Assembly: GCA_022793335.1 (NCBI GenBank)
Contig: JAAWCQ010000002.1
Coordinates: forward strand, 1 to 52,391
Direction: 5' to 3'
Source: Clostridia bacterium
Lineage (GTDB): Bacteria; Bacillota; Clostridia; Christensenellales; UBA1242
Length of the DNA stretch: 52,391 bases
Under the pieces are notes generated by a model. That model did not search any database, was not told the origin of the DNA, and was given only the letters and a program-made list of their open reading frames with translations. The position numbers were made by a program, and so were the translations under genes. Of the stretch, positions 1 through 52,391 are shown piece after piece. Position 1 is the stretch's first letter; each line of letters starts with the position of its first letter.

Positions 1-537
1 AGCACCTCAATCTTGTCAAGCTATAACTACGGAAGCGTAAGCGGAAATGACTATGTAGGCGGAATATTGGGTTGTAATGGTGACAACGGCACTCGCCTTG
101 AAAACTGCTATATGAAGGGCAGTGTGACTGCAACTGCTTCAAATGCAAACTGTGGAGGAATACTTGGACAAACAACAAGCGGAATAACCTTGCAATCCTG
201 CGGTTTTATCGGCAGCGTAACAGGAGGAAGCAATACAGGGCTTCTTACAGGAAACTTAAACGGCGGAAGCGTGATTGACTGCTTTGCAAACTCAACAACA
301 AACTATGACTTTACAAAGGGAAGCGGAACAATCAAAAGTAGTCTATATATACAAAACAAGGATAGCAACAACCAAGTAAAGAAATATGTGACCCATAACA
401 GTGAAACAAACCCATTTGCAAACTGGACAGTGGCAGTAAATAGTCAACCATTGCCAAAAGGCTTTTCATGGATAAGCAGCAGCGGAGGCAACTTAACAAT
501 GGAAAAACTTGAAAAACTTGGCTATACAAGATTGTAA
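1..537 (+). CDS. GLUG-motif surface protein, 3' end only
   Basis: The reading frame is open from the first base of the window, so this is the C-terminal ~178 residues of a larger protein. It consists of GLUG-type beta-helix repeats (blocks such as GGILGCNG, NCYMKGSV and GGILGQTT, then GSVTGGSNTGLLTGNLNGGSVIDC) and a short conserved tail containing SQPLPKG. It is nearly identical in DNA and protein to the end of the gene at 37212-40751 and shares the tail motif with the gene at 3720-6560, so it is one of at least three paralogues here. GLUG and InlB-B repeat proteins are typically secreted or wall-associated. A terminator follows directly. The extreme C-terminus (about 20 residues) has diverged from the 37212 paralogue. 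The true start lies outside the window. Confidence 0.85.
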   Translation, partial: STSILSSYNYGSVSGNDYVGGILGCNGDNGTRLENCYMKGSVTATASNANCGGILGQTTSGITLQSCGFIGSVTGGSNTGLLTGNLNGGSVIDCFANSTTNYDFTKGSGTIKSSLYIQNKDSNNQVKKYVTHNSETNPFANWTVAVNSQPLPKGFSWISSSGGNLTMEKLEKLGYTRL

Positions 538-551
538 AAAATCTTTAAAAC

Positions 552-583
552 AAAAAACTCTTCTTAAATTAGAGGAGTTTTTT
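552..583 (+). terminator. Rho-independent terminator of the first GLUG gene
   Basis: The stem ACTCTTCT/AGAGGAGT (one G-T pair) has a TAAATT loop and runs into a T tract, 14 bases after the stop codon. Confidence 0.8.
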
Positions 584-1080
584 ATGTTTTGGGGTTGCGA
601 TTTTTTTAGTGTTTATATGTTGAGAGTAGTTTTTGTGTTTTGATTTATTAAGTGATTTGTGGCTTTAAATTTTATTAAATTTTATTAAATTTTTTATGTA
701 TTGGTGTTGAGAGGTGTTTTTAGTGTTTTTGTTGTTAAATTTAGGTTTTATTGTTGTTTATTTTAACCTTTTATATTTTTTTATGTTTTGAATAATATGC
801 GATAAGGGTTTAGTAAAGAGTTGGTTTTGAGGTTTGTTTTATTGTGTTTTATAGATAATCTATTTAAATATTGAGTGCTAAGGTTTCGATTGTTTTTGGG
901 CGCTGGTTTGTTGATACATTTAGAATTGAGGATATATATGAATTTTACTAAAAATGAAATTGAAGGGAAAAGGTTGGGGGGGAGTTTTTGTGAGTTGTGA
1001 TTGTCCGATTTTTTTATTTTTGTTTGATTATATGGGGTTATATTTGGGTTATGGAAAGGAAAATGACTTAGTTATTAAAA
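584..1080. other. T/G-rich intergenic spacer, no gene seen
   Basis: About 500 bases of skewed, T- and G-rich + strand with no convincing gene. It holds a tandem AAATTTTATT repeat near 665-695 and a G7 run at 976-982 inside a possible 20-codon ORF beginning at the ATG at 938, for which support is weak. It may be decayed coding DNA. Confidence 0.4.
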
Positions 1081-1109
1081 AAGACTAAGCTTAGTGTTTG
1101 CTTAGTCTT
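1081..1109 (-). terminator. Terminator of mscL
   Basis: Perfect 10-bp stem AAGACTAAGC/GCTTAGTCTT, with the U-run on the minus strand. It lies 6 bases beyond the mscL stop codon. Confidence 0.85.
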
Positions 1110-1114
1110 AATTT

Positions 1115-1765
1115 TTATTTTGTTTCTTCTGTTTCTGTTTTTTCAGCTTTTAAAGCAGCGTTTTCTTTGAGAAGGTCACGAATTTCTTTGAGAAGATATT
1201 CGCTTGTATTTCTCATTTTTTCTTCTTCATCTGCTTTAGCTTTAGCCTCGGCTTCTGCTTTCAAGCGCTCTTCTTCTTGTTTCTTACCTTCAAGATAAAG
1301 GGCAACAGCTTCTTTATTTTTTCTGTCAATGCCAAGTGTTTTAAGCTCATGGCGTTGCTCTTTAGTAAGTCTGTTTTTCTTTGCAGCAGTTGAGGCATCT
1401 CTTAAGATTTGAGAGCTTTTCATTACTATCTTCAAAATAGTGAAAAGCACAAGTGCAATCAGAAGGAAGTCGATTATGGCAGTTATGAAAGCGCCCCAGT
1501 CGATATAGACAGTTGAAGCCCAGTCTATTCCGCTTGTTGGATCGCCTGCTGTTTTATAAACAACTTCACCAAGGATTGTTCTTGCAGACTCAAGTCCGTT
1601 TCCGCCGATAAGGGCAAGAAGGGCATTGATAAGTGGCATAATGATTTTGTTTGTAAGTGATGTTACGATAGCTGAAAAGGCACTTCCAATAATTACGCCG
1701 ACAGCCATATCAATAATATTGCCTCTGCTTATGAACGCTTTAAATTCTTTGAAAAACTTTTTCAT
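1115..1765 (-). CDS. mscL: Large-conductance mechanosensitive channel MscL
   Basis: Homopentameric inner-membrane channel that opens under membrane tension and protects against hypo-osmotic shock. The start used is the [11 protein letters not shown] methionine, because AGGAG lies seven bases upstream; an in-frame ATG 19 codons earlier has no ribosome site. Residues 1-12 match the family's N-terminal helix, followed by [17 protein letters not shown] (TM1), a periplasmic loop of ~45 residues, TM2 ([19 protein letters not shown]) and a long charged, Glu/Lys/Ala-rich coiled-coil tail. At 216 residues it is much longer than E. coli MscL (136 residues); the extra length is nearly all in the cytoplasmic tail. 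It is a single-gene unit with its own terminator. The identification is secure; the role of the long tail is unknown. Confidence 0.95.
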
Positions 1766-1915
1766 ATTTTCTCCTTTTATTATACTTTTTGTTTTATTAT
1801 AGTCAAGTTGGGAATTAAGCATTAGAGCCCAATTTTACCGTGCGCATAATAAAACATTTGCTATTGTTTATTCTATAACAATTTGATTTAAAAATCAATT
1901 ATTTTTTTTTTAGTT

Positions 1916-1945
1916 TTGTCACAAATTTTGCTTTTGAAATAGAAT
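1916..1945 (+). promoter_or_regulatory. Promoter for the 47-residue ORF
   Basis: TTGTCA, an 18-base spacer, then TAGAAT, about 30 bases before an AAGGAG/ATG pair. Confidence 0.5.
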
Positions 1946-1977
1946 GTAGGTGAGGGCTTTGTAATTAAGGAGTCTTT

Positions 1978-2121
1978 ATGCCTTGCAATCTTAACTTTAA
2001 TCAGTGCAATATGGGCAGGTCTTATCCTGACCCAATCTTTACTTGCAGAGATGTTTTTATTTCGCTTTTCAATAATTCTTCACCAAACATTATTGTTCAG
2101 CCAGACATTTTTTTCATGTGA
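1978..2121 (+). CDS. Small hypothetical protein, 47 residues
   Basis: Not recognised. The ORF starts at an ATG seven bases after AAGGAG and has a plausible promoter, which is better support than a random ORF would have. It begins MPCNLNFNQC, contains three cysteines (residues 3, 10 and 23) and ends in SSPNIIVQPDIFFM. There is no signal peptide or membrane helix. It sits alone between divergent mscL and the hairpin element starting at ~2128, so it could be a small regulatory or coat-type peptide, but no function is claimed. Confidence 0.45.
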   Translation: MPCNLNFNQCNMGRSYPDPIFTCRDVFISLFNNSSPNIIVQPDIFFM

Positions 2122-2127
2122 TACATG

Positions 2128-2262
2128 TTGTTTTTTAAGGTGGCTTTATGGCGGCAGAAGGGCAAAAAATCTCTGATTTTTTGCTGTGCGAGGCGAAAAG
2201 CCTCACACATTTCGCTTGAAAAAGCGAAAATTCTGCCGCCAAAGCCACACTAAAAAAACAAT
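2128..2262. repeat. Multi-branched inverted-repeat element (three nested hairpins)
   Basis: The outer arms are GTGGCTTT+GGCGGCAGAA (2140-2159, with a 2-base AT bulge) and the exact complement at 2231-2248, extended by a T-run (2131-2136) facing an A-run (2252-2258). The arms enclose three hairpins: GCAAAAAATC/GATTTTTTGC (2162-2184), GAGGC/GCCTC (~2190-2205) and TTTCGCTT/AAGCGAAA (~2210-2229). T before and A after the structure on both strands argue against an ordinary terminator. It could be a MITE-like cruciform repeat or a structured RNA. Confidence 0.6.
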
Positions 2263-2493
2263 TTTTATTGAAAACTCGAAAAGCAAAAAACGTCAAAAAA
2301 GTATATAAAACCTCAAAATAATTCTGTTGGGCACAAGATATTGAAAAATTGTATATATTTTAAAAGACGGTCATATAGATATTAAATATAGCCCAAAAAA
2401 TAAACTCGACAAAGTTTTGATTTTTTTATCAAAAAAGTTTGTGTGTTTTGTAGTTTTTGGTATATACTATATTTACAAAGGAGGGACGATATC

Positions 2494-2646
2494 ATGGGAA
2501 ATGAGGTGAAAATGGCAAAAGAAGCTATGCTTGACTGGTGGGATATTTTTAGTGTTACCGGAAATATAGATGATGCAAGAATGCTTATTGATTCTATCAT
2601 GCAATATGATTTGCTCCTTGCAAGAGAAGAGGAGATTGAACTTTAA
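2494..2646 (+). CDS. yqzL: YqzL-like small protein upstream of recO
   Basis: A 50-residue protein starting at the ATG preceded by AAAGGAGG, nine bases upstream. The core DWWDIFSVTGNIDDARMLID resembles the Bacillus YqzL pattern (W-x-x-F-x-x-TGN-I), and YqzL is encoded directly upstream of recO in many Firmicutes, as here. Three bases separate its stop from the recO start, so translation is probably coupled. The biochemical function of YqzL is unknown. The name rests on the short motif plus synteny. Confidence 0.7.
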   Translation: MGNEVKMAKEAMLDWWDIFSVTGNIDDARMLIDSIMQYDLLLAREEEIEL

Positions 2647-2649
2647 AAA

Positions 2650-3357
2650 ATGGCATCTACCAAAGTGAAAGCCGTTGTAATTGGCGGCGTGAATGTTAAA
2701 GAAAAGGACAAGCTTATCTCTCTTTATACCTTGGAAAAAGGAAAAATGTCGGTCTCTATGAAGGGCGTCAGAGGAGACAAAGCCAAACTGAAAAGCGCAA
2801 AAGAAATTTTCAGCTTTGGTGATTTTGTTGTGGAAGAAGGCCGCTCAACAAATATAGTGATAGGGGCAGACATAATAGACAATTTCTATGACCTGTCAAA
2901 AGACATTGACAAATATTATGAAGGCTGCGCAATTTTAGATATCGTTTCCAAAACGCAGTCAGAGCCCAATCCTCAAATTTTTATCGAGGTTGTTAAAGCT
3001 CTTAAAACGCTGTGCTATGATAATGTGAAAAAATATTATGTGATTGACAAATTCTTATTGTCACTGTTTTATAATATGGGCTATGGCTTTCTGGCTGAAA
3101 AATGCTCATCCTGTGGCTGCAAGCTTTCAATGCGGTTTTTTAATTTTGAAGTGGGCGAGCTTGTATGTCCAGCCTGCCGCACAGCTGTGTGTGAAAAGGT
3201 GTCAGATGCCGCTTACAGCACTATGAGAATTTTACATAACACCGATTATGAAAAACTTTCCTCAATTAAAGTCGGAGGAATGGGAGAGGTGCAAGCTTTC
3301 AATCTGCTGTGTAAAAACTATCAGTTTCGCACAGGTTTTAATTGCATTTTAAGTTAA
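2650..3357 (+). CDS. recO: DNA repair protein RecO
   Basis: Recombination mediator that anneals single strands and, with RecR, loads RecA onto SSB-coated DNA. The N-terminal OB fold is recognisable in KVKAVVIGGVNVKEKDKLISLYT and GVRGDKAKLKSA, followed by a helical region. A zinc site is formed by C152-x2-C155 and C173-x2-C176 (CSSCGC and CPAC). The length (235 residues) is normal for the family. There is no separate Shine-Dalgarno site close to the ATG; an AGAGGAG inside the end of yqzL, plus coupling, probably serves. A terminator follows at 3373. Confidence 0.93.
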   Translation: MASTKVKAVVIGGVNVKEKDKLISLYTLEKGKMSVSMKGVRGDKAKLKSAKEIFSFGDFVVEEGRSTNIVIGADIIDNFYDLSKDIDKYYEGCAILDIVSKTQSEPNPQIFIEVVKALKTLCYDNVKKYYVIDKFLLSLFYNMGYGFLAEKCSSCGCKLSMRFFNFEVGELVCPACRTAVCEKVSDAAYSTMRILHNTDYEKLSSIKVGGMGEVQAFNLLCKNYQFRTGFNCILS

Positions 3358-3372
3358 GAATTTATAGCTATG

Positions 3373-3405
3373 AAAAACGCTCTTGTTTAAACTTGAGTGT
3401 TTTTT
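3373..3405 (+). terminator. Terminator of yqzL-recO
   Basis: AACGCTC/GAGTGTT stem flanked by A- and T-runs, 15 bases after the recO stop. Confidence 0.7.
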
Positions 3406-3505
3406 AATTTTTTTAAATAAAAATGCTTTAATTTTAAGTTTTTTATTCAAATTTTTCATTTATTACAATATTTTTTTTATAAATGTTTAAAACCTCTCAT
3501 TTTGC

Positions 3506-3533
3506 TTGACATTCAATCGGGGGGGGGTAAAAT
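3506..3533 (+). promoter_or_regulatory. Promoter with a G9 tract in the -35/-10 spacer
   Basis: TTGACA (3506-3511) and TAAAAT (3528-3533) are separated by 16 bases: TTCAATC followed by nine G. The same design (TTGACA, seven bases ending in ATC, a G-run, TAAAATAGA) occurs at 37089-37115 before the paralogous surface gene, with G8 and a 15-base spacer. A 17-base optimum would need G10 at both sites. This is the layout of slipped-strand phase-variable promoters. The start codon is ~190 bases downstream. Confidence 0.75.
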
Positions 3534-3719
3534 AGATAGTATAAAAGAGCTTAAGAAAAGAAATTTTAATTGATATTCTTTCATAAAAGATTAGGCAAAA
3601 AATACTATTTGGCTTCAACCAAATTATATACAACCAAACATTTTTATCCAGAATTTTAAGTATATAAATTTGACAATAAAATACTAATATTAGGTTTAAT
3701 ACAACAAAAGGAGGTAAAA

Positions 3720-6560
3720 ATGAAAAAAAATAAAGTTTTAAAATATTTTTTTCTTCTTTTGATTTGTTTTACTCTCAGTTGTGGGATAACTTTGTTTGTA
3801 GATTTTTCAAAAACAAGCAAAAACTCTGTTGAGACTTCTGATGCTGCTATTCATAAAAAGACTTATAAAGCAGCAGCTTTTTTCTCGCCAGACGGAGGTA
3901 GCACTTTTTATAGAGGCACTTTCTCTCAAAATGGATATCCTAACTCTTTAGGAAGTTTTTCTGCATCATTATGGTATACAGACAGCAACTGGTCAGGACA
4001 ATCAGATTGGGCAACTGGTGGCTCTGGAAACTATTCAGGAGCACAAATAGCAGAAATATGGGGTAAAAGAGACGGCTTTATTTGGATAAACGGAACATAC
4101 ACGACTTATTTTGATTGGGAGATAAAATATACTCCGCCTACTGGATTTGAAAGCACCGAATTTTTTAGTATGTCTGAGATGTATGATTCAGACCTTTATT
4201 ATGGATCAAATTTTTATTCAACTCAAAGAAGTTTATCAGGAAGCAGTTCGGTCACAATAAATACAAACAGCACAAGCATCTATGATGAATATTATTATCA
4301 AGTTTATGTAAGACCGATTGCATATCAAATAAATTATTATAATAGTTACAACTCAACTACTTATACAACAAAATCAACTAGATATTACAATTGCTATAAT
4401 CTGCCTTCTAATCCAACTCGACCAGGTTATACTTTCATAGGCTGGTATACCTCTCCAAATGGTGCAGGCACAAAGATTACAAGCTCTCATGTCAAGACAA
4501 GCACAGGCGGTCAAACACTTTATTCGCATTGGCAGCAAAATCAATATAGTATAGATATGAACATATTAAATCCTGCTGGTGTTCAAGATTATGTAAGTGG
4601 AACAGTCACTTATTACAATAGTTTTTCAGGCAATACATACCATAATCAAACTGATCAACCTGAAAACATGTTGCATTATGGTGGTTATATAAGAATTTCA
4701 AACATTGTGCCGGCAAGTGGTTTGTATGTCTCAAGTGTGACATGCCGCGACGGAAATGGCACAATCTCAAAAAGTGGAGAAACTTATACCTACACATTAA
4801 ATTATAGTGGAGCACCTTTAGAAGGGTGGACGGATGCTATTGAAATCCGAATGGGCTGGATGTATACCGTGGTATATAATTCAAACTTTTCGCCACATAC
4901 ATCCTCTTCGCAGTCTGGCTTTAAAAATGGAATTTCATCACCACTGAGGACAATAAGAGAAATTGGCTTCAGCAGAACAGGTTATGATTTCGTCGGCTGG
5001 GCAACAAGCTCGACAGGTTCGGCAGTTTACTCTGACGGTCAGTATGTAAGCCGTTTGGGTCCAAATGGCGGAAATGTTTATCTTTATGCAGTATGGCGTG
5101 CAAAAACCTATACGGTAATTTACAATTCAAATTGTTCGCCATACTCAACTTACAGTCATTCAGGCTTTACTTATGACAGGTCTTCACCGCTTAAAAGGGT
5201 GGAAGAGCTTGGTTTCAGCAGAACAGGTTATGAATTTGCTGGCTGGGCAACAAGCTCGACTGGTGGAGTTGTCTATTCAAATGGTCAATCAGTAAGTACC
5301 TTAGGCCCAAATGGCGGCAGTGTAAATCTCTATGCGGTTTGGCGAGCAAAAACCTATTACATATATTTCAATGCAAATGGCGGCAGTGGAAATATGAGTA
5401 GTTTGGGCGTGACCTATAATAGCGGCTCAAAAATGCTTACAAGCAATGCCTTTACAAGAGCCAATAATTATTTCAATAGCTGGAATACAAGTCCAAACGG
5501 CAGTGGAACAAAATATTTTGAAAATCAAGCGGTGTCAAATATAACCTCAAACATAACCTTATATGCACAGTGGGAAGAGACTTGGAACGCACATGCCAGT
5601 GCCAGCCTGTCTGGAAGGGGAACGAAAAACGCGCCATATTTGGTTGCATGGGAGGAAGACCTTGCATATATTTCACGGGCTGTGGATAACGGAACAAGTT
5701 TTTCAGGTGTGTATTTTAAGCAGATAAGTAATATATCGCTTGGCGGGAAATTATGGAAGCCGATAGGCTCAAGTGCCAGCAAAGCCTTTAAAGGAAACTA
5801 TGACGGCAACGGCTTTTTGATAACAAATATGACCACCTCAAGTGCGAGAGAGGGCAGTGCGGCAGGAAATTATCTCTATTCAAATGTTGGTCTTTTTGGT
5901 TATACAGTGGGTGCAACACTGAAAGATATCAATCTCTTTTCGGGCAATGTCTATGGAAGAGGAAATGTTGGCTCGATTGCTGGTTATATTGAGGCGATTT
6001 CTGCTGGAACAACAAAGACTGGCAGCGTTGAAGGCTGTCGAAGCAGAGTGTCAGTGTTTGGATTAAACAACTGCGGAATGATTGGCACAAGCAAGGGCTG
6101 TGACATTATTTCATGCCTAAATTATGGAAATGTTTCTGCTTCTTCAGGTGCGGGCGGAATACTTGGCTGCAATCTTTCAACCAAGATGAAGATTATAAAC
6201 TGTCTTGCAAGATGCAATGTTTCTGGGGTTGATAGTGGCGGCATACTGGGCTCTTCAAGCGTGAGTGGTACAGAGATTGTTTCATGTGGCTTTAAAGGAA
6301 GTCTTGGCGCCGCTGCCAGCAATCAAGGCCTTGTTGCAGGGGCTATGATAAGTGGTAATATCATTGATTGCCTTGCAATTACATCAAATAAAAATTGGGG
6401 CTTGTGCGCAAGTGGAGCAGTCATTCAAAACTGCATTTATGACAACGGAACAGAAAACCGAGTTGGCAGTGACTTTTCAAACTGGTCATATCTTGCATCA
6501 GGTCAGCCTCTTCCAAATGGGCTGGCATGGATTGGTGGGGCTGGTGACGGACTGCTTTAA
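3720..6560 (+). CDS. Secreted InlB-B-repeat/GLUG surface protein
   Basis: A 946-residue protein with GGAGG five bases before the ATG. Residues 1-28 form a signal peptide or N-terminal membrane anchor (KKNKVLKYFFLLLICFTL, containing SCG, so a lipobox is conceivable but imperfect). A ~180-residue Tyr/Ser/Gly-rich domain follows, then four InlB B (Listeria-Bacteroides) repeats recognisable by GYTFIGWYTSPNGAGT, GYDFVGWATSSTG, GYEFAGWATSSTG and WNTSPNGSGT, each ending in LYxxW. The C-terminal ~320 residues are GLUG beta-helix repeats with the shared tail SGQPLPNG. It is probably extracellular and adhesive or host-facing. It is paralogous to the genes at 1-537 and 37212-40751. Expression is likely switched by the G tract in its promoter. 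The exact ligand is unknown. Confidence 0.85.
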   Translation: MKKNKVLKYFFLLLICFTLSCGITLFVDFSKTSKNSVETSDAAIHKKTYKAAAFFSPDGGSTFYRGTFSQNGYPNSLGSFSASLWYTDSNWSGQSDWATGGSGNYSGAQIAEIWGKRDGFIWINGTYTTYFDWEIKYTPPTGFESTEFFSMSEMYDSDLYYGSNFYSTQRSLSGSSSVTINTNSTSIYDEYYYQVYVRPIAYQINYYNSYNSTTYTTKSTRYYNCYNLPSNPTRPGYTFIGWYTSPNGAGTKITSSHVKTSTGGQTLYSHWQQNQYSIDMNILNPAGVQDYVSGTVTYYNSFSGNTYHNQTDQPENMLHYGGYIRISNIVPASGLYVSSVTCRDGNGTISKSGETYTYTLNYSGAPLEGWTDAIEIRMGWMYTVVYNSNFSPHTSSSQSGFKNGISSPLRTIREIGFSRTGYDFVGWATSSTGSAVYSDGQYVSRLGPNGGNVYLYAVWRAKTYTVIYNSNCSPYSTYSHSGFTYDRSSPLKRVEELGFSRTGYEFAGWATSSTGGVVYSNGQSVSTLGPNGGSVNLYAVWRAKTYYIYFNANGGSGNMSSLGVTYNSGSKMLTSNAFTRANNYFNSWNTSPNGSGTKYFENQAVSNITSNITLYAQWEETWNAHASASLSGRGTKNAPYLVAWEEDLAYISRAVDNGTSFSGVYFKQISNISLGGKLWKPIGSSASKAFKGNYDGNGFLITNMTTSSAREGSAAGNYLYSNVGLFGYTVGATLKDINLFSGNVYGRGNVGSIAGYIEAISAGTTKTGSVEGCRSRVSVFGLNNCGMIGTSKGCDIISCLNYGNVSASSGAGGILGCNLSTKMKIINCLARCNVSGVDSGGILGSSSVSGTEIVSCGFKGSLGAAASNQGLVAGAMISGNIIDCLAITSNKNWGLCASGAVIQNCIYDNGTENRVGSDFSNWSYLASGQPLPNGLAWIGGAGDGLL

Positions 6561-6592
6561 TAGTTAAATTTATTTTTCAAATTAAATATCTT

Positions 6593-6916
6593 TTGAAAAC
6601 CTTTGGGCGACAAGGAATTGACTTATGCTCAAAGGTTTTGTTATACTATAAAAGGAATGATGAAAAGCGAAGGGCGTTCAAGATTGGTGATGAGATTTTG
6701 TTTATCAAAGAGCCTCAACAAGAAGAGACTTTGAGTGCGCTCATAATTGATAAATATGTCTTCAAAGATTTTGAAGAAATGGCAGAAGGGCTTGATAAAG
6801 CAGCTGGGGTTTGCCGATAAGTCAAAACAAGAGATGATTGAAACTTATTATTCAATATATTCAAAAGAGCGAGTGCTTAAAGAGGGAGTTGTTATTTTTA
6901 GAATTAAAAGACTTTA
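6593..6916 (+). pseudogene. ASCH-domain gene remnant (N-terminus lost, frameshifted)
   Basis: In one frame 6644-6811 reads YKRNDEKRRAFKIGDEILF...IIDKYVFKDFEEMAEGLDKAA; from about 6810 the match continues in another frame as GFADKSKQEMIETYYSIYSKERVLKEG...FRIKRL, ending with TAA near 6916. Together they make the C-terminal two thirds of an ASCH (RNA-binding-like) protein with a one-base shift near 6807-6813. The N-terminal ASCH strand is missing and no start codon is in frame with the conserved part. A good promoter-like sequence (6618-6647) now lies inside the remnant. Confidence 0.65.
6618..6647 (+). promoter_or_regulatory. Promoter-like sequence in the ASCH remnant
   Basis: TTGACT, 18-base spacer, TATACT. 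It may be functional by sequence, but the only downstream frame nearby is broken. It could contribute to transcription of the gene at 7022. Confidence 0.4.
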
Positions 6917-7021
6917 ACAGCATTTTGAAAATAAAACCGTTTACAAAAAAAACAAATTTAAAACTAATAGCAAAATAAAAACATATAAAAAATTTTAACA
7001 TATTATACAAAGGGGAACAAA

Positions 7022-8176
7022 ATGATTATAGGAATAGATTTAGATGGCGTTGTATTCAACACAGAGAGTTATTTCAGGACTTATGGAGAGCTTTTTGACA
7101 TTAAAATTGGTGGAAAAGGAATGATAAATCCTACCGAGCTTAAAGTGCGCAAGCGTTATGGCTGGTCAGAGGAGGCAAGGCAGCAATTCTTGGAAGAGGT
7201 TGTCACTGAAGTTGAAAAAACTGCACCACTTATGCCTTATGCCAAAGAGGTGCTTGCTGCATTAAAACAGGCAGGCCATAAACTTGTGGTTATTACAAGC
7301 AGGGGCTATCTTTATGATGAAGAAATTGAAATAACAAAGCAGCGTTTGCAGGAAGAAGGGCTTGAATTTGACAAGGTGATTTACAAAGCTTATGACAAGC
7401 TTGACTTATGCAAAGAAGAGAAACTTGACCTTTTGCTTGAAGACTTTTCTGATAATGTTGAGGTGGTTGCAAATGCAGGCATCAAATGTTTGTATTTCAG
7501 AGACGCTTCTTTAAAAGAAGTTAAGCATGAAAATGTGACAGAGGTGCACAACTGGGCAGAAGTGCTTAGATATGTATTAAATTGTCAGGAAAACAAATCT
7601 GACCTATTGAAAGTGGTTTCATTGAGGGATATCGGCGGGAATAAATATCTGAGACAAATATCTCGAGAAGTTGACCTTGAAAATGAAGATATTTCAGAAA
7701 TGGTGGAAAAGATGGGGGCTTGGTGCAAAGAAAATCCTTGCTTTGCAATGGCGGCTGTTCAGTTTGCATATCCAAAAAGATTGATTTATCTTAAACACTC
7801 ATCAGAAAATGTTTTGGATAAATCTCAAGATGAAAGAAGAGTGCTTGTAAATCCAAAAATTATAGAAATGGAAGGTGAAACGACTTATTGGGAGAAATGC
7901 GTTTCTTGCGATCCACTCGGCTTTGTTCATCGTCCATACAAGATTAAAATAGAATATTATGACCTTGATAAAAACAGACATGTTGATGAATTTGAAGGCT
8001 TTATTGCAACCATTCTTTGTCATGAATATGACCACTTAAACGGAGTGCTTCATATTGACAGAGCTGAAAAGCTTATTGGAGATATGAGCGTTGAAGAGAG
8101 AGTTGAATTTCGCAAGAAGCCTGAAAATGCTTACAATATTCTTTCAAAGAGCGGAAAGTTTGAATATAAACAATAA
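7022..8176 (+). CDS. HAD 5'-nucleotidase-like / peptide deformylase-like fusion
   Basis: A 384-residue two-domain protein. Residues 1-~185 are a HAD phosphatase of the 5'(3')-deoxyribonucleotidase type: nucleophile motif DLDGVVF (D6/D8), motif II VITSR and motif III LLLEDFSDN. Residues ~200-365 resemble peptide deformylase: AMAAVQ (242-247, in place of GxGxAAxQ), EKCVSC with C293 in the EGCLS position, and the metal motif HEYDH at 334-338. All three metal ligands (C293, H334, H338) and the catalytic E335 are present, but the first motif lacks its usual glycines. Peptide deformylase removes N-formyl groups from nascent proteins; whether this degenerate copy does so is uncertain. The ribosome site AAGGGG is nine bases upstream. 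It is a single gene. Confidence 0.8.
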   Translation: MIIGIDLDGVVFNTESYFRTYGELFDIKIGGKGMINPTELKVRKRYGWSEEARQQFLEEVVTEVEKTAPLMPYAKEVLAALKQAGHKLVVITSRGYLYDEEIEITKQRLQEEGLEFDKVIYKAYDKLDLCKEEKLDLLLEDFSDNVEVVANAGIKCLYFRDASLKEVKHENVTEVHNWAEVLRYVLNCQENKSDLLKVVSLRDIGGNKYLRQISREVDLENEDISEMVEKMGAWCKENPCFAMAAVQFAYPKRLIYLKHSSENVLDKSQDERRVLVNPKIIEMEGETTYWEKCVSCDPLGFVHRPYKIKIEYYDLDKNRHVDEFEGFIATILCHEYDHLNGVLHIDRAEKLIGDMSVEERVEFRKKPENAYNILSKSGKFEYKQ

Positions 8177-8487
8177 GCGTTAGGCGCTAAAGAAGATATC
8201 ATTAAAAAATTGGGGCTTGGTTTTCAATATTGAAAAATAAAAATTTGATAAAAAATAAAAATATGATAAAAAGGTTAAAAATGACTGAAAACATTAAAAA
8301 TTCTCTTAATTTAAGAGATTTTTTTTGTTAATGTGGCAATTTAACATAACCATTTGAAAGAAAAAACAGGGGTTAAGAGAAATTTACAGACAAATTTAGA
8401 AATAAAAGTGCTTTAATAATGATGAGAAAAATATAATAAAAAAGTGGAATAAAGGAAAATTTTGTTTAATTATATACAAAAATTATT
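8177..8487. other. Intergenic spacer with a terminator
   Basis: About 310 AT-rich bases. Apart from the hairpin at 8295-8327 nothing coding is seen. Confidence 0.6.
8295..8327 (+). terminator. Terminator after the HAD-deformylase fusion gene
   Basis: AATTCTCTTAA/TTAAGAGATT stem followed by T7. It lies ~120 bases after the stop. Confidence 0.75.
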
Positions 8488-8516
8488 TTGAAAAATCATT
8501 TATTTTTTGCTATAAT
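8488..8516 (+). promoter_or_regulatory. Promoter of the SDR/EFR1 operon
   Basis: TTGAAA, exactly 17 bases, TATAAT. The predicted transcript start (~8523) falls immediately before a strong hairpin. Confidence 0.75.
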
Positions 8517-8523
8517 TTCATCT

Positions 8524-8561
8524 GTAATGAAGATGATTTTAATTTAAATCATCTCTATTAC
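8524..8561 (+). promoter_or_regulatory. 5'-leader hairpin
   Basis: GTAAT-GA-AGATGATTT pairs with AAATCATCT-CT-ATTAC (14 bp with an internal loop) at the predicted 5' end of the mRNA. It is followed by the palindrome AAGTTTAATTAAACTT (8564-8579) just before the GGGAGG ribosome site. It may stabilise the mRNA or control ribosome access. Confidence 0.5.
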
Positions 8562-8590
8562 TTAAGTTTAATTAAACTTGGGAGGAAACT

Positions 8591-10132
8591 ATGAAACTTG
8601 CACTTACGGGCGCAACTGGGAATATGGGACAAGCCACACTTGAACAGCTTGTCAAGATTGATGAAATAGAAAAAATTAAAATTCTTGTTTTAAAAGATGA
8701 CAAGAGAATTGCTAAACTGCTTAAAAAACTTAAAGCACACAAAGACAGAATTGAAGTGGTCTTTGGAAATCTTGCAGACAAAGCTGCCTGCGAAAAACTC
8801 ACTGAAGGGGTGGATTATGTTGTCAACTTGGCAGCTGTCATTCCTCCACATTCTGACAAAGATCCAAAGAAGGCTGTCGAGTGTAATGAAATTGGAGTTA
8901 AAACTCTGGTCAGTGTTATTGAAGGAATGGGCGAAAAACAACCTAAGCTTATTCACACATCGACTGTTGCCCTCTATGGAAACAGAAATTCTCGTCATCC
9001 ATGGGCTAGAGTGGGAGACCCTTTGCTTGTAAGCCCCTTTGATATCTATTCTGCAACGAAGCTTCGCGGTGAGTTTTGCGTGCTTGAAAGCGGAATAAAA
9101 AACTGGGCAGTGCTCAGACAATCAGCTATGCTTCATCACAATATGCTTTCTGATAATATGAGTGATGGGCTTATGTTTCACACCTGCTTCAATGCTCCAC
9201 TTGAATGGGTCACAGCTCATGACTCTGGGCTTTTAATTGCAAACATAATTAGACGCGACATGAAGGAAGATTTAAGCAAGGTTTTTTGGAAGAGAGTGTT
9301 TAATATTGGGGCGGGCGAGCGTAATTGCCTGACTGGATATGATACATTAAATGACGGCTTTAAAATCATTGGCGGAAGCGCTAAAGATTTCTTTCAGCCA
9401 AATTTCAATGCAACAAGAAACTTTCATGGCGTTTGGTTTTATGACAGCGAAAAACTTGATGAGCTTTTCCACTACCAAACACAGTCAGCTGAAGAATTTT
9501 GGAAGGAATTTGCAGATGGACACGGATATTTTAAGCTTGGCAAAGGTGTTCCAAAAGGGCTTATTAGAAAGTGTGCTATTGAAAGACTTTTCAAAAGTCC
9601 AAATGCTGCAAGATATTGGGTAAAGCATGATGATCAGCCAAAAGTGTTTGCATATTTTGGTGGAAAAGAATGTTATGATAATATTGCTAAGTCTTGGGAG
9701 GATTTTGGACTGCTGGTTGAAAACAGAGATGAATGGAATAATCCAATTGACTACGCCGCACTTAAGACCAAGAAAAATGCCAAACTTATTGACCTTGGCT
9801 TTGATTATGATAATGAAGAAATCACAATAAAAGATTTAAAAAATGTGGCTGAAATGCATGGCGGAAAACTCTTGTCAAAGAAGTTTGAGGATCTCTATGA
9901 AAAACTTGAGTGGCAGACTTTTGATGGCGAGGTGTTCTCGGCAAGCGCCTTCAGCGTATTAAGGGCAGGACACTGGATGAACAAAACTTACACCCAGAAT
10001 GTTTGGGACTTTGACCGTCTTTCAAAACATGATAAAATCTATGCTCAGCTTTGGTATGACAGCCATCAGCAAGATGAAGATAAATTTTACTATTTAGATG
10101 AAAACTTCGATGCGAGGATGAAAAACTTATGA
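8591..10132 (+). CDS. NAD-dependent epimerase/dehydratase (extended SDR) with C-terminal extension
   Basis: Residues 1-~300 form an extended short-chain dehydrogenase: dinucleotide motif GATGNMG at 7-13, NLAAVIPP, and the catalytic Y153-x3-K157 pair in YSATK preceded by STVALYG. The remaining ~210 residues (FYDSEKLDEL...RMKNL) do not match the usual SDR tail and probably form a separate helical domain; the total of 513 residues is well above the ~320 of simple family members. GGGAGG precedes the ATG. Its stop overlaps the next start (ATGA), so the two proteins are translationally coupled and probably form an electron-transfer pair: a nucleotide-dependent redox enzyme plus a flavodoxin/ferredoxin. 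The substrate is unknown. Confidence 0.85.
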   Translation: MKLALTGATGNMGQATLEQLVKIDEIEKIKILVLKDDKRIAKLLKKLKAHKDRIEVVFGNLADKAACEKLTEGVDYVVNLAAVIPPHSDKDPKKAVECNEIGVKTLVSVIEGMGEKQPKLIHTSTVALYGNRNSRHPWARVGDPLLVSPFDIYSATKLRGEFCVLESGIKNWAVLRQSAMLHHNMLSDNMSDGLMFHTCFNAPLEWVTAHDSGLLIANIIRRDMKEDLSKVFWKRVFNIGAGERNCLTGYDTLNDGFKIIGGSAKDFFQPNFNATRNFHGVWFYDSEKLDELFHYQTQSAEEFWKEFADGHGYFKLGKGVPKGLIRKCAIERLFKSPNAARYWVKHDDQPKVFAYFGGKECYDNIAKSWEDFGLLVENRDEWNNPIDYAALKTKKNAKLIDLGFDYDNEEITIKDLKNVAEMHGGKLLSKKFEDLYEKLEWQTFDGEVFSASAFSVLRAGHWMNKTYTQNVWDFDRLSKHDKIYAQLWYDSHQQDEDKFYYLDENFDARMKNL

Positions 10133-11040
10133 AAAAGATTTTAATTTGTTATTTTTCTGGAACAGGAAACACCAAAAAAGTGGCAATGAGGGCGAAAGAA
10201 GAATTTGAAAAACTTGGAAACGAAGCCTTGCTTTACAGCATAGATGAAGGCAAGTTTGAATATGACCTTGACGAATTTGACAGCCTTGGCATAGCCTATC
10301 CTATTCATGCCTTCAATGCACCTTCAATCGTGATTGACTTTGTAAAGAAGCTTCCAAAACTTAAACTGAAAAACAAAAAAGAGAAAAAACGATTTTTTGT
10401 AATCAAGACATCGGGCGAGCCTCTTGCGCTGAACAACATCTCTTCTTACAAAATCAAATCAATTTTAAAGAAGAAGGGCTTTGAGCTTACAAATGAATAT
10501 CACTACTGCATGCCATACAATATCATATTTAGACATACTGACAATATGGCATATAAGATGTGGAATTTAATAGAGCGAGTTTTGCCGCTTGATTGCCGCG
10601 AGATTGTTGATGGAAAAAATGTTAAACTTAAATATGTGCCATTTGGTCATACAATGGCATGGGTTTTTAGAATAGAGCACTGGGGCGGAAGAGTAAATGG
10701 CAGACATTATAAAGTTAATGACAAATGTGTAAATTGTCAGTTGTGTGTTAAGCGTTGCCCAACTCACAATATCACTATTGATGAAAATGGAAATTTCCAT
10801 TTTGGCAAGAATTGCTTGATGTGCATGAGATGCTCTTTCTTCTGTCCAAAGGATGCCTTCAAGATTGGCTGGTTTAATAAGTGGAAAGTCAATGGTGCTT
10901 ACAATTTCAACAATCCAAATGAGACTGAAGAAGAAAGGCATAAGAGATATTGCAAAAATTCATATAGAAAATATTTTGAACGAAATGAGAAGAAAATCGA
11001 ACAGTTAAGCAAAGATTTGGCAGAAAAGAAAAACGATTAA
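10129..11040 (+). CDS. EFR1-type flavodoxin/2[4Fe-4S] ferredoxin protein
   Basis: Residues 1-~150 are a flavodoxin-like FMN domain with the phosphate loop SGTGNTKK. Residues ~195-245 are a bacterial ferredoxin with two clusters: C200-x2-C203-x2-C206-x3-C210 and C229-x2-C232-x2-C235-x3-C239. The basic C-terminus (YRKYFERNEKKIEQLSK) is probably helical. It belongs to the EFR1 family of clostridial redox proteins and is cytoplasmic. The start overlaps the SDR stop by four bases, which suggests it supplies electrons to or takes them from that enzyme. No terminator is evident before the HD gene. Confidence 0.88.
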   Translation: MKKILICYFSGTGNTKKVAMRAKEEFEKLGNEALLYSIDEGKFEYDLDEFDSLGIAYPIHAFNAPSIVIDFVKKLPKLKLKNKKEKKRFFVIKTSGEPLALNNISSYKIKSILKKKGFELTNEYHYCMPYNIIFRHTDNMAYKMWNLIERVLPLDCREIVDGKNVKLKYVPFGHTMAWVFRIEHWGGRVNGRHYKVNDKCVNCQLCVKRCPTHNITIDENGNFHFGKNCLMCMRCSFFCPKDAFKIGWFNKWKVNGAYNFNNPNETEEERHKRYCKNSYRKYFERNEKKIEQLSKDLAEKKND

Positions 11041-11145
11041 ACTTTTAATAATTCTGCTGAAATTTGCCAAAATTTAGCTAAAAAACATTAAAAACACACA
11101 AAAAAAGCAAAAATATCGCCAAAATAAAAGGAATTTTAAATAATT

Positions 11146-11847
11146 ATGCCAAAACTAGAAGGATTAAGTTTGAAAAAAGACGAGCCACTTGTAGATGTTT
11201 TAGAAGTGCTTTATGACAAAATTGCCAGCATGTTCAGTAAGGACGCAAGTGGGCACAGCATCGACCATTTAAAGAGAACACTCTCTTACGCTTTGCAACT
11301 TCAAGAAATTGAGGGCGGAGACAGAGTTGTGGTTGGCGTGGCTGCTTTCATACACGACATACACAGAATTTTAGGAAGCGAAGTGGGCAGGTTTGTTTCA
11401 CCAAAGGAAAGTTTGCCTGTGGTTGAAAAACTGCTTGAGGGAACAAAGCTTACACAAGAGCAAAAACATCATATCTTATATACTATCGAGCATCATGAAG
11501 AATACAACTTTGGAAATGAAAAGGTCAGCGTAAGTGATATTGAATCAAAGATTTTGCAAGATGCTGACAATCTTGACGCGATAGGTGCAATTGGCATAAT
11601 CAGAACAATCAAATATGGTCAAGCCCATAAAGTGATTGAATACGACCCAAGCGTGCCTTTCTATCAAAATGATTTTTCAGAAAGCAAGGAAGATGTTTCA
11701 ACTATTCACCATATTCACAACAAATTGTTGAGACTGGGTGAAAATATGAATACAGAAGCTGCGCGAAAGTTTGCCAAGGTCAAGACTGACCTGATGAAAA
11801 ACTTTTTGGATATGTATGTTGAAGAATATAATGGAAGGCTTAAATAA
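11146..11847 (+). CDS. HD-domain metal-dependent phosphohydrolase
   Basis: A 233-residue protein of the YedJ-like HD superfamily. Metal ligands are visible as H37/H41 (HSIDHLKR), the H70-D71 doublet in FIHDIHR, HHEEYNFG (~116) and D139/D141 in LQDADNLDAIG. These enzymes hydrolyse phosphomonoesters or nucleotides. The stop and the start of the NUDIX gene share a base (TAATG), so the pair is co-translated; both would act on nucleotide-type substrates. The substrate cannot be read from the sequence. Confidence 0.85.
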   Translation: MPKLEGLSLKKDEPLVDVLEVLYDKIASMFSKDASGHSIDHLKRTLSYALQLQEIEGGDRVVVGVAAFIHDIHRILGSEVGRFVSPKESLPVVEKLLEGTKLTQEQKHHILYTIEHHEEYNFGNEKVSVSDIESKILQDADNLDAIGAIGIIRTIKYGQAHKVIEYDPSVPFYQNDFSESKEDVSTIHHIHNKLLRLGENMNTEAARKFAKVKTDLMKNFLDMYVEEYNGRLK

Positions 11848-12374
11848 TGGAATATTTTGATTTAATAGATGACAATGGAATTGTCACAGGAAAGACCGCT
11901 TCAAGAAAAGATGTTCATAAAAATGGACTTCCGCATCATGCCTGTGGAGTTGTGATAATTCGGGGGGGGGAGCTGCTAAGTCAACAACGCTCTCATAGAA
12001 AAGAGAAAAACGCAGGCTTGTGGGACTTGACTGCAAGCGGGCATATTGAAGCAGGTGAAGACATTTTGGATGCTTTAGTGCGAGAAATTGAGGAAGAGCT
12101 AGGCGTTTGTATTTTAAAGGAAGAGCTCAAATTTTTGACTAAATATTGGAGAAATGAAAAATATCGAGAAGACTTTGTTGAAAGAGAGCTTGACTATATA
12201 TATTTGCTGAAAAAAGATATTCCGCTTGAGAAAATAACTGTTCAAGAGGAAGAAGTCGAAAATGTCAACTGGATTTCGTTTGAAAAATTTAAAGCTATGA
12301 TTGACCGTGGAGAAGTTGTTAAACGAGAGCTTTGGAAAGTTTTATTCGACCTTCATGACAGGGGCGAATTATAA
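11847..12374 (+). CDS. NUDIX hydrolase (IDI-like) with coding G9 tract
   Basis: 175 residues. The NUDIX box is perfect: G65 through V87, GHIEAGEDILDALVREIEEELGV. The upstream pattern (DLIDDNGIVTG...HACGVVIIR) matches the isopentenyl-diphosphate isomerase-like NUDIX group (YfcD type), which act on pyrophosphates; the pathway is unknown. The codons for R39-G40-G41-E42 contain nine consecutive G (11962-11970). Gain or loss of one G would frameshift the protein before the NUDIX box, so the gene may switch on and off by slippage. As assembled, the frame is intact. Confidence 0.88.
   Translation: MEYFDLIDDNGIVTGKTASRKDVHKNGLPHHACGVVIIRGGELLSQQRSHRKEKNAGLWDLTASGHIEAGEDILDALVREIEEELGVCILKEELKFLTKYWRNEKYREDFVERELDYIYLLKKDIPLEKITVQEEEVENVNWISFEKFKAMIDRGEVVKRELWKVLFDLHDRGEL
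11962..11970 (+). repeat. Homopolymeric G9 tract inside the NUDIX gene
   Basis: Nine G in an AT-rich genome, inside codons 39-42. It has the same length as the tract in the promoter at 3506-3533. Confidence 0.9.
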
Positions 12375-12463
12375 AATTTAAATTAAAGTGAAAAATAGGC
12401 TTAAATAATTATTTAAAATTGGCAATTTATGTTATACTAAATTTGTTAGAGTGGGGGGATTTT

Positions 12464-13024
12464 ATGGAAAGAATAAGAAGACGACCATTTGTTCCATATC
12501 AAGAGGCATTGACAGGCTTTGCGGCTGCAAGAAAAGAGCTTAATGATTGTCGTGAAGATAGATATGCTTTTTTGGAAAAGTTTGAAGAATATAAACAGCG
12601 TGCTATGCGCGAAGACGCCGTTGCAATGGATGTGCTTGCATATTATTACAAGTCGGGCGTTCCTGGTGTGCTTTCTGAAAACTATATGCGCTATATTGCT
12701 TGGGAGTTTGTTGCAAGCGCAAGAGGCAATGAGCTTGCAATTGAAAAACTTCAATTCCTCATTGGTTATGCCTGTGATGAAATTATTGGCCATGAAAAAT
12801 ATGACACAATTAAATATAAAAATGACATAGATGAATATAATACGCTCTATGTCCTTTGCAAAGGCCTATGCAAGATTATTGTAAGAGAGTTTTTAAAGGC
12901 TTATCCTGTTGACCTTGTCAAATTGGAAGATGATTTTCAGCCTTTTGAACAAAAATATTTCGTCACTCTCAGAAGATATATTGATGAGTCAATTCCAAAA
13001 ACAATTGAATATTTCCTCTCTTAA
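12464..13024 (+). CDS. Hypothetical protein, possible Sel1/TPR-like helical repeats
   Basis: Not firmly recognised. The ATG at 12464 is chosen because GGGGGG sits six bases upstream; the 15 in-frame residues before it lack any signal. The 186-residue protein is cytoplasmic and helical. Residues ~45-95 (AVAMDVLAYYYKSGVPG...YIAWEFVASARGNELAIEKL) resemble Sel1/TPR-like pairs of helices, usually protein-interaction modules. It ends two bases before the convergent gene's stop. Confidence 0.6.
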   Translation: MERIRRRPFVPYQEALTGFAAARKELNDCREDRYAFLEKFEEYKQRAMREDAVAMDVLAYYYKSGVPGVLSENYMRYIAWEFVASARGNELAIEKLQFLIGYACDEIIGHEKYDTIKYKNDIDEYNTLYVLCKGLCKIIVREFLKAYPVDLVKLEDDFQPFEQKYFVTLRRYIDESIPKTIEYFLS

Positions 13025-13510
13025 TCAGACTTTTAATATTTGACTTAAAAGGTTAAGACGCGCACCAATTATATCTTTTATTTGGTGCTCATAACTTGAC
13101 TTGTCGGCAAGGTAGATGAGGTTTTTGATGAGCAGACATTCTGTTGAAAGAAAGTTGAGCAGACACTTTGTTTTGTCGCGAGGTGCTCTTTTAAGAGGAA
13201 GCTGCTCGTCAAAATCAAAAATGATTGCAAGCTTTTTAAGCTGACGCTCGTTAAGAGAATAAAACTTGCTTGTGCCAAGAAAACCACCTAAAGAGAAAAG
13301 ATAACTTTTTATGGCAAAAATAAGCTCAAAAACTTCTTTGATTTTCGCTTGAGATTCTTCATTGTCAATTTGCACAATCATAAAGCCGCGACTTTTGAGT
13401 GCTTGAGAATAAGCTTTTGCAAGCTTTTCATAATCACCAGCATTTAAAAGCTGATCGTCGTTGTAAGAAAGTTGACTTGAGTTTTCATCATGCCCATCAT
13501 TAAAAATCAT
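13025..13510 (-). CDS. Hypothetical protein, 161 residues
   Basis: Not recognised. GAGGG lies six bases before the ATG. It is cytoplasmic and predominantly helical with an acidic N-terminus (FNDGHDENSSQLSYNDDQLL) and hydrophobic helices (ELIFAIKSYLFSLGGFLG). It is convergent with the preceding gene with no gap between the stop codons, and tRNA-Arg lies 75 bases upstream on the other strand. The layout of N-terminal linker and helical bundle does not suggest an enzyme. Confidence 0.6.
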   Translation of the reverse strand: MIFNDGHDENSSQLSYNDDQLLNAGDYEKLAKAYSQALKSRGFMIVQIDNEESQAKIKEVFELIFAIKSYLFSLGGFLGTSKFYSLNERQLKKLAIIFDFDEQLPLKRAPRDKTKCLLNFLSTECLLIKNLIYLADKSSYEHQIKDIIGARLNLLSQILKV

Positions 13511-13585
13511 ATTGCGCCCTCTAGGAGTATCTATTCGGCCTGCAACAAAAATGCTACAAAAATTTTAAGAAAAAAAACAAAATAT

Positions 13586-13660
13586 GCTTCCATGGTGAAG
13601 TGGATATCACAATCGACTTCGGATCGATTATCGAGGGTTCGAGTCCTTCTGGAAGCACCA
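13586..13660 (+). tRNA. tRNA-Arg (anticodon TCG)
   Basis: Full cloverleaf: acceptor GCTTCCA/TGGAAGC, D stem GTGA/TCAC, anticodon stem ATCGA/TCGAT with loop CTTCGGA (anticodon TCG), T stem GAGGG/CCTTC with loop TTCGAGT, discriminator A and encoded CCA. It reads CGA codons. Length is 75 bases. Confidence 0.95.
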
Positions 13661-13970
13661 AAATATGCAACAAAAGTCTTTTTTGAGAAGGCTTTGACAT
13701 ACTGTAATTTCAATTGAAGAAAGCACTGCTTATAGATTTATGAAATATGTATTACATGGTTTTTAAAGTAAAGTGTCTTTTAAGGGTATTGAATGAAAAT
13801 CAGAAACAAAATTGAAATTTCAATGGCAAAAATCTACATTTAAATTATTCCCCTGAACAAATATTCAAATCTGGACAGGAAATGGTTGTTGAATTTGCAT
13901 TGTTTAATGAGCCTGTTGGAGTAAATAAAGAAAATATTATTGTCTACGAGTTACGAACTGAGTATTGATA
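13661..13970 (+). pseudogene. Gene fragment downstream of tRNA-Arg
   Basis: No intact gene. A frame around 13842-13970 reads NYSPEQIFKSGQEMVVEFAL FNEPVGVNKENIIVYELRTEY and ends in TGA. It is protein-like, but its upstream sequence contains stops in all frames and no start. This is the 3' remnant of an unidentified gene, in keeping with the tRNA-adjacent position where inserted DNA decays. Confidence 0.4.
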
Positions 13971-14011
13971 TTTTGATTTTCGCAAAATCAAATAGGCTGT
14001 CGCAAAATATC
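13967..14011. repeat. Nested-hairpin repeat, copy 1
   Basis: The outer stem GATATTTTG/CAAAATATC encloses the inner hairpin GATTTT-CGC-AAAATC, and TGTCGCAAAAT occupies the 3' arm. A second copy with the same TCGCAAAATCA...TGTCGCAAAAT signature is at 15110-15150. The two flank a 1.1-kb stretch holding a hypothetical gene and a broken cupin gene. Confidence 0.6.
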
Positions 14012-14115
14012 AAAGATATAACGCTTCTTGTTTGCAAGCGTTAATGTGTGTTTAGTTGAAAATTTAAAAATTAGATAAACTAAAAAATCAAATGAAAAAT
14101 TAAGGAGAATTTATA

Positions 14116-14718
14116 ATGTTTAAAAATAAAAAAGAAAAGGTTGGGCTTTATAAAGATTTTGATAAAAAAGATAAAACGACAATAGACGAACAAGAAGGTA
14201 AAGAAAGAGATGAAGAGCAAGATGAAAAAGAAAAAAAGAAAAAGAAGAAACTACTTTCTCAAGAACAATTTATTTTATTGAGAGCAAGCATTTTTAGGAT
14301 TGGAGCAAATGACCTTCCTGTTCGTGACCTTGAAGGAGCGACAGAAGCTTTTATTAGAGAACTTTTAGAGTCAAGCTCACAAACTCGAGAAAGGTATTTT
14401 GCACAGGTAGAAATTCGTGCAAAGCTTGAGGGTGTAAGTGAATATGATATAATGGCGGAAGATGCTATTCAAATTCGAAAAGCTAATATGTCTGGCGGTG
14501 ATGTAAGTATTGACCCTACAACAGGACGACTTGATATTTGTTCTCAAAATGGTGTAACTATGGTTCAAGACGGTGAGGAACTTGATAAATCATATGTAAT
14601 TCTTGATAATGATAGCGATGGTGGATCTGATGGTGATACTGGCGATGATGGCGATGGCGATGGTGATACTGGCGGTGATGGCGATGGTGATGAAGATGAA
14701 GACGAATATTATTTATAA
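14116..14718 (+). CDS. Hypothetical charged protein with Asp/Gly-rich tail
   Basis: Not recognised. AAGGAG is nine bases upstream of the ATG. The 200-residue protein has three parts: a highly charged N-terminus (~1-45, Lys/Glu runs), a central folded region (~46-165, LLSQEQFILLRASIFRIGAN...TTGRLDICSQNGVT) and a low-complexity acidic tail built from DGD/GDG repeats (~170-200). There is no signal peptide. It lies between the two nested-hairpin repeats in an area of gene debris, so recent acquisition is possible. Confidence 0.6.
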   Translation: MFKNKKEKVGLYKDFDKKDKTTIDEQEGKERDEEQDEKEKKKKKKLLSQEQFILLRASIFRIGANDLPVRDLEGATEAFIRELLESSSQTRERYFAQVEIRAKLEGVSEYDIMAEDAIQIRKANMSGGDVSIDPTTGRLDICSQNGVTMVQDGEELDKSYVILDNDSDGGSDGDTGDDGDGDGDTGGDGDGDEDEDEYYL

Positions 14719-14780
14719 TCGTAAAAAGATATAGGGTAAATTAACAATAACAATCTATTTAAAGGAGTAATAGATGAGAA

Positions 14781-15100
14781 ATGGCATTAGAGGAAAAGGA
14801 GGTTTTTAAAAATAGTGATTTGTGCATTGCTGCCGAATATGGATTTCACGATAAAGATACTGACATAGCAACTTCAGAGATAAATGGAAGATACCCAGAA
14901 GATGCTTATTGTGTGTAAATACTGAAGTCAAAGAGATGATTTCTGTTATTTCGTGGGGCTTCAAAAAGAAGATGAAGTCATTTCATAAAGAAGGCGATGC
15001 TATTTTAATTGACAAAGGCGAAAAAAATTTTTGGATAGCAAATTGCAAGGTTGCAATGTCTTGTTCTCCATGTGGTATCCTGAACAGCATAAACTTGTAG
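14781..15100 (+). pseudogene. Cupin-domain gene, frameshifted
   Basis: The frame beginning at the ATG at 14781 gives CIAAEYGFHDKDTDIATSEI NGRYPEDAYC then a stop. A second frame from ~14909 gives VNTEVKEMISVISWG, and later VKSFHKEGDAILIDKGEKNF WIANCKVAMSCSP. Joined, these follow a small cupin (NGRYP, VNTExKEMxSVISG, EGDAILIDKGEKxFW, VAMSCSP, then PEQH in a third frame near 15080). At least two shifts make it non-functional. Confidence 0.6.
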
Positions 15101-15109
15101 ATTAGTTAT

Positions 15110-15150
15110 GATTTTTGATTATCGCAAAATCATAAAGTTGTCGCAAAATC
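15110..15150. repeat. Nested-hairpin repeat, copy 2
   Basis: Outer arms GATTTT/AAAATC enclose the inner hairpin TGATT/AATCA; it shares the TCGCAAAATCA-N-TGTCGCAAAAT signature with copy 1 and has the same orientation. It lies ~10 bases after the cupin remnant. Confidence 0.55.
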
Positions 15151-15263
15151 AAAACGAAAAAATCATAAAAAGACTTCGCTATTTGTTGACACAAAATATA
15201 TTAAGATGAATTTTTTCCTTAGATAATAAAAGTTAAGTTGAGATTTTTTTGGGAGGGCATGTA

Positions 15264-15998
15264 ATGACGATTGATGATGAAAAATATAAAGAATTGATCA
15301 AGCATCTTAGTGAAACTTTTTCACTAAATAAAAATCAAAAAATCGCTGGATTATTAGGGATTTTATCTTTAATCTGTGGTGGTCTTATTTGCTTTTTCTT
15401 ATTTATTTTTGGAGACGCTCTTCTTCCAGATGCTGTATTTGTGGCTCTTCTTGCTCTAGCAGCTTGGTTTTTTGGTTACGGTTTTTCTGCTTACATTACA
15501 AGGCGGGCAATATATAGTTTATATTATCCTACAATTACAATTTTAATGATAGCATCATTACCAGCGATAGCGGCTGCTATCACATTTAGATATCAAGAGT
15601 GGATAGAGATATTAAGTGTTTGTTTATGTGCAGGGTTATCTTTAGTAATATGGACGATATTTCTGTGGCAAACATTTGTTAAACCTGCAAAAGCTAAACA
15701 AAAGTTTATTTCAGACCACGCCAATGATATCTCTGAAGATGATATTAACTCAACTATTGTAAACAATATCGAAAGCGTCATAGCACACATATTAAAAAAC
15801 GAAAAAGGTGACATAGCAATTATTGCACAAGAACATGGAATGAGACAAAATGTTGCGGTGTATAAAAACAATGATGGAGATATAAAGCTGTATTCAAAGA
15901 AATCTTTTGTTGAGGTCTATTCGGCTAAATATTATGCTTATGAAACATTGTTATCGTTTTTAGAAGAAGAAAGAACAATATATGATAAAACATTTTAA
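15264..15998 (+). CDS. Hypothetical membrane protein, four predicted helices
   Basis: Not recognised. The ATG at 15264 follows GGGAGG by seven bases. The 244-residue protein has four hydrophobic segments in residues ~28-150: IAGLLGILSLICGGLICFFL, DAVFVALLALAAWFFGYGFS, TITILMIASLPAIAAAITF and ILSVCLCAGLSLVIWTIFLW. A soluble C-terminal domain of ~95 residues follows (DISEDDINSTIVNNIESVIA), probably cytoplasmic. A terminator follows. It could be a sensor or envelope-stress protein, but nothing in the sequence fixes a role. Confidence 0.65.
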   Translation: MTIDDEKYKELIKHLSETFSLNKNQKIAGLLGILSLICGGLICFFLFIFGDALLPDAVFVALLALAAWFFGYGFSAYITRRAIYSLYYPTITILMIASLPAIAAAITFRYQEWIEILSVCLCAGLSLVIWTIFLWQTFVKPAKAKQKFISDHANDISEDDINSTIVNNIESVIAHILKNEKGDIAIIAQEHGMRQNVAVYKNNDGDIKLYSKKSFVEVYSAKYYAYETLLSFLEEERTIYDKTF

Positions 15999-16021
15999 CT
16001 TTAATTGATAATATTAAATAA

Positions 16022-16049
16022 AAAATTCCCATATTGAATGGGATTTTTT
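16022..16049 (+). terminator. Terminator of the four-helix membrane protein gene
   Basis: TTCCCAT/ATGGGA stem with flanking A- and T-runs, 24 bases after the stop. Confidence 0.8.
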
Positions 16050-16176
16050 ATGATTTTATTTTGGCATATAACTCTTTTTTCTTTTAAAACCTTTTTGATA
16101 ATTAAAGATACAAAATTAAGTTAAATCGATACAGAATGAAAGAAAATATGGTATAATGCAAGCAGGAGAATAAAGG

Positions 16177-16590
16177 ATGACCAAGGAAAAGATATTTGAA
16201 TTTATAAAAAAGCAGAAGACAGCTTTCATTTCATCGGTTGATGAAGAGGGGTATCCAGTCACAAGGGCTATGCTAAGCCCAAGGGAAATTGATGGCAATG
16301 ATATTTATTTTTCGACCAACACATCCAGCGCGAAAGTTGAGCAATATCAAAAGAATGACAAGGCATGCGTATATTTTTATGAGCGTGGAAGATTTAAGTA
16401 TCAAGGCGTGACAATCAAAGGAAGAATGAAAGTTTGCGCCGACCAAGAAACAAAGGATAGAATTTGGCGTTTTGGTGACAAAATATTTTACAAGAAAGGC
16501 GTGACCGACCCAGATTATTGCGTGCTTAAGTTTACAGCCCAAGAAGTCGAATATTATTGTGATTTTAAGATTGAAAGGTTTAAGTTTTGA
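16177..16590 (+). CDS. Pyridoxamine 5'-phosphate oxidase-like flavoprotein
   Basis: A 137-residue single-domain split-barrel protein of the PNPOx-like/general-stress FMN-binding family. The N-terminal AFISSVDEEGYPVTRAML and DIYFSTNTSSAKVEQYQKND match the family's cofactor-binding strands, and ACVYFYERGRFKYQGVTIKG R forms the central barrel. Members bind FMN, haem or F420 and reduce small molecules; the small size does not suggest true pyridoxine synthesis. AGGAGA precedes the start. It is monocistronic. Confidence 0.82.
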   Translation: MTKEKIFEFIKKQKTAFISSVDEEGYPVTRAMLSPREIDGNDIYFSTNTSSAKVEQYQKNDKACVYFYERGRFKYQGVTIKGRMKVCADQETKDRIWRFGDKIFYKKGVTDPDYCVLKFTAQEVEYYCDFKIERFKF

Positions 16591-16783
16591 GGAATTTTAT
16601 ATAAAATTGTAGTTAAAATTATAGTTGTCAAAAGCTCTGAAAAGCAGGGCATATCTTACAAGTTGAGAGAAATGTTTTTTGAGGGATTTCGTGAATATGC
16701 GGGTATAATTTGATAAAACAATGCTCTATGTGAGAAGAAGTGGCGGCGATACATTAAAATTAAGACAATAAGGAGAATGATAT

Positions 16784-17566
16784 ATGAATGAATTTTATCT
16801 TGAAAACTCACCAATTGCATATTACATTGATGACTCAGCGAATAAGGACTGGCTGGTTTTTATTCATGCAGCGTTTGTTGACCATAGAATGTTTGCCAAG
16901 CAGTTTGAATTTTTTAAAGGTAAATATAATTTGCTTGCGGTTGATATTTTAGGGCATGGAAATTCAATTAAAGCAAGAAAAAATGACTCTATTGAAAATA
17001 TGTCACTTTGGATAAACCAAATTTTTGAAAAGCATGAAATAGAGGCTGCGCATTTTGTTGGAGTTTCGCTGGGAGCTGTCTTTATTCAAGATTTTGCCAA
17101 TAAATATGAAAATAAGGTGTTGTCGCTTTCATGCTTTGGAGGTTATGACATCAATAATTTTGACATTGAAAAACAAAAAAGCAATTCTAAAGAACAGATG
17201 AAAATGATGATGAAAGCAATTTTTTCGATTAAATGGTTTGCAAAAGCGAACAAAAAGATTTCAGCTTATAGAGCAGAGGCGCAGGAAGAATTTTATAATC
17301 TAAACATTCAGTTTAAGAAAAAATCTTTTAAGTATTTGGCAAAACTGAAAAATCTTGTCAACAATCTTCCAAACAAAAAAAGACAATATAAACTGCTGGT
17401 AGGTTGTGGTCAGTATGATCTTCCTATGGAAATTGAAATAGTTGATGAATGGGCAGAAAAAGAACATTGTGAAAAAATAATCTTTCAAGACGCTGGACAT
17501 TGCGTGAATATGGATAAACCAAATGAATTTAATTCATGTTTAGAAGATTTTCTGGAGAAAATCTAA
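16784..17566 (+). CDS. Alpha/beta hydrolase
   Basis: 260 residues with the alpha/beta-hydrolase fold. Oxyanion and opening strand LVFIHAAFVDHRMF, AVDILGHGNS, nucleophile elbow GVSLGA (Ser ~94), a mobile lid (~125-185, Lys-rich), acid near VGCGQYD and His in DAGHCVNMDKP. It is probably a cytoplasmic esterase/lipase-type enzyme; the substrate is unknown. AAGGAG precedes the ATG. It is a single gene. Confidence 0.85.
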   Translation: MNEFYLENSPIAYYIDDSANKDWLVFIHAAFVDHRMFAKQFEFFKGKYNLLAVDILGHGNSIKARKNDSIENMSLWINQIFEKHEIEAAHFVGVSLGAVFIQDFANKYENKVLSLSCFGGYDINNFDIEKQKSNSKEQMKMMMKAIFSIKWFAKANKKISAYRAEAQEEFYNLNIQFKKKSFKYLAKLKNLVNNLPNKKRQYKLLVGCGQYDLPMEIEIVDEWAEKEHCEKIIFQDAGHCVNMDKPNEFNSCLEDFLEKI

Positions 17567-17725
17567 AGCGTTTTGATTTAACTAAAAGAACGTGTAAAAT
17601 TATTTAATATTATTTTAAATGCAAAGATTGCTTAGGTGCTTGCTGGTTGAGAATATATTATTTTATTAAAAATTGATGATTTAAAGAGCGTTTGAAAAAA
17701 GTTGTTTGATGAGAAAGGAGAAATT

Positions 17726-18286
17726 ATGAAGGAAACATTGTCCTTTGCCTGCCGTGAAGATTTCAGGAAATGGCTTTCAGAAAATAGTCAGTCCAGTGAG
17801 GGTGTTTGGCTTATATTTGGGAAGACGAAAGAGAATAAAACGATCAAAGCAGATGAGGCTCTTGAAGAGGCACTATGCTTTGGCTGGATTGATGGTCAAA
17901 TGCAAAAGCTTGATGACAAAGCATATATAAAATATTTTTCAATGCGCAGGACAAATAGCAAGTGGTCAGAGAAAAATAAGGCAACAGCAAAAAGACTTGA
18001 AGAGAAGGGCTTGATGACCGAGTTTGGAAGACAGAAAATAGAAGAAGCAAAGAAAAATGGACAATGGGATGCAAAAGATTCGATGACTTTTACAGAAAAA
18101 GAGATTGGCGTGTTAGAGGATAATTTAAAAACTTATGAGCCTGCCTATAGCAATTTTAAAGCAATGTCAATGTCCGTTAAAAAGACATATACAAGAGCTT
18201 ATTTTGATGCCAAAACAGAGAGCGGAAAAGCACGACGAATTGCATGGATAGTGGAAAGACTCAACAAGAATTTGAAACCAATGTAG
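17726..18286 (+). CDS. YdeI/OmpD-associated family protein
   Basis: 186 residues. The start at 17726 is preferred because AAAGGAG is eight bases upstream; eight in-frame residues before it lack a site. FRKWLSENSQSSEGVWLIFG KT, DEALEEALCFGWIDGQMQKL DD and YFSMRRTNSKWSEKN are the hallmark blocks of the YdeI family; homologues are linked with bacteriocin and peptide resistance, but the biochemistry is poorly defined. It is cytoplasmic and stands alone. Confidence 0.85.
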   Translation: MKETLSFACREDFRKWLSENSQSSEGVWLIFGKTKENKTIKADEALEEALCFGWIDGQMQKLDDKAYIKYFSMRRTNSKWSEKNKATAKRLEEKGLMTEFGRQKIEEAKKNGQWDAKDSMTFTEKEIGVLEDNLKTYEPAYSNFKAMSMSVKKTYTRAYFDAKTESGKARRIAWIVERLNKNLKPM

Positions 18287-18404
18287 GCCAAGAAACTATA
18301 GTTTCTGAAAATTAAATAATAAATACTGAAAGTTTTAAGTGGTGGAATTTAATAAAATCGCTTTAGTTAAATTTTTATTAAAATCATAAATTCTGAAAAT
18401 TAAA

Positions 18405-18436
18405 AAAACAGCATAATAATTTGCTGTTTTCTTTTA
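18405..18436 (+). terminator. Terminator downstream of the YdeI-family gene
   Basis: AAAACAGCA/TGCTGTTTT stem, then CTTTT. It lies just before the promoter of the restriction genes. Confidence 0.8.
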
Positions 18437-18443
18437 TAAACTG

Positions 18444-18472
18444 TTACAAAATCGTTTCGTTTATGCTATAAT
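18444..18472 (+). promoter_or_regulatory. Promoter of the restriction-modification operon
   Basis: TTACAA, 17 bases, TATAAT. It is 24 bases upstream of the first start codon. Confidence 0.7.
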
Positions 18473-18495
18473 CAATTTATGATTGAATTGGAGGA

Positions 18496-19455
18496 ATGGT
18501 GGGCAACAAAATTGACATTAAAGAAAACCTTATATGCCAGATTGACAAGTCAATATTAAAGATACTTTTGAAAGATCGTTCTTCAAAGAAAAATATTATT
18601 TGGGCAACAGAAATTTATCAAGATCGTGGAAGCGGTTATTTTTTTGATGACTTTATTACAATCAAATCGATTACTGGTAAAAATGAACTTATTGTGAAGC
18701 CAAGAACAGAAAAATCTAGAAAGGAACAATGTGAGAGAATTAAACAAAATGCTGAAGTTTTCACTTCCGCGTGGATTTGTAATATCCAAAACAACTTAAT
18801 AGATAATGTTTGGTTTGGAAGAAAAAATGTTTTTAATATTGAAAAAGATAAGGCGTGGGAGACCATTTCTGACAAGATTGTTTTTCCAAAAGATAAAACT
18901 TGGAAAGATTATGTAAAAGAAAATCGACTAGAAATTGCCTGTGGAGAGGCACCTTATCTTGTCAGTCGTTATGATTCAGTTTCTGGTAAACGGCTTAGTT
19001 TAAAAATAAGAATAGGCCTTCTCGATAGAAAACTTAGAGTTATAAACGAAAACACAAATGATGAAGAGGAGTGGCTTAAGTGGGTGATTATTGCTTTCAA
19101 ATCTATTTACGGTTTTGAATTGCAGGGTGATAATCTTTTAATAGCAAGAGAAAATTTACTTTTGACTTTTATGGAATATTATGCGGACAGGTTTGGAAAA
19201 GAGCCTCTCAAGGAATATGTAAAAGAGATTGCAAACATTATAGCTTGGAATATTTGGCAAATGGGTGCCCTAAACTTTGCTATACCGAATTGTTGCCAAA
19301 ACATTACCAATAAAAATGATATAGAAACTGCTTGTGAAAAAGTTTGCCAAGAATGTTTAAACAACGATAGTTGCGAGACGATTTATTGCAAGATTATGGA
19401 TTGGAATAATAAACGCTCAGTCAAATTTATTTCACTGCTTAACAAGTTTAATTAG
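18496..19455 (+). CDS. Restriction system accessory subunit ('subunit M'-like)
   Basis: A 319-residue protein with GGAGG before the ATG. The blocks NIIWATEIY, AEVFTSAWICNIQNNLID, WFGRKNVFN, CGEAPYLVSRYDSVSG, RIGLLDRKLRVINENT and GDNLLIARENLL resemble the short proteins often annotated as restriction endonuclease subunit M in clostridia. It has no complete SAM-binding motif or NPPY, so it is unlikely to methylate alone; it is probably a specificity or assembly partner of the large protein encoded ten bases downstream. Family assignment is from recall of conserved blocks. Confidence 0.7.
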   Translation: MVGNKIDIKENLICQIDKSILKILLKDRSSKKNIIWATEIYQDRGSGYFFDDFITIKSITGKNELIVKPRTEKSRKEQCERIKQNAEVFTSAWICNIQNNLIDNVWFGRKNVFNIEKDKAWETISDKIVFPKDKTWKDYVKENRLEIACGEAPYLVSRYDSVSGKRLSLKIRIGLLDRKLRVINENTNDEEEWLKWVIIAFKSIYGFELQGDNLLIARENLLLTFMEYYADRFGKEPLKEYVKEIANIIAWNIWQMGALNFAIPNCCQNITNKNDIETACEKVCQECLNNDSCETIYCKIMDWNNKRSVKFISLLNKFN

Positions 19456-19465
19456 GATGGATTAG

Positions 19466-22400
19466 ATGTTGGATGATACCTTATTAGATGGGAAAATTAT
19501 TGGACGAGTTGAGCCTTATATATATGCTTTTTCTACAAATTCAATTCCCAATTACTTGAAAGTGGGAGAAACTTATAGGCATGTATCGATAAGGCTGAAC
19601 GAATGGAAAAGATATTTCCCTGATTTAAAAAAGGAGTATGAGATAATTGCGAAAGTTGACGATTTATATTTTCGTGATTTTTCTGTGCATAATTTTTTAG
19701 AAAATGAAAAGCAAAGAAAAAGATTGCAACAAGTTGATGCCCCTCATGGTGTCTATTATTCAAGAGAATTTTTTAAAGAAGCAACAAAAGAAGATGTTGT
19801 TGAGGCTGTTGACGCAATAAAAAAAGATTTATATGACAAAACAAATAAATATACTTTTTATAATGCAGAAACTTTAAGGGCAGAATCTTTCACTTTTCCA
19901 AGAAAAGAAGTTTATAGCCCAAGACCAAATCAAGAAGCTACAATTCAAAAATTTAAGCAAGCGGTTTACAATGGAAGGAAAAATCTGTTGATGTATGCTG
20001 TGATGCGTTTTGGCAAATCTTTTACTTCAATGTGTTGTGCAGCAGAAAACAATGCAAAACTTGTGGTTGTTGTTTCAGCCAAAGCTGATGTTTTGATGGA
20101 ATGGAAGAAGGCTGTTGAAAGTCATGTGAGGTTTGCAGATTATCAGTTTTATACTAGTTGGGATTTAAAATTAAATCCAAAAGTTGTGACAGATAGGCTC
20201 GCTGAAAACAATGGTGCTGTGGTTTTTCTTACTTTACAAGACTTACAAGGTGAAGCAATAAAAGAAAAACATCAAGAAATATTTGGTCAAGAAATAGATT
20301 TGCTGATTATTGATGAAACACATTTTGGAGCGAGAGCTGAAAAGTTTGGTCAAGTTTTGAAAGACAGGGAAGAAACTAAAGACATTAGTCATAAACATGA
20401 TGAATATTTTGACATTGAGCAGGCTGAGGAAAAAATTGATAAAACATTAAAAGCAAAGGTTAAATTACACCTTTCAGGAACGCCTTATCGAATTTTGATG
20501 GGAAGTGAGTTTGAAGAAAAGGATATAATTGCCTTTTATCAATTCACAGATATAGTCAGAGAACAAGAAAAATGGGACGATGAGCATTTTGATGATATCG
20601 AGAATGAAGAAATAAACCCAGAAACTGATAAGCCATATCAGGAATTTGATAATCCATATTTTGCTTTTCCTCAAATGATAAGGTTTGCCTTTAATCCAAA
20701 TGAGTCCTCTATTAAAAAACTAAAAGAGCTTCGTGAAAAAGGGCATAGTGCTGCTTTATCGGCTCTTTTAAAGCCTTTGTCTATATGCAAAACTGCAGAC
20801 AATAAGCACAAGGAATTTGAACATAGACAAGAGATATTAGACTTGCTAGAGGTGATTGATGGATCTCAAGAAGATGATGAGGTTTTAGGTTTTTTAGATA
20901 ATGATAAAATCAAAAATGGAAAAATGTGCAGACATATAGTTATGGTTTTGCCATATTGTGCTTCTTGCGATGCAATGGAAAAGTTGATAAAAGAAAATTC
21001 GGAAAAATTTAAGAATTTAAATGAATATGAAATTATCAACATTTCTGGAGTAGACAATCAAAATCGCTATAAAGATACAAAAGATGTTAAATTCAAAATT
21101 AGTGAATGTGAGAAAAAAGATATAAAGACGCTTACATTGACTGTTAATAGAATGTTGACAGGAACGACGGTCAAAGAATGGGATACGATGATTTATCTCA
21201 AAGATACATCTTCACCACAAGACTATGATCAGGCAATTTTCCGTTTGCAAAATCAGTATGTAAATAATTTTAAAAATGAAAATGGTGATGTCATTAAATT
21301 CAACATGAAGCCACAGACGCTGCTGGTTGATTTTTCACCGTCTAGAGTTTTCTTGTTGCAAGAGAAAAAATCAGGAATTTATAATGTAAATGTTGATGAA
21401 ACTGGCAATACTAAAGTGGCAGAGAGGATGAAAGAGGAATTGAGAGTTTCGCCTATTATTTGCATAAACAAAAGAAAAATAGTTGAAGTTACGCCGACAG
21501 ATATTATGGAAAAAGTTGGAGAATATAATAAAACACGAGGTGTTGCTGAAGAAACAAATGAAATATCTGTTGACTTTAATTTGTCAAAAATAAACGAAAT
21601 AAAACGCGTAATTGAAAATGAGAATGAACTTGGCTCTAAAGCTGGTTTAACTATAAAAGCAAGCAAGGGCGAAGGTGATGATTTAGAATTCACTGAAGTT
21701 GAAAATGACGAAAATAAAAGGGACGATTTATCGAATGAAGATAATATTTTGCCTGACCAATCGGCAACTGTAGAGGGGGCTGATAAAAGCTGGGAAAAGA
21801 AATTTAGAGCCTATTATGCGAGAATATTATTTTATTCTTTTCTCACAGAAAATACAGTTATATCTTTGAACGATATCGTTGACAGTGCAAGTGAAGCTGA
21901 TAATCAAAGAATTATTAAAAATCTTGGCTTAAATATAGATGTTCTTAATTTGATGAATGAGAATATGAATAGATGGAAACTTAGAGAGCTTGATTATAAA
22001 ATTTTCAATATAAATAAGCTATCGCATGATGAAGAGCTTTCTCCTATTGAAAGATGCGCTGTGGCTGTAAATAAATTTGGCAAGTTGGGCGAAGCTGAGG
22101 TTTTGACATCAAATAAAATTTGCAATGATATGCTAAATTTAATTACAGATGAACAGCTTAAAAAGGTCGTGGACAGTGGCGAGAAATTTCTTGATATAGC
22201 AAGTAAAGCTGGTGAGTTTGCAGTTGCTTTATATCAAAGGTTGCAAAATATGGGATATAGCAATGATTTGATAGAAAACTCAATTTATTCAATTCCTACT
22301 TCAAGCATTACATACGAGTTTACTCGAAAAATTTATAAAGTGTTGGGGTTGAATGTTGAAAACATTGCTGAAAAGATTACAGCTTTTGACTTGCTTGAAT

Positions 22401-23539
22401 GCAAAAATGAGAGAAATGATAAAAATGACTTTGAAAAAGTTTCAGATCTTTTGACACAATCGAAAAGTTTTAGTGAAATAGATTTGAATTTAAATATACT
22501 GGAAGGAGATGAAAAAGTGAAATTTGGAGTAGTAGTAGGAAATCCTCCTTATCAAAAAAATGATGGTGGTGGAACAGGCTCAAGTGCTTCCGCTTTGTAT
22601 GATAAGTTTGTTTTGATTGGCAAAAAATTAAATCCAGATATTATGTCTATGATTATGAAATCAAATTGGATGACTGGCGGAAAAGGATTGACTCATTTTC
22701 GCAAAATGATTTTGACTGATAGAAAAATTCTGGCTATGACAGATTATGTTCAGTCAAGCCAATGCTTTGAAGATTCTCAAATAGATGGCGGTGTATGTTT
22801 TTTTGTTTGGAATAAAGATTATTATGGGCAGTGCGATTATACTTATATCATGGATAAAGGTTATGTTAGTCAACATAAAAGATTTTTAAATGACTATAGT
22901 GACGATATATTTATCAGGTGCTTTGAAGGTCTTGAGATTGCAAAAAAAATACAAAATAATAATTTTTCTTCTTTTACAAATTTGGTTTATTCAAGAAATA
23001 CATTTAAAATCGGTGGTGTAAAGGAAGAAGAATATAAAAATGAAAACGACGGGAATTGTTTCAGTGTTTTAAGAGTGGTTAAGAAATCAAGAGTAACCCA
23101 ATATTTAAGCAATGATACAAAAATAGCCAATAATGATTTAATAGGCAAATTTAAAGTTTTCATTTCTAAAGCAGATGGCGCGGCCGGTTTTGTTGGACTG
23201 CCAGTTAAGGCAAAAGTAATTGGAGAACCAGAGCTTGGGGATGAAAATAGCATTTGCTCTGAGACTTTTCTTGTTGTTGGTCCTTTTGATACTAGAAATG
23301 AAATAGAAAATGTTGCCAAATATATGAAAACTCAATTCTTTAGATTTTTAGTAGGGCTTATTAAGCAAAAAAATATGACAAAAGAAACCTATCAACTTGT
23401 TCCAGTGCAAGACTTTACTCAAAACTCGGATATCAATTGGCAGACTTCAATATCAGAGCTTGATGAGCAGCTTTATGAAAAATATAATTTAACTCAAGAT
23501 GAAATCAACTTTATTAAAAATATGATAAAGCCTCTTTAA
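19466..23539 (+). CDS. GIY-YIG / SF2 helicase / N6-adenine methyltransferase restriction protein
   Basis: A 1357-residue protein. Residues ~15-115 are GIY-YIG-like (YIYAF...YLKVGET, then the conserved HNFLE and SREFF positions). Residues ~145-620 are an SF2 helicase: Walker A RFGKS (K184), DETH (283-286), SGTPYR (~340) and a C-terminal RecA domain. Residues ~900-1030 contain the methyltransferase: SAM loop LDIASKAGEF (909-918) and the catalytic NPPY (N1026). The remainder is probably the target-recognition region. The architecture resembles single-chain type ISP/Eco57I-like enzymes but uses GIY-YIG in place of an Mrr-type nuclease. It would cleave unmodified foreign DNA. A structured terminator follows. 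Target site unknown. Confidence 0.85.
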   Translation: MLDDTLLDGKIIGRVEPYIYAFSTNSIPNYLKVGETYRHVSIRLNEWKRYFPDLKKEYEIIAKVDDLYFRDFSVHNFLENEKQRKRLQQVDAPHGVYYSREFFKEATKEDVVEAVDAIKKDLYDKTNKYTFYNAETLRAESFTFPRKEVYSPRPNQEATIQKFKQAVYNGRKNLLMYAVMRFGKSFTSMCCAAENNAKLVVVVSAKADVLMEWKKAVESHVRFADYQFYTSWDLKLNPKVVTDRLAENNGAVVFLTLQDLQGEAIKEKHQEIFGQEIDLLIIDETHFGARAEKFGQVLKDREETKDISHKHDEYFDIEQAEEKIDKTLKAKVKLHLSGTPYRILMGSEFEEKDIIAFYQFTDIVREQEKWDDEHFDDIENEEINPETDKPYQEFDNPYFAFPQMIRFAFNPNESSIKKLKELREKGHSAALSALLKPLSICKTADNKHKEFEHRQEILDLLEVIDGSQEDDEVLGFLDNDKIKNGKMCRHIVMVLPYCASCDAMEKLIKENSEKFKNLNEYEIINISGVDNQNRYKDTKDVKFKISECEKKDIKTLTLTVNRMLTGTTVKEWDTMIYLKDTSSPQDYDQAIFRLQNQYVNNFKNENGDVIKFNMKPQTLLVDFSPSRVFLLQEKKSGIYNVNVDETGNTKVAERMKEELRVSPIICINKRKIVEVTPTDIMEKVGEYNKTRGVAEETNEISVDFNLSKINEIKRVIENENELGSKAGLTIKASKGEGDDLEFTEVENDENKRDDLSNEDNILPDQSATVEGADKSWEKKFRAYYARILFYSFLTENTVISLNDIVDSASEADNQRIIKNLGLNIDVLNLMNENMNRWKLRELDYKIFNINKLSHDEELSPIERCAVAVNKFGKLGEAEVLTSNKICNDMLNLITDEQLKKVVDSGEKFLDIASKAGEFAVALYQRLQNMGYSNDLIENSIYSIPTSSITYEFTRKIYKVLGLNVENIAEKITAFDLLECKNERNDKNDFEKVSDLLTQSKSFSEIDLNLNILEGDEKVKFGVVVGNPPYQKNDGGGTGSSASALYDKFVLIGKKLNPDIMSMIMKSNWMTGGKGLTHFRKMILTDRKILAMTDYVQSSQCFEDSQIDGGVCFFVWNKDYYGQCDYTYIMDKGYVSQHKRFLNDYSDDIFIRCFEGLEIAKKIQNNNFSSFTNLVYSRNTFKIGGVKEEEYKNENDGNCFSVLRVVKKSRVTQYLSNDTKIANNDLIGKFKVFISKADGAAGFVGLPVKAKVIGEPELGDENSICSETFLVVGPFDTRNEIENVAKYMKTQFFRFLVGLIKQKNMTKETYQLVPVQDFTQNSDINWQTSISELDEQLYEKYNLTQDEINFIKNMIKPL

Positions 23540-23591
23540 ATAAGTTTTTGGGATGATTTTGTTGATTTTTAAATTAAGATGTGAGGTTTTG

Positions 23592-23634
23592 CAACCAATA
23601 GTTGCGGAAATTCCAACTAAAGTTGGTTGTTTTT
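23592..23634 (+). terminator. Structured terminator after the restriction operon
   Basis: The nested stem CAACCA...TGGTTG with inner AGTTG/CAACT and AACT/AGTT pairs is followed by T5. Its 3' end overlaps the next promoter. Confidence 0.6.
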
Positions 23635-23655
23635 GGGTGACTTTAATTGTATAAT
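23627..23655 (+). promoter_or_regulatory. Promoter of the XRE membrane-regulator gene
   Basis: TTGTTT, 17 bases, TATAAT, with AAAGGAG ten bases further downstream. Confidence 0.55.
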
Positions 23656-23675
23656 CGTCTTATAAAGGAGTGGTT

Positions 23676-24365
23676 ATGAATTTGAAAATCGCAGAAAAGT
23701 TTCAAGCTCATCGCAAAGCACATGGTTATTCACAAGAAGAATTGGCTGACCTTTTGAATGTTTCAAGGCAGGCTGTTTCAAAATGGGAGAGGGGTGAAGC
23801 CTCGCCTGACACCGACAATTTGATTGCGCTTGCAAAAATTTACAATATAACTATCGACCAGCTTATCAACGGTGAAAGTGAGGTGGAAGTGGTTGTTGAA
23901 GATAAGGATGAGGGCAAGGCGCAAGAAACGGCCAAAAATGAAGGTGAAGCTGAAAATGTTGAAGTCATTCAAGAAGAAGATGATGACGAAGATGACGAAA
24001 AAAAGCTTTCAGCTGGGCAAAGAGCAACCTTGGCAATTGTAGGTGGCAGTGCTTCGCTTATAATTACTATGATTTATCTCATAGTTGGATTTTGTTTTGA
24101 CCTTTGGTATCCTACATGGATTTTGTTTATGTTGATACCTGTTGTGGCAACTTTTGCTGATGCAATTGTTAAAAAAGATGTGAAGCATTTTGCTTATCCA
24201 GTTTTAGTTGCTGCCATATATGTTTTGATTGGTTTTTTGACAGGTTTGTGGCATCCTTGTTGGGCTATATTTTTGACAATTCCTGTTTATTACATCATCA
24301 TTGATGCAGTAAATAAGTGTAAAATTGATGTAAAAGCAGAAAAAGAAAAAGTAATAAAAAAATGA
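23676..24365 (+). CDS. XRE-family regulator with membrane helices
   Basis: 229 residues; the ATG at 23676 follows AAAGGAG by six bases (a GTG six bases earlier is also possible). Residues ~4-60 form an HTH_3 domain (HRKAHGYSQEELADLLNVSR QAVSKWERG, DTDNLIALAKIYNITIDQLI). An acidic linker (~70-112, Glu/Asp-rich) leads to hydrophobic segments (ATLAIVGGSASLIITMIYLI, WILFMLIPVVATFADAIV, YPVLVAAIYVLIGFLTG, IFLTIPVYYIIID). Such proteins are membrane-tethered transcription factors. It is monocistronic with a terminator and may regulate itself; its other targets are unknown. Confidence 0.85.
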   Translation: MNLKIAEKFQAHRKAHGYSQEELADLLNVSRQAVSKWERGEASPDTDNLIALAKIYNITIDQLINGESEVEVVVEDKDEGKAQETAKNEGEAENVEVIQEEDDDEDDEKKLSAGQRATLAIVGGSASLIITMIYLIVGFCFDLWYPTWILFMLIPVVATFADAIVKKDVKHFAYPVLVAAIYVLIGFLTGLWHPCWAIFLTIPVYYIIIDAVNKCKIDVKAEKEKVIKK

Positions 24366-24388
24366 AAATCATATAAATTTTAAAGAAT

Positions 24389-24426
24389 AAAGACATACTT
24401 TCAAATTAAAGAATTGTATGTCTTTT
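24389..24426 (+). terminator. Terminator of the XRE gene
   Basis: AAAGACATAC/GTATGTCTTT stem with a 17-base loop and a T-rich tail. Confidence 0.75.
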
Positions 24427-24602
24427 ATTTTGAAATGAAACAGTTTTAAAAATCTGCAAAAAGGTGGCATTGAAAATGTCTCGTTGGCATTGTCGTTTAA
24501 TTATAAAATAAATTGTAATTAAAAACGCGACAAAGCAGGCAAAATTATGCTATAATACTTTTAATTGAGTTTAAAGATTTGTTACTTTAAAGAGGGGGAT
24601 TT

Positions 24603-26117
24603 ATGAAGGTTTATATTTCGCATTCAACGAGTTTTGATTTCTTGAATGAGTTTTATTTGCCGATTAAGAATTGCAAGGATTTTGAAGATGTTCAATTCTT
24701 TTTTCCGCATGATGATAAAGAGAAAAATACAAAGGATATTATTGGCAGTTTTGATTTGGTTGTTGCGGAGGTCTCGTTTGCTTCGACTGGTCAAGGCATT
24801 GAAATTGGCTGGGCGGATATGAAAAATATTCCCTTGTTATGTATGTATAGAAAAGGCAGCAAAATCAGCTCTTCATTAAAACTTATCACAAAAAATGTGG
24901 TTGAATACTCAGATGAACAAGATATGCTAAAAAAACTTAAGTTGTTTTTGATTGAACAAAACAACAAGAAGAAAGGGGCTAAAATGCCAAGGAAAGAATT
25001 TGTCAATGAGGTTTTTAGGAAGCTGGAAGAGTCCCACATTTATCTTTATCATGACATTTCAAAAGAAGAGTTTGAAAGGCAAAAGAATGAATTTTTGGAA
25101 GGGGTGGAAGCGCTGGACGAGCTTCATTTTCAAGCAGGGATGCTGAAATTATTTGCTCTTTTTAAGGATGCACATCTTTTTTATGAGGGGTTAAGTTTAA
25201 ATTTCGTAAACGCACAGATAGCGCAGCGAGAAAGAGAATTTTATGTCGTTGACGGCGAGAAAATTTTCAAAATTGAAAAAGTCAACGGGCATGATATTGA
25301 AGAGGTTATTGAAAAAGCCAAGGCATACATACCTTATGAAGTTGAGACTTGGGCGTATAGGCAAATCGGCGTGAGATTTTTAAATTCACCGCGGGCACTT
25401 GCCATGCTTGATTTTGGCGAAGAAAATGCAGACAAGGTGGTTTATTCTTGCGAAGGCGGAAGGTTGATTGAAAGAGGCTTTCCAACAGAGGAAGAAGTGA
25501 AAAACTTCAAAAGAAAACCTCTTTATGAAAGTGATAAATTTTGCGATGGGCAAGTTTTGTATATCCGTTATCGCGCTTGCAGAAACATGGAAAATTATCC
25601 TTTCAAGCAGTTTGTTGAAGAGGTGGCGCAAAGCTGCGAAAGTTTGCCTAAAGCTTGTCTTGTGGATGTGCGAAACAACACTGGCGGAAGTGATGTTGTC
25701 ATTAGACCGCTTTGCGACTATTTAAAAGAAAACAATATAAAAACATATATGCTTATGAATGAAGCCACCTTTTCTAGCGGCACTTTTGCTCTTGCGTCAT
25801 TTAAGGAACAGCTTAATGCGACTTTGCTTGGCACAGATGCAGGTCAGCCTACAAGAGCCTACGGAAACATAAAATGGCTTGAGGTTGATGGAAAACGGTT
25901 TACGACATGCGAAAGATATTTCGAGCTTACTTCTGCGCATGATGAAAACGCGCCAGTCAAGCCTTACTGCATTATAAAAGGCTTTGATTACGCGGGTGTG
26001 ATTAAACCTGACATAGAAATCAAACTTGATTTGCAAGATTTTTACAACAAAGTGGATACTCAACTTAATGAAAGCTTGAAAATAATTGAAAATGATATTG
26101 GAAGCAAGAAAAGGTAA
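24603..26117 (+). CDS. Deoxyribosyltransferase-like domain fused to an S41-type peptidase
   Basis: 504 residues. Residues 1-~115 resemble nucleoside 2-deoxyribosyltransferases (VYISHST, DLVVAEVS, GQGIEIGWA with the catalytic-type Glu at 67, then LLCMYRKG). Residues 128-~480 are a peptidase S41/tricorn-like module: VRNNTGGS and the serine motif FSSGTFAL (Ser ~391-392), then GTDAGQPTRAYGN. At the junction M128 is preceded by AAAGGGG at start-codon spacing (ATG at 24984), so the second module may also be translated alone or was once a separate gene. It has no signal peptide, unlike most S41 proteases, so it would act in the cytoplasm. The biological role is unknown; a nucleotide-sensing or defence role is only a guess. 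Confidence 0.75.
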   Translation: MKVYISHSTSFDFLNEFYLPIKNCKDFEDVQFFFPHDDKEKNTKDIIGSFDLVVAEVSFASTGQGIEIGWADMKNIPLLCMYRKGSKISSSLKLITKNVVEYSDEQDMLKKLKLFLIEQNNKKKGAKMPRKEFVNEVFRKLEESHIYLYHDISKEEFERQKNEFLEGVEALDELHFQAGMLKLFALFKDAHLFYEGLSLNFVNAQIAQREREFYVVDGEKIFKIEKVNGHDIEEVIEKAKAYIPYEVETWAYRQIGVRFLNSPRALAMLDFGEENADKVVYSCEGGRLIERGFPTEEEVKNFKRKPLYESDKFCDGQVLYIRYRACRNMENYPFKQFVEEVAQSCESLPKACLVDVRNNTGGSDVVIRPLCDYLKENNIKTYMLMNEATFSSGTFALASFKEQLNATLLGTDAGQPTRAYGNIKWLEVDGKRFTTCERYFELTSAHDENAPVKPYCIIKGFDYAGVIKPDIEIKLDLQDFYNKVDTQLNESLKIIENDIGSKKR

Positions 26118-26153
26118 AACTTTGCTTTACATTGATTGCTTTAAGGAGATAAA

Positions 26154-26756
26154 ATGAGAATTGGAATTGATGTTGATGGGGTGCTGACCGAGCTTAATCA
26201 ATTTACTACCGACTACTTGACAAAATATTTGGTTGAGAACAATATTGACTATAAAATTGGAAAGGCAGACTATGAGGCTTATGCTGCGTTTGGAATTGAT
26301 CAGCAAACAGAAGATGATTTTTGGGCAGAATATTTGGATTTATACGCGAGGAAGGTGAGGGCATGCGCTTTTGCAAGTGAAGTGATTAAAAAACTCAAAG
26401 AAGATGGCCATGAAATCTATATTGTTACTGCCAGATGGCTGACAAATCGTGATGATGAGGTCGGCGAAGATATGAGAAATAAGGTCAAAGTATGGCTGAG
26501 TGAGAATGATATAATCTATGACAAACTTATTTTCACCAAAGCTAAAAAGGAAAAGAAACTTGATGAAATCAAAGAGTTTAAGATTGATTTTATGATAGAA
26601 GACAGCCCAAAAAATATTGAAGACCTTTCAAAAGTTGTGCCAATGATTTGCTATCATGCTGAATATAACAAAGACTTCAACTTTGAAAACACCACACGCT
26701 GCTTCAGCTGGTATGACATATATCGTGTTATCAAGAAAATGAGCGTGAATAATTGA
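26154..26756 (+). CDS. HAD 5'(3')-deoxyribonucleotidase-like phosphatase
   Basis: 200 residues, with AAGGAG before the ATG. Motif I is DVDGVL (D6/D8) at the N-terminus, motif II VTAR (~104), and motif III MIEDSPKNIE (~158). The cap (TTDYLTKYL...DDFWAEYLDLYA) matches the NT5C-type cap of deoxyribonucleotidases. It is predicted to dephosphorylate (deoxy)nucleoside monophosphates. It lies 36 bases after the deoxyribosyltransferase-like gene, probably in one transcript. Confidence 0.8.
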   Translation: MRIGIDVDGVLTELNQFTTDYLTKYLVENNIDYKIGKADYEAYAAFGIDQQTEDDFWAEYLDLYARKVRACAFASEVIKKLKEDGHEIYIVTARWLTNRDDEVGEDMRNKVKVWLSENDIIYDKLIFTKAKKEKKLDEIKEFKIDFMIEDSPKNIEDLSKVVPMICYHAEYNKDFNFENTTRCFSWYDIYRVIKKMSVNN

Positions 26757-26825
26757 AAGCCATTTAAATTTTTAAATAAAGAGCAAAGGCCAAAATAAAA
26801 TATAAAAAGATTAAAGAGAGGAAAA

Positions 26826-27665
26826 ATGAAGATTTTTGATGTCATGACCAAACGCGGTGATACATTATATGGTTGCTTATATGGCGAAAATTTCAGAGAT
26901 ACATGCGTGATAATTACAAACGGAAATTGCGGCAATATTTTTGATAATAAGTTTTTAAGAGACATGGGCGAGCAACTTGAAAGGGAAGGTGTATCTTTCA
27001 TATATGCGCACAACAGTGGCGCCTTTCACAGAATGGATTCGCCATCGTCAAGCGGAAAGATACTCGGAAATACTTATGAGCTTTTTGATGATTGCCTTCA
27101 AGATTTGCAAGCGTTTGTCGATTATGCCAAGTCTAGCGGCTTCAAAAAAATCGTTCTAGGTGGGCATAGTTATGGCACAAACAAAGTGGTTTATTATTTG
27201 TCAGAAAATCAAGATGAAGATATCGACAGTTTTATTCTCCTTTCACCCACAGACACAACAGTTTTGAAAGAACATGAAAGAGTTTCTGCCGAAAAGCTGA
27301 TGCCTATTGCGTTAAAGATGAAAGAAGAGGGAAAACTTGACGAGCTTATTCCAATTCCGTTTGATGATTGGAATCTTTATACAGCCAGAGCTTTTTTGGA
27401 CTTTATTGAAAACTCTCATTCCAAAAATCTGCCAATCTATTCAAATGGTGATTTTAAACAGCTTAAGAAAATCAGGCAACGCGGGCTTTTTGTAATGGGC
27501 GAAAAGGACGGCTTCGCTTTTAATGACACCGCAAAGCATCTTCAAATAATAAAAGAAAATGCAAAAAACAAAGACAGTGCTTATAAGGTTGTTAAGGGAT
27601 GCGGGCATGTGTTTAGAGGCGGAGAGGCTGAGCTTGCACAAATTGTTTTGGATTTCGTTAAATAA
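26826..27665 (+). CDS. Alpha/beta hydrolase (DUF1749-like)
   Basis: 279 residues. Opening block VIITNGNCGNIFD, nucleophile elbow GGHSYGTNK (Ser ~117), acid in VMGEKDGF and catalytic His in GCGHVFRG. The pattern resembles fungal/bacterial DUF1749 hydrolases. It is cytoplasmic; the substrate is unknown. AGAGAGG precedes the start. The same-strand genes on either side suggest a loose housekeeping cluster rather than a tight operon. Confidence 0.8.
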   Translation: MKIFDVMTKRGDTLYGCLYGENFRDTCVIITNGNCGNIFDNKFLRDMGEQLEREGVSFIYAHNSGAFHRMDSPSSSGKILGNTYELFDDCLQDLQAFVDYAKSSGFKKIVLGGHSYGTNKVVYYLSENQDEDIDSFILLSPTDTTVLKEHERVSAEKLMPIALKMKEEGKLDELIPIPFDDWNLYTARAFLDFIENSHSKNLPIYSNGDFKQLKKIRQRGLFVMGEKDGFAFNDTAKHLQIIKENAKNKDSAYKVVKGCGHVFRGGEAELAQIVLDFVK

Positions 27666-27809
27666 ATTTATTGACAAAATAAGGATAAAAACCTATGCTG
27701 TTAAAACACAAATAAAGATTTATAATCAATATTATTAAGAAGTAAATCTAAAGCAATGTTATAAAAAATAAACAGCATTAAAAAACATTTATAACTATAA
27801 GGAAGACAA

Positions 27810-28835
27810 ATGCAATACATAGAAAATGTAAAAAAAGAGATAAGAAGATATTTTGATATTTTAGAGCCAGAATTTCCAGCATGGATGGAAGAATATATCC
27901 AAACGAAAGATATGCTTAAGCAGGCTGAAATAAGCGTGACCTGTGGGACAATATATTCTGACCTTTTTGAAAGTGATTTTTTCTTTTCAAGCCTTGATCA
28001 CTCGGTGGCGGTAGCACTTATTGTCTGGCATTTCACTCATGATAAAAAGCAGACTCTTTCAGGACTTTTCCATGACATTGCAACACCTGTTTTTAAGCAT
28101 TGTGTTGACTTTTTAAATGGTGATTATATGACTCAAGAGTCTACTGAAGATTTGACTTACAGTCTGCTTAAGGGCTCGGCTGAGATTATGAATCTGCTTG
28201 AAAGAGATGGAATTAAACTTGACGAGGTGGCGGATTATCATATTTATCCAATTGCGGATAATGATACACCGCAACTTTCAGCGGACAGGCTTGAATATTC
28301 ATTGTCAAATGCACTTTTTACTTATAAACTTGCAAATTTTAAGGAAATTGAACAGCTTTACCAAGATATTGAAGTGCAAAAAAATGAGGATGGGATAGTT
28401 GAGCTTGGCTTTAAGACCAAGGCACTTGCGAGAAAGTTTGTCAAAATTACCAGCCGTCTATCAGTGATTTATCGAGAGGATAGGACAAGATATTCAATGC
28501 AGTTTTTAGCAGATTTAATAAAAAAGCTGAATGAAGATGGGCTTATTACAAAGCAAGAATTGTATGAGAAGAAAGAGGCTGAGGTGATTGACATTATTTT
28601 AAATTCAAAGTATGCCAAAAAGTTTTTAATATGGAAAAATGCGAAAAAGGTAAAGACCTCTTCAATTGCTCCAAAAAATGTTTATTATGTTCATCACGGC
28701 GCCAAAATCAGATATATTGACCCGCTATTTCAAGGAAAGCGCATTTCCAAGGCTTGTGCAATTGCTGAGAAAATGATAGATAAAAATCTAAGTTTTGATA
28801 TGGACAAGTTTGTTTATTTAGACTTTGATTTTTAA
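27810..28835 (+). CDS. HD-domain phosphohydrolase, 341 residues
   Basis: HD superfamily metal ligands are visible: SSLDHSVAVALI (~61-66), the doublet in GLFHDIATPVF (~88), and later HIYPIADNDTPQ and DRLEYSLSNAL (~155-180), matching the dGTPase/YfbR-type nucleotide hydrolase group. The C-terminal half is basic and helical and ends with a hydrophobic strand. It acts in the cytoplasm, probably on nucleotides. AAGGAAG is the ribosome site. A P-loop kinase gene follows 24 bases later, which suggests co-transcription. Confidence 0.75.
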   Translation: MQYIENVKKEIRRYFDILEPEFPAWMEEYIQTKDMLKQAEISVTCGTIYSDLFESDFFFSSLDHSVAVALIVWHFTHDKKQTLSGLFHDIATPVFKHCVDFLNGDYMTQESTEDLTYSLLKGSAEIMNLLERDGIKLDEVADYHIYPIADNDTPQLSADRLEYSLSNALFTYKLANFKEIEQLYQDIEVQKNEDGIVELGFKTKALARKFVKITSRLSVIYREDRTRYSMQFLADLIKKLNEDGLITKQELYEKKEAEVIDIILNSKYAKKFLIWKNAKKVKTSSIAPKNVYYVHHGAKIRYIDPLFQGKRISKACAIAEKMIDKNLSFDMDKFVYLDFDF

Positions 28836-28859
28836 AAAGTGATATAAAAAAGGAAAATT

Positions 28860-29456
28860 ATGAAAGACTTTATATTTCTTATTGGGCCAAGTGGGGTAGG
28901 CAAGTCCACTCTGGCGCAAAAATTATATAAACATTATGATGGTGTCTATCTCGAGCAAAGCATGGTGCCAGAATTTATTATTCCAAAAACTTGTGAAGAC
29001 GAAGGCTTATTTGAGGAAGATACTTGTTTTCAAAACACCATAATGCAGGCAAAATGGTTTTATGAAAAAGGATTTAGAAATATTGTAGCTTTGGACTTTG
29101 ATGACTTGCGTGTCAGAGAGCTTCCAATAATCTTTAAAGGTTTTGATTTTATTATTCTAAGACTTTATTCTTCCTCAGCAAAACAAATTAAGCAACAAAT
29201 GGAAGAGCGTCACAAGAGTGGAACAGGCCTATATTATTTGGAAGGCGTTGACATAAGCAATAGGGTGATTTCTCAAAGACCGCTTCTTCCAAATGAGGTT
29301 AAACTTGATGTTTTTGATAAGAATAAAGAAGAGGTTTTTCAAGAGGCAGTCAAACTTATTGATGGGACAGCTGCACTTAAAGATTATGAATATCAAATGC
29401 CAGCTAAAAATCAGTTTCGCTCTTGGGTGCAAAGCAACAATTTAAATCAAATTTGA
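28860..29456 (+). CDS. P-loop (AAA-type) nucleoside kinase-like protein
   Basis: 198 residues. Walker A GPSGVGKST at residues 9-17 at the N-terminus, with ALDFDDLRVRELP as a possible Walker B. The C-terminal half holds basic residues (EERHKSGTG) in the lid position of small-molecule kinases. It is probably a nucleotide or metabolite kinase; the substrate is not readable. It is coupled by position to the HD gene and ends in TGA. Confidence 0.7.
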   Translation: MKDFIFLIGPSGVGKSTLAQKLYKHYDGVYLEQSMVPEFIIPKTCEDEGLFEEDTCFQNTIMQAKWFYEKGFRNIVALDFDDLRVRELPIIFKGFDFIILRLYSSSAKQIKQQMEERHKSGTGLYYLEGVDISNRVISQRPLLPNEVKLDVFDKNKEEVFQEAVKLIDGTAALKDYEYQMPAKNQFRSWVQSNNLNQI

Positions 29457-29648
29457 AATTGTGCTGCTGAAAACAAATTAAAAACAAAGTTAAATAAAAT
29501 TTTTAAGTAGAGCAAAAAACTTAAAACTGTCAGATTTGAAATTTTGAGTAATAGGTGTATTAAAAATAAAATTTTGAAGTCTTGTGAAAAAGCTTAAAAA
29601 TTTTAGATTTAAATACGATAAATACAATTTTTAAAAAGGAGAAAATTT

Positions 29649-30119
29649 ATGAAAGTAAGTTATTCAGATGCGCCCGTTGTTATGGGCGAAAAGTCAATCT
29701 TTTTGGCAGGGCCGACTGTCAGAAAGGAGCAACAACAAGATTGGGAGAAGGGCAGTTGGAGAAATGAGGCGATTGAAATTTTGCAAGAGCTTGGTTTTGA
29801 CGGAATTGTTTATGTGCCAGAGTATAGCACCATGAAAGATTTTGTGGATAAAGATGACCAGTTTATTTGGGAATGGGATGCCTTGCATGCAGCTTCACTT
29901 GTTGTATTTTGGGTGCCAAGAAAATTCCCAGAGCTTCCTGCACTTACTACAAATGTCGAGTTTGGCTTTTATATGAATTTAAAACCAATTCTCTATGGAA
30001 GACCTGAAGGCTCAGACAAAAATGGATATTTAGACAGAATTTATTTTAAAGCGCTTGGAAACAAACCATACAATGAATTGAAGGCTCTTCTGCAGGCGGC
30101 TGTAGAAAGATTGAAATAG
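29649..30119 (+). CDS. Nucleoside 2-deoxyribosyltransferase-like protein
   Basis: 156 residues with AAAGGAG before the start. KSIFLAGPTVR at the N-terminus, DALHAASLVVFWVPR and TTNVEFGFYM with the nucleophile-type Glu at 104 match nucleoside 2-deoxyribosyltransferases, which move deoxyribose between bases in purine and pyrimidine salvage. It would act in the cytoplasm. With the neighbouring HD, kinase and deoxyribonucleotidase genes it forms a set of nucleotide-handling enzymes. Confidence 0.8.
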   Translation: MKVSYSDAPVVMGEKSIFLAGPTVRKEQQQDWEKGSWRNEAIEILQELGFDGIVYVPEYSTMKDFVDKDDQFIWEWDALHAASLVVFWVPRKFPELPALTTNVEFGFYMNLKPILYGRPEGSDKNGYLDRIYFKALGNKPYNELKALLQAAVERLK

Positions 30120-30231
30120 ATGTCGAAGGTTTTCGAAATTTGATAATTTATTATAAATTAAGTAAAATTTAACAAAAAACCGCAAAATATCGTAAAAAAA
30201 TGGTTAAAAATAGAAAAATAAAGAGAAAATT

Positions 30232-31038
30232 ATGGAAAAAGTAAACATTGGCAAAGAAAATGCTACCTTTCAGCAGATATGCGCGCTTAAGGAAAACAGA
30301 AACAAAAGAGCAAGTTTAGGTCTCTTTTTTGTGGAAGGCATTCAAAATATAAAGGACGCTTTGGCATTTGATTGGCAAATTGAGGCCTTCATATATTCAA
30401 GCGAAACAAAGCTTTCGCAGTGGGCAAAAAGTGTGATTGGAAGGGCAAACAAGAATTATATTTTAAGTCAGCCGCTTATGGAGAAACTCAGTGACAAAGA
30501 GGATACGAGCGAGCTTTTGGCGCTTATCAAAATGAAAGACCAACAGGCAATTTTGACTGAGGATAACCCAGTTTATCTGCTTTTGGATAGGCCGTCAAAA
30601 AAGGGAAATCTGGGCACAATTATAAGAAGCTGCGACGCCTTTGGAGTGACACAGATTTTCTATTCGGGGCATGCTGTTGACATTTATGACCATGCAGTTG
30701 TCACGGCATCGATGGGCTCTTTCTTTAAAATGCAGAAGACTTTTATAGAGTCAAATACAGCCTTTTTGGAGCTTGTTGAAAAACTTAAAAAGTTATATAA
30801 AGCTTTTCAAGTTGTGGGCACATCCCTTCAAACAGATGAGCTTATTGGCAGATGCGATTTTACTAAGCCAACTCTGCTGTTGATTGGAAATGAGACCGAT
30901 GGGCTTTGCAGATTTTACAACGAGAACGCTGACAAGCTGGTCAAAATTCAGATGCGCGAGGGCATTGACTCGTTAAATATAGCCTGCGCTGCAACGGCAA
31001 GCCTTTATGAAATTCAAAGACAAAGAATGACTAAATAG
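30232..31038 (+). CDS. TrmH/SpoU-family RNA 2'-O-methyltransferase
   Basis: 268 residues. All three SPOUT motifs are present: GNLGTIIRSCDAFG (~125), LLIGNETDGL (~224) and IQMREGIDSLNIACAATASL YE (~243-264). An N-terminal substrate-binding domain (NKRASLGLFFVEGIQNIKDA L) resembles the L30e-like region of TrmH/RlmB enzymes. It should methylate ribose 2'-OH in rRNA or tRNA with SAM; the exact target nucleotide is not determinable. The ribosome site is weak (AAAGAG). Confidence 0.9.
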   Translation: MEKVNIGKENATFQQICALKENRNKRASLGLFFVEGIQNIKDALAFDWQIEAFIYSSETKLSQWAKSVIGRANKNYILSQPLMEKLSDKEDTSELLALIKMKDQQAILTEDNPVYLLLDRPSKKGNLGTIIRSCDAFGVTQIFYSGHAVDIYDHAVVTASMGSFFKMQKTFIESNTAFLELVEKLKKLYKAFQVVGTSLQTDELIGRCDFTKPTLLLIGNETDGLCRFYNENADKLVKIQMREGIDSLNIACAATASLYEIQRQRMTK

Positions 31039-31170
31039 GGTAATTTTAATTTAATGTTTTACTTAAGGAAATCATTTAAAACATACAATAAAAAGTTGAC
31101 AAAAGCGTGTGCAGGCATAAATAATAAAAATGAGAATGTTTTAATGTAGTTTAAACTAAAAGGGGTGTTT

Positions 31171-31578
31171 ATGAGAGACAGTGCAAGAGCGGTGATAATA
31201 AGAGACAGAAAAGTGCTTACAATGTTTAGAAGAAAAATAAAAGATGGGGCAGTCAACGAATATTATGTCATTCCAGGCGGCGGAATAGAAGAAGGCGAAA
31301 CAGAAGAAGAGACTGTTGTTCGTGAGCTTCAAGAAGAGATGAGTGTTGAAGTGGAGATTGTGGACTTTTTGGGAAAAGAAGAAACAATAAATGGAAATGC
31401 ATATTATTATCTCTGCAAAATAAAAGATGATGCAGAGCCAAGGCTTGGCGGAGAAGAGCTTGAACGAATGACTGAAGATAATTTTTATCAGCCAAGATTT
31501 ATTGATATAGAAAAACTTGACAATGTTGACCTTTTCGGAAAAGAGTTTGTTTTTAAAGCTTTAAAATTAAAAATTTAA
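31171..31578 (+). CDS. NUDIX hydrolase, 135 residues
   Basis: NUDIX box GGGIEEGETEEETVVRELQE EM (~residues 36-57), with the terminal glycine of the REUXEEXGU consensus not conserved (EEMSV). The ATG at 31171 follows AGGGG; a GTG six bases upstream is also in frame. RAVIIRDRKVLTMFRR at the N-terminus is the family's first strand. It hydrolyses a nucleoside-diphosphate-X compound of unknown identity. Confidence 0.85.
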   Translation: MRDSARAVIIRDRKVLTMFRRKIKDGAVNEYYVIPGGGIEEGETEEETVVRELQEEMSVEVEIVDFLGKEETINGNAYYYLCKIKDDAEPRLGGEELERMTEDNFYQPRFIDIEKLDNVDLFGKEFVFKALKLKI

Positions 31579-31757
31579 GTAATGTTTTTTAAAAAAACAG
31601 TTTTTATTTATTATTTTTAATAGTTAAATTTTTCGTATTCTAGTTTTTTGTATGAAAAGATCACCTATTTTAAAAAGGTGCACAATCGACGAAAAATTCG
31701 AGCGAATGAAGTCGTTGCCTTAAGTGAAAATGGTTTTAATTGAAAATAAAGCAACAA
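31579..31757. other. Intergenic region with possible gene debris
   Basis: A 24-codon stretch near 31672-31740 reads KVHNRRKIRANEVVALSENG FN and ends in a stop, without a start or ribosome site. It is protein-like but too short to assign. Confidence 0.25.
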
Positions 31758-31793
31758 AAAAAACAACAGCTGAATTTTACGCCGTTGTTTTTT
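31758..31793. terminator. Bidirectional terminator between convergent genes
   Basis: AAACAACAGC/GCCGTTGTTT stem flanked by A8 on the left and T6 on the right, so it can stop transcription from both the NUDIX gene and the flavoenzyme gene. Confidence 0.75.
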
Positions 31794-31804
31794 ATTTTCA
31801 AATT

Positions 31805-33856
31805 TTATAATTTTGTGCAGACATCCCATGCTCGCCAAATTACAGTGCGAAGATTGCCAACACTGAAAGCGTCGCCAACAACATGAACATGTTTTCCACC
31901 TTTAGCAAGAGGGGCAGGCAAATATCCTACAGAAAGGATAACGCTGTCAGCTTTAAGCTCTTTTTTGTCTCCATTCTTATCTGATACCACAACCACATTA
32001 TCTTTAATTTCATTGCAGAACCTTTCAAGATAAACAGGAACATTGTAAGTTTTGAAGAAATCGCGAAGATATGAGGTGTTTGCAAGTGAAAGATTATTTG
32101 CAATCATAAGGTCATTACGGGCTTCAACAATGCAAGGCTTTTTGCCTTTTTTGTAAAGGTCGTAAGCGATTTCGCAGCCACTCAGTCCGCCGCCGATAAC
32201 CACCACATTCTCGCCGACTTCTTTGCCGCTTAGATAATCAACCGCCTCGATTGCTTTTTCAATGCCTGGAAGGTTAAGTTTACGCGCCTTAGCCCCTGTT
32301 GCGACAATTATTTCATCAGCGTCAAGAGTTTTCAGGTCGGTCACTTCAGTGTTAAATTTAATTTCAATATCAAGCAGCTTCATTTGGCGTCTATACCACG
32401 CGATAAGCTCTTTATCTTTTTCTTTAAAGTCTGGTGCTGCGGCAGCAATGAAAACTCCGCCTAAAGTGTCTGTCTTTTCATAAATTGTCACTTTATGACC
32501 GCGTTTTGTAAGCACGATTGCACATTCCATACCGCCAATTCCGCCGCCAACGATTGCAATATTTTTCTTTTTCTTTGCAGGTGCATAGTCATATTTCCCG
32601 CCGTCCATAGTTTGAGGGTTGATGGCGCATCTTGACATGTGAATGGAGTCAGCCATTGAACATGCGTTTGCGACGCCTTTATAGTGCGACATAGTAAGGC
32701 AGGCATTGTGACAACAAATGCAAGGCTTGATTTCTTCCAGCCTGTCTTCAATAAGTTTTGTCACCCAGTGGCTGTCTACGAGAAATTGTCTTGCAACGCC
32801 CATTGCGGCTATCCTGCCATCTTTAATAGCCTCAGCAGCAGTCGCAGGGTCCATTCTTCCTGCACATACAACTGGAATGTCAACAAACTTGCTTATATGT
32901 GCCACATCCTCAAGATTGCAATTTTGAGGCATATACATTGGTGGGTGAGCCCAGTACCAAGCGTCATAAGTGCCATTGTCAGCGTCAAACATGTCATAAC
33001 CTGCATCTTGAAGATATTTGGCCGCCCTTTCACTTTCTTCCATATTTCTGCCTTTTTCAACAAATTCTTCGCCCGGCATGGCGCCATAACAGAAATCTTT
33101 TGTTTTGCTTACAACCGAATATCGAAGGGAAACAGGGTAGTCATCTCCACAAACTGCTTTGATTGCTTTTACAATTTCAACAGGAAAGCGGAAGCGGTTT
33201 TCAAAATTGCCACCATATTCGTCAGTGCGTTGGTTTGTGTATTGGGTGGTGAATTGGTCGATTAAATAGCCCTCATGAACAGCGTGAATTTCAACGCCAT
33301 CAACTCCGGCATTTTTGCACATAAGCGCAGTTTTAGCAAAGCCGTCAACCATTTTTTTAATGGTCTTTTTGCTTATTTGAGGGCACATTACACCTTCTGC
33401 CCAACGAGAAGGAAGCCTACTTGGACTAGCACATAAATAGCGCACATCAAATATAGGTTTGACTGCAGCCGCCAAAACTTTGTTTTTAAGCATTGGCACC
33501 ATTTTGTTTGGAATGGAAAAAGACCTTCCAAAGCCGGCAGTAAGCTGAATAAACATCTTAGCCCCTGTTTTATGAAATTCTTCCATATAATTTTTCAGTT
33601 TTTTGAAGGTGCGCTTACTTTTATAAAGCCAAGATCCACCCATAAGATTGCGAAGTGGCGCAATGCCAGGTATTATTAAGCCCACATTATTTTTTGCAAG
33701 GTCCATGAAAAAGTCAGCTGCATCCTTGTCAAAATGATGAGGCTCCATCCATCCAAAAATGGATGTCCCGCCCATTGGACAAAGCACTATGCGGTTTTTA
33801 ATTTCTACATTGCCTATTTTCCAAGGGGTAAAAAGTGGCTCAAATTGTTTATTCAT
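31805..33856 (-). CDS. OYE-type NADH:flavin oxidoreductase / FAD enzyme
   Basis: A 683-residue protein of the 2,4-dienoyl-CoA reductase / enoate reductase / BaiCD-BaiH group. Residues 1-~365 are an old-yellow-enzyme TIM barrel binding FMN (PWKIGNVEIKNRIVLCPMGG, GVDGVEIHAVHEGYLIDQF). A 4Fe-4S cysteine cluster lies in CICCHNACL plus later cysteines (~377-405). Residues ~430-683 carry two nucleotide-binding folds, GGGIGGMECA and GGGLSGCEIA. It would reduce alpha,beta-unsaturated carbonyl compounds using NADH. AAGGAG lies seven bases upstream of the ATG. It is divergent from a MarR gene and may be regulated by it. The specific substrate cannot be inferred. Confidence 0.9.
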   Translation of the reverse strand: MNKQFEPLFTPWKIGNVEIKNRIVLCPMGGTSIFGWMEPHHFDKDAADFFMDLAKNNVGLIIPGIAPLRNLMGGSWLYKSKRTFKKLKNYMEEFHKTGAKMFIQLTAGFGRSFSIPNKMVPMLKNKVLAAAVKPIFDVRYLCASPSRLPSRWAEGVMCPQISKKTIKKMVDGFAKTALMCKNAGVDGVEIHAVHEGYLIDQFTTQYTNQRTDEYGGNFENRFRFPVEIVKAIKAVCGDDYPVSLRYSVVSKTKDFCYGAMPGEEFVEKGRNMEESERAAKYLQDAGYDMFDADNGTYDAWYWAHPPMYMPQNCNLEDVAHISKFVDIPVVCAGRMDPATAAEAIKDGRIAAMGVARQFLVDSHWVTKLIEDRLEEIKPCICCHNACLTMSHYKGVANACSMADSIHMSRCAINPQTMDGGKYDYAPAKKKKNIAIVGGGIGGMECAIVLTKRGHKVTIYEKTDTLGGVFIAAAAPDFKEKDKELIAWYRRQMKLLDIEIKFNTEVTDLKTLDADEIIVATGAKARKLNLPGIEKAIEAVDYLSGKEVGENVVVIGGGLSGCEIAYDLYKKGKKPCIVEARNDLMIANNLSLANTSYLRDFFKTYNVPVYLERFCNEIKDNVVVVSDKNGDKKELKADSVILSVGYLPAPLAKGGKHVHVVGDAFSVGNLRTVIWRAWDVCTKL

Positions 33857-33880
33857 AAAATCTCCTTTTAATATATTTTA

Positions 33881-33910
33881 ATTATATAAAATGCTTTAAA
33901 AGTAAGTCAA
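33881..33910 (-). promoter_or_regulatory. Promoter of the OYE gene
   Basis: TTGACT, 18 bases, TATAAT on the minus strand, ~25 bases before the start codon. Confidence 0.7.
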
Positions 33911-33954
33911 GGAAAGTTGCACTATAATTATTTTTTCTATGATTGTAAACCCAG

Positions 33955-33983
33955 TTGACAAATTTTTTGTTTGATTATATAAT
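33955..33983 (+). promoter_or_regulatory. Promoter of the marR-plsC operon
   Basis: Consensus TTGACA and TATAAT at exactly 17 bases. It leaves a ~145-base leader before the MarR gene. Confidence 0.85.
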
Positions 33984-34133
33984 GATTTTAATTTATATCA
34001 TAAAAGCAAAAAGTTGAAAAAAGTGAAAAGCCGCCGCAAAATTTAAAGGGTGCTAAGTAATAAAATGAAAATAAGAAGCGAAGGATTGAAGGCCGCGTGA
34101 AAAAAAGTTTTAAAATTCAAAAGAGGTGAAAAA

Positions 34134-34553
34134 ATGTTTACACAACAGGATGCCGAAGCTTATCTTGAAAAAATTCGAAAGAACAGACCAATAAGAATAA
34201 TTGACAAGCTGGCAGAAAATGAAAAGGGAATTTGGTGCGTGCTTGTTTTTATTGATGAGCAAGAAGGCGAAGTTTATGCAAAGGAAATTGCTGATGAAAT
34301 GAAAATTTCGAGGGCTAGGGCGGGGGTTCTTGTTGATAAACTTGCAAACAGGGGGCTTTTGGAAAAATATCCTTCTAAAGTTGACAACAGAATTACAGCT
34401 TTGAAAATTACAAAGGAAGGCAAACTTGTTTTAAACGATATTAAGGATAAATTTGCTAAAAAACTTATTGAAATTGTAGATGAGATTGGCGAAGACGATT
34501 TTAAAAAGTTTTTTGAAATATCAAAAAAGATAGAAAATGTGTTGAGAAAATAA
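34134..34553 (+). CDS. MarR-family transcriptional regulator
   Basis: 139 residues, AGAGGTG before the ATG. The winged-helix core is residues ~35-110: KEIADEMKISRARAGVLVDK L is the recognition helix region and KYPSKVDNRITALKITKEGK the wing. MarR proteins bind as dimers to operators and are released by small phenolic or oxidising ligands. Its divergent placement next to an OYE reductase suggests it senses an electrophile or a substrate of that enzyme (inference). Confidence 0.9.
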   Translation: MFTQQDAEAYLEKIRKNRPIRIIDKLAENEKGIWCVLVFIDEQEGEVYAKEIADEMKISRARAGVLVDKLANRGLLEKYPSKVDNRITALKITKEGKLVLNDIKDKFAKKLIEIVDEIGEDDFKKFFEISKKIENVLRK

Positions 34554-34575
34554 AAATTTGCAAAAGGGATGAAAG

Positions 34576-35280
34576 ATGAAGAAAAACAAAGTAAAGAGAA
34601 AGGCATATTTCAGATTTATTAAAACAATCATTAAAATCTTTGTGAGAAAACCTAAAGTGATAAATTTAAATGAAGAAGCGTTGGACGAAAATGCAATTTA
34701 TTTAAGCAATCATGTTGGCGCTCTTGGCCCAGTTAAACATGAATTATACTTTCCACATAACTTCAAGTTTTGGGGCACACATGAAATGGTCTTCAAATTT
34801 AAAGATAGGTGGAAATATCTTGCCAATGACTATTATCATAGAAAAAAACATCATAAGAAATTTACTGCAAAGCTGATTGCAACCATTGTTTTGCCTTTTG
34901 TTTCAATTTTTTATAAAGGAATGGAGCTTATTCCAACTTACACCAATGGGAAGTTGATGAAAACCATAGAGCAAAGCAGTGACTATCTGAAAGAGGGGAA
35001 CAGCATTATAATCTTTCCAGAAAACTCTTATGATGGCTATCACGAGAAATTGACAGAATATTTTGCTGGCTTTATTTTGCTTGCCAAATATTACTATAAG
35101 AAGACAAAACATAATATAAAGATTTATAATATGTATGTGAGAAAAAAAGATAATACATTGATTGTTGATAGGTATATCACAATTGAGGATATATTGAGGG
35201 ATGAAAGAGATATCAGAGAAATTGCCAATTCGATTAAGGATCGCGCAAACCAACTTGCAGAAATAGAAAAGGAGAAATAA
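34576..35280 (+). CDS. PlsC-like lysophospholipid acyltransferase
   Basis: 234 residues, starting 22 bases after the MarR gene, so probably co-transcribed. The region SNHVGALGP (44-52) aligns with the NHx4D active-site block, but the aspartate is replaced (H46...G51). The block FPENSYDGY (~152) aligns with the FPEGxxS glycerol-phosphate motif. A hydrophobic segment IATIVLPFVSIFYKG lies in between. The family esterifies lysophosphatidic acid at the membrane; loss of the catalytic Asp raises doubt that this copy is an ordinary acyltransferase. Confidence 0.7.
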   Translation: MKKNKVKRKAYFRFIKTIIKIFVRKPKVINLNEEALDENAIYLSNHVGALGPVKHELYFPHNFKFWGTHEMVFKFKDRWKYLANDYYHRKKHHKKFTAKLIATIVLPFVSIFYKGMELIPTYTNGKLMKTIEQSSDYLKEGNSIIIFPENSYDGYHEKLTEYFAGFILLAKYYYKKTKHNIKIYNMYVRKKDNTLIVDRYITIEDILRDERDIREIANSIKDRANQLAEIEKEK

Positions 35281-35321
35281 AAAGTTTAAAAAAAATTATA
35301 GATAAAAAAACAAAAAAACAG

Positions 35322-35350
35322 TTGACAATTAAAGATGAATTGAGTATAAT
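35322..35350 (+). promoter_or_regulatory. Promoter of tRNA-Ile
   Basis: TTGACA, 17 bases, TATAAT. The ~80-base leader contains a hairpin (CAATCTA/TAGATTG with inner GAAG/CTTC, ~35359-35401) that would be removed on tRNA maturation. Confidence 0.8.
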
Positions 35351-35437
35351 TAAAATGCAATCTAGAAGATTCTCCCTCTTCTTAAATATCTTTTAGATTG
35401 GTCACACTGTTTTAATCAAAATGGATGTGGCAAATAT

Positions 35438-35514
35438 AGAGATGTAGCTCAGCTGGTTAGAGCACCACCCTGATAAGGTGGGGGTCGGTGGTTCGAGTCC
35501 ACTCATCTCTACCA
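35438..35514 (+). tRNA. tRNA-Ile (anticodon GAT)
   Basis: Acceptor AGAGATG/CATCTCT, D stem GCTC/GAGC, anticodon stem CCACC/GGTGG with loop CTGATAA, T stem GGTGG/CCACT with loop TTCGAGT, discriminator A and encoded CCA. It is 77 bases long and followed directly by a terminator. Confidence 0.96.
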
Positions 35515-35712
35515 AAATTTCACTCATTTCGAGTGATTTTTTATTTTCTCAACCCCACCTTGTGTTGCAGAGCAACACGCAAAGTGAAACTTTGCATCAG
35601 GGTGGCACCCTGTTAGTTTACGCATCAAACTTGTTTGATATAAGGTGGGGGTCGGCGTCCGCTGCGCGACTCCGTGTCTGCGACACATTCGCGAGTCCAC
35701 TCATCTCTACCA
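35515..35712 (+). repeat. tRNA-Ile-derived 198-base unit 1
   Basis: Starts right after the tRNA CCA with a terminator (35516-35542). It then has a hairpin array bounded by CCCCACCTT (35554-35562) and AAGGTGGGG (35642-35650): GTGTTGC/GCAACAC, GCAAAGT/ACTTTGC, CAGGG/CCCTG and ATCAAAC/GTTTGAT. It continues as GGTGGGGGTCGG (the tRNA anticodon-stem/variable sequence), a GC-rich insert with GTGTC/GACAC in the T-arm position, and ends with GAGTCCACTCATCTCTACCA, the exact tRNA 3' end including CCA. Confidence 0.75.
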
Positions 35713-35910
35713 GAGAAATAGTCTGTTCGAGACTATTTTTTATTTTCTCAACCCCACCTTGTGCTATAGAGCAACACGCAAAGTGAAACTTTGCATCAGG
35801 GTGGCACCCTGTTAGTTTACGCATCAAACTTATTTGATATAAGATGGGGGCGGTGTTCGCTGCGCGACTCCGTGTCTGCGACACATTCGCGAGTCCTCTC
35901 ATCTCTACCA
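35713..35910 (+). repeat. tRNA-Ile-derived 198-base unit 2
   Basis: The same length and order as unit 1, from terminator (AATAGTCT/AGACTATT + T-run, 35716-35742) to the final CTCATCTCTACCA. A few substitutions (GTGCTATAGAGCAAC in the first hairpin, GAGTCCTCTCATC in the T arm) remove some pairs. Confidence 0.75.
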
Positions 35911-36214
35911 GAGAAATAGTCTGTTCGAGACTATTTTTTTTATTTTCTTACCCCACCTTGTGTTGCAGAGCCCCCGATAATGAGCAAAGCGAATTTAAGG
36001 AGATTTTAGTCGAGGGATTGTTTACGCATCTCTACAAAAAGTCTAAATCGAATAGTTAGTTTATTTTTACTTTAATTATATTTCGGTTTTACTATGACTA
36101 CACAACTAAAGAAAGGAAATAAATGAAATGAAGTTTACGCCATCAAACGAGATGAATCATATATAGAGCAAATTTAAAGTTTTATCGTTGATAGTTAGCC
36201 CCTCATCTCTACCA
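35911..36214 (+). repeat. Degenerate third tRNA-Ile-derived unit
   Basis: Begins like unit 2 (terminator plus TATTTTCTTACCCCACCTTG through ~35970), then diverges. It retains a degraded GTTTACGCCATCAAACGAG near 36130-36155 and ends in CCCTCATCTCTACCA (36200-36214). A further degraded copy of the tRNA end, CGCATCTCTACAAAAA, lies at ~36025-36040. Confidence 0.55.
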
Positions 36215-36349
36215 AAAGAAAAAAGTTAAATCACGCTTTTTATATGCTCCGACTTATAGTTGCCTAGCGAGTGCAAGTTTCACGATTTAAGGTGGTGGCG
36301 CTCTTAATGCAGTTTTGTTTACTCTTTCAAAGGCGGGGGATGCTTTCAT
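36215..36349. other. Spacer after the tRNA-Ile-derived units, no gene seen
   Basis: Possible further decayed unit (it contains TTTAAGGTGGTGGCG near 36287), with no credible ORF. Confidence 0.3.
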
Positions 36350-36383
36350 AAAAAATCCACAATTAAGTTTGTGGATATTTTTT
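36350..36383 (-). terminator. Terminator of the DEDDh exonuclease gene
   Basis: ATCCACAA/TTGTGGAT stem with A/T-runs on both sides, positioned just after the minus-strand stop. Confidence 0.75.
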
Positions 36384-36974
36384 TTAATTTTGTGATTTAA
36401 ACAAACAATCGTTTCTGCTTTGAAGAAGCTCTTCAAATGTTTGATTTTGTTGCCAGCATAACTCTTTTGCGATGAGAAAGGTCGCTTTTGCGTCGTCGCA
36501 GCTTCTATGAAAGGTCAAGCTTGAGGTGTCAATTTCAAGTTGGTTTATAATATTTTCAAGTGATTCGACATGAGGGCGTTTATACAAAATTAGAAACATT
36601 TTTTGTGTATCATAGGCAGAAAGGGGCAGTCTGGGCAGTTTATATCTGTCGCAGGCCATATTCAAAAAGGCAAAATCACTTTTTACGCTGTGTCCAATTA
36701 GAGTGAGTTTGCTGTTTGTCAAAAGATTTTTGATATATTCATAATAATATGAAAAGTTGTCTTGTTTATAAAACTGCTCTACAGGATATGCCAATTCAAT
36801 CTTTGGTCGGTGACCGATTGCAGCAAGTATGAATTTATCTTCTGGATTTATCAGTAAATCTTTTTTTGAAATAAGTTTTAAATCTTTGTCAACAATGCAA
36901 AAGCCAAACGAGCATATACTGTGACCATTGCTGCATTCAATATCAAAAAATAAATATTTTCCTTTGCGTTCCAT
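36384..36974 (-). CDS. DEDDh 3'-5' exonuclease (RNase T / DnaQ-like)
   Basis: 196 residues. Exo I motif FFDIECSNG (D11/E13), Exo II IGHSVKSDFAFLN (D ~122), Exo III HRSCDDAKATF with the H-x4-D pair. This is the DEDDh branch, as in the epsilon subunit or RNase T. It removes 3' nucleotides from DNA or RNA. No clear Shine-Dalgarno sequence precedes the start, so translation may be low or the start may differ. It is monocistronic. Confidence 0.85.
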   Translation of the reverse strand: MERKGKYLFFDIECSNGHSICSFGFCIVDKDLKLISKKDLLINPEDKFILAAIGHRPKIELAYPVEQFYKQDNFSYYYEYIKNLLTNSKLTLIGHSVKSDFAFLNMACDRYKLPRLPLSAYDTQKMFLILYKRPHVESLENIINQLEIDTSSLTFHRSCDDAKATFLIAKELCWQQNQTFEELLQSRNDCLFKSQN

Positions 36975-37088
36975 TAAACAAGTTTAAAATATAAAAATCA
37001 AAAAGTCAAAACTTTATTATAATTTTTTAAAAAGCTTTTTAAAATGCTATGCTTTTGTTTTCAGGCTAGAGGAAAAACAAAAAAACAC

Positions 37089-37115
37089 TTGACAAAATAT
37101 CGGGGGGGGTAAAAT
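37089..37115 (+). promoter_or_regulatory. Promoter with a G8 tract in the -35/-10 spacer
   Basis: TTGACA (37089-37094), AAATATC plus eight G (a 15-base spacer), TAAAAT (37110-37115). It has the same architecture as at 3506-3533. At 15 bases the spacing is short, which predicts weak transcription unless the tract lengthens. Confidence 0.75.
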
Positions 37116-37211
37116 AGAAGTATAGATATACATAAAGTACAAACTTATATGCAATGGCAAAAAAACAACAGTTTTTTATGTTTTATAATGTGATTGTTAT
37201 AAGGAGGAAAT

Positions 37212-40200
37212 ATGAAAAAGGGCAACGTGCAAAATAAAAAATTCATGCTGTTTTCAATAATAGCTTTTTTTGCCGCCGTATTCGGCCTTTTTCTCATAAT
37301 TCCATTCAATGTAAAACCAGTGCAAACGGAGCTTGATAAAGTTAAAGCAAGCAGTGGCTTTACAAATATAGGCACACTTGCGAATGATTACAAAAGCATA
37401 GATTTAGAAGATTCAACTATTTATATGATTACAAGCGATCTTACAATGAATTACAGGATAAATTTAAAAGAAAATTCAACGGCTGTAATCTATGTTGCCG
37501 CTGGATGTACACTGAATGCAGAGTATGGAATAACTGTTCCGGCATCTTCTACGCTTATCTTGGTTGGTGATGGGACGATAAATGCTAAAGGTAGAGCTGC
37601 TGAAGAAGGGGAAGCTGGAGTTAAAGGTGGAGATGGCGAAAGATTAAATATCGGCGATGATAAAGACCCAGCATGGTTTTTACTTGCAGGTCGTCCTAAA
37701 GTATCGTATGGTCCTGGAGGTTATCCTACGGCTGATTACGCAGGAAGAGGCGGAAGAGGCGGTCGGGGCGCTTCTGCTGGAATTGGTGGTGCCAGTGGTG
37801 GCGGTGGTTGGTATGGCTCGATTATCGAAGTTACTTCAGCTGAAAATTATATACTTGAAGCAAAAGATAAAGTTGATGATCATATCGTAGGTGTTGCAGG
37901 TAGGGATGGTAGTAATGGAGCTGATGGTGGCACTATGGGGAAACTATATGTGCTTGGAAATCTCACTGTGAATGCTGTTGCAGGTGCAAGCAGTAGCAAA
38001 AAGGGGGCTGGTGGTGCTGCTGGAGCAAATTATAATTATGAGACTTCTCATTGGGCATGGTTTAAGACTCATTATCATCAACATAATGCTGGTGGCGCTG
38101 GCGGTGGTGGCGGCGGTGGCGCTGGTGGCCCAGCTTCCAACATCGGTGGAGGCGGTGCCGGCGGTGGTGGAGGCGGAAGCGGCTCAACTGCAAATTGTGC
38201 CAATGCAAATGATACAAGAACAGTTCCAAATTGCGGAGGAAGAGGCGGTGGTGGCGGACAAAGTTGGGATGGCAGCTGGGCTGCATCTGGCGGCTCTGCA
38301 AATGTTGCTTCCAATGCTGCAGCTGGTGGCTCAGGTGGATATTGTGGGAGCAAAGGTGGCGACGGTGTAATGTATGTTCAAAATTACACTAGTGTCAGTG
38401 GAAGAACGCGTGATTATTATTCGGATGGCAGATTGTCACAGCTTCAATATACTGCAATTTTAGACAGAAGAAATGGCTCGTCAAACAGCAGTGTGTCAGT
38501 TTATCTTGGTCAGGTTATGGACCGAGTTGCAGTGCCAATAAATGCGGGATATAGTTTTCAAGGTTATTACACTGGACAAAATGGCACGGGCACAAAATAT
38601 TTTAATTCAAATGGCGTGGCAAGCAAAGCTTGGGATATTGTAGGAGATATAACTCTCTATGCGTATTGGACAATAATTCCATACAGCGTAGAGCTTAGAC
38701 CAAATGGCGGAAGTGGAAACTCAATTTATGTAACTGCTTATTATGGGATGTCAATGTCTTCAATATCAAGCAGTTCTCTTCCTACAAGATTGGGTTATAA
38801 CTTTCAAGGTTATTTCACAGGCACGACTAGTGGTGATAAATATTACAATGCAAACGGAACAAGTGCTAAAAATTGGGACCGTGTAGCAAATACTGTTCTT
38901 TACGCGCACTGGCAAGGCAAGTCTTACAATGTCTTATTTAATTCAAACTTTGCGCCAATTCAAACATCCTCACAGACAGGTTTCTATTATGGGACGCCAA
39001 CAGCTTTACGATCAATAAGCGCAATTGGCTTTGATAGAAAGGGCTATACATTCGCAGGCTGGTCAACGACGCAAAATGGAGGTGTTCAATACGGCAATGG
39101 TGCAAGTGTAAGCACCTTAAATGCAAACAGTGAAACGGTAAATCTTTATGCAAAGTGGTCAGGGCGGAGCTTTTCGTTAAACTTTAATGCAAATGGTGGA
39201 AGTGGCACGATGAGCAGCCAAAGTGGTTTAATTTATGGAAATGGTGCGGCGATAAAAGCAAATAGTTTTGTCAAAACTGGTTATGATTTCGCTGGATGGG
39301 CGTTATCGCCTGGCGGAAGTGTAGTCTTTTCAAATATTGAAACTTTAAAAGATGTTGAAGTTTTAAATGGTGTTGAAACAGACCTTTCAAGCCGAAAGTT
39401 GTTGAACGCTTTATCAAGCAGTCCATATACAACATATAAAACAAGTTTGACACTTTATGCTAAATGGACGCCAAAGAAATATAGCATTACTTTTAACGGC
39501 AACGGAAGCACAAGTGGCACAATGTCTAATCAAACTTTAACTTACGACAGCAGCTTGACGCTTACAACAAATGCTTTTAAAAAGGAAAATTATCTTTTTA
39601 AAAGCTGGAATACGATGTCGAATGGAAGCGGCACCACCTATTACAATAATCAGTCGATAAGTCAGGTTTCTGGCAATATAACCCTTTATGCGCAGTGGGA
39701 AGAGACTTGGAACGCCCATGCCTCTGCAAGCTTAAGTGGATATGGCACAGCAGAAAGGCCATACATTATAGGATCGGCCGCAGACCTTGCATATATTTCA
39801 AAAATGGTGGATAACGGAACAAGTTTTTCAGGCGTGTATTTTAGGCAGGCAAACAGCATAGATTTGGCAAAAAACAATGCCAGTTTTGTGAATTGGCTAT
39901 GGAAGCCGATAGGGTCAGAAACCAACAAAGCTTTCCAAGGCAATTATGATGGAAGTGGTTTTTTGATAAAAAATCTTATCACATCGAATGCGAGAAAAGG
40001 CAGTTCGTCAGGTAATTATCTCTATTCAAATGTAGGCCTGTTTGGTTATACAAGAAATGCAACGATAAAGAATGTGAATATCATATCGGGCACTATTCAA
40101 GGCTATGATAATGTTGGCTCAATCGTTGGCAATCTCAACAATGGAAGCGTAGAAAACTGCCGAAGCGGAGCAACAGTGACAGGACACAATTATGTAGGAA

Positions 40201-40751
40201 TGATAGGTTATGGAGTAAGTACATCAATTTTGTCAAGCTATAACTATGGAAGCGTAAGCGGAAATGACTATGTAGGCGGTATCCTTGGGCGAAATGGCGG
40301 AACAGGAACACGCCTTGAAAACTGCTATATGAAGGGAAGCGTAACAGCGTCAGCTTCAAATGCAGATTGTGGCGGAATACTCGGTCAAACAACAACAAGC
40401 GGAATAACCTTGCAATCCTGCGGTTTTATCGGCAGCGTAACAGGAGGAAGTAATACAGGCCTTCTTACAGGCAACTTAAATGGTGGAAGCGTAATCGACT
40501 GCTTTGCAAACTCTACAACAAACTATGCCTTCACAAAAGGAAGCGGAACAATCAAAAGTAGTCTATATATACAAAACAAGGATAACAATCCAGTAAAGAA
40601 ATATGTTACCCATAGCAGCGAAACAAGCCCATTTGCAAACTGGACACTGGCAGTAAACAATCAACCCTTGCCAATTGGTTTCGTATGGCTGGGAAATGGT
40701 GGGGAATGGCTTAATGTAGCAAAGCTTATCTCGCTTGGATATTCTAATTAG
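37212..40751 (+). CDS. Secreted Gly-rich/InlB-B-repeat/GLUG surface protein
   Basis: 1179 residues with AAGGAGG seven bases before the ATG. Residues ~12-36 are a signal peptide (FMLFSIIAFFAAVFGLFLII). Residues ~40-130 form a small beta domain, ~130-400 an extremely Gly-rich region (runs of GGGG and Gly-Ala), then at least five InlB B repeats (GYSFQGYYTGQNGTG, GYNFQGYFTG, GYTFAGWSTTQNGG, GYDFAGWALSPGG, FKSWNTMSNGSG), and a GLUG beta-helix C-terminus with the tail NNQPLPIG. It is closely related to the genes at 1-537 and 3720-6560; the last ~180 codons are almost identical to the former. It is probably exposed at the surface and phase-variable. Confidence 0.88.
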   Translation: MKKGNVQNKKFMLFSIIAFFAAVFGLFLIIPFNVKPVQTELDKVKASSGFTNIGTLANDYKSIDLEDSTIYMITSDLTMNYRINLKENSTAVIYVAAGCTLNAEYGITVPASSTLILVGDGTINAKGRAAEEGEAGVKGGDGERLNIGDDKDPAWFLLAGRPKVSYGPGGYPTADYAGRGGRGGRGASAGIGGASGGGGWYGSIIEVTSAENYILEAKDKVDDHIVGVAGRDGSNGADGGTMGKLYVLGNLTVNAVAGASSSKKGAGGAAGANYNYETSHWAWFKTHYHQHNAGGAGGGGGGGAGGPASNIGGGGAGGGGGGSGSTANCANANDTRTVPNCGGRGGGGGQSWDGSWAASGGSANVASNAAAGGSGGYCGSKGGDGVMYVQNYTSVSGRTRDYYSDGRLSQLQYTAILDRRNGSSNSSVSVYLGQVMDRVAVPINAGYSFQGYYTGQNGTGTKYFNSNGVASKAWDIVGDITLYAYWTIIPYSVELRPNGGSGNSIYVTAYYGMSMSSISSSSLPTRLGYNFQGYFTGTTSGDKYYNANGTSAKNWDRVANTVLYAHWQGKSYNVLFNSNFAPIQTSSQTGFYYGTPTALRSISAIGFDRKGYTFAGWSTTQNGGVQYGNGASVSTLNANSETVNLYAKWSGRSFSLNFNANGGSGTMSSQSGLIYGNGAAIKANSFVKTGYDFAGWALSPGGSVVFSNIETLKDVEVLNGVETDLSSRKLLNALSSSPYTTYKTSLTLYAKWTPKKYSITFNGNGSTSGTMSNQTLTYDSSLTLTTNAFKKENYLFKSWNTMSNGSGTTYYNNQSISQVSGNITLYAQWEETWNAHASASLSGYGTAERPYIIGSAADLAYISKMVDNGTSFSGVYFRQANSIDLAKNNASFVNWLWKPIGSETNKAFQGNYDGSGFLIKNLITSNARKGSSSGNYLYSNVGLFGYTRNATIKNVNIISGTIQGYDNVGSIVGNLNNGSVENCRSGATVTGHNYVGMIGYGVSTSILSSYNYGSVSGNDYVGGILGRNGGTGTRLENCYMKGSVTASASNADCGGILGQTTTSGITLQSCGFIGSVTGGSNTGLLTGNLNGGSVIDCFANSTTNYAFTKGSGTIKSSLYIQNKDNNPVKKYVTHSSETSPFANWTLAVNNQPLPIGFVWLGNGGEWLNVAKLISLGYSN

Positions 40752-40759
40752 CCTTAGTG

Positions 40760-40788
40760 AAAAAAGGACATTTATTTGTCCTTTTTTT
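40760..40788 (+). terminator. Terminator of the second surface-protein gene
   Basis: AAAAAAGGACA/TGTCCTTTTTT perfect stem with a seven-base loop, nine bases after the stop. Confidence 0.9.
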
Positions 40789-41051
40789 GATGTTTTTATT
40801 TTTGTTTATGATGCTTGAAAAATTTTTATTTTAACAGTTTTTAATAATAAATTGATAATTTGTCGAAAAAATAGAAAAAATTCATGCTTTTTGTGTGATT
40901 TTCACTGTTTTACGCGTTTTATAGTTAAATTTAGTTTTCAAATTGGATATATTTATGTATAATATTATCTATATGAGTTTAATTAAGATTCAATAAAAAT
41001 AAGCGAAATTCATTATTAAAATAAAATATAATTAAATTATTTGGAGGAAAA
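40789..41051. other. AT-rich spacer upstream of degV
   Basis: No gene seen. A TATAAT at ~40969 may serve the DegV gene, but its -35 is poor. Confidence 0.4.
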
Positions 41052-41879
41052 ATGTTAAGACTTTTGGTTGACTCTGGCAGCAGTATTAAGCAGGAGGAAT
41101 TGGAATATTATAATGCAGAGCTTGTTCCGCTTAAAATTCTCATGGGCGAAACTGAGTATGCTGATGGCGTAAATTTGCCTATGGATGAATTTTATAGACA
41201 ACTGATTGATGAAAAGATATTTCCAAAGACTTCGCTTCCAAATTTGGGCGAGCTTGAAGAGCGTGTGTCTAAGTATACTACAGAGGGAGATGAGGTGATT
41301 ATTCTCACAATTTCCTCAGAAATTTCTGGCTCTTTTAATGCAATCAAAAACCTGTTTGCTGAAAACAAGAAAGTGAAGGTTATCGACTCAAAAATGGCAG
41401 TTGGTGGAATGAGACTTATTGTTGATGAAATAAACAGAAACAGAGAGCTTTCTTTAGATGAAATTGAAGAGAAGGTGAACAGTCTTATTCCAAGAATAAA
41501 AATCATGGCTATTCCAGAGACGCTTGAATATCTTTTCAGAGGGGGCAGACTTTCAAAGAAAGACTGGATTCTTGGCAGCATTTTGAAAATTAAACCAATT
41601 ATTGGCTTTATTGATGGCAAAGTGAAAGTGCTTACAAAAAAGATAGGTCTTAAGATGGGCATGTCATATATTGCTGGCGCCTTAAAAGAATTTGAATGTG
41701 ACGAAAACTATGAGATTATTGCTTCTTACACCTATGACAAATCAAACCTTGAAAAGCTGATTGAAATGACCGATGAAAAGTATCATAAGCAGATAAGAGT
41801 TTATGACAATCTTGACCCAGCAATTGCATGCCATTGGGGTCCAAACGCATTTGGCTATGTATTTGTGGCAAATAAATAA
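41052..41879 (+). CDS. DegV-family fatty-acid-binding protein
   Basis: 275 residues with TTGGAGG before the ATG. The N-terminal DSGSSI, EYADGVNL, PKTSLPNLGEL and ISSEISGSFNAIKN blocks are the DegV signature that binds a fatty acid; PETLEYLFRGGRLSKKDWIL GS is the second conserved block. DegV (FakB-like) proteins present exogenous fatty acids to a FakA kinase for phospholipid synthesis. No fakA is in this window. It is monocistronic. Confidence 0.9.
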   Translation: MLRLLVDSGSSIKQEELEYYNAELVPLKILMGETEYADGVNLPMDEFYRQLIDEKIFPKTSLPNLGELEERVSKYTTEGDEVIILTISSEISGSFNAIKNLFAENKKVKVIDSKMAVGGMRLIVDEINRNRELSLDEIEEKVNSLIPRIKIMAIPETLEYLFRGGRLSKKDWILGSILKIKPIIGFIDGKVKVLTKKIGLKMGMSYIAGALKEFECDENYEIIASYTYDKSNLEKLIEMTDEKYHKQIRVYDNLDPAIACHWGPNAFGYVFVANK

Positions 41880-41893
41880 ACTTAAATAAAAAC

Positions 41894-41923
41894 AAAAAGG
41901 CAACCTTTAATGGCTGTCTTTTT
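41894..41923 (+). terminator. Terminator of the DegV gene
   Basis: AAAAAGGCA-CC/GG-TGTCTTTTT stem with one mismatch and one wobble, followed by T-rich sequence. Confidence 0.65.
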
Positions 41924-42030
41924 AATTTATAATTTTATTGTTGTTTTTATATTCGTTGCGTAAATTTTGTTGTTTTAAAAATTGTTCTTTTAAACTTTTG
42001 CATTTTAAGAATTGATATTTTTTATTTAAT

Positions 42031-42849
42031 TTAAAGTTTCACCCATGCTGGAAGAAGGGAAAAGTTTTTTGAGTTTAAATATTCAAGTTTTCCTGTAAGT
42101 TTTGAAAATTTGATATAACTGCTGGCAAGACGCTGCTTGTTTTCTTTAAAGCGTTTGTTATCCTCATTTTTCCCATACTTGCCATCTCCGATTATTGCAT
42201 GTCCAAGAAATGCAAGAGAGGCTCTTATTTGATGGGTTTTGCCTGTGTGAAGGGTGCATTCAACAAGGCTTGAATAAGGTGAGGACTTTATTGTGTTGAA
42301 GGTAGTTGAAATTGCGACGCTGCCGCTCACTTTTTTGTTGAATATTTTTACTTGACTCTTTTGTGCGTCCTTCAAAAGAAAGGCGTCAAAGGTGAAATTT
42401 TTAAAACTCGTGCTTCCCACAACTTCAGCAAAATATTTTTTTGTAAGGCTGTGCGCTTTGAAGGCTGCTGTCAAAAGCTCTTGTGAGACTTTGTCTTTTG
42501 CAAGCACGACAAGTCCAGTTGTGTTTCGATCAAGTCTGTGAACGGCGAGGGCATTGAGGTTTTGTGCTAGGCCATTTGTTCCTTCAATTTCAATTCCGAA
42601 AGGCTTATTTATTATCAAAATATTATCATCTTCATAGACTATATCAAATTTGCCTTTTTCGTCTGGGATATAAAATACCTCAAGCAAATCGCCACAGTCG
42701 GCAAAGGCGTCCTCTTTTAGTTTGTTGCCGTTAAGTCGAATGTCTTTCTTTTTAAAAAGCTTGTTGATTTGAGTTTTTGAAAAGTTTTGCGCCAGAAGCT
42801 CTTCACTGACAAATTTGGGTTCTTTTAGTGTTATAGTTAGTTTTTCCAT
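42031..42849 (-). CDS. RluA-family 23S/tRNA pseudouridine synthase
   Basis: 272 residues. An N-terminal S4-like RNA-binding domain (SKTQINKLFKKKDIRLNGNK) is followed by the catalytic domain: VYEDDNILIINKPFG, then HRLDRNTTGLVVLAK with the catalytic Asp ~106, and CTLHTGKTHQIRASLAFLGH IIGDGKYG. It converts uridine to pseudouridine in RNA. No obvious Shine-Dalgarno precedes the start. It is transcribed away from the divergent sporulation genes, so it is an independent unit. Confidence 0.92.
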   Translation of the reverse strand: MEKLTITLKEPKFVSEELLAQNFSKTQINKLFKKKDIRLNGNKLKEDAFADCGDLLEVFYIPDEKGKFDIVYEDDNILIINKPFGIEIEGTNGLAQNLNALAVHRLDRNTTGLVVLAKDKVSQELLTAAFKAHSLTKKYFAEVVGSTSFKNFTFDAFLLKDAQKSQVKIFNKKVSGSVAISTTFNTIKSSPYSSLVECTLHTGKTHQIRASLAFLGHAIIGDGKYGKNEDNKRFKENKQRLASSYIKFSKLTGKLEYLNSKNFSLLPAWVKL

Positions 42850-42972
42850 GAGTTTATTTTAACGAATTTTAAAATTAAAATCTATCTTTTGACCGCTGTT
42901 TTGTTTAAATTTTGCAAAATTTGTCATTTTCGTGGTTGGGATTGAATAAAATTTTGTTAGGAGAAATATTTT

Positions 42973-43224
42973 ATGAATGGTTTTATTCATCTTGAAGGAG
43001 AGCTTTTGCAAATAAAAGGTGCGACTAAGGTGGCATCATCCACGCCGACACAAGCGATGATTGAGCTGGGCGGCAACGCCATTGTTGCGACTGGGAATGG
43101 AATAGAGGTCAAAAAACTTAATCTTGACGAAGGCGAGGTCGTCTTATCAGGCAAGTTTTCAAATATTAAACTTGGTGAGGCAAGTGGAGCAAAGGGGTCT
43201 TTATTAAAAAGAATATTCAAATAA
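42973..43224 (+). CDS. yabP: Sporulation protein YabP
   Basis: 83 residues with TAGGAG before the ATG. It is YabP/YqfC family: GFIHLEGELLQIKGATKVAS, EGEVVLSGKFSNIKL. In Bacillus, yabP and yabQ are expressed in the mother cell for cortex formation, and the same order yabP-yabQ-divIC occurs here. It is the clearest hint in the window that the organism belongs to a spore-forming lineage. The C-terminus (SGAKGSLLKRIFK) is basic. Confidence 0.85.
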   Translation: MNGFIHLEGELLQIKGATKVASSTPTQAMIELGGNAIVATGNGIEVKKLNLDEGEVVLSGKFSNIKLGEASGAKGSLLKRIFK

Positions 43225-43253
43225 ATTGTTCAGACCTTAAAGGAGGTGAATTT

Positions 43254-43610
43254 TTGCTTTATCCGACATTAAATCAACCTCTTATGTTTTTGCTTTTAAT
43301 CTGTGCTGGACTTGCCAGTGGCATCATTTTTGATTTGTTAAATTTGGTTTGCAATCTTGTGCACGAAGATAGATTTTCAAAAATCTTCTTTGACTTTTTG
43401 TCCGTTTTGATGGCCTTTTCCCTTCTTTTTATAGTCAATTTGCTGTTCAATTATGGGCAATTTCGAGTTTATGTAATAATTGTATTTATCCTAAGCTTAT
43501 TTACAGAGCGTGCAATTTCAAAATTTTTGTGGACAAAACTGGTTGAAAAATGCTATAGTAAGATAAGCAAAAGGAGAAAAGCTCGGGGTGAACAAAGAAA
43601 AACTGGCTAA
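43254..43610 (+). CDS. yabQ: Spore cortex protein YabQ
   Basis: 118 residues starting at TTG, chosen because AAAGGAGGTGA is just upstream and no ATG fits. Hydrophobic segments at ~9-28 (LMFLLLICAGLASGIIFDLL), ~46-63 (FDFLSVLMAFSLLFIVNLL) and ~68-82 match the YabQ membrane topology; the C-terminus is highly basic (KISKRRKARGEQRK). It is required for spore cortex formation in Bacillus. It overlaps the next gene by 23 bases. Confidence 0.85.
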   Translation: MLYPTLNQPLMFLLLICAGLASGIIFDLLNLVCNLVHEDRFSKIFFDFLSVLMAFSLLFIVNLLFNYGQFRVYVIIVFILSLFTERAISKFLWTKLVEKCYSKISKRRKARGEQRKTG

Positions 43611-43806
43611 AATCTCAATATTTATTGCTTTGGCCGCACTCATACTTGTGGTGATAATCACAAGTATTGTCCTTTATCAAAAACAGAAATATCTTGAAGA
43701 TTTGAATGAGAAAAACGAGATAGTCAAGCCAGGTGAAGATGAAGATAAAGATGAAGAGGATAATAAAAGTGAAACCATGAGTTGTCTGTTTGATTTTCTT
43801 AATTAA
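43588..43806 (+). CDS. Short DivIC/FtsB-like septum protein
   Basis: 72 residues starting at GTG, which overlaps yabQ and follows AAAGGAG at a long spacing. A single membrane helix at ~10-30 (IFIALAALILVVIITSIVLY) is followed by a short charged region (LNEKNEIVKPGEDEDKDEED) ending in MSCLFDFLN. Synteny with yabP-yabQ suggests the divIC position, but the protein lacks the usual long coiled coil (family members are ~100-130 residues), so it may be truncated or reduced. Confidence 0.55.
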   Translation: MNKEKLAKISIFIALAALILVVIITSIVLYQKQKYLEDLNEKNEIVKPGEDEDKDEEDNKSETMSCLFDFLN

Positions 43807-43811
43807 ATTGT

Positions 43812-43841
43812 AAAAAGCCTTAAAATTGAAGGCTTTTTTTT
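43812..43841 (+). terminator. Terminator of yabP-yabQ-divIC-like
   Basis: AAAAAGCCTT/AAGGCTTTTT stem, then T-run, six bases after the stop. Confidence 0.9.
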
Positions 43842-43854
43842 AAGAAAATAAAGG

Positions 43855-43883
43855 TTGACAATAGGTTGTGAATATGTTATGAT
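43855..43883 (+). promoter_or_regulatory. Promoter of the metallopeptidase-like gene
   Basis: TTGACA, 17 bases, TATGAT. About 50 bases upstream of the start codon. Confidence 0.7.
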
Positions 43884-43931
43884 AAGTTTGAAAGAGATGT
43901 TAATATGTGGATGTTATTAAAGGAGTGAAAA

Positions 43932-44408
43932 ATGATTAAACAAGATCTTAAAAAGGTTATGAGAAAAGTTGTGGAAAGATATCCAGAATTGAGAGAGGCT
44001 TCAAAAAAGAAGATTGATTTCAGCAAAAAAGATGTCATTTCTGCTGCAAGTGATATCGATACTTTATATTTCAATCCGAAATATTTTAAAGGCTTGTCAG
44101 AGGAAGAAAGGATTGGCGTGGTGGCTTTTATTCTTACTGAATCTCAATTAAGACTTGTAGAACGGGCAAAAGACAAAAATTTAGATATGTGGACATTGGC
44201 ATGCAACGCAACTATTATTGAAAAACTCAGACAAGATGGATTAAAATTACCAAAGGAAGGCATATCTTTTAAAGAAGCAAAAGATAAGACGGTGGATGAG
44301 GTTTATGAGGTGCTTCAAGGCTTAGGAAGATCTTTTGAAGAAATAGTTGATGAAGCGTCGAAAAATAAATCCATTCAAAATTTCATGGAAGAAGAAAAAG
44401 AAATTTAA
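43932..44408 (+). CDS. Degenerate DUF2201-like (vWA-associated metallopeptidase-like) protein
   Basis: 158 residues, AAGGAG before the ATG. The block LYFNPKYFKGLSEEERIGVV AF and DMWTLACNATIIEKLRQDGL KLP resemble the N-terminal domain of DUF2201 vWA-associated putative metallopeptidases, where the equivalent of ILTESQLRLVER is the zinc motif HELLHVALRH. Here both histidines are lost. It would therefore be non-catalytic, perhaps a regulatory or structural version. No partner MoxR gene is nearby. Assignment is by pattern recall. Confidence 0.5.
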   Translation: MIKQDLKKVMRKVVERYPELREASKKKIDFSKKDVISAASDIDTLYFNPKYFKGLSEEERIGVVAFILTESQLRLVERAKDKNLDMWTLACNATIIEKLRQDGLKLPKEGISFKEAKDKTVDEVYEVLQGLGRSFEEIVDEASKNKSIQNFMEEEKEI

Positions 44409-44439
44409 TTCATTGCCGTAATTATAATAAAGTGATGCT

Positions 44440-44471
44440 AAAAAAGGATGATAAATTCATCCTCTTTTTTT
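44440..44471 (+). terminator. Terminator of the 43932 gene
   Basis: AAAAAAGGATGA/TCATCCTCTTTTTT stem with a six-base loop. Confidence 0.85.
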
Positions 44472-44531
44472 GTTTTCAACAATTATTTAAGCTTGACATC
44501 AAAACTGTATTTTGCATTTAAGCTTTTTAAT

Positions 44532-45650
44532 TTAAAATTTTTCATCTTCGTCATCGATATCATTTTCGTCATCAATATCTTTGCAACACTTTTTCAACTG
44601 CGCCCTTATTTCTTGATAAGCTTTTGAATTTGCAAGCATTTGGTCTAAGTCAGCTTTACGGTTAAACGATAATAATAAGTTGATTGCATCTCCTTTTTGC
44701 AGGCAATATACAAATTTTCCTTCTTTAATCAATTTGTTTATAAGATCACCACTTGGATTTTGTTTTATATCAAATTTAGAGTTTCCATAAGTGAATTCAA
44801 CCAGTGTGCTCATAATAAGATTTTTACTAATGTTATGTTTAACTGCCTGATCAAATGTCCTGTCAATCATTAACGATTTTGGGTAAAGTTTGGCTTCCTT
44901 AATAAAGTCATTGGCACTTTTCTCGTCAGGTTTAGGAGTCTTTTTTTCTAAAGCAGGTTTATTAAAAATCTTTAAAAGTTTTTGATAAGAAGGGCAATTC
45001 TCTTTTAAATAATTATATGTATCTTCATCATTAAATGCATGTAAAGTTACTCTTCGTTTATCTGATATATCACAGTAAATTACTTTGTCTTTATTTTCTT
45101 TTAAAAATTTTTTACACTCATCAAATTGGTCTTTAAATGGTGCGAAATATTTGCATGGTAATCCATGTGTATCGCAGTAGTTTGAAAAATAATTAGATAT
45201 TGAAACGAAATAATCGCGATTTTCTAAACCCTTTCGTTCTTTTTTAAAGCTTTCAAGAACATCATCAATAATCAGTTTTCCTTCAAAAGCTTTTACAATA
45301 TCAAGTACAACTTCTTCTTTTTCAACAAATTCTTCAATTAAGTCTGGATCAATATATTTCTCTCTATCTTCAATTGCCATTATCCAAGGCAGTGGTTTCA
45401 AAAATTCAGCTAAATCTTCAACCGTGTTTATTTCTTTTTCCACAATAAAATAATTTTCGGCACCTAAGTCGCAATTAAATCCTAGTTTTTCAATTTGATG
45501 ATAAACTTCTTCGTTATAAACAGCATGATCAGGTATATAATATTCATCGTTCCAAGTGTCAATATCAGCAATATAAAAATCCGATGTACCAGCATCATAT
45601 CCATTTCCTATAATAGCAATGAATTTTTTGCAATTTTTATAATCTTTCAT
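44532..45650 (-). CDS. Hypothetical acidic protein, 372 residues
   Basis: Not recognised. GAAGGAG lies seven bases before the ATG and there is a strong own promoter. The N-terminus (FIAIIGNGYDAGTSDFYIAD IDTWNDEYY) is compact and strand-rich; residues ~235-360 are helical, and the tail is a run of Asp/Glu (DDENDIDDEDEKF). No signal peptide or membrane segment. It lies between the host core and the left end of the integrated element, so it may be accessory. Confidence 0.6.
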   Translation of the reverse strand: MKDYKNCKKFIAIIGNGYDAGTSDFYIADIDTWNDEYYIPDHAVYNEEVYHQIEKLGFNCDLGAENYFIVEKEINTVEDLAEFLKPLPWIMAIEDREKYIDPDLIEEFVEKEEVVLDIVKAFEGKLIIDDVLESFKKERKGLENRDYFVSISNYFSNYCDTHGLPCKYFAPFKDQFDECKKFLKENKDKVIYCDISDKRRVTLHAFNDEDTYNYLKENCPSYQKLLKIFNKPALEKKTPKPDEKSANDFIKEAKLYPKSLMIDRTFDQAVKHNISKNLIMSTLVEFTYGNSKFDIKQNPSGDLINKLIKEGKFVYCLQKGDAINLLLSFNRKADLDQMLANSKAYQEIRAQLKKCCKDIDDENDIDDEDEKF

Positions 45651-45671
45651 AAATATCTCCTTCTTTTAAAG

Positions 45672-45700
45672 ATTATATCACATAGACACTATACTGTCAA
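45672..45700 (-). promoter_or_regulatory. Strong promoter of the 372-residue protein gene
   Basis: Perfect consensus TTGACA and TATAAT with a 17-base spacer, on the minus strand, 22 bases before the start codon. Confidence 0.85.
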
Positions 45701-45819
45701 GTTTATGAAAAATTAAAAAAGTTGATAATCTGTTTATAATGCAAGTTAAGAAAATTATTTTGAAAGAAAAAACAAAGCCTTCTAATAAAAAAAATAGTGA
45801 TGCAAGCTAAGTTTGCCGC

Positions 45820-45875
45820 TTCAGCCTTCGGCAGTTAACCTTTATATAAAAAAAAGATTATAGTTTTTCTATAAT
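45820..45875. repeat. Flanking repeat, left copy
   Basis: A ~55-base sequence beginning TTCAGCCTTCGGCAGTTAAC C and running through the terminator hairpin. It recurs at 52337-52391 with one substitution and a one-A indel. Because the right copy is cut by the window end, it is longer than shown. Confidence 0.75.
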
Positions 45876-45879
45876 CTTT
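45853..45879 (-). terminator. tRNA-type terminator next to attL
   Basis: Perfect 11-bp stem AAAGATTATAG/CTATAATCTTT. The T-run is on the minus strand (TTTTTTTTATA), so it would terminate transcripts of a minus-strand tRNA ending at the att core. Confidence 0.7.
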
Positions 45880-45892
45880 ACTGGCTCCCCAA
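45879..45892. other. attL: attL core
   Basis: TACTGGCTCCCCAA, repeated exactly at 52251-52264. The complement, TTGGGGAGCCA, is the 3' end of a tRNA-Asn-type acceptor arm with CCA. Left of the core is the host repeat; right of it is element sequence. Confidence 0.75.
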
Positions 45893-46101
45893 ATGAATAC
45901 TTGCGTGAAACCTTTAACCACAAAAAACTATTTGCTAGATTTAATAATAAGTATCGACCAGCAAAAAGTCAAGCAAATTTCAATATATTAAATAAAAGAG
46001 AAAAACTTTGGGCAATTATGACTGTATTAAAAGTTGAAGAGAAAGAAAAGTTTTTAAATGTTAAGTTTGTTAAGAAGAGTTGTCTTGAATATCATAGATA
46101 A
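45880..46101 (+). CDS. Open frame at the left end, continuing the recombinase frame in the circular form
   Basis: From the att core the frame is open for 73 codons (TGSPNEYLRETFNHKKLFARFN...EYHR) with no ribosome site and no ATG at its head. It is in the same frame relative to the core as the recombinase at the right end, whose codons 584-587 also read TGSP. Joining the two ends, as in a circle, would therefore give one continuous recombinase frame of 656 codons. In the integrated state this piece is orphaned. The Lys-rich composition is protein-like. Confidence 0.5.
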   Translation, partial: TGSPNEYLRETFNHKKLFARFNNKYRPAKSQANFNILNKREKLWAIMTVLKVEEKEKFLNVKFVKKSCLEYHR

Positions 46102-46107
46102 AATTTT

Positions 46108-46132
46108 ATTTATTATAAATAATAATATAAAT
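46108..46132. repeat. 25-base AT-rich repeat, copy 1
   Basis: Identical to 52164-52188. It contains the dyad TTATTATAAATAATAA. It follows directly after the stop codon at 46101. Confidence 0.85.
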
Positions 46133-46213
46133 TTATAAAAATAAAGATAACTATAGAGTATACTACAAGGTATAAAATAATTTTTAAAAATATGTTATAA
46201 GAGATAAATTAAT

Positions 46214-46242
46214 TTGACTTGAAAACAAAATAGTGATAAAAT
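46214..46242 (+). promoter_or_regulatory. Promoter of rep
   Basis: TTGACT, 17 bases, TAAAAT. The ~130-base leader contains an ACACC/GGTGT hairpin (46248-46264) and the inverted repeat copy. Confidence 0.65.
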
Positions 46243-46330
46243 GCTCACACCAAGTGATAGGTGTTTAAAAAAAGGAGGACAAATTTTTTTTGAAACTATG
46301 ACAAAACACTTCTTAAGTAATTTTCTTTTT

Positions 46331-46351
46331 ATATTATTATTTATAATAAAT
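46331..46351. repeat. 25-base repeat, inverted copy (21 bases)
   Basis: Exact reverse complement of the first 21 bases of the copy at 46108. With it, this brackets the rep promoter region. Confidence 0.8.
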
Positions 46352-46370
46352 CATTTTATGGAGGAAAATT

Positions 46371-47195
46371 ATGAGAGAAGTAAATTTAAATTTTGTCATT
46401 ACCAATTATGATAATGGCACAACCTCAATTCAGAGGCGAAGAACAGACCCTAAGGCAGGAATGCCGACGGGTCGCACAAAGGAATGAAATAGTCGTGTTA
46501 GAAATGAGCAACAGCCATTCATCACAGTTAAACAATATGAGAATGCTATTTATAGATATGAGAAAAAACTCAAGGTAGATTTAATTAATCACGATTATAA
46601 AGTGTTGATGCTACCTACAAATATTGAAATGGACTATTTCGTTTTTCAAGCAGAGGTCAAAAAGTTTATAGCGAATTTTCGTTATGAATATAAAGATACT
46701 GAATATATCAATGCAATAGAGTGTTATGAAAATGGTTTCAATCGCTTTCACTCTCATTTGCTTGTTATCTTCAAAGATAAAGCCCCTGCTATGAATGAAA
46801 AGTGGTTGAAAGACCATTGGGGATTTGGAAAAGTTGTTATTCGCGATCCAAGAGAATTTGAAGAAAGCGACGCAATTCGCTATTTAACAAAATACAAATG
46901 GAATAATGTGCAAGATGAAAATCCTAAACTAACCAAATTTCCTCAGTTTGCCAAATTTGTTTCTACTAGTAGAAACTTACCAAAGGCAAATATTACTTCA
47001 CAAGAAAATGTGGATTATAAAACTGCTGTCAACACCGCCAACACACTTTTGCAACAGCAAGGTGCTAAGGTAAATAAAAGAACACACTTTCACGATAACA
47101 ATGTTTATTTTGATGGTGCAACTATCTACAATGTTGACAACTCAAAATCACTTGGTTTAAAAGATGACAACTTACTATTTGAGGACTTTGATTAA
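46371..47195 (+). CDS. rep: Rolling-circle replication initiator (HUH Rep) with an in-frame TGA
   Basis: Begins at an ATG with GGAGG eight bases upstream. After 38 codons there is TGA (46485-46487), then the same frame continues for 236 codons to TAA. The post-TGA section is protein-like from its first residue (NSRVRNEQQPFITVKQYENA) and has no usable start until GTG-TTG-ATG at 46602, which would remove most of this region. Counting TGA as one residue: motif I around VLMLPTNIEMD (~78), the HUH pair H127-x-H129 in FNRFHSHLLVIF, and the nicking Tyr motif Y171-x2-K174. It would nick the element's origin and start replication. Either UGA is decoded (as Trp), or the gene is a pseudogene or uses the internal start. 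Confidence 0.75.
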
Positions 47196-47209
47196 ATCTT
47201 TTAAAAAAG

Positions 47210-47240
47210 AAATATGGGATTCCTTAACCCATATTTTTTT
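47210..47240 (+). terminator. Terminator of rep
   Basis: ATATGGG/CCCATAT stem, then T7, 15 bases after the rep stop. Confidence 0.85.
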
Positions 47241-47269
47241 ATGCTAAATTTATCATATAAGGAGATATC

Positions 47270-47407
47270 ATGAAAGAAGATAAATTTGACTTAAACAAAC
47301 TGTTAGCCCCAAGCACAAGTGAAGAAATGATTTCGCAAGTTGCGTATGATATTAAAGAAATTCAACAACTGCTTAAAAAGTTGGAAGTCAAAGGTATCTT
47401 CATTTGA
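47270..47407 (+). CDS. Small hypothetical protein, 45 residues
   Basis: Not recognised. AAGGAG is six bases before the ATG. It begins MKEDKFDLNKLLAPSTSEEM and ends KGIFI before TGA; if TGA were Trp, four more codons follow (WKID) before TAA. A short helical acidic/basic protein, probably a regulatory peptide of the element. Confidence 0.55.
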   Translation: MKEDKFDLNKLLAPSTSEEMISQVAYDIKEIQQLLKKLEVKGIFI

Positions 47408-47438
47408 AAGATAGATTAAAGAAAGGAGGTGAAAGAAA

Positions 47439-47597
47439 ATGAAATTTGAAAGTGAAAACTTAGGTTATCCTTTAAGAAATATAGAATGAGAAATAACAGA
47501 CAGTGTTCTATTATTTATAGAAAGTATAATTGAAATAGTTGACAAGAATAAGCAGAATATAGTTTTAAATGAATTGAGAAACAAATTAAAAAAATAA
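47439..47597 (+). CDS. Small ORF with in-frame TGA, 52 codons
   Basis: AAAGGAGGTGA immediately precedes the ATG. Codons 1-16 read MKFESENLGYPLRNIE, then TGA (47487-47489), then the frame continues EITDSVLLFIESIIEIVDKN to KLKK and TAA. The whole is a plausible small protein only if TGA is read through, giving NIE-W-EITDS. A terminator hairpin overlaps its end. Function unknown. Confidence 0.5.
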
Positions 47598-47625
47598 AAT
47601 GAAATCAAAAGAGATTTCATTTTTT
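47596..47625. terminator. Terminator between convergent element genes
   Basis: ATGAAATC/GATTTCAT stem with flanking A- and T-runs. It starts next to the XRE stop codon TGA, which therefore functions as a real stop in that gene. Confidence 0.7.
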
Positions 47626-47919
47626 CAACAATGTCAAAATTGCTTCTTTCTTATCTTGACCAATATTTTTAAATTCTTCAATAAGTTTCATGTCTTGTTT
47701 AAATTCGTTTATATTGTGATAGAAAAATTCTTCTTCAGTCATTCCACAAGCCTCAATAATCTTCAACAACACTTCCATACTTGGTAAGAAATCTTTTTTA
47801 CTCTCAAGTCGATTTATATAACCATCGTGCATATCAATCATTTGTGACAATGCTCTTGCGGATAAATTTGCTTTTTGTCTTGCTATTCCAATACGAGTAA
47901 TAATGTCGATATTATTCAT
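47617..47919 (-). CDS. XRE-family repressor-like protein
   Basis: 100 residues; AGGAGG lies five bases before the ATG. A helix-turn-helix occupies residues ~8-60 (IGIARQKANLSARALSQMID MHDGYINRLESKKDFLPSME), with a C-terminal helix FKNIGQDKKEAILTLL. It is divergent from the membrane protein gene, whose promoter carries direct repeats (48014-48055) that suit an operator. It probably controls the element's cargo or its own gene. Confidence 0.8.
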   Translation of the reverse strand: MNNIDIITRIGIARQKANLSARALSQMIDMHDGYINRLESKKDFLPSMEVLLKIIEACGMTEEEFFYHNINEFKQDMKLIEEFKNIGQDKKEAILTLLKK

Positions 47920-48013
47920 CAATTCCTCCTAGTTCTCGTAATATATCAACATTATAAATTTAATTCGACCGCTTGCATAAACACTCTTTGCCGCAAAACA
48001 AATAAAATATAGT

Positions 48014-48055
48014 AATGTATGCTATTTTATTGACTTTTATCGCAATGTATGTTAT
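48014..48055. promoter_or_regulatory. Candidate operator: two direct 12-base repeats
   Basis: AATGTATGCTAT (48014-48025) and AATGTATGTTAT (48044-48055) are spaced by 30 bases (close to three helical turns). They bracket the -35 and overlap the -10 of the promoter at 48030-48058, as a repressor site would. Confidence 0.5.
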
Positions 48056-48058
48056 AAT
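48030..48058 (+). promoter_or_regulatory. Promoter of the element membrane-protein gene
   Basis: TTGACT, 17 bases, TATAAT, overlapped by the repeat operator. AAAGGAG follows 10 bases later. Confidence 0.8.
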
Positions 48059-48081
48059 AACTCTATAAAAGGAGTTATTTT

Positions 48082-49896
48082 ATGAAAAAATTCTTCAAGA
48101 GTTTGATGATAGTTTCTTTTATACTGGTTATTTCTATTACATATACTTCAAATTTTTTGACCTACAATACAACTAATGCCGAACAAAATGAGAGTGTAAT
48201 TAATTTATCTCAAAAAGAATTGCTCTCAAATTTCGTAGATGATTATTTTATATTTTTGCAAACTTGGAGTCACGCATATTTTGAATCTACTCAAGGCGAA
48301 CTAGATTGGATTTTGGACAAAAACAAATTGCATTATGAAATTTATTTATTAGATTTTGATAATAAGTATATGCAAGAATATCCTTTCGGCAATCTCGTTT
48401 ACAACGATGAGTTCAATATGTTTGCACTTGAGATGTATGACACAAATCAAATATATTTACTAGAGCATTATGTTTCAAATGGATTGTTAGATATAACTGA
48501 TATACTCTCTATAAGTCTTAAAGCATTGCCCTATGAATTTGGTGGGCATATACCAAGCCATTATAAAACATTAAAAACCAAAAACTCTAATGATGTTCAA
48601 TATGAAAATCTATTAGAATTATATATTCCCTCGTTAAAGAGAATATATGAGAATAAAACGATTTACCCAGATGCAACGATACAACCACAAGAAACATATT
48701 TACTTGAAAGTTATAATGAGTATTTGTTAAGCATTCAAAATTACAATTTGTTAATAAATATTTTAAATTTGAACGATAGCAATCATGACAGCCAAGATGA
48801 TAAAAATAATGAAAATACTAATGAAAACAAAGGAAATAGCGAAATGAATATCTCAATAATAATTATTATTATTTTATTTATAGTTGTATTAGCATTTTTA
48901 ATAACTGGTTTATTTCTTTTAATTAAAAGAGATAATAAAGTTTTTATTATAGTCTCATTAGTTTTATTTTTGATTTATGCAATACTTTTATCAACAATAG
49001 GTTTTCAAGGACAATATATTTATATTCTTAGTTCTGCACCAATGTTTACAATTAATTTGATTTTAATTATCTATCATAAAAAAGAGCAATCTCAGCCATC
49101 AGCAACTGCAAATTTTCAAAATGATATGAAAATTGAGGGCTTTGATAATAACGGAAAAGATGAAAGTAAAGTTGAACAACCTCCAAAACTAACTTGGGAA
49201 GAAATCAGTGAAGAAGAAAAAAAGATATACATTGACAATGCAATTAAACAACTTTATGAAAAACAACTAAATGACACAAAATTAGAAATGTCAAGACAAC
49301 AAAGAGCATTAAAGAAAGATAGTTTGGACACGAAAGAATTTTATCTAGAAGACTTGACCGATGAAGAAAAAGTGGAAGTTGAGAAAATTGCAAAAGCTGA
49401 ATACATAACTGGAGAAAAAATTGAAACTAAGCCAATAAATAATGTTCCAGCGACTGCAACTGAAACAAGTAAAAAATTTATTAAGGGCGGAATTAAATGG
49501 TTTGTTTTAAATTCTATGATTTCAACAACTGCACGAAATAGAAATACTAAAACAGCAACCTTTAATAAAGACGGAACGATAAAGATTGAGGATAATTCAA
49601 ACAAGGCAAGTGCTATTCGCCCATGTGGAAAATGTACAGCGGTGTCAGGCGAAAAACCTATTGACTTTGTTGTAGGATTAAATCCGTTTACAAAAACTTT
49701 CAGTTGCTGTGGAGTATTCCACGGATTTAGTTTTAAGAATGAAGATATCATAGAATACAAGCAAATCTCTTCAAATTCAAACAGCGAAAGGTATGAACTT
49801 TTACATATTAATGGCAAAAAAATAAGTTTGTCATTAACGCCGCTTGGAGCAGATTTGTTGAACGCAGTTTTAGGGAACGAAAAGTTTAAAAGTTAA
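48082..49896 (+). CDS. Large hypothetical membrane protein of the element
   Basis: Not recognised. 604 residues with AAAGGAG before the ATG. Residues 6-27 are a signal peptide or anchor (KSLMIVSFILVISITYTSNF), then an external domain of ~220 residues, then three closely spaced hydrophobic segments in ~257-330 (NISIIIIIILFIVVLAFLIT, KVFIIVSLVLFLIYAILLST and IYILSSAPMFTINLILIIY). A cytoplasmic-side region (~335-604) includes a Glu/Lys-rich stretch and a C-terminal fold with CGKC and SCCGVFHGF. It is the main cargo of the element; the role is unknown (cell-surface exclusion, toxin or immunity are possible guesses). Confidence 0.55.
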   Translation: MKKFFKSLMIVSFILVISITYTSNFLTYNTTNAEQNESVINLSQKELLSNFVDDYFIFLQTWSHAYFESTQGELDWILDKNKLHYEIYLLDFDNKYMQEYPFGNLVYNDEFNMFALEMYDTNQIYLLEHYVSNGLLDITDILSISLKALPYEFGGHIPSHYKTLKTKNSNDVQYENLLELYIPSLKRIYENKTIYPDATIQPQETYLLESYNEYLLSIQNYNLLINILNLNDSNHDSQDDKNNENTNENKGNSEMNISIIIIIILFIVVLAFLITGLFLLIKRDNKVFIIVSLVLFLIYAILLSTIGFQGQYIYILSSAPMFTINLILIIYHKKEQSQPSATANFQNDMKIEGFDNNGKDESKVEQPPKLTWEEISEEEKKIYIDNAIKQLYEKQLNDTKLEMSRQQRALKKDSLDTKEFYLEDLTDEEKVEVEKIAKAEYITGEKIETKPINNVPATATETSKKFIKGGIKWFVLNSMISTTARNRNTKTATFNKDGTIKIEDNSNKASAIRPCGKCTAVSGEKPIDFVVGLNPFTKTFSCCGVFHGFSFKNEDIIEYKQISSNSNSERYELLHINGKKISLSLTPLGADLLNAVLGNEKFKS

Positions 49897-50132
49897 TCAA
49901 CCTTATTCCCCTTGTTAATACAAAAGTAAATAAAATATATATCAAAACAGTTGATGCCGGAAAATAACCGTGGTTTTGCTGGGGATAGCGATAGATAAGA
50001 AGAAAAGTAAAGACAGTGAAAAACAAATCACTGTCTTTTTTCTATGCATTTAAAATTTTTGTGCGTAAAAAGGCTCGATTATTTACATCTACTGTATATA
50101 TAATTATAAATATTTAAGAGGGGGTGAAGAAA
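49897..50132. other. Region after the membrane-protein gene, with a terminator
   Basis: No gene. GTTGATGCCGGAAAATAACC G and GGTTTTGCTGGGGATAGCG at ~49951-49990 may be part of a Rep origin, but no nick motif can be proven. Confidence 0.3.
50009..50041 (+). terminator. Terminator of the membrane-protein gene
   Basis: AAAGACAGTG/CACTGTCTTT stem with an A-rich loop and a T-run. Confidence 0.85.
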
Positions 50133-50300
50133 ATGGAAGATAAATTTAATGGTGCTACAGAGTTTGAAAAAGAATTGGCAAAGAGTTTGTTTGAGATTTT
50201 GAAAGGAAAGATTATTGATTTTATGGAATATTGCATTATGACACATGATGTTGATGGCATAAATAATTTATTGAAATTGCTTGAAGAGAATAGGTTTTAA
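50133..50300 (+). CDS. Small hypothetical protein, 55 residues
   Basis: Not recognised. GAGGGGGTGA precedes the ATG. Begins MEDKFNGATEFEKELAKSLF and ends in NNLLKLLEENRF; helical, with no Trp and no TGA. It is followed by the third AT-rich repeat and the recombinase unit. Confidence 0.55.
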   Translation: MEDKFNGATEFEKELAKSLFEILKGKIIDFMEYCIMTHDVDGINNLLKLLEENRF

Positions 50301-50310
50301 GGTGGAGAGC

Positions 50311-50335
50311 ATTTATTTTAAATAATAATATAAAT
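50311..50335. repeat. 25-base AT-rich repeat, copy 3
   Basis: 24 of 25 bases match the copy at 46108; the next bases (AGCGGAA) also match those after the 52164 copy (GGCGGAA). Confidence 0.8.
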
Positions 50336-50363
50336 AGCGGAATTTTTAATAAAGGGAGAAGAG

Positions 50364-50522
50364 ATGAAAGTTGATAAGATAACCCTCAGCAAGAAAACTT
50401 TGCTTGAGAAAAAGTGAGAGTGAGTGCAAGAGGAAGATGAAATAAATTTAAATCCATTTTTTAGTGTGATATATGAAATTATGAACGAAGAGGAGAAAGA
50501 AGATGAAGAAAAAACAGAATAG
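50364..50522 (+). CDS. Small ORF with two in-frame TGAs, overlapping the recombinase
   Basis: GGGAGAAG precedes the ATG. The frame reads MKVDKITLSKKTLLEKK, TGA, E, TGA, VQEEDEINLNPFFSVIYEIM, then an acidic tail to TAG. Reading TGA as Trp gives KK-W-E-W-VQEED. The last 20 bases overlap the recombinase start (50503), so it may act as a coupled leader that controls recombinase translation. If both TGA codons are stops, it is only a 17-residue peptide. Confidence 0.5.
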
Positions 50523-52296
50523 CAATTTTGCAGTTGGTTATTGCAGGTATAGCAGTGATAATCAAAGAGAAGAAAGCATTGAGGCACAGAAGCGTGCAAT
50601 TTTAAAATATGCTCAAGACAACAACATTTCAATAATCAAGTGGTATGTTGATGAGGGCTTTTCTGCTACCAATGACAGAAGACCACAATTTCAACAGATG
50701 ATAAATGATAGTAAAGAGAAAGATTTTAATTTGGTGCTTGTCCATAAGTTTGATAGGTTTTCAAGAAACAGCAACGACTTTGCGAATTATAAATTTATAT
50801 TGAAATGTAATGGTGTGAAATTATATTCAGTGCTTGAGAGAATTGAAGATACACCAGAGGGCAAAATTTTGGAAGGTCTTTTACAAGGAATGGCAGAATA
50901 TTATTCTGCAAACCTTTCAAGAGAAACAATGAAAGGAATGAAAGAGAATGCTTATAAAGGTATGTGTTGTGGTGGCATTCCGCCTTATGGGTATAAGCGA
51001 GTGCCAAGAGAAGTGAATGGTGTAATTCAATATAATAAAAAGGGATTGCCTCTTCATTCCACTGTCATCGACCCAATTAATGCGGAAGCGGTCAAGTTGA
51101 TGTTTAATATGACTTTAGAGGGAAAGAAAAGAATTGAAATAATAGACAAATTAAATGAACTTGGTTTCAAAGATTATAAAAATAGACCTTTCAAGAACAC
51201 AACCTCAATAGACAATGTTTTGAGAAATGAGAGATACACTGGGGTTTATATTTTTAATCAATATAAGAAGAAAATCACTTTTAATGGTATAAGCAAAGAA
51301 TTAAATGAAGAAAGTGAAGTGATAAGAATTGAAAATGGACTACCTCAAATCATATCAAAAGAAACCTATATGAATGTTCAAAAGATTTTGGCTCAAAGAG
51401 TACATAAGACACCAAGCAATGTTAAAGAGAAATATTTGTTGTCTGGAAAAGTTGTTTGTGGAGAATGTGGAAAGCATTATCAAGGTTGGAAGAAAGAAAC
51501 AAAAACTGCAAAGCATGTTTATTATAAATGTTTAGGGAATGGAAGATACACTCATAGTCAAGAGAAAGAAGATTACTGCAATAATACAGCAATACGAAGA
51601 GATGACCTTGAAGAGTTTGTTGTGAAAGAAATTTTAAAAGTTTTGTCTTGCGAAAATATTGTTGATGAACTTTTTGATAAATATAATGCTTATTTGAAGG
51701 AACAAAAAAGCAATTCTTCTCTTATTGATAATTTAAAAAAGAAGATTGACAACATCAATTCACAAATTGCAAATGTAGTAAATTTTATTGCTCAAGGACA
51801 ATATGTTGAAATTATGACTGACAAACTTCAACAACTTGACAATGAAAAGAAAGAGATAAATGCTGTGTTGACCAATGAACTTGAGGGATTGAAAGAAATA
51901 AGTATAAGCAAGGAACAACTTAAAATCGCAATATCAAAGGCAATAGAAATCTTGAAAAACAAAAATGCAAGTTTTGAGAAAAGAAAGTTGATTGTGCAAA
52001 CTTTCTTAAATAAGGTTGTTGTTTACAAAAATGAGGTTGAAATTTATATAAATATAATCCCCGCAAATTCCTGCGGGGATTTCTCTTTAGAGATAACTAA
52101 CAAAGATATTGCTTCTTGGGGGTTAAAAGGGGGATATGCGGGGCTAAGCGGAGATAATAATTTATTTATTATAAATAATAATATAAATGGCGGAAATGAG
52201 ATTGAAAATTATAATAAAAAAGTTGCGGGTATGGTTACCTGCAACTCAAGTACTGGCTCCCCAAGTAGGACTCGAACCTACGACCTATCGGTTTAA
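50503..52296 (+). CDS. Large serine recombinase (site-specific integrase)
   Basis: 597 residues as read; GAGGAG precedes the ATG. Residues 9-~150 are the resolvase catalytic domain: GYCRYSSDNQREESIEAQ with nucleophile S17, DEGFSATNDRRPQFQQM and FDRFSRN. Residues ~160-270 are the recombinase domain, ~310-370 a zinc ribbon (CGECGKHY with later Cys pairs), then a coiled coil (~400-450). The typical family end is near KNEVEIYINI (~518); from there the frame passes through a terminator-like hairpin (52056-52081) and the AT-rich repeat, enters attR at codon 584 (TGSP) and ends in host tRNA-derived codons (SRTRTYDLSV). It should catalyse integration and excision of this element. Confidence 0.9.
   Translation: MKKKQNSNFAVGYCRYSSDNQREESIEAQKRAILKYAQDNNISIIKWYVDEGFSATNDRRPQFQQMINDSKEKDFNLVLVHKFDRFSRNSNDFANYKFILKCNGVKLYSVLERIEDTPEGKILEGLLQGMAEYYSANLSRETMKGMKENAYKGMCCGGIPPYGYKRVPREVNGVIQYNKKGLPLHSTVIDPINAEAVKLMFNMTLEGKKRIEIIDKLNELGFKDYKNRPFKNTTSIDNVLRNERYTGVYIFNQYKKKITFNGISKELNEESEVIRIENGLPQIISKETYMNVQKILAQRVHKTPSNVKEKYLLSGKVVCGECGKHYQGWKKETKTAKHVYYKCLGNGRYTHSQEKEDYCNNTAIRRDDLEEFVVKEILKVLSCENIVDELFDKYNAYLKEQKSNSSLIDNLKKKIDNINSQIANVVNFIAQGQYVEIMTDKLQQLDNEKKEINAVLTNELEGLKEISISKEQLKIAISKAIEILKNKNASFEKRKLIVQTFLNKVVVYKNEVEIYINIIPANSCGDFSLEITNKDIASWGLKGGYAGLSGDNNLFIINNNINGGNEIENYNKKVAGMVTCNSSTGSPSRTRTYDLSV
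52056..52081 (+). terminator. Terminator-like hairpin inside the recombinase frame
   Basis: AATCCCCGCA/TGCGGGGATT with a six-base loop, followed by TCTCTTT. It suggests the mRNA ends here and that the downstream codons are not always transcribed. Confidence 0.55.
52164..52188. repeat. 25-base AT-rich repeat, copy 4
   Basis: Identical to 46108-46132, within the recombinase reading frame near the right end. Confidence 0.85.
52251..52264. other. attR: attR core
   Basis: TACTGGCTCCCCAA, the exact copy of 45879-45892. To its right, GTAGGACTCGAACCTAC is the T arm of a minus-strand tRNA. Confidence 0.75.
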
Positions 52297-52336
52297 TTCC
52301 GCTTTGCTCCATACGCAGGACTTGAAGTCCTTAGCG
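52252..52336 (-). pseudogene. tRNA-Asn-like 3' portion (degenerate)
   Basis: On the minus strand the 3' end reads GTAGG-TTCGAGT-CCTAC-TTGGGGA-G-CCA: a T arm, 3' acceptor strand, discriminator G and CCA, as in tRNA-Asn. Upstream, the anticodon-arm position reads CGG-AATTAAA-CCG, which lacks U33 and the GTT anticodon, and the 5' half is replaced by hairpins (GCC/GGC and ACGC-AGGACT/AGTCCT-GCGT). There is no 5' acceptor strand TCCCCAA, so this is not a functional tRNA. It parallels the tRNA-Ile-derived units. Confidence 0.55.
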
Positions 52337-52391
52337 TTCAGCCTTCGGCAGTTAACCTTTGTATAAAAAAAGATTATAGTTTTTCTATAAT
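52337..52391. repeat. Flanking repeat, right copy (cut by window end)
   Basis: Matches 45820-45875 with one substitution and one A indel. The sequence probably continues into another tRNA-Asn end beyond the window. Confidence 0.7.

Follow-up and report, generated by a model that had tools for sequence, protein, structure and literature searches.

Structure of the element and its insertion locus

The window, meaning the whole stretch of DNA analysed (52 391 nt), is an entire contig (C9) that stops just past an element of 6.37 kb. The right end of the window and the end of a second contig, C15, overlap by 95 identical bases. An intact tRNA-Asn gene sits on C15, and the window has part of a second copy, its 3′ half (52254..52293, minus strand), which adjoins the right end of the element. 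This piece was recognized by comparison with the intact gene, and ARAGORN detected no tRNA gene at these positions. On the host side of the left junction, an A/T-rich hairpin (45848..45879, minus strand) adjoins the left end of the element, and an identical sequence lies immediately downstream of the intact tRNA-Asn in C15. A terminator role for this hairpin is put forward tentatively because the terminator scan did not report it. Another hairpin, followed in the tRNA orientation by a run of T residues, lies within the recombinase tail on the opposite strand (52216..52250, minus strand). None of 40 shuffled sequences was equally stable. This hairpin, absent from the output of the simple terminator scan, is a possible candidate for a replacement terminator of the tRNA.

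A promoter-like site near the left end (TTGACT-17-TAAAAT, 46214..46242, plus strand), identified as a consensus match only, precedes a gene for a replication protein (REP_ORF2-G2P, 46371..47195, plus strand) whose frame stays open only when a single in-frame TGA is decoded as Trp. Ten promoter-like sites were found in 45700–46500 compared with 4.9 expected by shuffling. Further genes encode a helix-turn-helix protein assigned by Pfam (47617..47922, minus strand) and a 604 aa protein (48082..49896, plus strand), which had no match at E 0.001 in a Pfam scan covering nine proteins of the region.

In its integrated-state reading, the gene at 50503..52296 (plus strand, 597 codons) encodes a large serine recombinase. 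Pfam domains above the cut-off were Resolvase (PF00239), Recombinase (PF07508) and Zn_ribbon_recom (PF13408), with the catalytic Resolvase domain followed by the Recombinase and zinc-ribbon domains as in large serine recombinases. The PHROGs match was phrog_95 (integrase), and matches to solved structures included the TP901-1 and A118 integrases. Residues Y13, R15, S17 and Q21 were invariant across 20 recombinase sequences, with S17 presumably the catalytic serine. Residues 521–583 (52063..52251, plus strand) form a tail that is predicted to be unstructured (AlphaFold2 pLDDT <50). An end of the protein at a hairpin near 52056 was rejected, as the recombinase frames of relatives continue beyond 52056–52081.

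A reading frame across the att cores

Copies of an att core, TACTGGCTCCCCAA, are located at 45879..45892 (left) and 52251..52264 (right; both plus strand), and the codon phase is identical at both. As the first-pass annotation had described, the recombinase frame runs through the right core into antisense tRNA-Asn codons, terminating as TGSP SRTRTYDLSV, and the left end starts with the same TGSP codons (TGSPNEYL...) and stays open for 73 codons from 45880 to a stop codon at 46099–46101. This post-core segment (45880..46101, plus strand) is the would-be C-terminus of a circular form. The chance of 73 open codons at the local base composition is ~6e-4, in agreement with the earlier view that a random frame of this length is unlikely. 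Joining the ends into a reconstructed circle gave an in-frame junction and the 656-codon ORF that had been proposed, with 583 codons before the core and 73 after it, ending at 46101.

Recombinase and segment were found in one ORF at none of 163 loci, and an exact search of viral contigs for the joined junction of the window produced no match. The C-terminal swap remains a reconstruction because no circular copy was found in these searches. One locus (L016 of G039) was considered as a possible intact attP. A frame resembling the right-end tail of the window comes before its core, but a stop codon lies just upstream; the next ORF has no visible recombinase likeness, and the locus was treated tentatively as a left end beside other DNA.

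Conservation of the arrangement among relatives

Recombinase and segment were in frame in all 17 elements whose two ends share a contig, the window included, such that the att core lies within the integrase frame and the other end continues it. The cores of these elements lie in six kinds of tRNA gene, and 1–77 host codons follow the core in the integrated state. Two elements on the same contig (L107 and L135) were each in frame with their own recombinase. For comparison, other shared words were in frame 92 of 192 times, and the frame alone is thus weaker evidence than it appears.

The set of 17 excludes G038, whose ends lie on different contigs (in frame on visual inspection), L130 (cut recombinase) and L115 (cut left end). 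Also excluded were elements with only a left end, where the contig ends 0.4–3.1 kb further on (G005, G039, G177, G160 and G441), and those with only a right end, where the contig ends upstream (L109, L116, L118, L119, L121 and L122). HMM matches were accepted for 11 of 23 genomes in one search and seven of 11 in another, with G000 and G005 in both. Weak HMM matches were accepted for G059 (E 0.0035) and G062 (E 0.003) on account of their recombinase, and G441 (weak HMM match, E 0.0023) was accepted on sequence likeness alone. Inspection of unaccepted matches (G055, G060, G056, G105, G229, G269 and a second site in G149) revealed no recombinase in the stretches inspected.

Relatives keep the segment, which extends 56–73 codons beyond the core, and its carriers group together in the recombinase tree. 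Values of dN/dS were 0.05–0.30 in five of ten pairs tested, with the other five uninformative or less clear. Segment identity tracked that of its own recombinase (Mantel r 0.85; 14 representatives; 0 of 20 000 permutations). No match was detected for the window segment in Pfam, for four segments tested in PHROGs, or at E 0.1 in plasmid or phage collections for the G004 segment, and AlphaFold2 gave no confident model of the segment alone (15 sequences, pLDDT 55). The earlier proposal that integration swaps the C-terminus of the enzyme is strongly supported by the in-frame arrangement in every one of these elements and by purifying selection in several pairs, with further support from the co-variation with the recombinase and from segments that have no usable start codon (four of 24).

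Interpretation of the attP-spanning gene

Judged by the core positions, common frame, conservation, selection and co-variation, all read from the sequences, these elements very probably represent a family of small mobile elements in uncultured Clostridia whose integrase gene straddles its own insertion site. The explanation favoured here, which as a whole is probable, places attP within the large serine recombinase gene of a replicative element, with a flexible linker before it and the conserved C-terminal segment after it. Provided that the circle forms and the full frame is translated, the circle would make a full-length enzyme, and this form would carry out insertion of the element at the 3′ end of a tRNA gene. 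On crossover, the C-terminal segment would be exchanged for whatever the host DNA encodes, and the integrated copy could therefore make only a truncated enzyme. If the truncated form acts differently, being weaker or biased towards excision, the enzyme would vary with its own DNA state without an outside factor. There is about an even chance that activity really changes between the two forms, and the swap may set direction, lock in the element or have no effect. More specifically, the full-length enzyme from the circle might carry out attP x attB recombination, and loss of the segment might permit attL x attR recombination without a separate directionality factor; this version is tentative and of rather low probability. 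An RDF-like domain is not the first choice for the segment, as the circle, the form that must integrate, contains it; nor was a family found for the segment in the Pfam and PHROGs searches.

The segment could instead be an ordinary part of the circle's enzyme, with attP in the gene by happenstance and the truncated form working equally well. Such economy without regulation is unlikely: the complete predicted integrase fold is retained in the truncated, integrated-state form (AlphaFold2 model), as would be expected, but the segment is conserved and under purifying selection in several pairs and must therefore have some role in the circle. Alternatively, read-through of attP could join the recombinase to downstream genes in the circle, in both transcription and translation, with integration separating them. 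In G004, G005, G149 and G148, the segment stop codon and the start of the following gene overlap; in G010, the next ATG lies 13 bases beyond the stop codon. However, the next gene of the window starts 270 bases downstream, behind the promoter-like site, and coupling by itself would not conserve amino acids, which makes this a distinctly improbable alternative. Operon coupling is compatible with the favoured explanation.

If the left end instead encoded an independent small protein with a start of its own, such as a directionality factor, the common frame would be incidental. At least one start codon precedes codon 60 in 20 of the 24 segments (TTG at codon 8 in the window), but the remaining four have none, and in those four the segment can therefore only be the tail of a protein. 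With the frame also shared by all 17 elements and no match to a known family in the Pfam and PHROGs searches, this reading is very unlikely. The second, partial tRNA-Asn makes earlier insertions at the window locus possible, as would suit a dead remnant of an older insertion, yet such a remnant or a chance frame is extremely improbable in view of the consistent frame, conservation, selection and co-variation.

Relation to known systems

Archaeal SSV-type integrases are tyrosine recombinases whose gene, located at a tRNA gene as in the present case, is split in two by integration. Such integrases are named as extending across attP (PMC4383910), a feature shared with the integrase gene described here. 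In the published extracts compared here, a swap of the integrase C-terminus by integration has already been described for phage Mx8 and for the serine integrases of streptococcal rumA ICEs, with the integrated form less or otherwise active but not a proven direction switch (PMC6070905, PMC4701971, PMC5357655). In Mx8, attP lies inside the integrase gene and integration creates a new int 3′ end, as here; one account reports replacement of a 112-residue C-terminus by 13 residues, with lower activity of the product, and another states that the enzyme is altered in specificity and not inactivated (PMC6070905, PMC4701971). The Mx8 enzyme is, however, a tyrosine integrase of a tailed phage from an unrelated family, whereas the window enzyme has serine recombinase domains. 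The rumA ICEs and IME_Spy2096_SNF2 are closer, having a serine integrase with one att site inside its gene and a C-terminus altered in length and sequence by integration, and their authors suggested that the two forms may differ functionally (PMC4701971, PMC5357655). These ICEs or IMEs, compared by description only, target protein genes (rumA and snf2) and the extracts mention no conserved segment across attP, whereas the window lies at tRNA-Asn and its relatives have tRNA genes at the junction.

In the immunity system of mycobacteriophage BPs, attP also lies inside a frame and integration yields a shorter, functionally different protein, but the split gene encodes a repressor whose longer form is ssrA-like tagged (PMC4557955). 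In the present elements it is the recombinase gene that is split, and an ssrA-like degradation tag was rejected, as LAA and VAA endings are absent from all 24 segments. Serine recombinase insertion into tRNA genes, termed rare, is described for phiRSM1 and Mycobacterium AICEs (PMC3218068); the extract mentions no C-terminal swap, and here one clade covers six kinds of tRNA gene. In engineered serine integrase-RDF fusions, the fused C-terminal part controls direction, and the RDF shifts the reaction towards excision (PMC5737554). The natural segment, by contrast, belongs to the circular form, which has to integrate.

As far as the literature was searched, a clade of tRNA-targeting serine recombinases in which a conserved tail is maintained in frame across attP is new, and it adds serine recombinases that insert at several kinds of tRNA gene. 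On integration into a tRNA gene, the conserved tail would give way to a few residues that the host DNA happens to encode, so that the enzyme would differ before and after the event in a natural way that can be tested. The clade would provide natural enzyme pairs differing only in a short conserved tail, each bound to one DNA state, and the effect of the tail is therefore directly testable. What decides between integration and excision by serine integrases is relevant to phage biology and genome-engineering tools, and the tail might be a one-protein handle on direction.

An attachment site inside the recombinase gene

The window, which is contig C9 in a genome assembled as 17 contigs totalling 1.41 Mb, carries the att core TACTGGCTCCCCAA at 45879–45892 and 52251–52264. 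The 6.37 kb between the two cores encode a large serine recombinase (50503–52296, forward strand), a replication protein of the REP_ORF2-G2P family, an HTH protein and one of 604 aa that has no Pfam match, together with small ORFs. The recombinase frame crosses the right core to a stop ten codons past TGSP, within antisense tRNA-Asn, and the left core starts an open frame of 73 codons (45880–46101) in the same phase, a length with a chance probability of ~6e-4 given the local base composition. The first-pass annotation had proposed that integration swaps the C-terminus of the recombinase; its numbers were correct when re-read from the sequence.

ARAGORN detected no tRNA gene at the right end of the window. 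This end is identical over 95 bases to the end of C15, another contig of the same genome, where an intact tRNA-Asn(GTT) is followed by a hairpin also found left of the element in the window. This overlap indicates that the window contains, in order, a partial second copy of the tRNA-Asn 3' half, the element and the hairpin. Several imperfect tRNA-like pieces, sharing the stretch TGCGTATGGAGCAAAGCGGAATTAAACCGAT, flank the intact gene on both sides (L005 5040–5449, the C15 end; window 52290–52391), as if this site had been hit repeatedly. An AT-rich repeat, approximately ATTTATTATAAATAATAATATAAAT, is present in three copies within the element (46096–46132, 50311–50342 and 52152–52188), one of them at the stop codon that ends the post-core segment and another within the recombinase tail.

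Frame conservation across elements

Core codon phase was equal at both ends in all 17 elements, window included, with both ends on one contig. Cores were picked by hand among words common to both ends, including short ones of 6–7 bases, and included GGCTCCCC (tRNA-Asn), GCAACCA (tRNA-Met), TCACCA and TGGTGATCCCGA (tRNA-Glu), GCACCA (tRNA-Leu), CGTCCCAAAA (tRNA-His) and CAACCAA (tRNA-Ile). The tRNA genes were named by ARAGORN, in a scan that covered the loci other than L111 and found no tRNA gene within the G059 locus (L117). Other exact words of at least 7 bases common to both coding tails, used as a control, were in frame in 92 of 192 cases, giving frame agreement alone a probability of 3.7e-6 for 17 elements, or ~1e-3 assuming nine independent lineages. 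Two different elements on one contig (L107, tRNA-His; L135, tRNA-Ile) were each in frame with their own recombinase. Near-identical recombinases at different sites diverged right past the core (QP in L120, L121, L122 and L123; FG in L111–L115 and L117). Four recombinases outside the clade (L126, L127, L140 and L143) had no segment match, and their 3' ends also encode peptides resembling antisense tRNA, for example GEGSRTPVRKP; read-through of attR may thus extend beyond this clade.

Distribution of the post-core segment

Homologues of the 73-codon segment were found in 5 of 100 relatives (E 0.01), all of the same genus and each adjoining a tRNA-3'-end-like core. An HMM from six segments matched 23 of 112 genus genomes (E 0.05) and 11 of 396 order genomes (E 0.01), of which 11 genus-level and seven order-level matches were accepted, while a 14-sequence HMM matched two of 391 class genomes (E 0.001), the source genome itself and G062. 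Nine recombinases were also searched against GTDB contigs. Among the matches listed, the segment was present at 18 of 163 loci (the best 79 from GTDB contigs and 84 from viral contigs); in all 18 it lies upstream of its recombinase in the same orientation, and in none do the two share an ORF. Record titles of GTDB-contig carriers, among the matches listed, were uncultured Clostridia, Firmicutes, Christensenella and Bacillota. At L016 (G039:C110, 3080–3370) the sequence ahead of the left core is similar to the tail at the window's right end (NAGKVTCNSISGS versus VAGMVTCNSSTGS), with its frame closed by a stop just upstream.

A rapidly built tree of 46 recombinases grouped the carriers together (4 changes versus ~14.8 in shuffles) and placed L147 outside on a long branch. 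Six non-carriers fell inside the carrier cluster (L109, L116, L118, L119, L121 and L122); their contigs end 0.2–4.4 kb upstream and so may just not reach the left ends, and for L109 the left end was found on another contig of its genome (G038). No segment match was detected in the other part of the tree (0 of 20), an absence that is firm for only the 11 with ~10 kb upstream because the rest have less.

Selection, co-variation and structure

Among ten segment pairs compared, dN/dS was 0.016/0.304 for G010/G038, 0.516/1.792 for G000/G108, 0.265/0.947 for G062/G441, 0.316/1.044 for G059/G160 and 0.255/1.203 for G160/G441 (ratios 0.05–0.30). Values were 0.023/0.066 for both G004/G005 and G005/G149, with few changes, and 0.50/0.95 for G004/G148; G059/G062 had two non-synonymous and no synonymous changes, and G004/G149 were identical. 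Segment identity tracked recombinase identity (r 0.94, n=17; r 0.85, 14 representatives), with 0 of 20,000 permutations reaching the observed value in either set. The recombinases of G004 (L012) and G149 (L085) are 79 % identical despite identical segments, suggesting from sequence comparison that the tail module may be exchanged between elements by recombination.

The first ATG, GTG or TTG is at codon 70 in G004, G005 and G149 and codon 60 in G148, so these segments could not start by themselves. The segment has one Leu invariant among 14 sequences and a loose pattern, K-x-x-LW...KxKL...LKFVK; neither the window segment in Pfam nor four segments in PHROGs gave a match. AlphaFold2 (20 sequences; mean pLDDT 76, pTM 0.42) predicted an integrase body that has two long helices (405–430 and 436–464) and, after it, an unstructured stretch (521–583) preceding the core. 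Integration alters only the part after this stretch and the core, where the circle encodes 56–73 codons (17 elements) versus 1–77 host codons when integrated, one host tail running off its contig.

Other features of the element

A terminator-like hairpin lies in the coding tail beside the tRNA, oriented in the tRNA's direction. In a shuffle test covering 11 of the 17 elements, it beat 40 of 40 shuffles in all six whose recombinase end adjoins the tRNA; where the left end does, shuffles as stable numbered, of 40, two (G050), 27 (G004), none (L106), three (L107) and four (L135). The window's hairpin was not among the matches of a separate terminator scan. The segment stop overlaps the next gene's start in G004, G005, G149 and G148, and an ATG follows by 13 bases in G010, so in some circles the recombinase would stand first in an operon, which integration would sever. 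The next gene in the window begins 270 bases past the segment.

The replication gene (46371–47195) is open only with an in-frame TGA read as Trp, an observation grouped with 47439–47597 and 50364–50522. With TGA decoded as Trp throughout the search, 8 of 18 loci with a homologue (seven distinct genes, L107 and L135 sharing one) had 1–4 in-frame TGA per aligned part; 12 of 19 were opposite Trp, and there was no TAA or TAG, at which alignments tend to end. Host genes look standard, with 5 of 39 ORFs of at least 150 codons ending in TGA, and among the 39 tRNA genes detected in the genome (95.6 % complete) there is a tRNA-Trp(CCA) and none with a UCA anticodon. Either leaky read-through or descent from a host that decodes TGA as Trp would be of interest.

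Proposed mechanism

Published work places an att site inside the integrase gene in Mx8, an snf2 IME and streptococcal rumA ICEs, as in the window clade, and in the rumA ICEs exchange is reported to alter both proteins' C-terminal ends and the translation frame (PMC6070905, PMC4701971, PMC5357655). Islander (2014) allows Mx8 and SSV integrases to extend across attP and describes tRNA-gene targeting as known for tyrosine integrases only (PMC4383910); a 2011 survey cites rare examples with serine enzymes, in phiRSM1 and Mycobacterium AICEs (PMC3218068). A literature search, with most subscription papers outside its reach, found no description of this clade.

Core positions, frame, conservation, selection in several pairs and co-variation are established here at the sequence level. 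In the proposed mechanism, the circle would form, its full-length frame would be translated and the full-length enzyme would carry out integration, leaving an integrated copy whose truncated enzyme would differ. In engineered integrase–RDF fusions, the fused factor is reported to favour excision (PMC5737554). Because the segment is present when integration must happen, it is expected to promote integration or hold back excision; once it is lost, the element would be expected either to be locked in place or to become free to excise.
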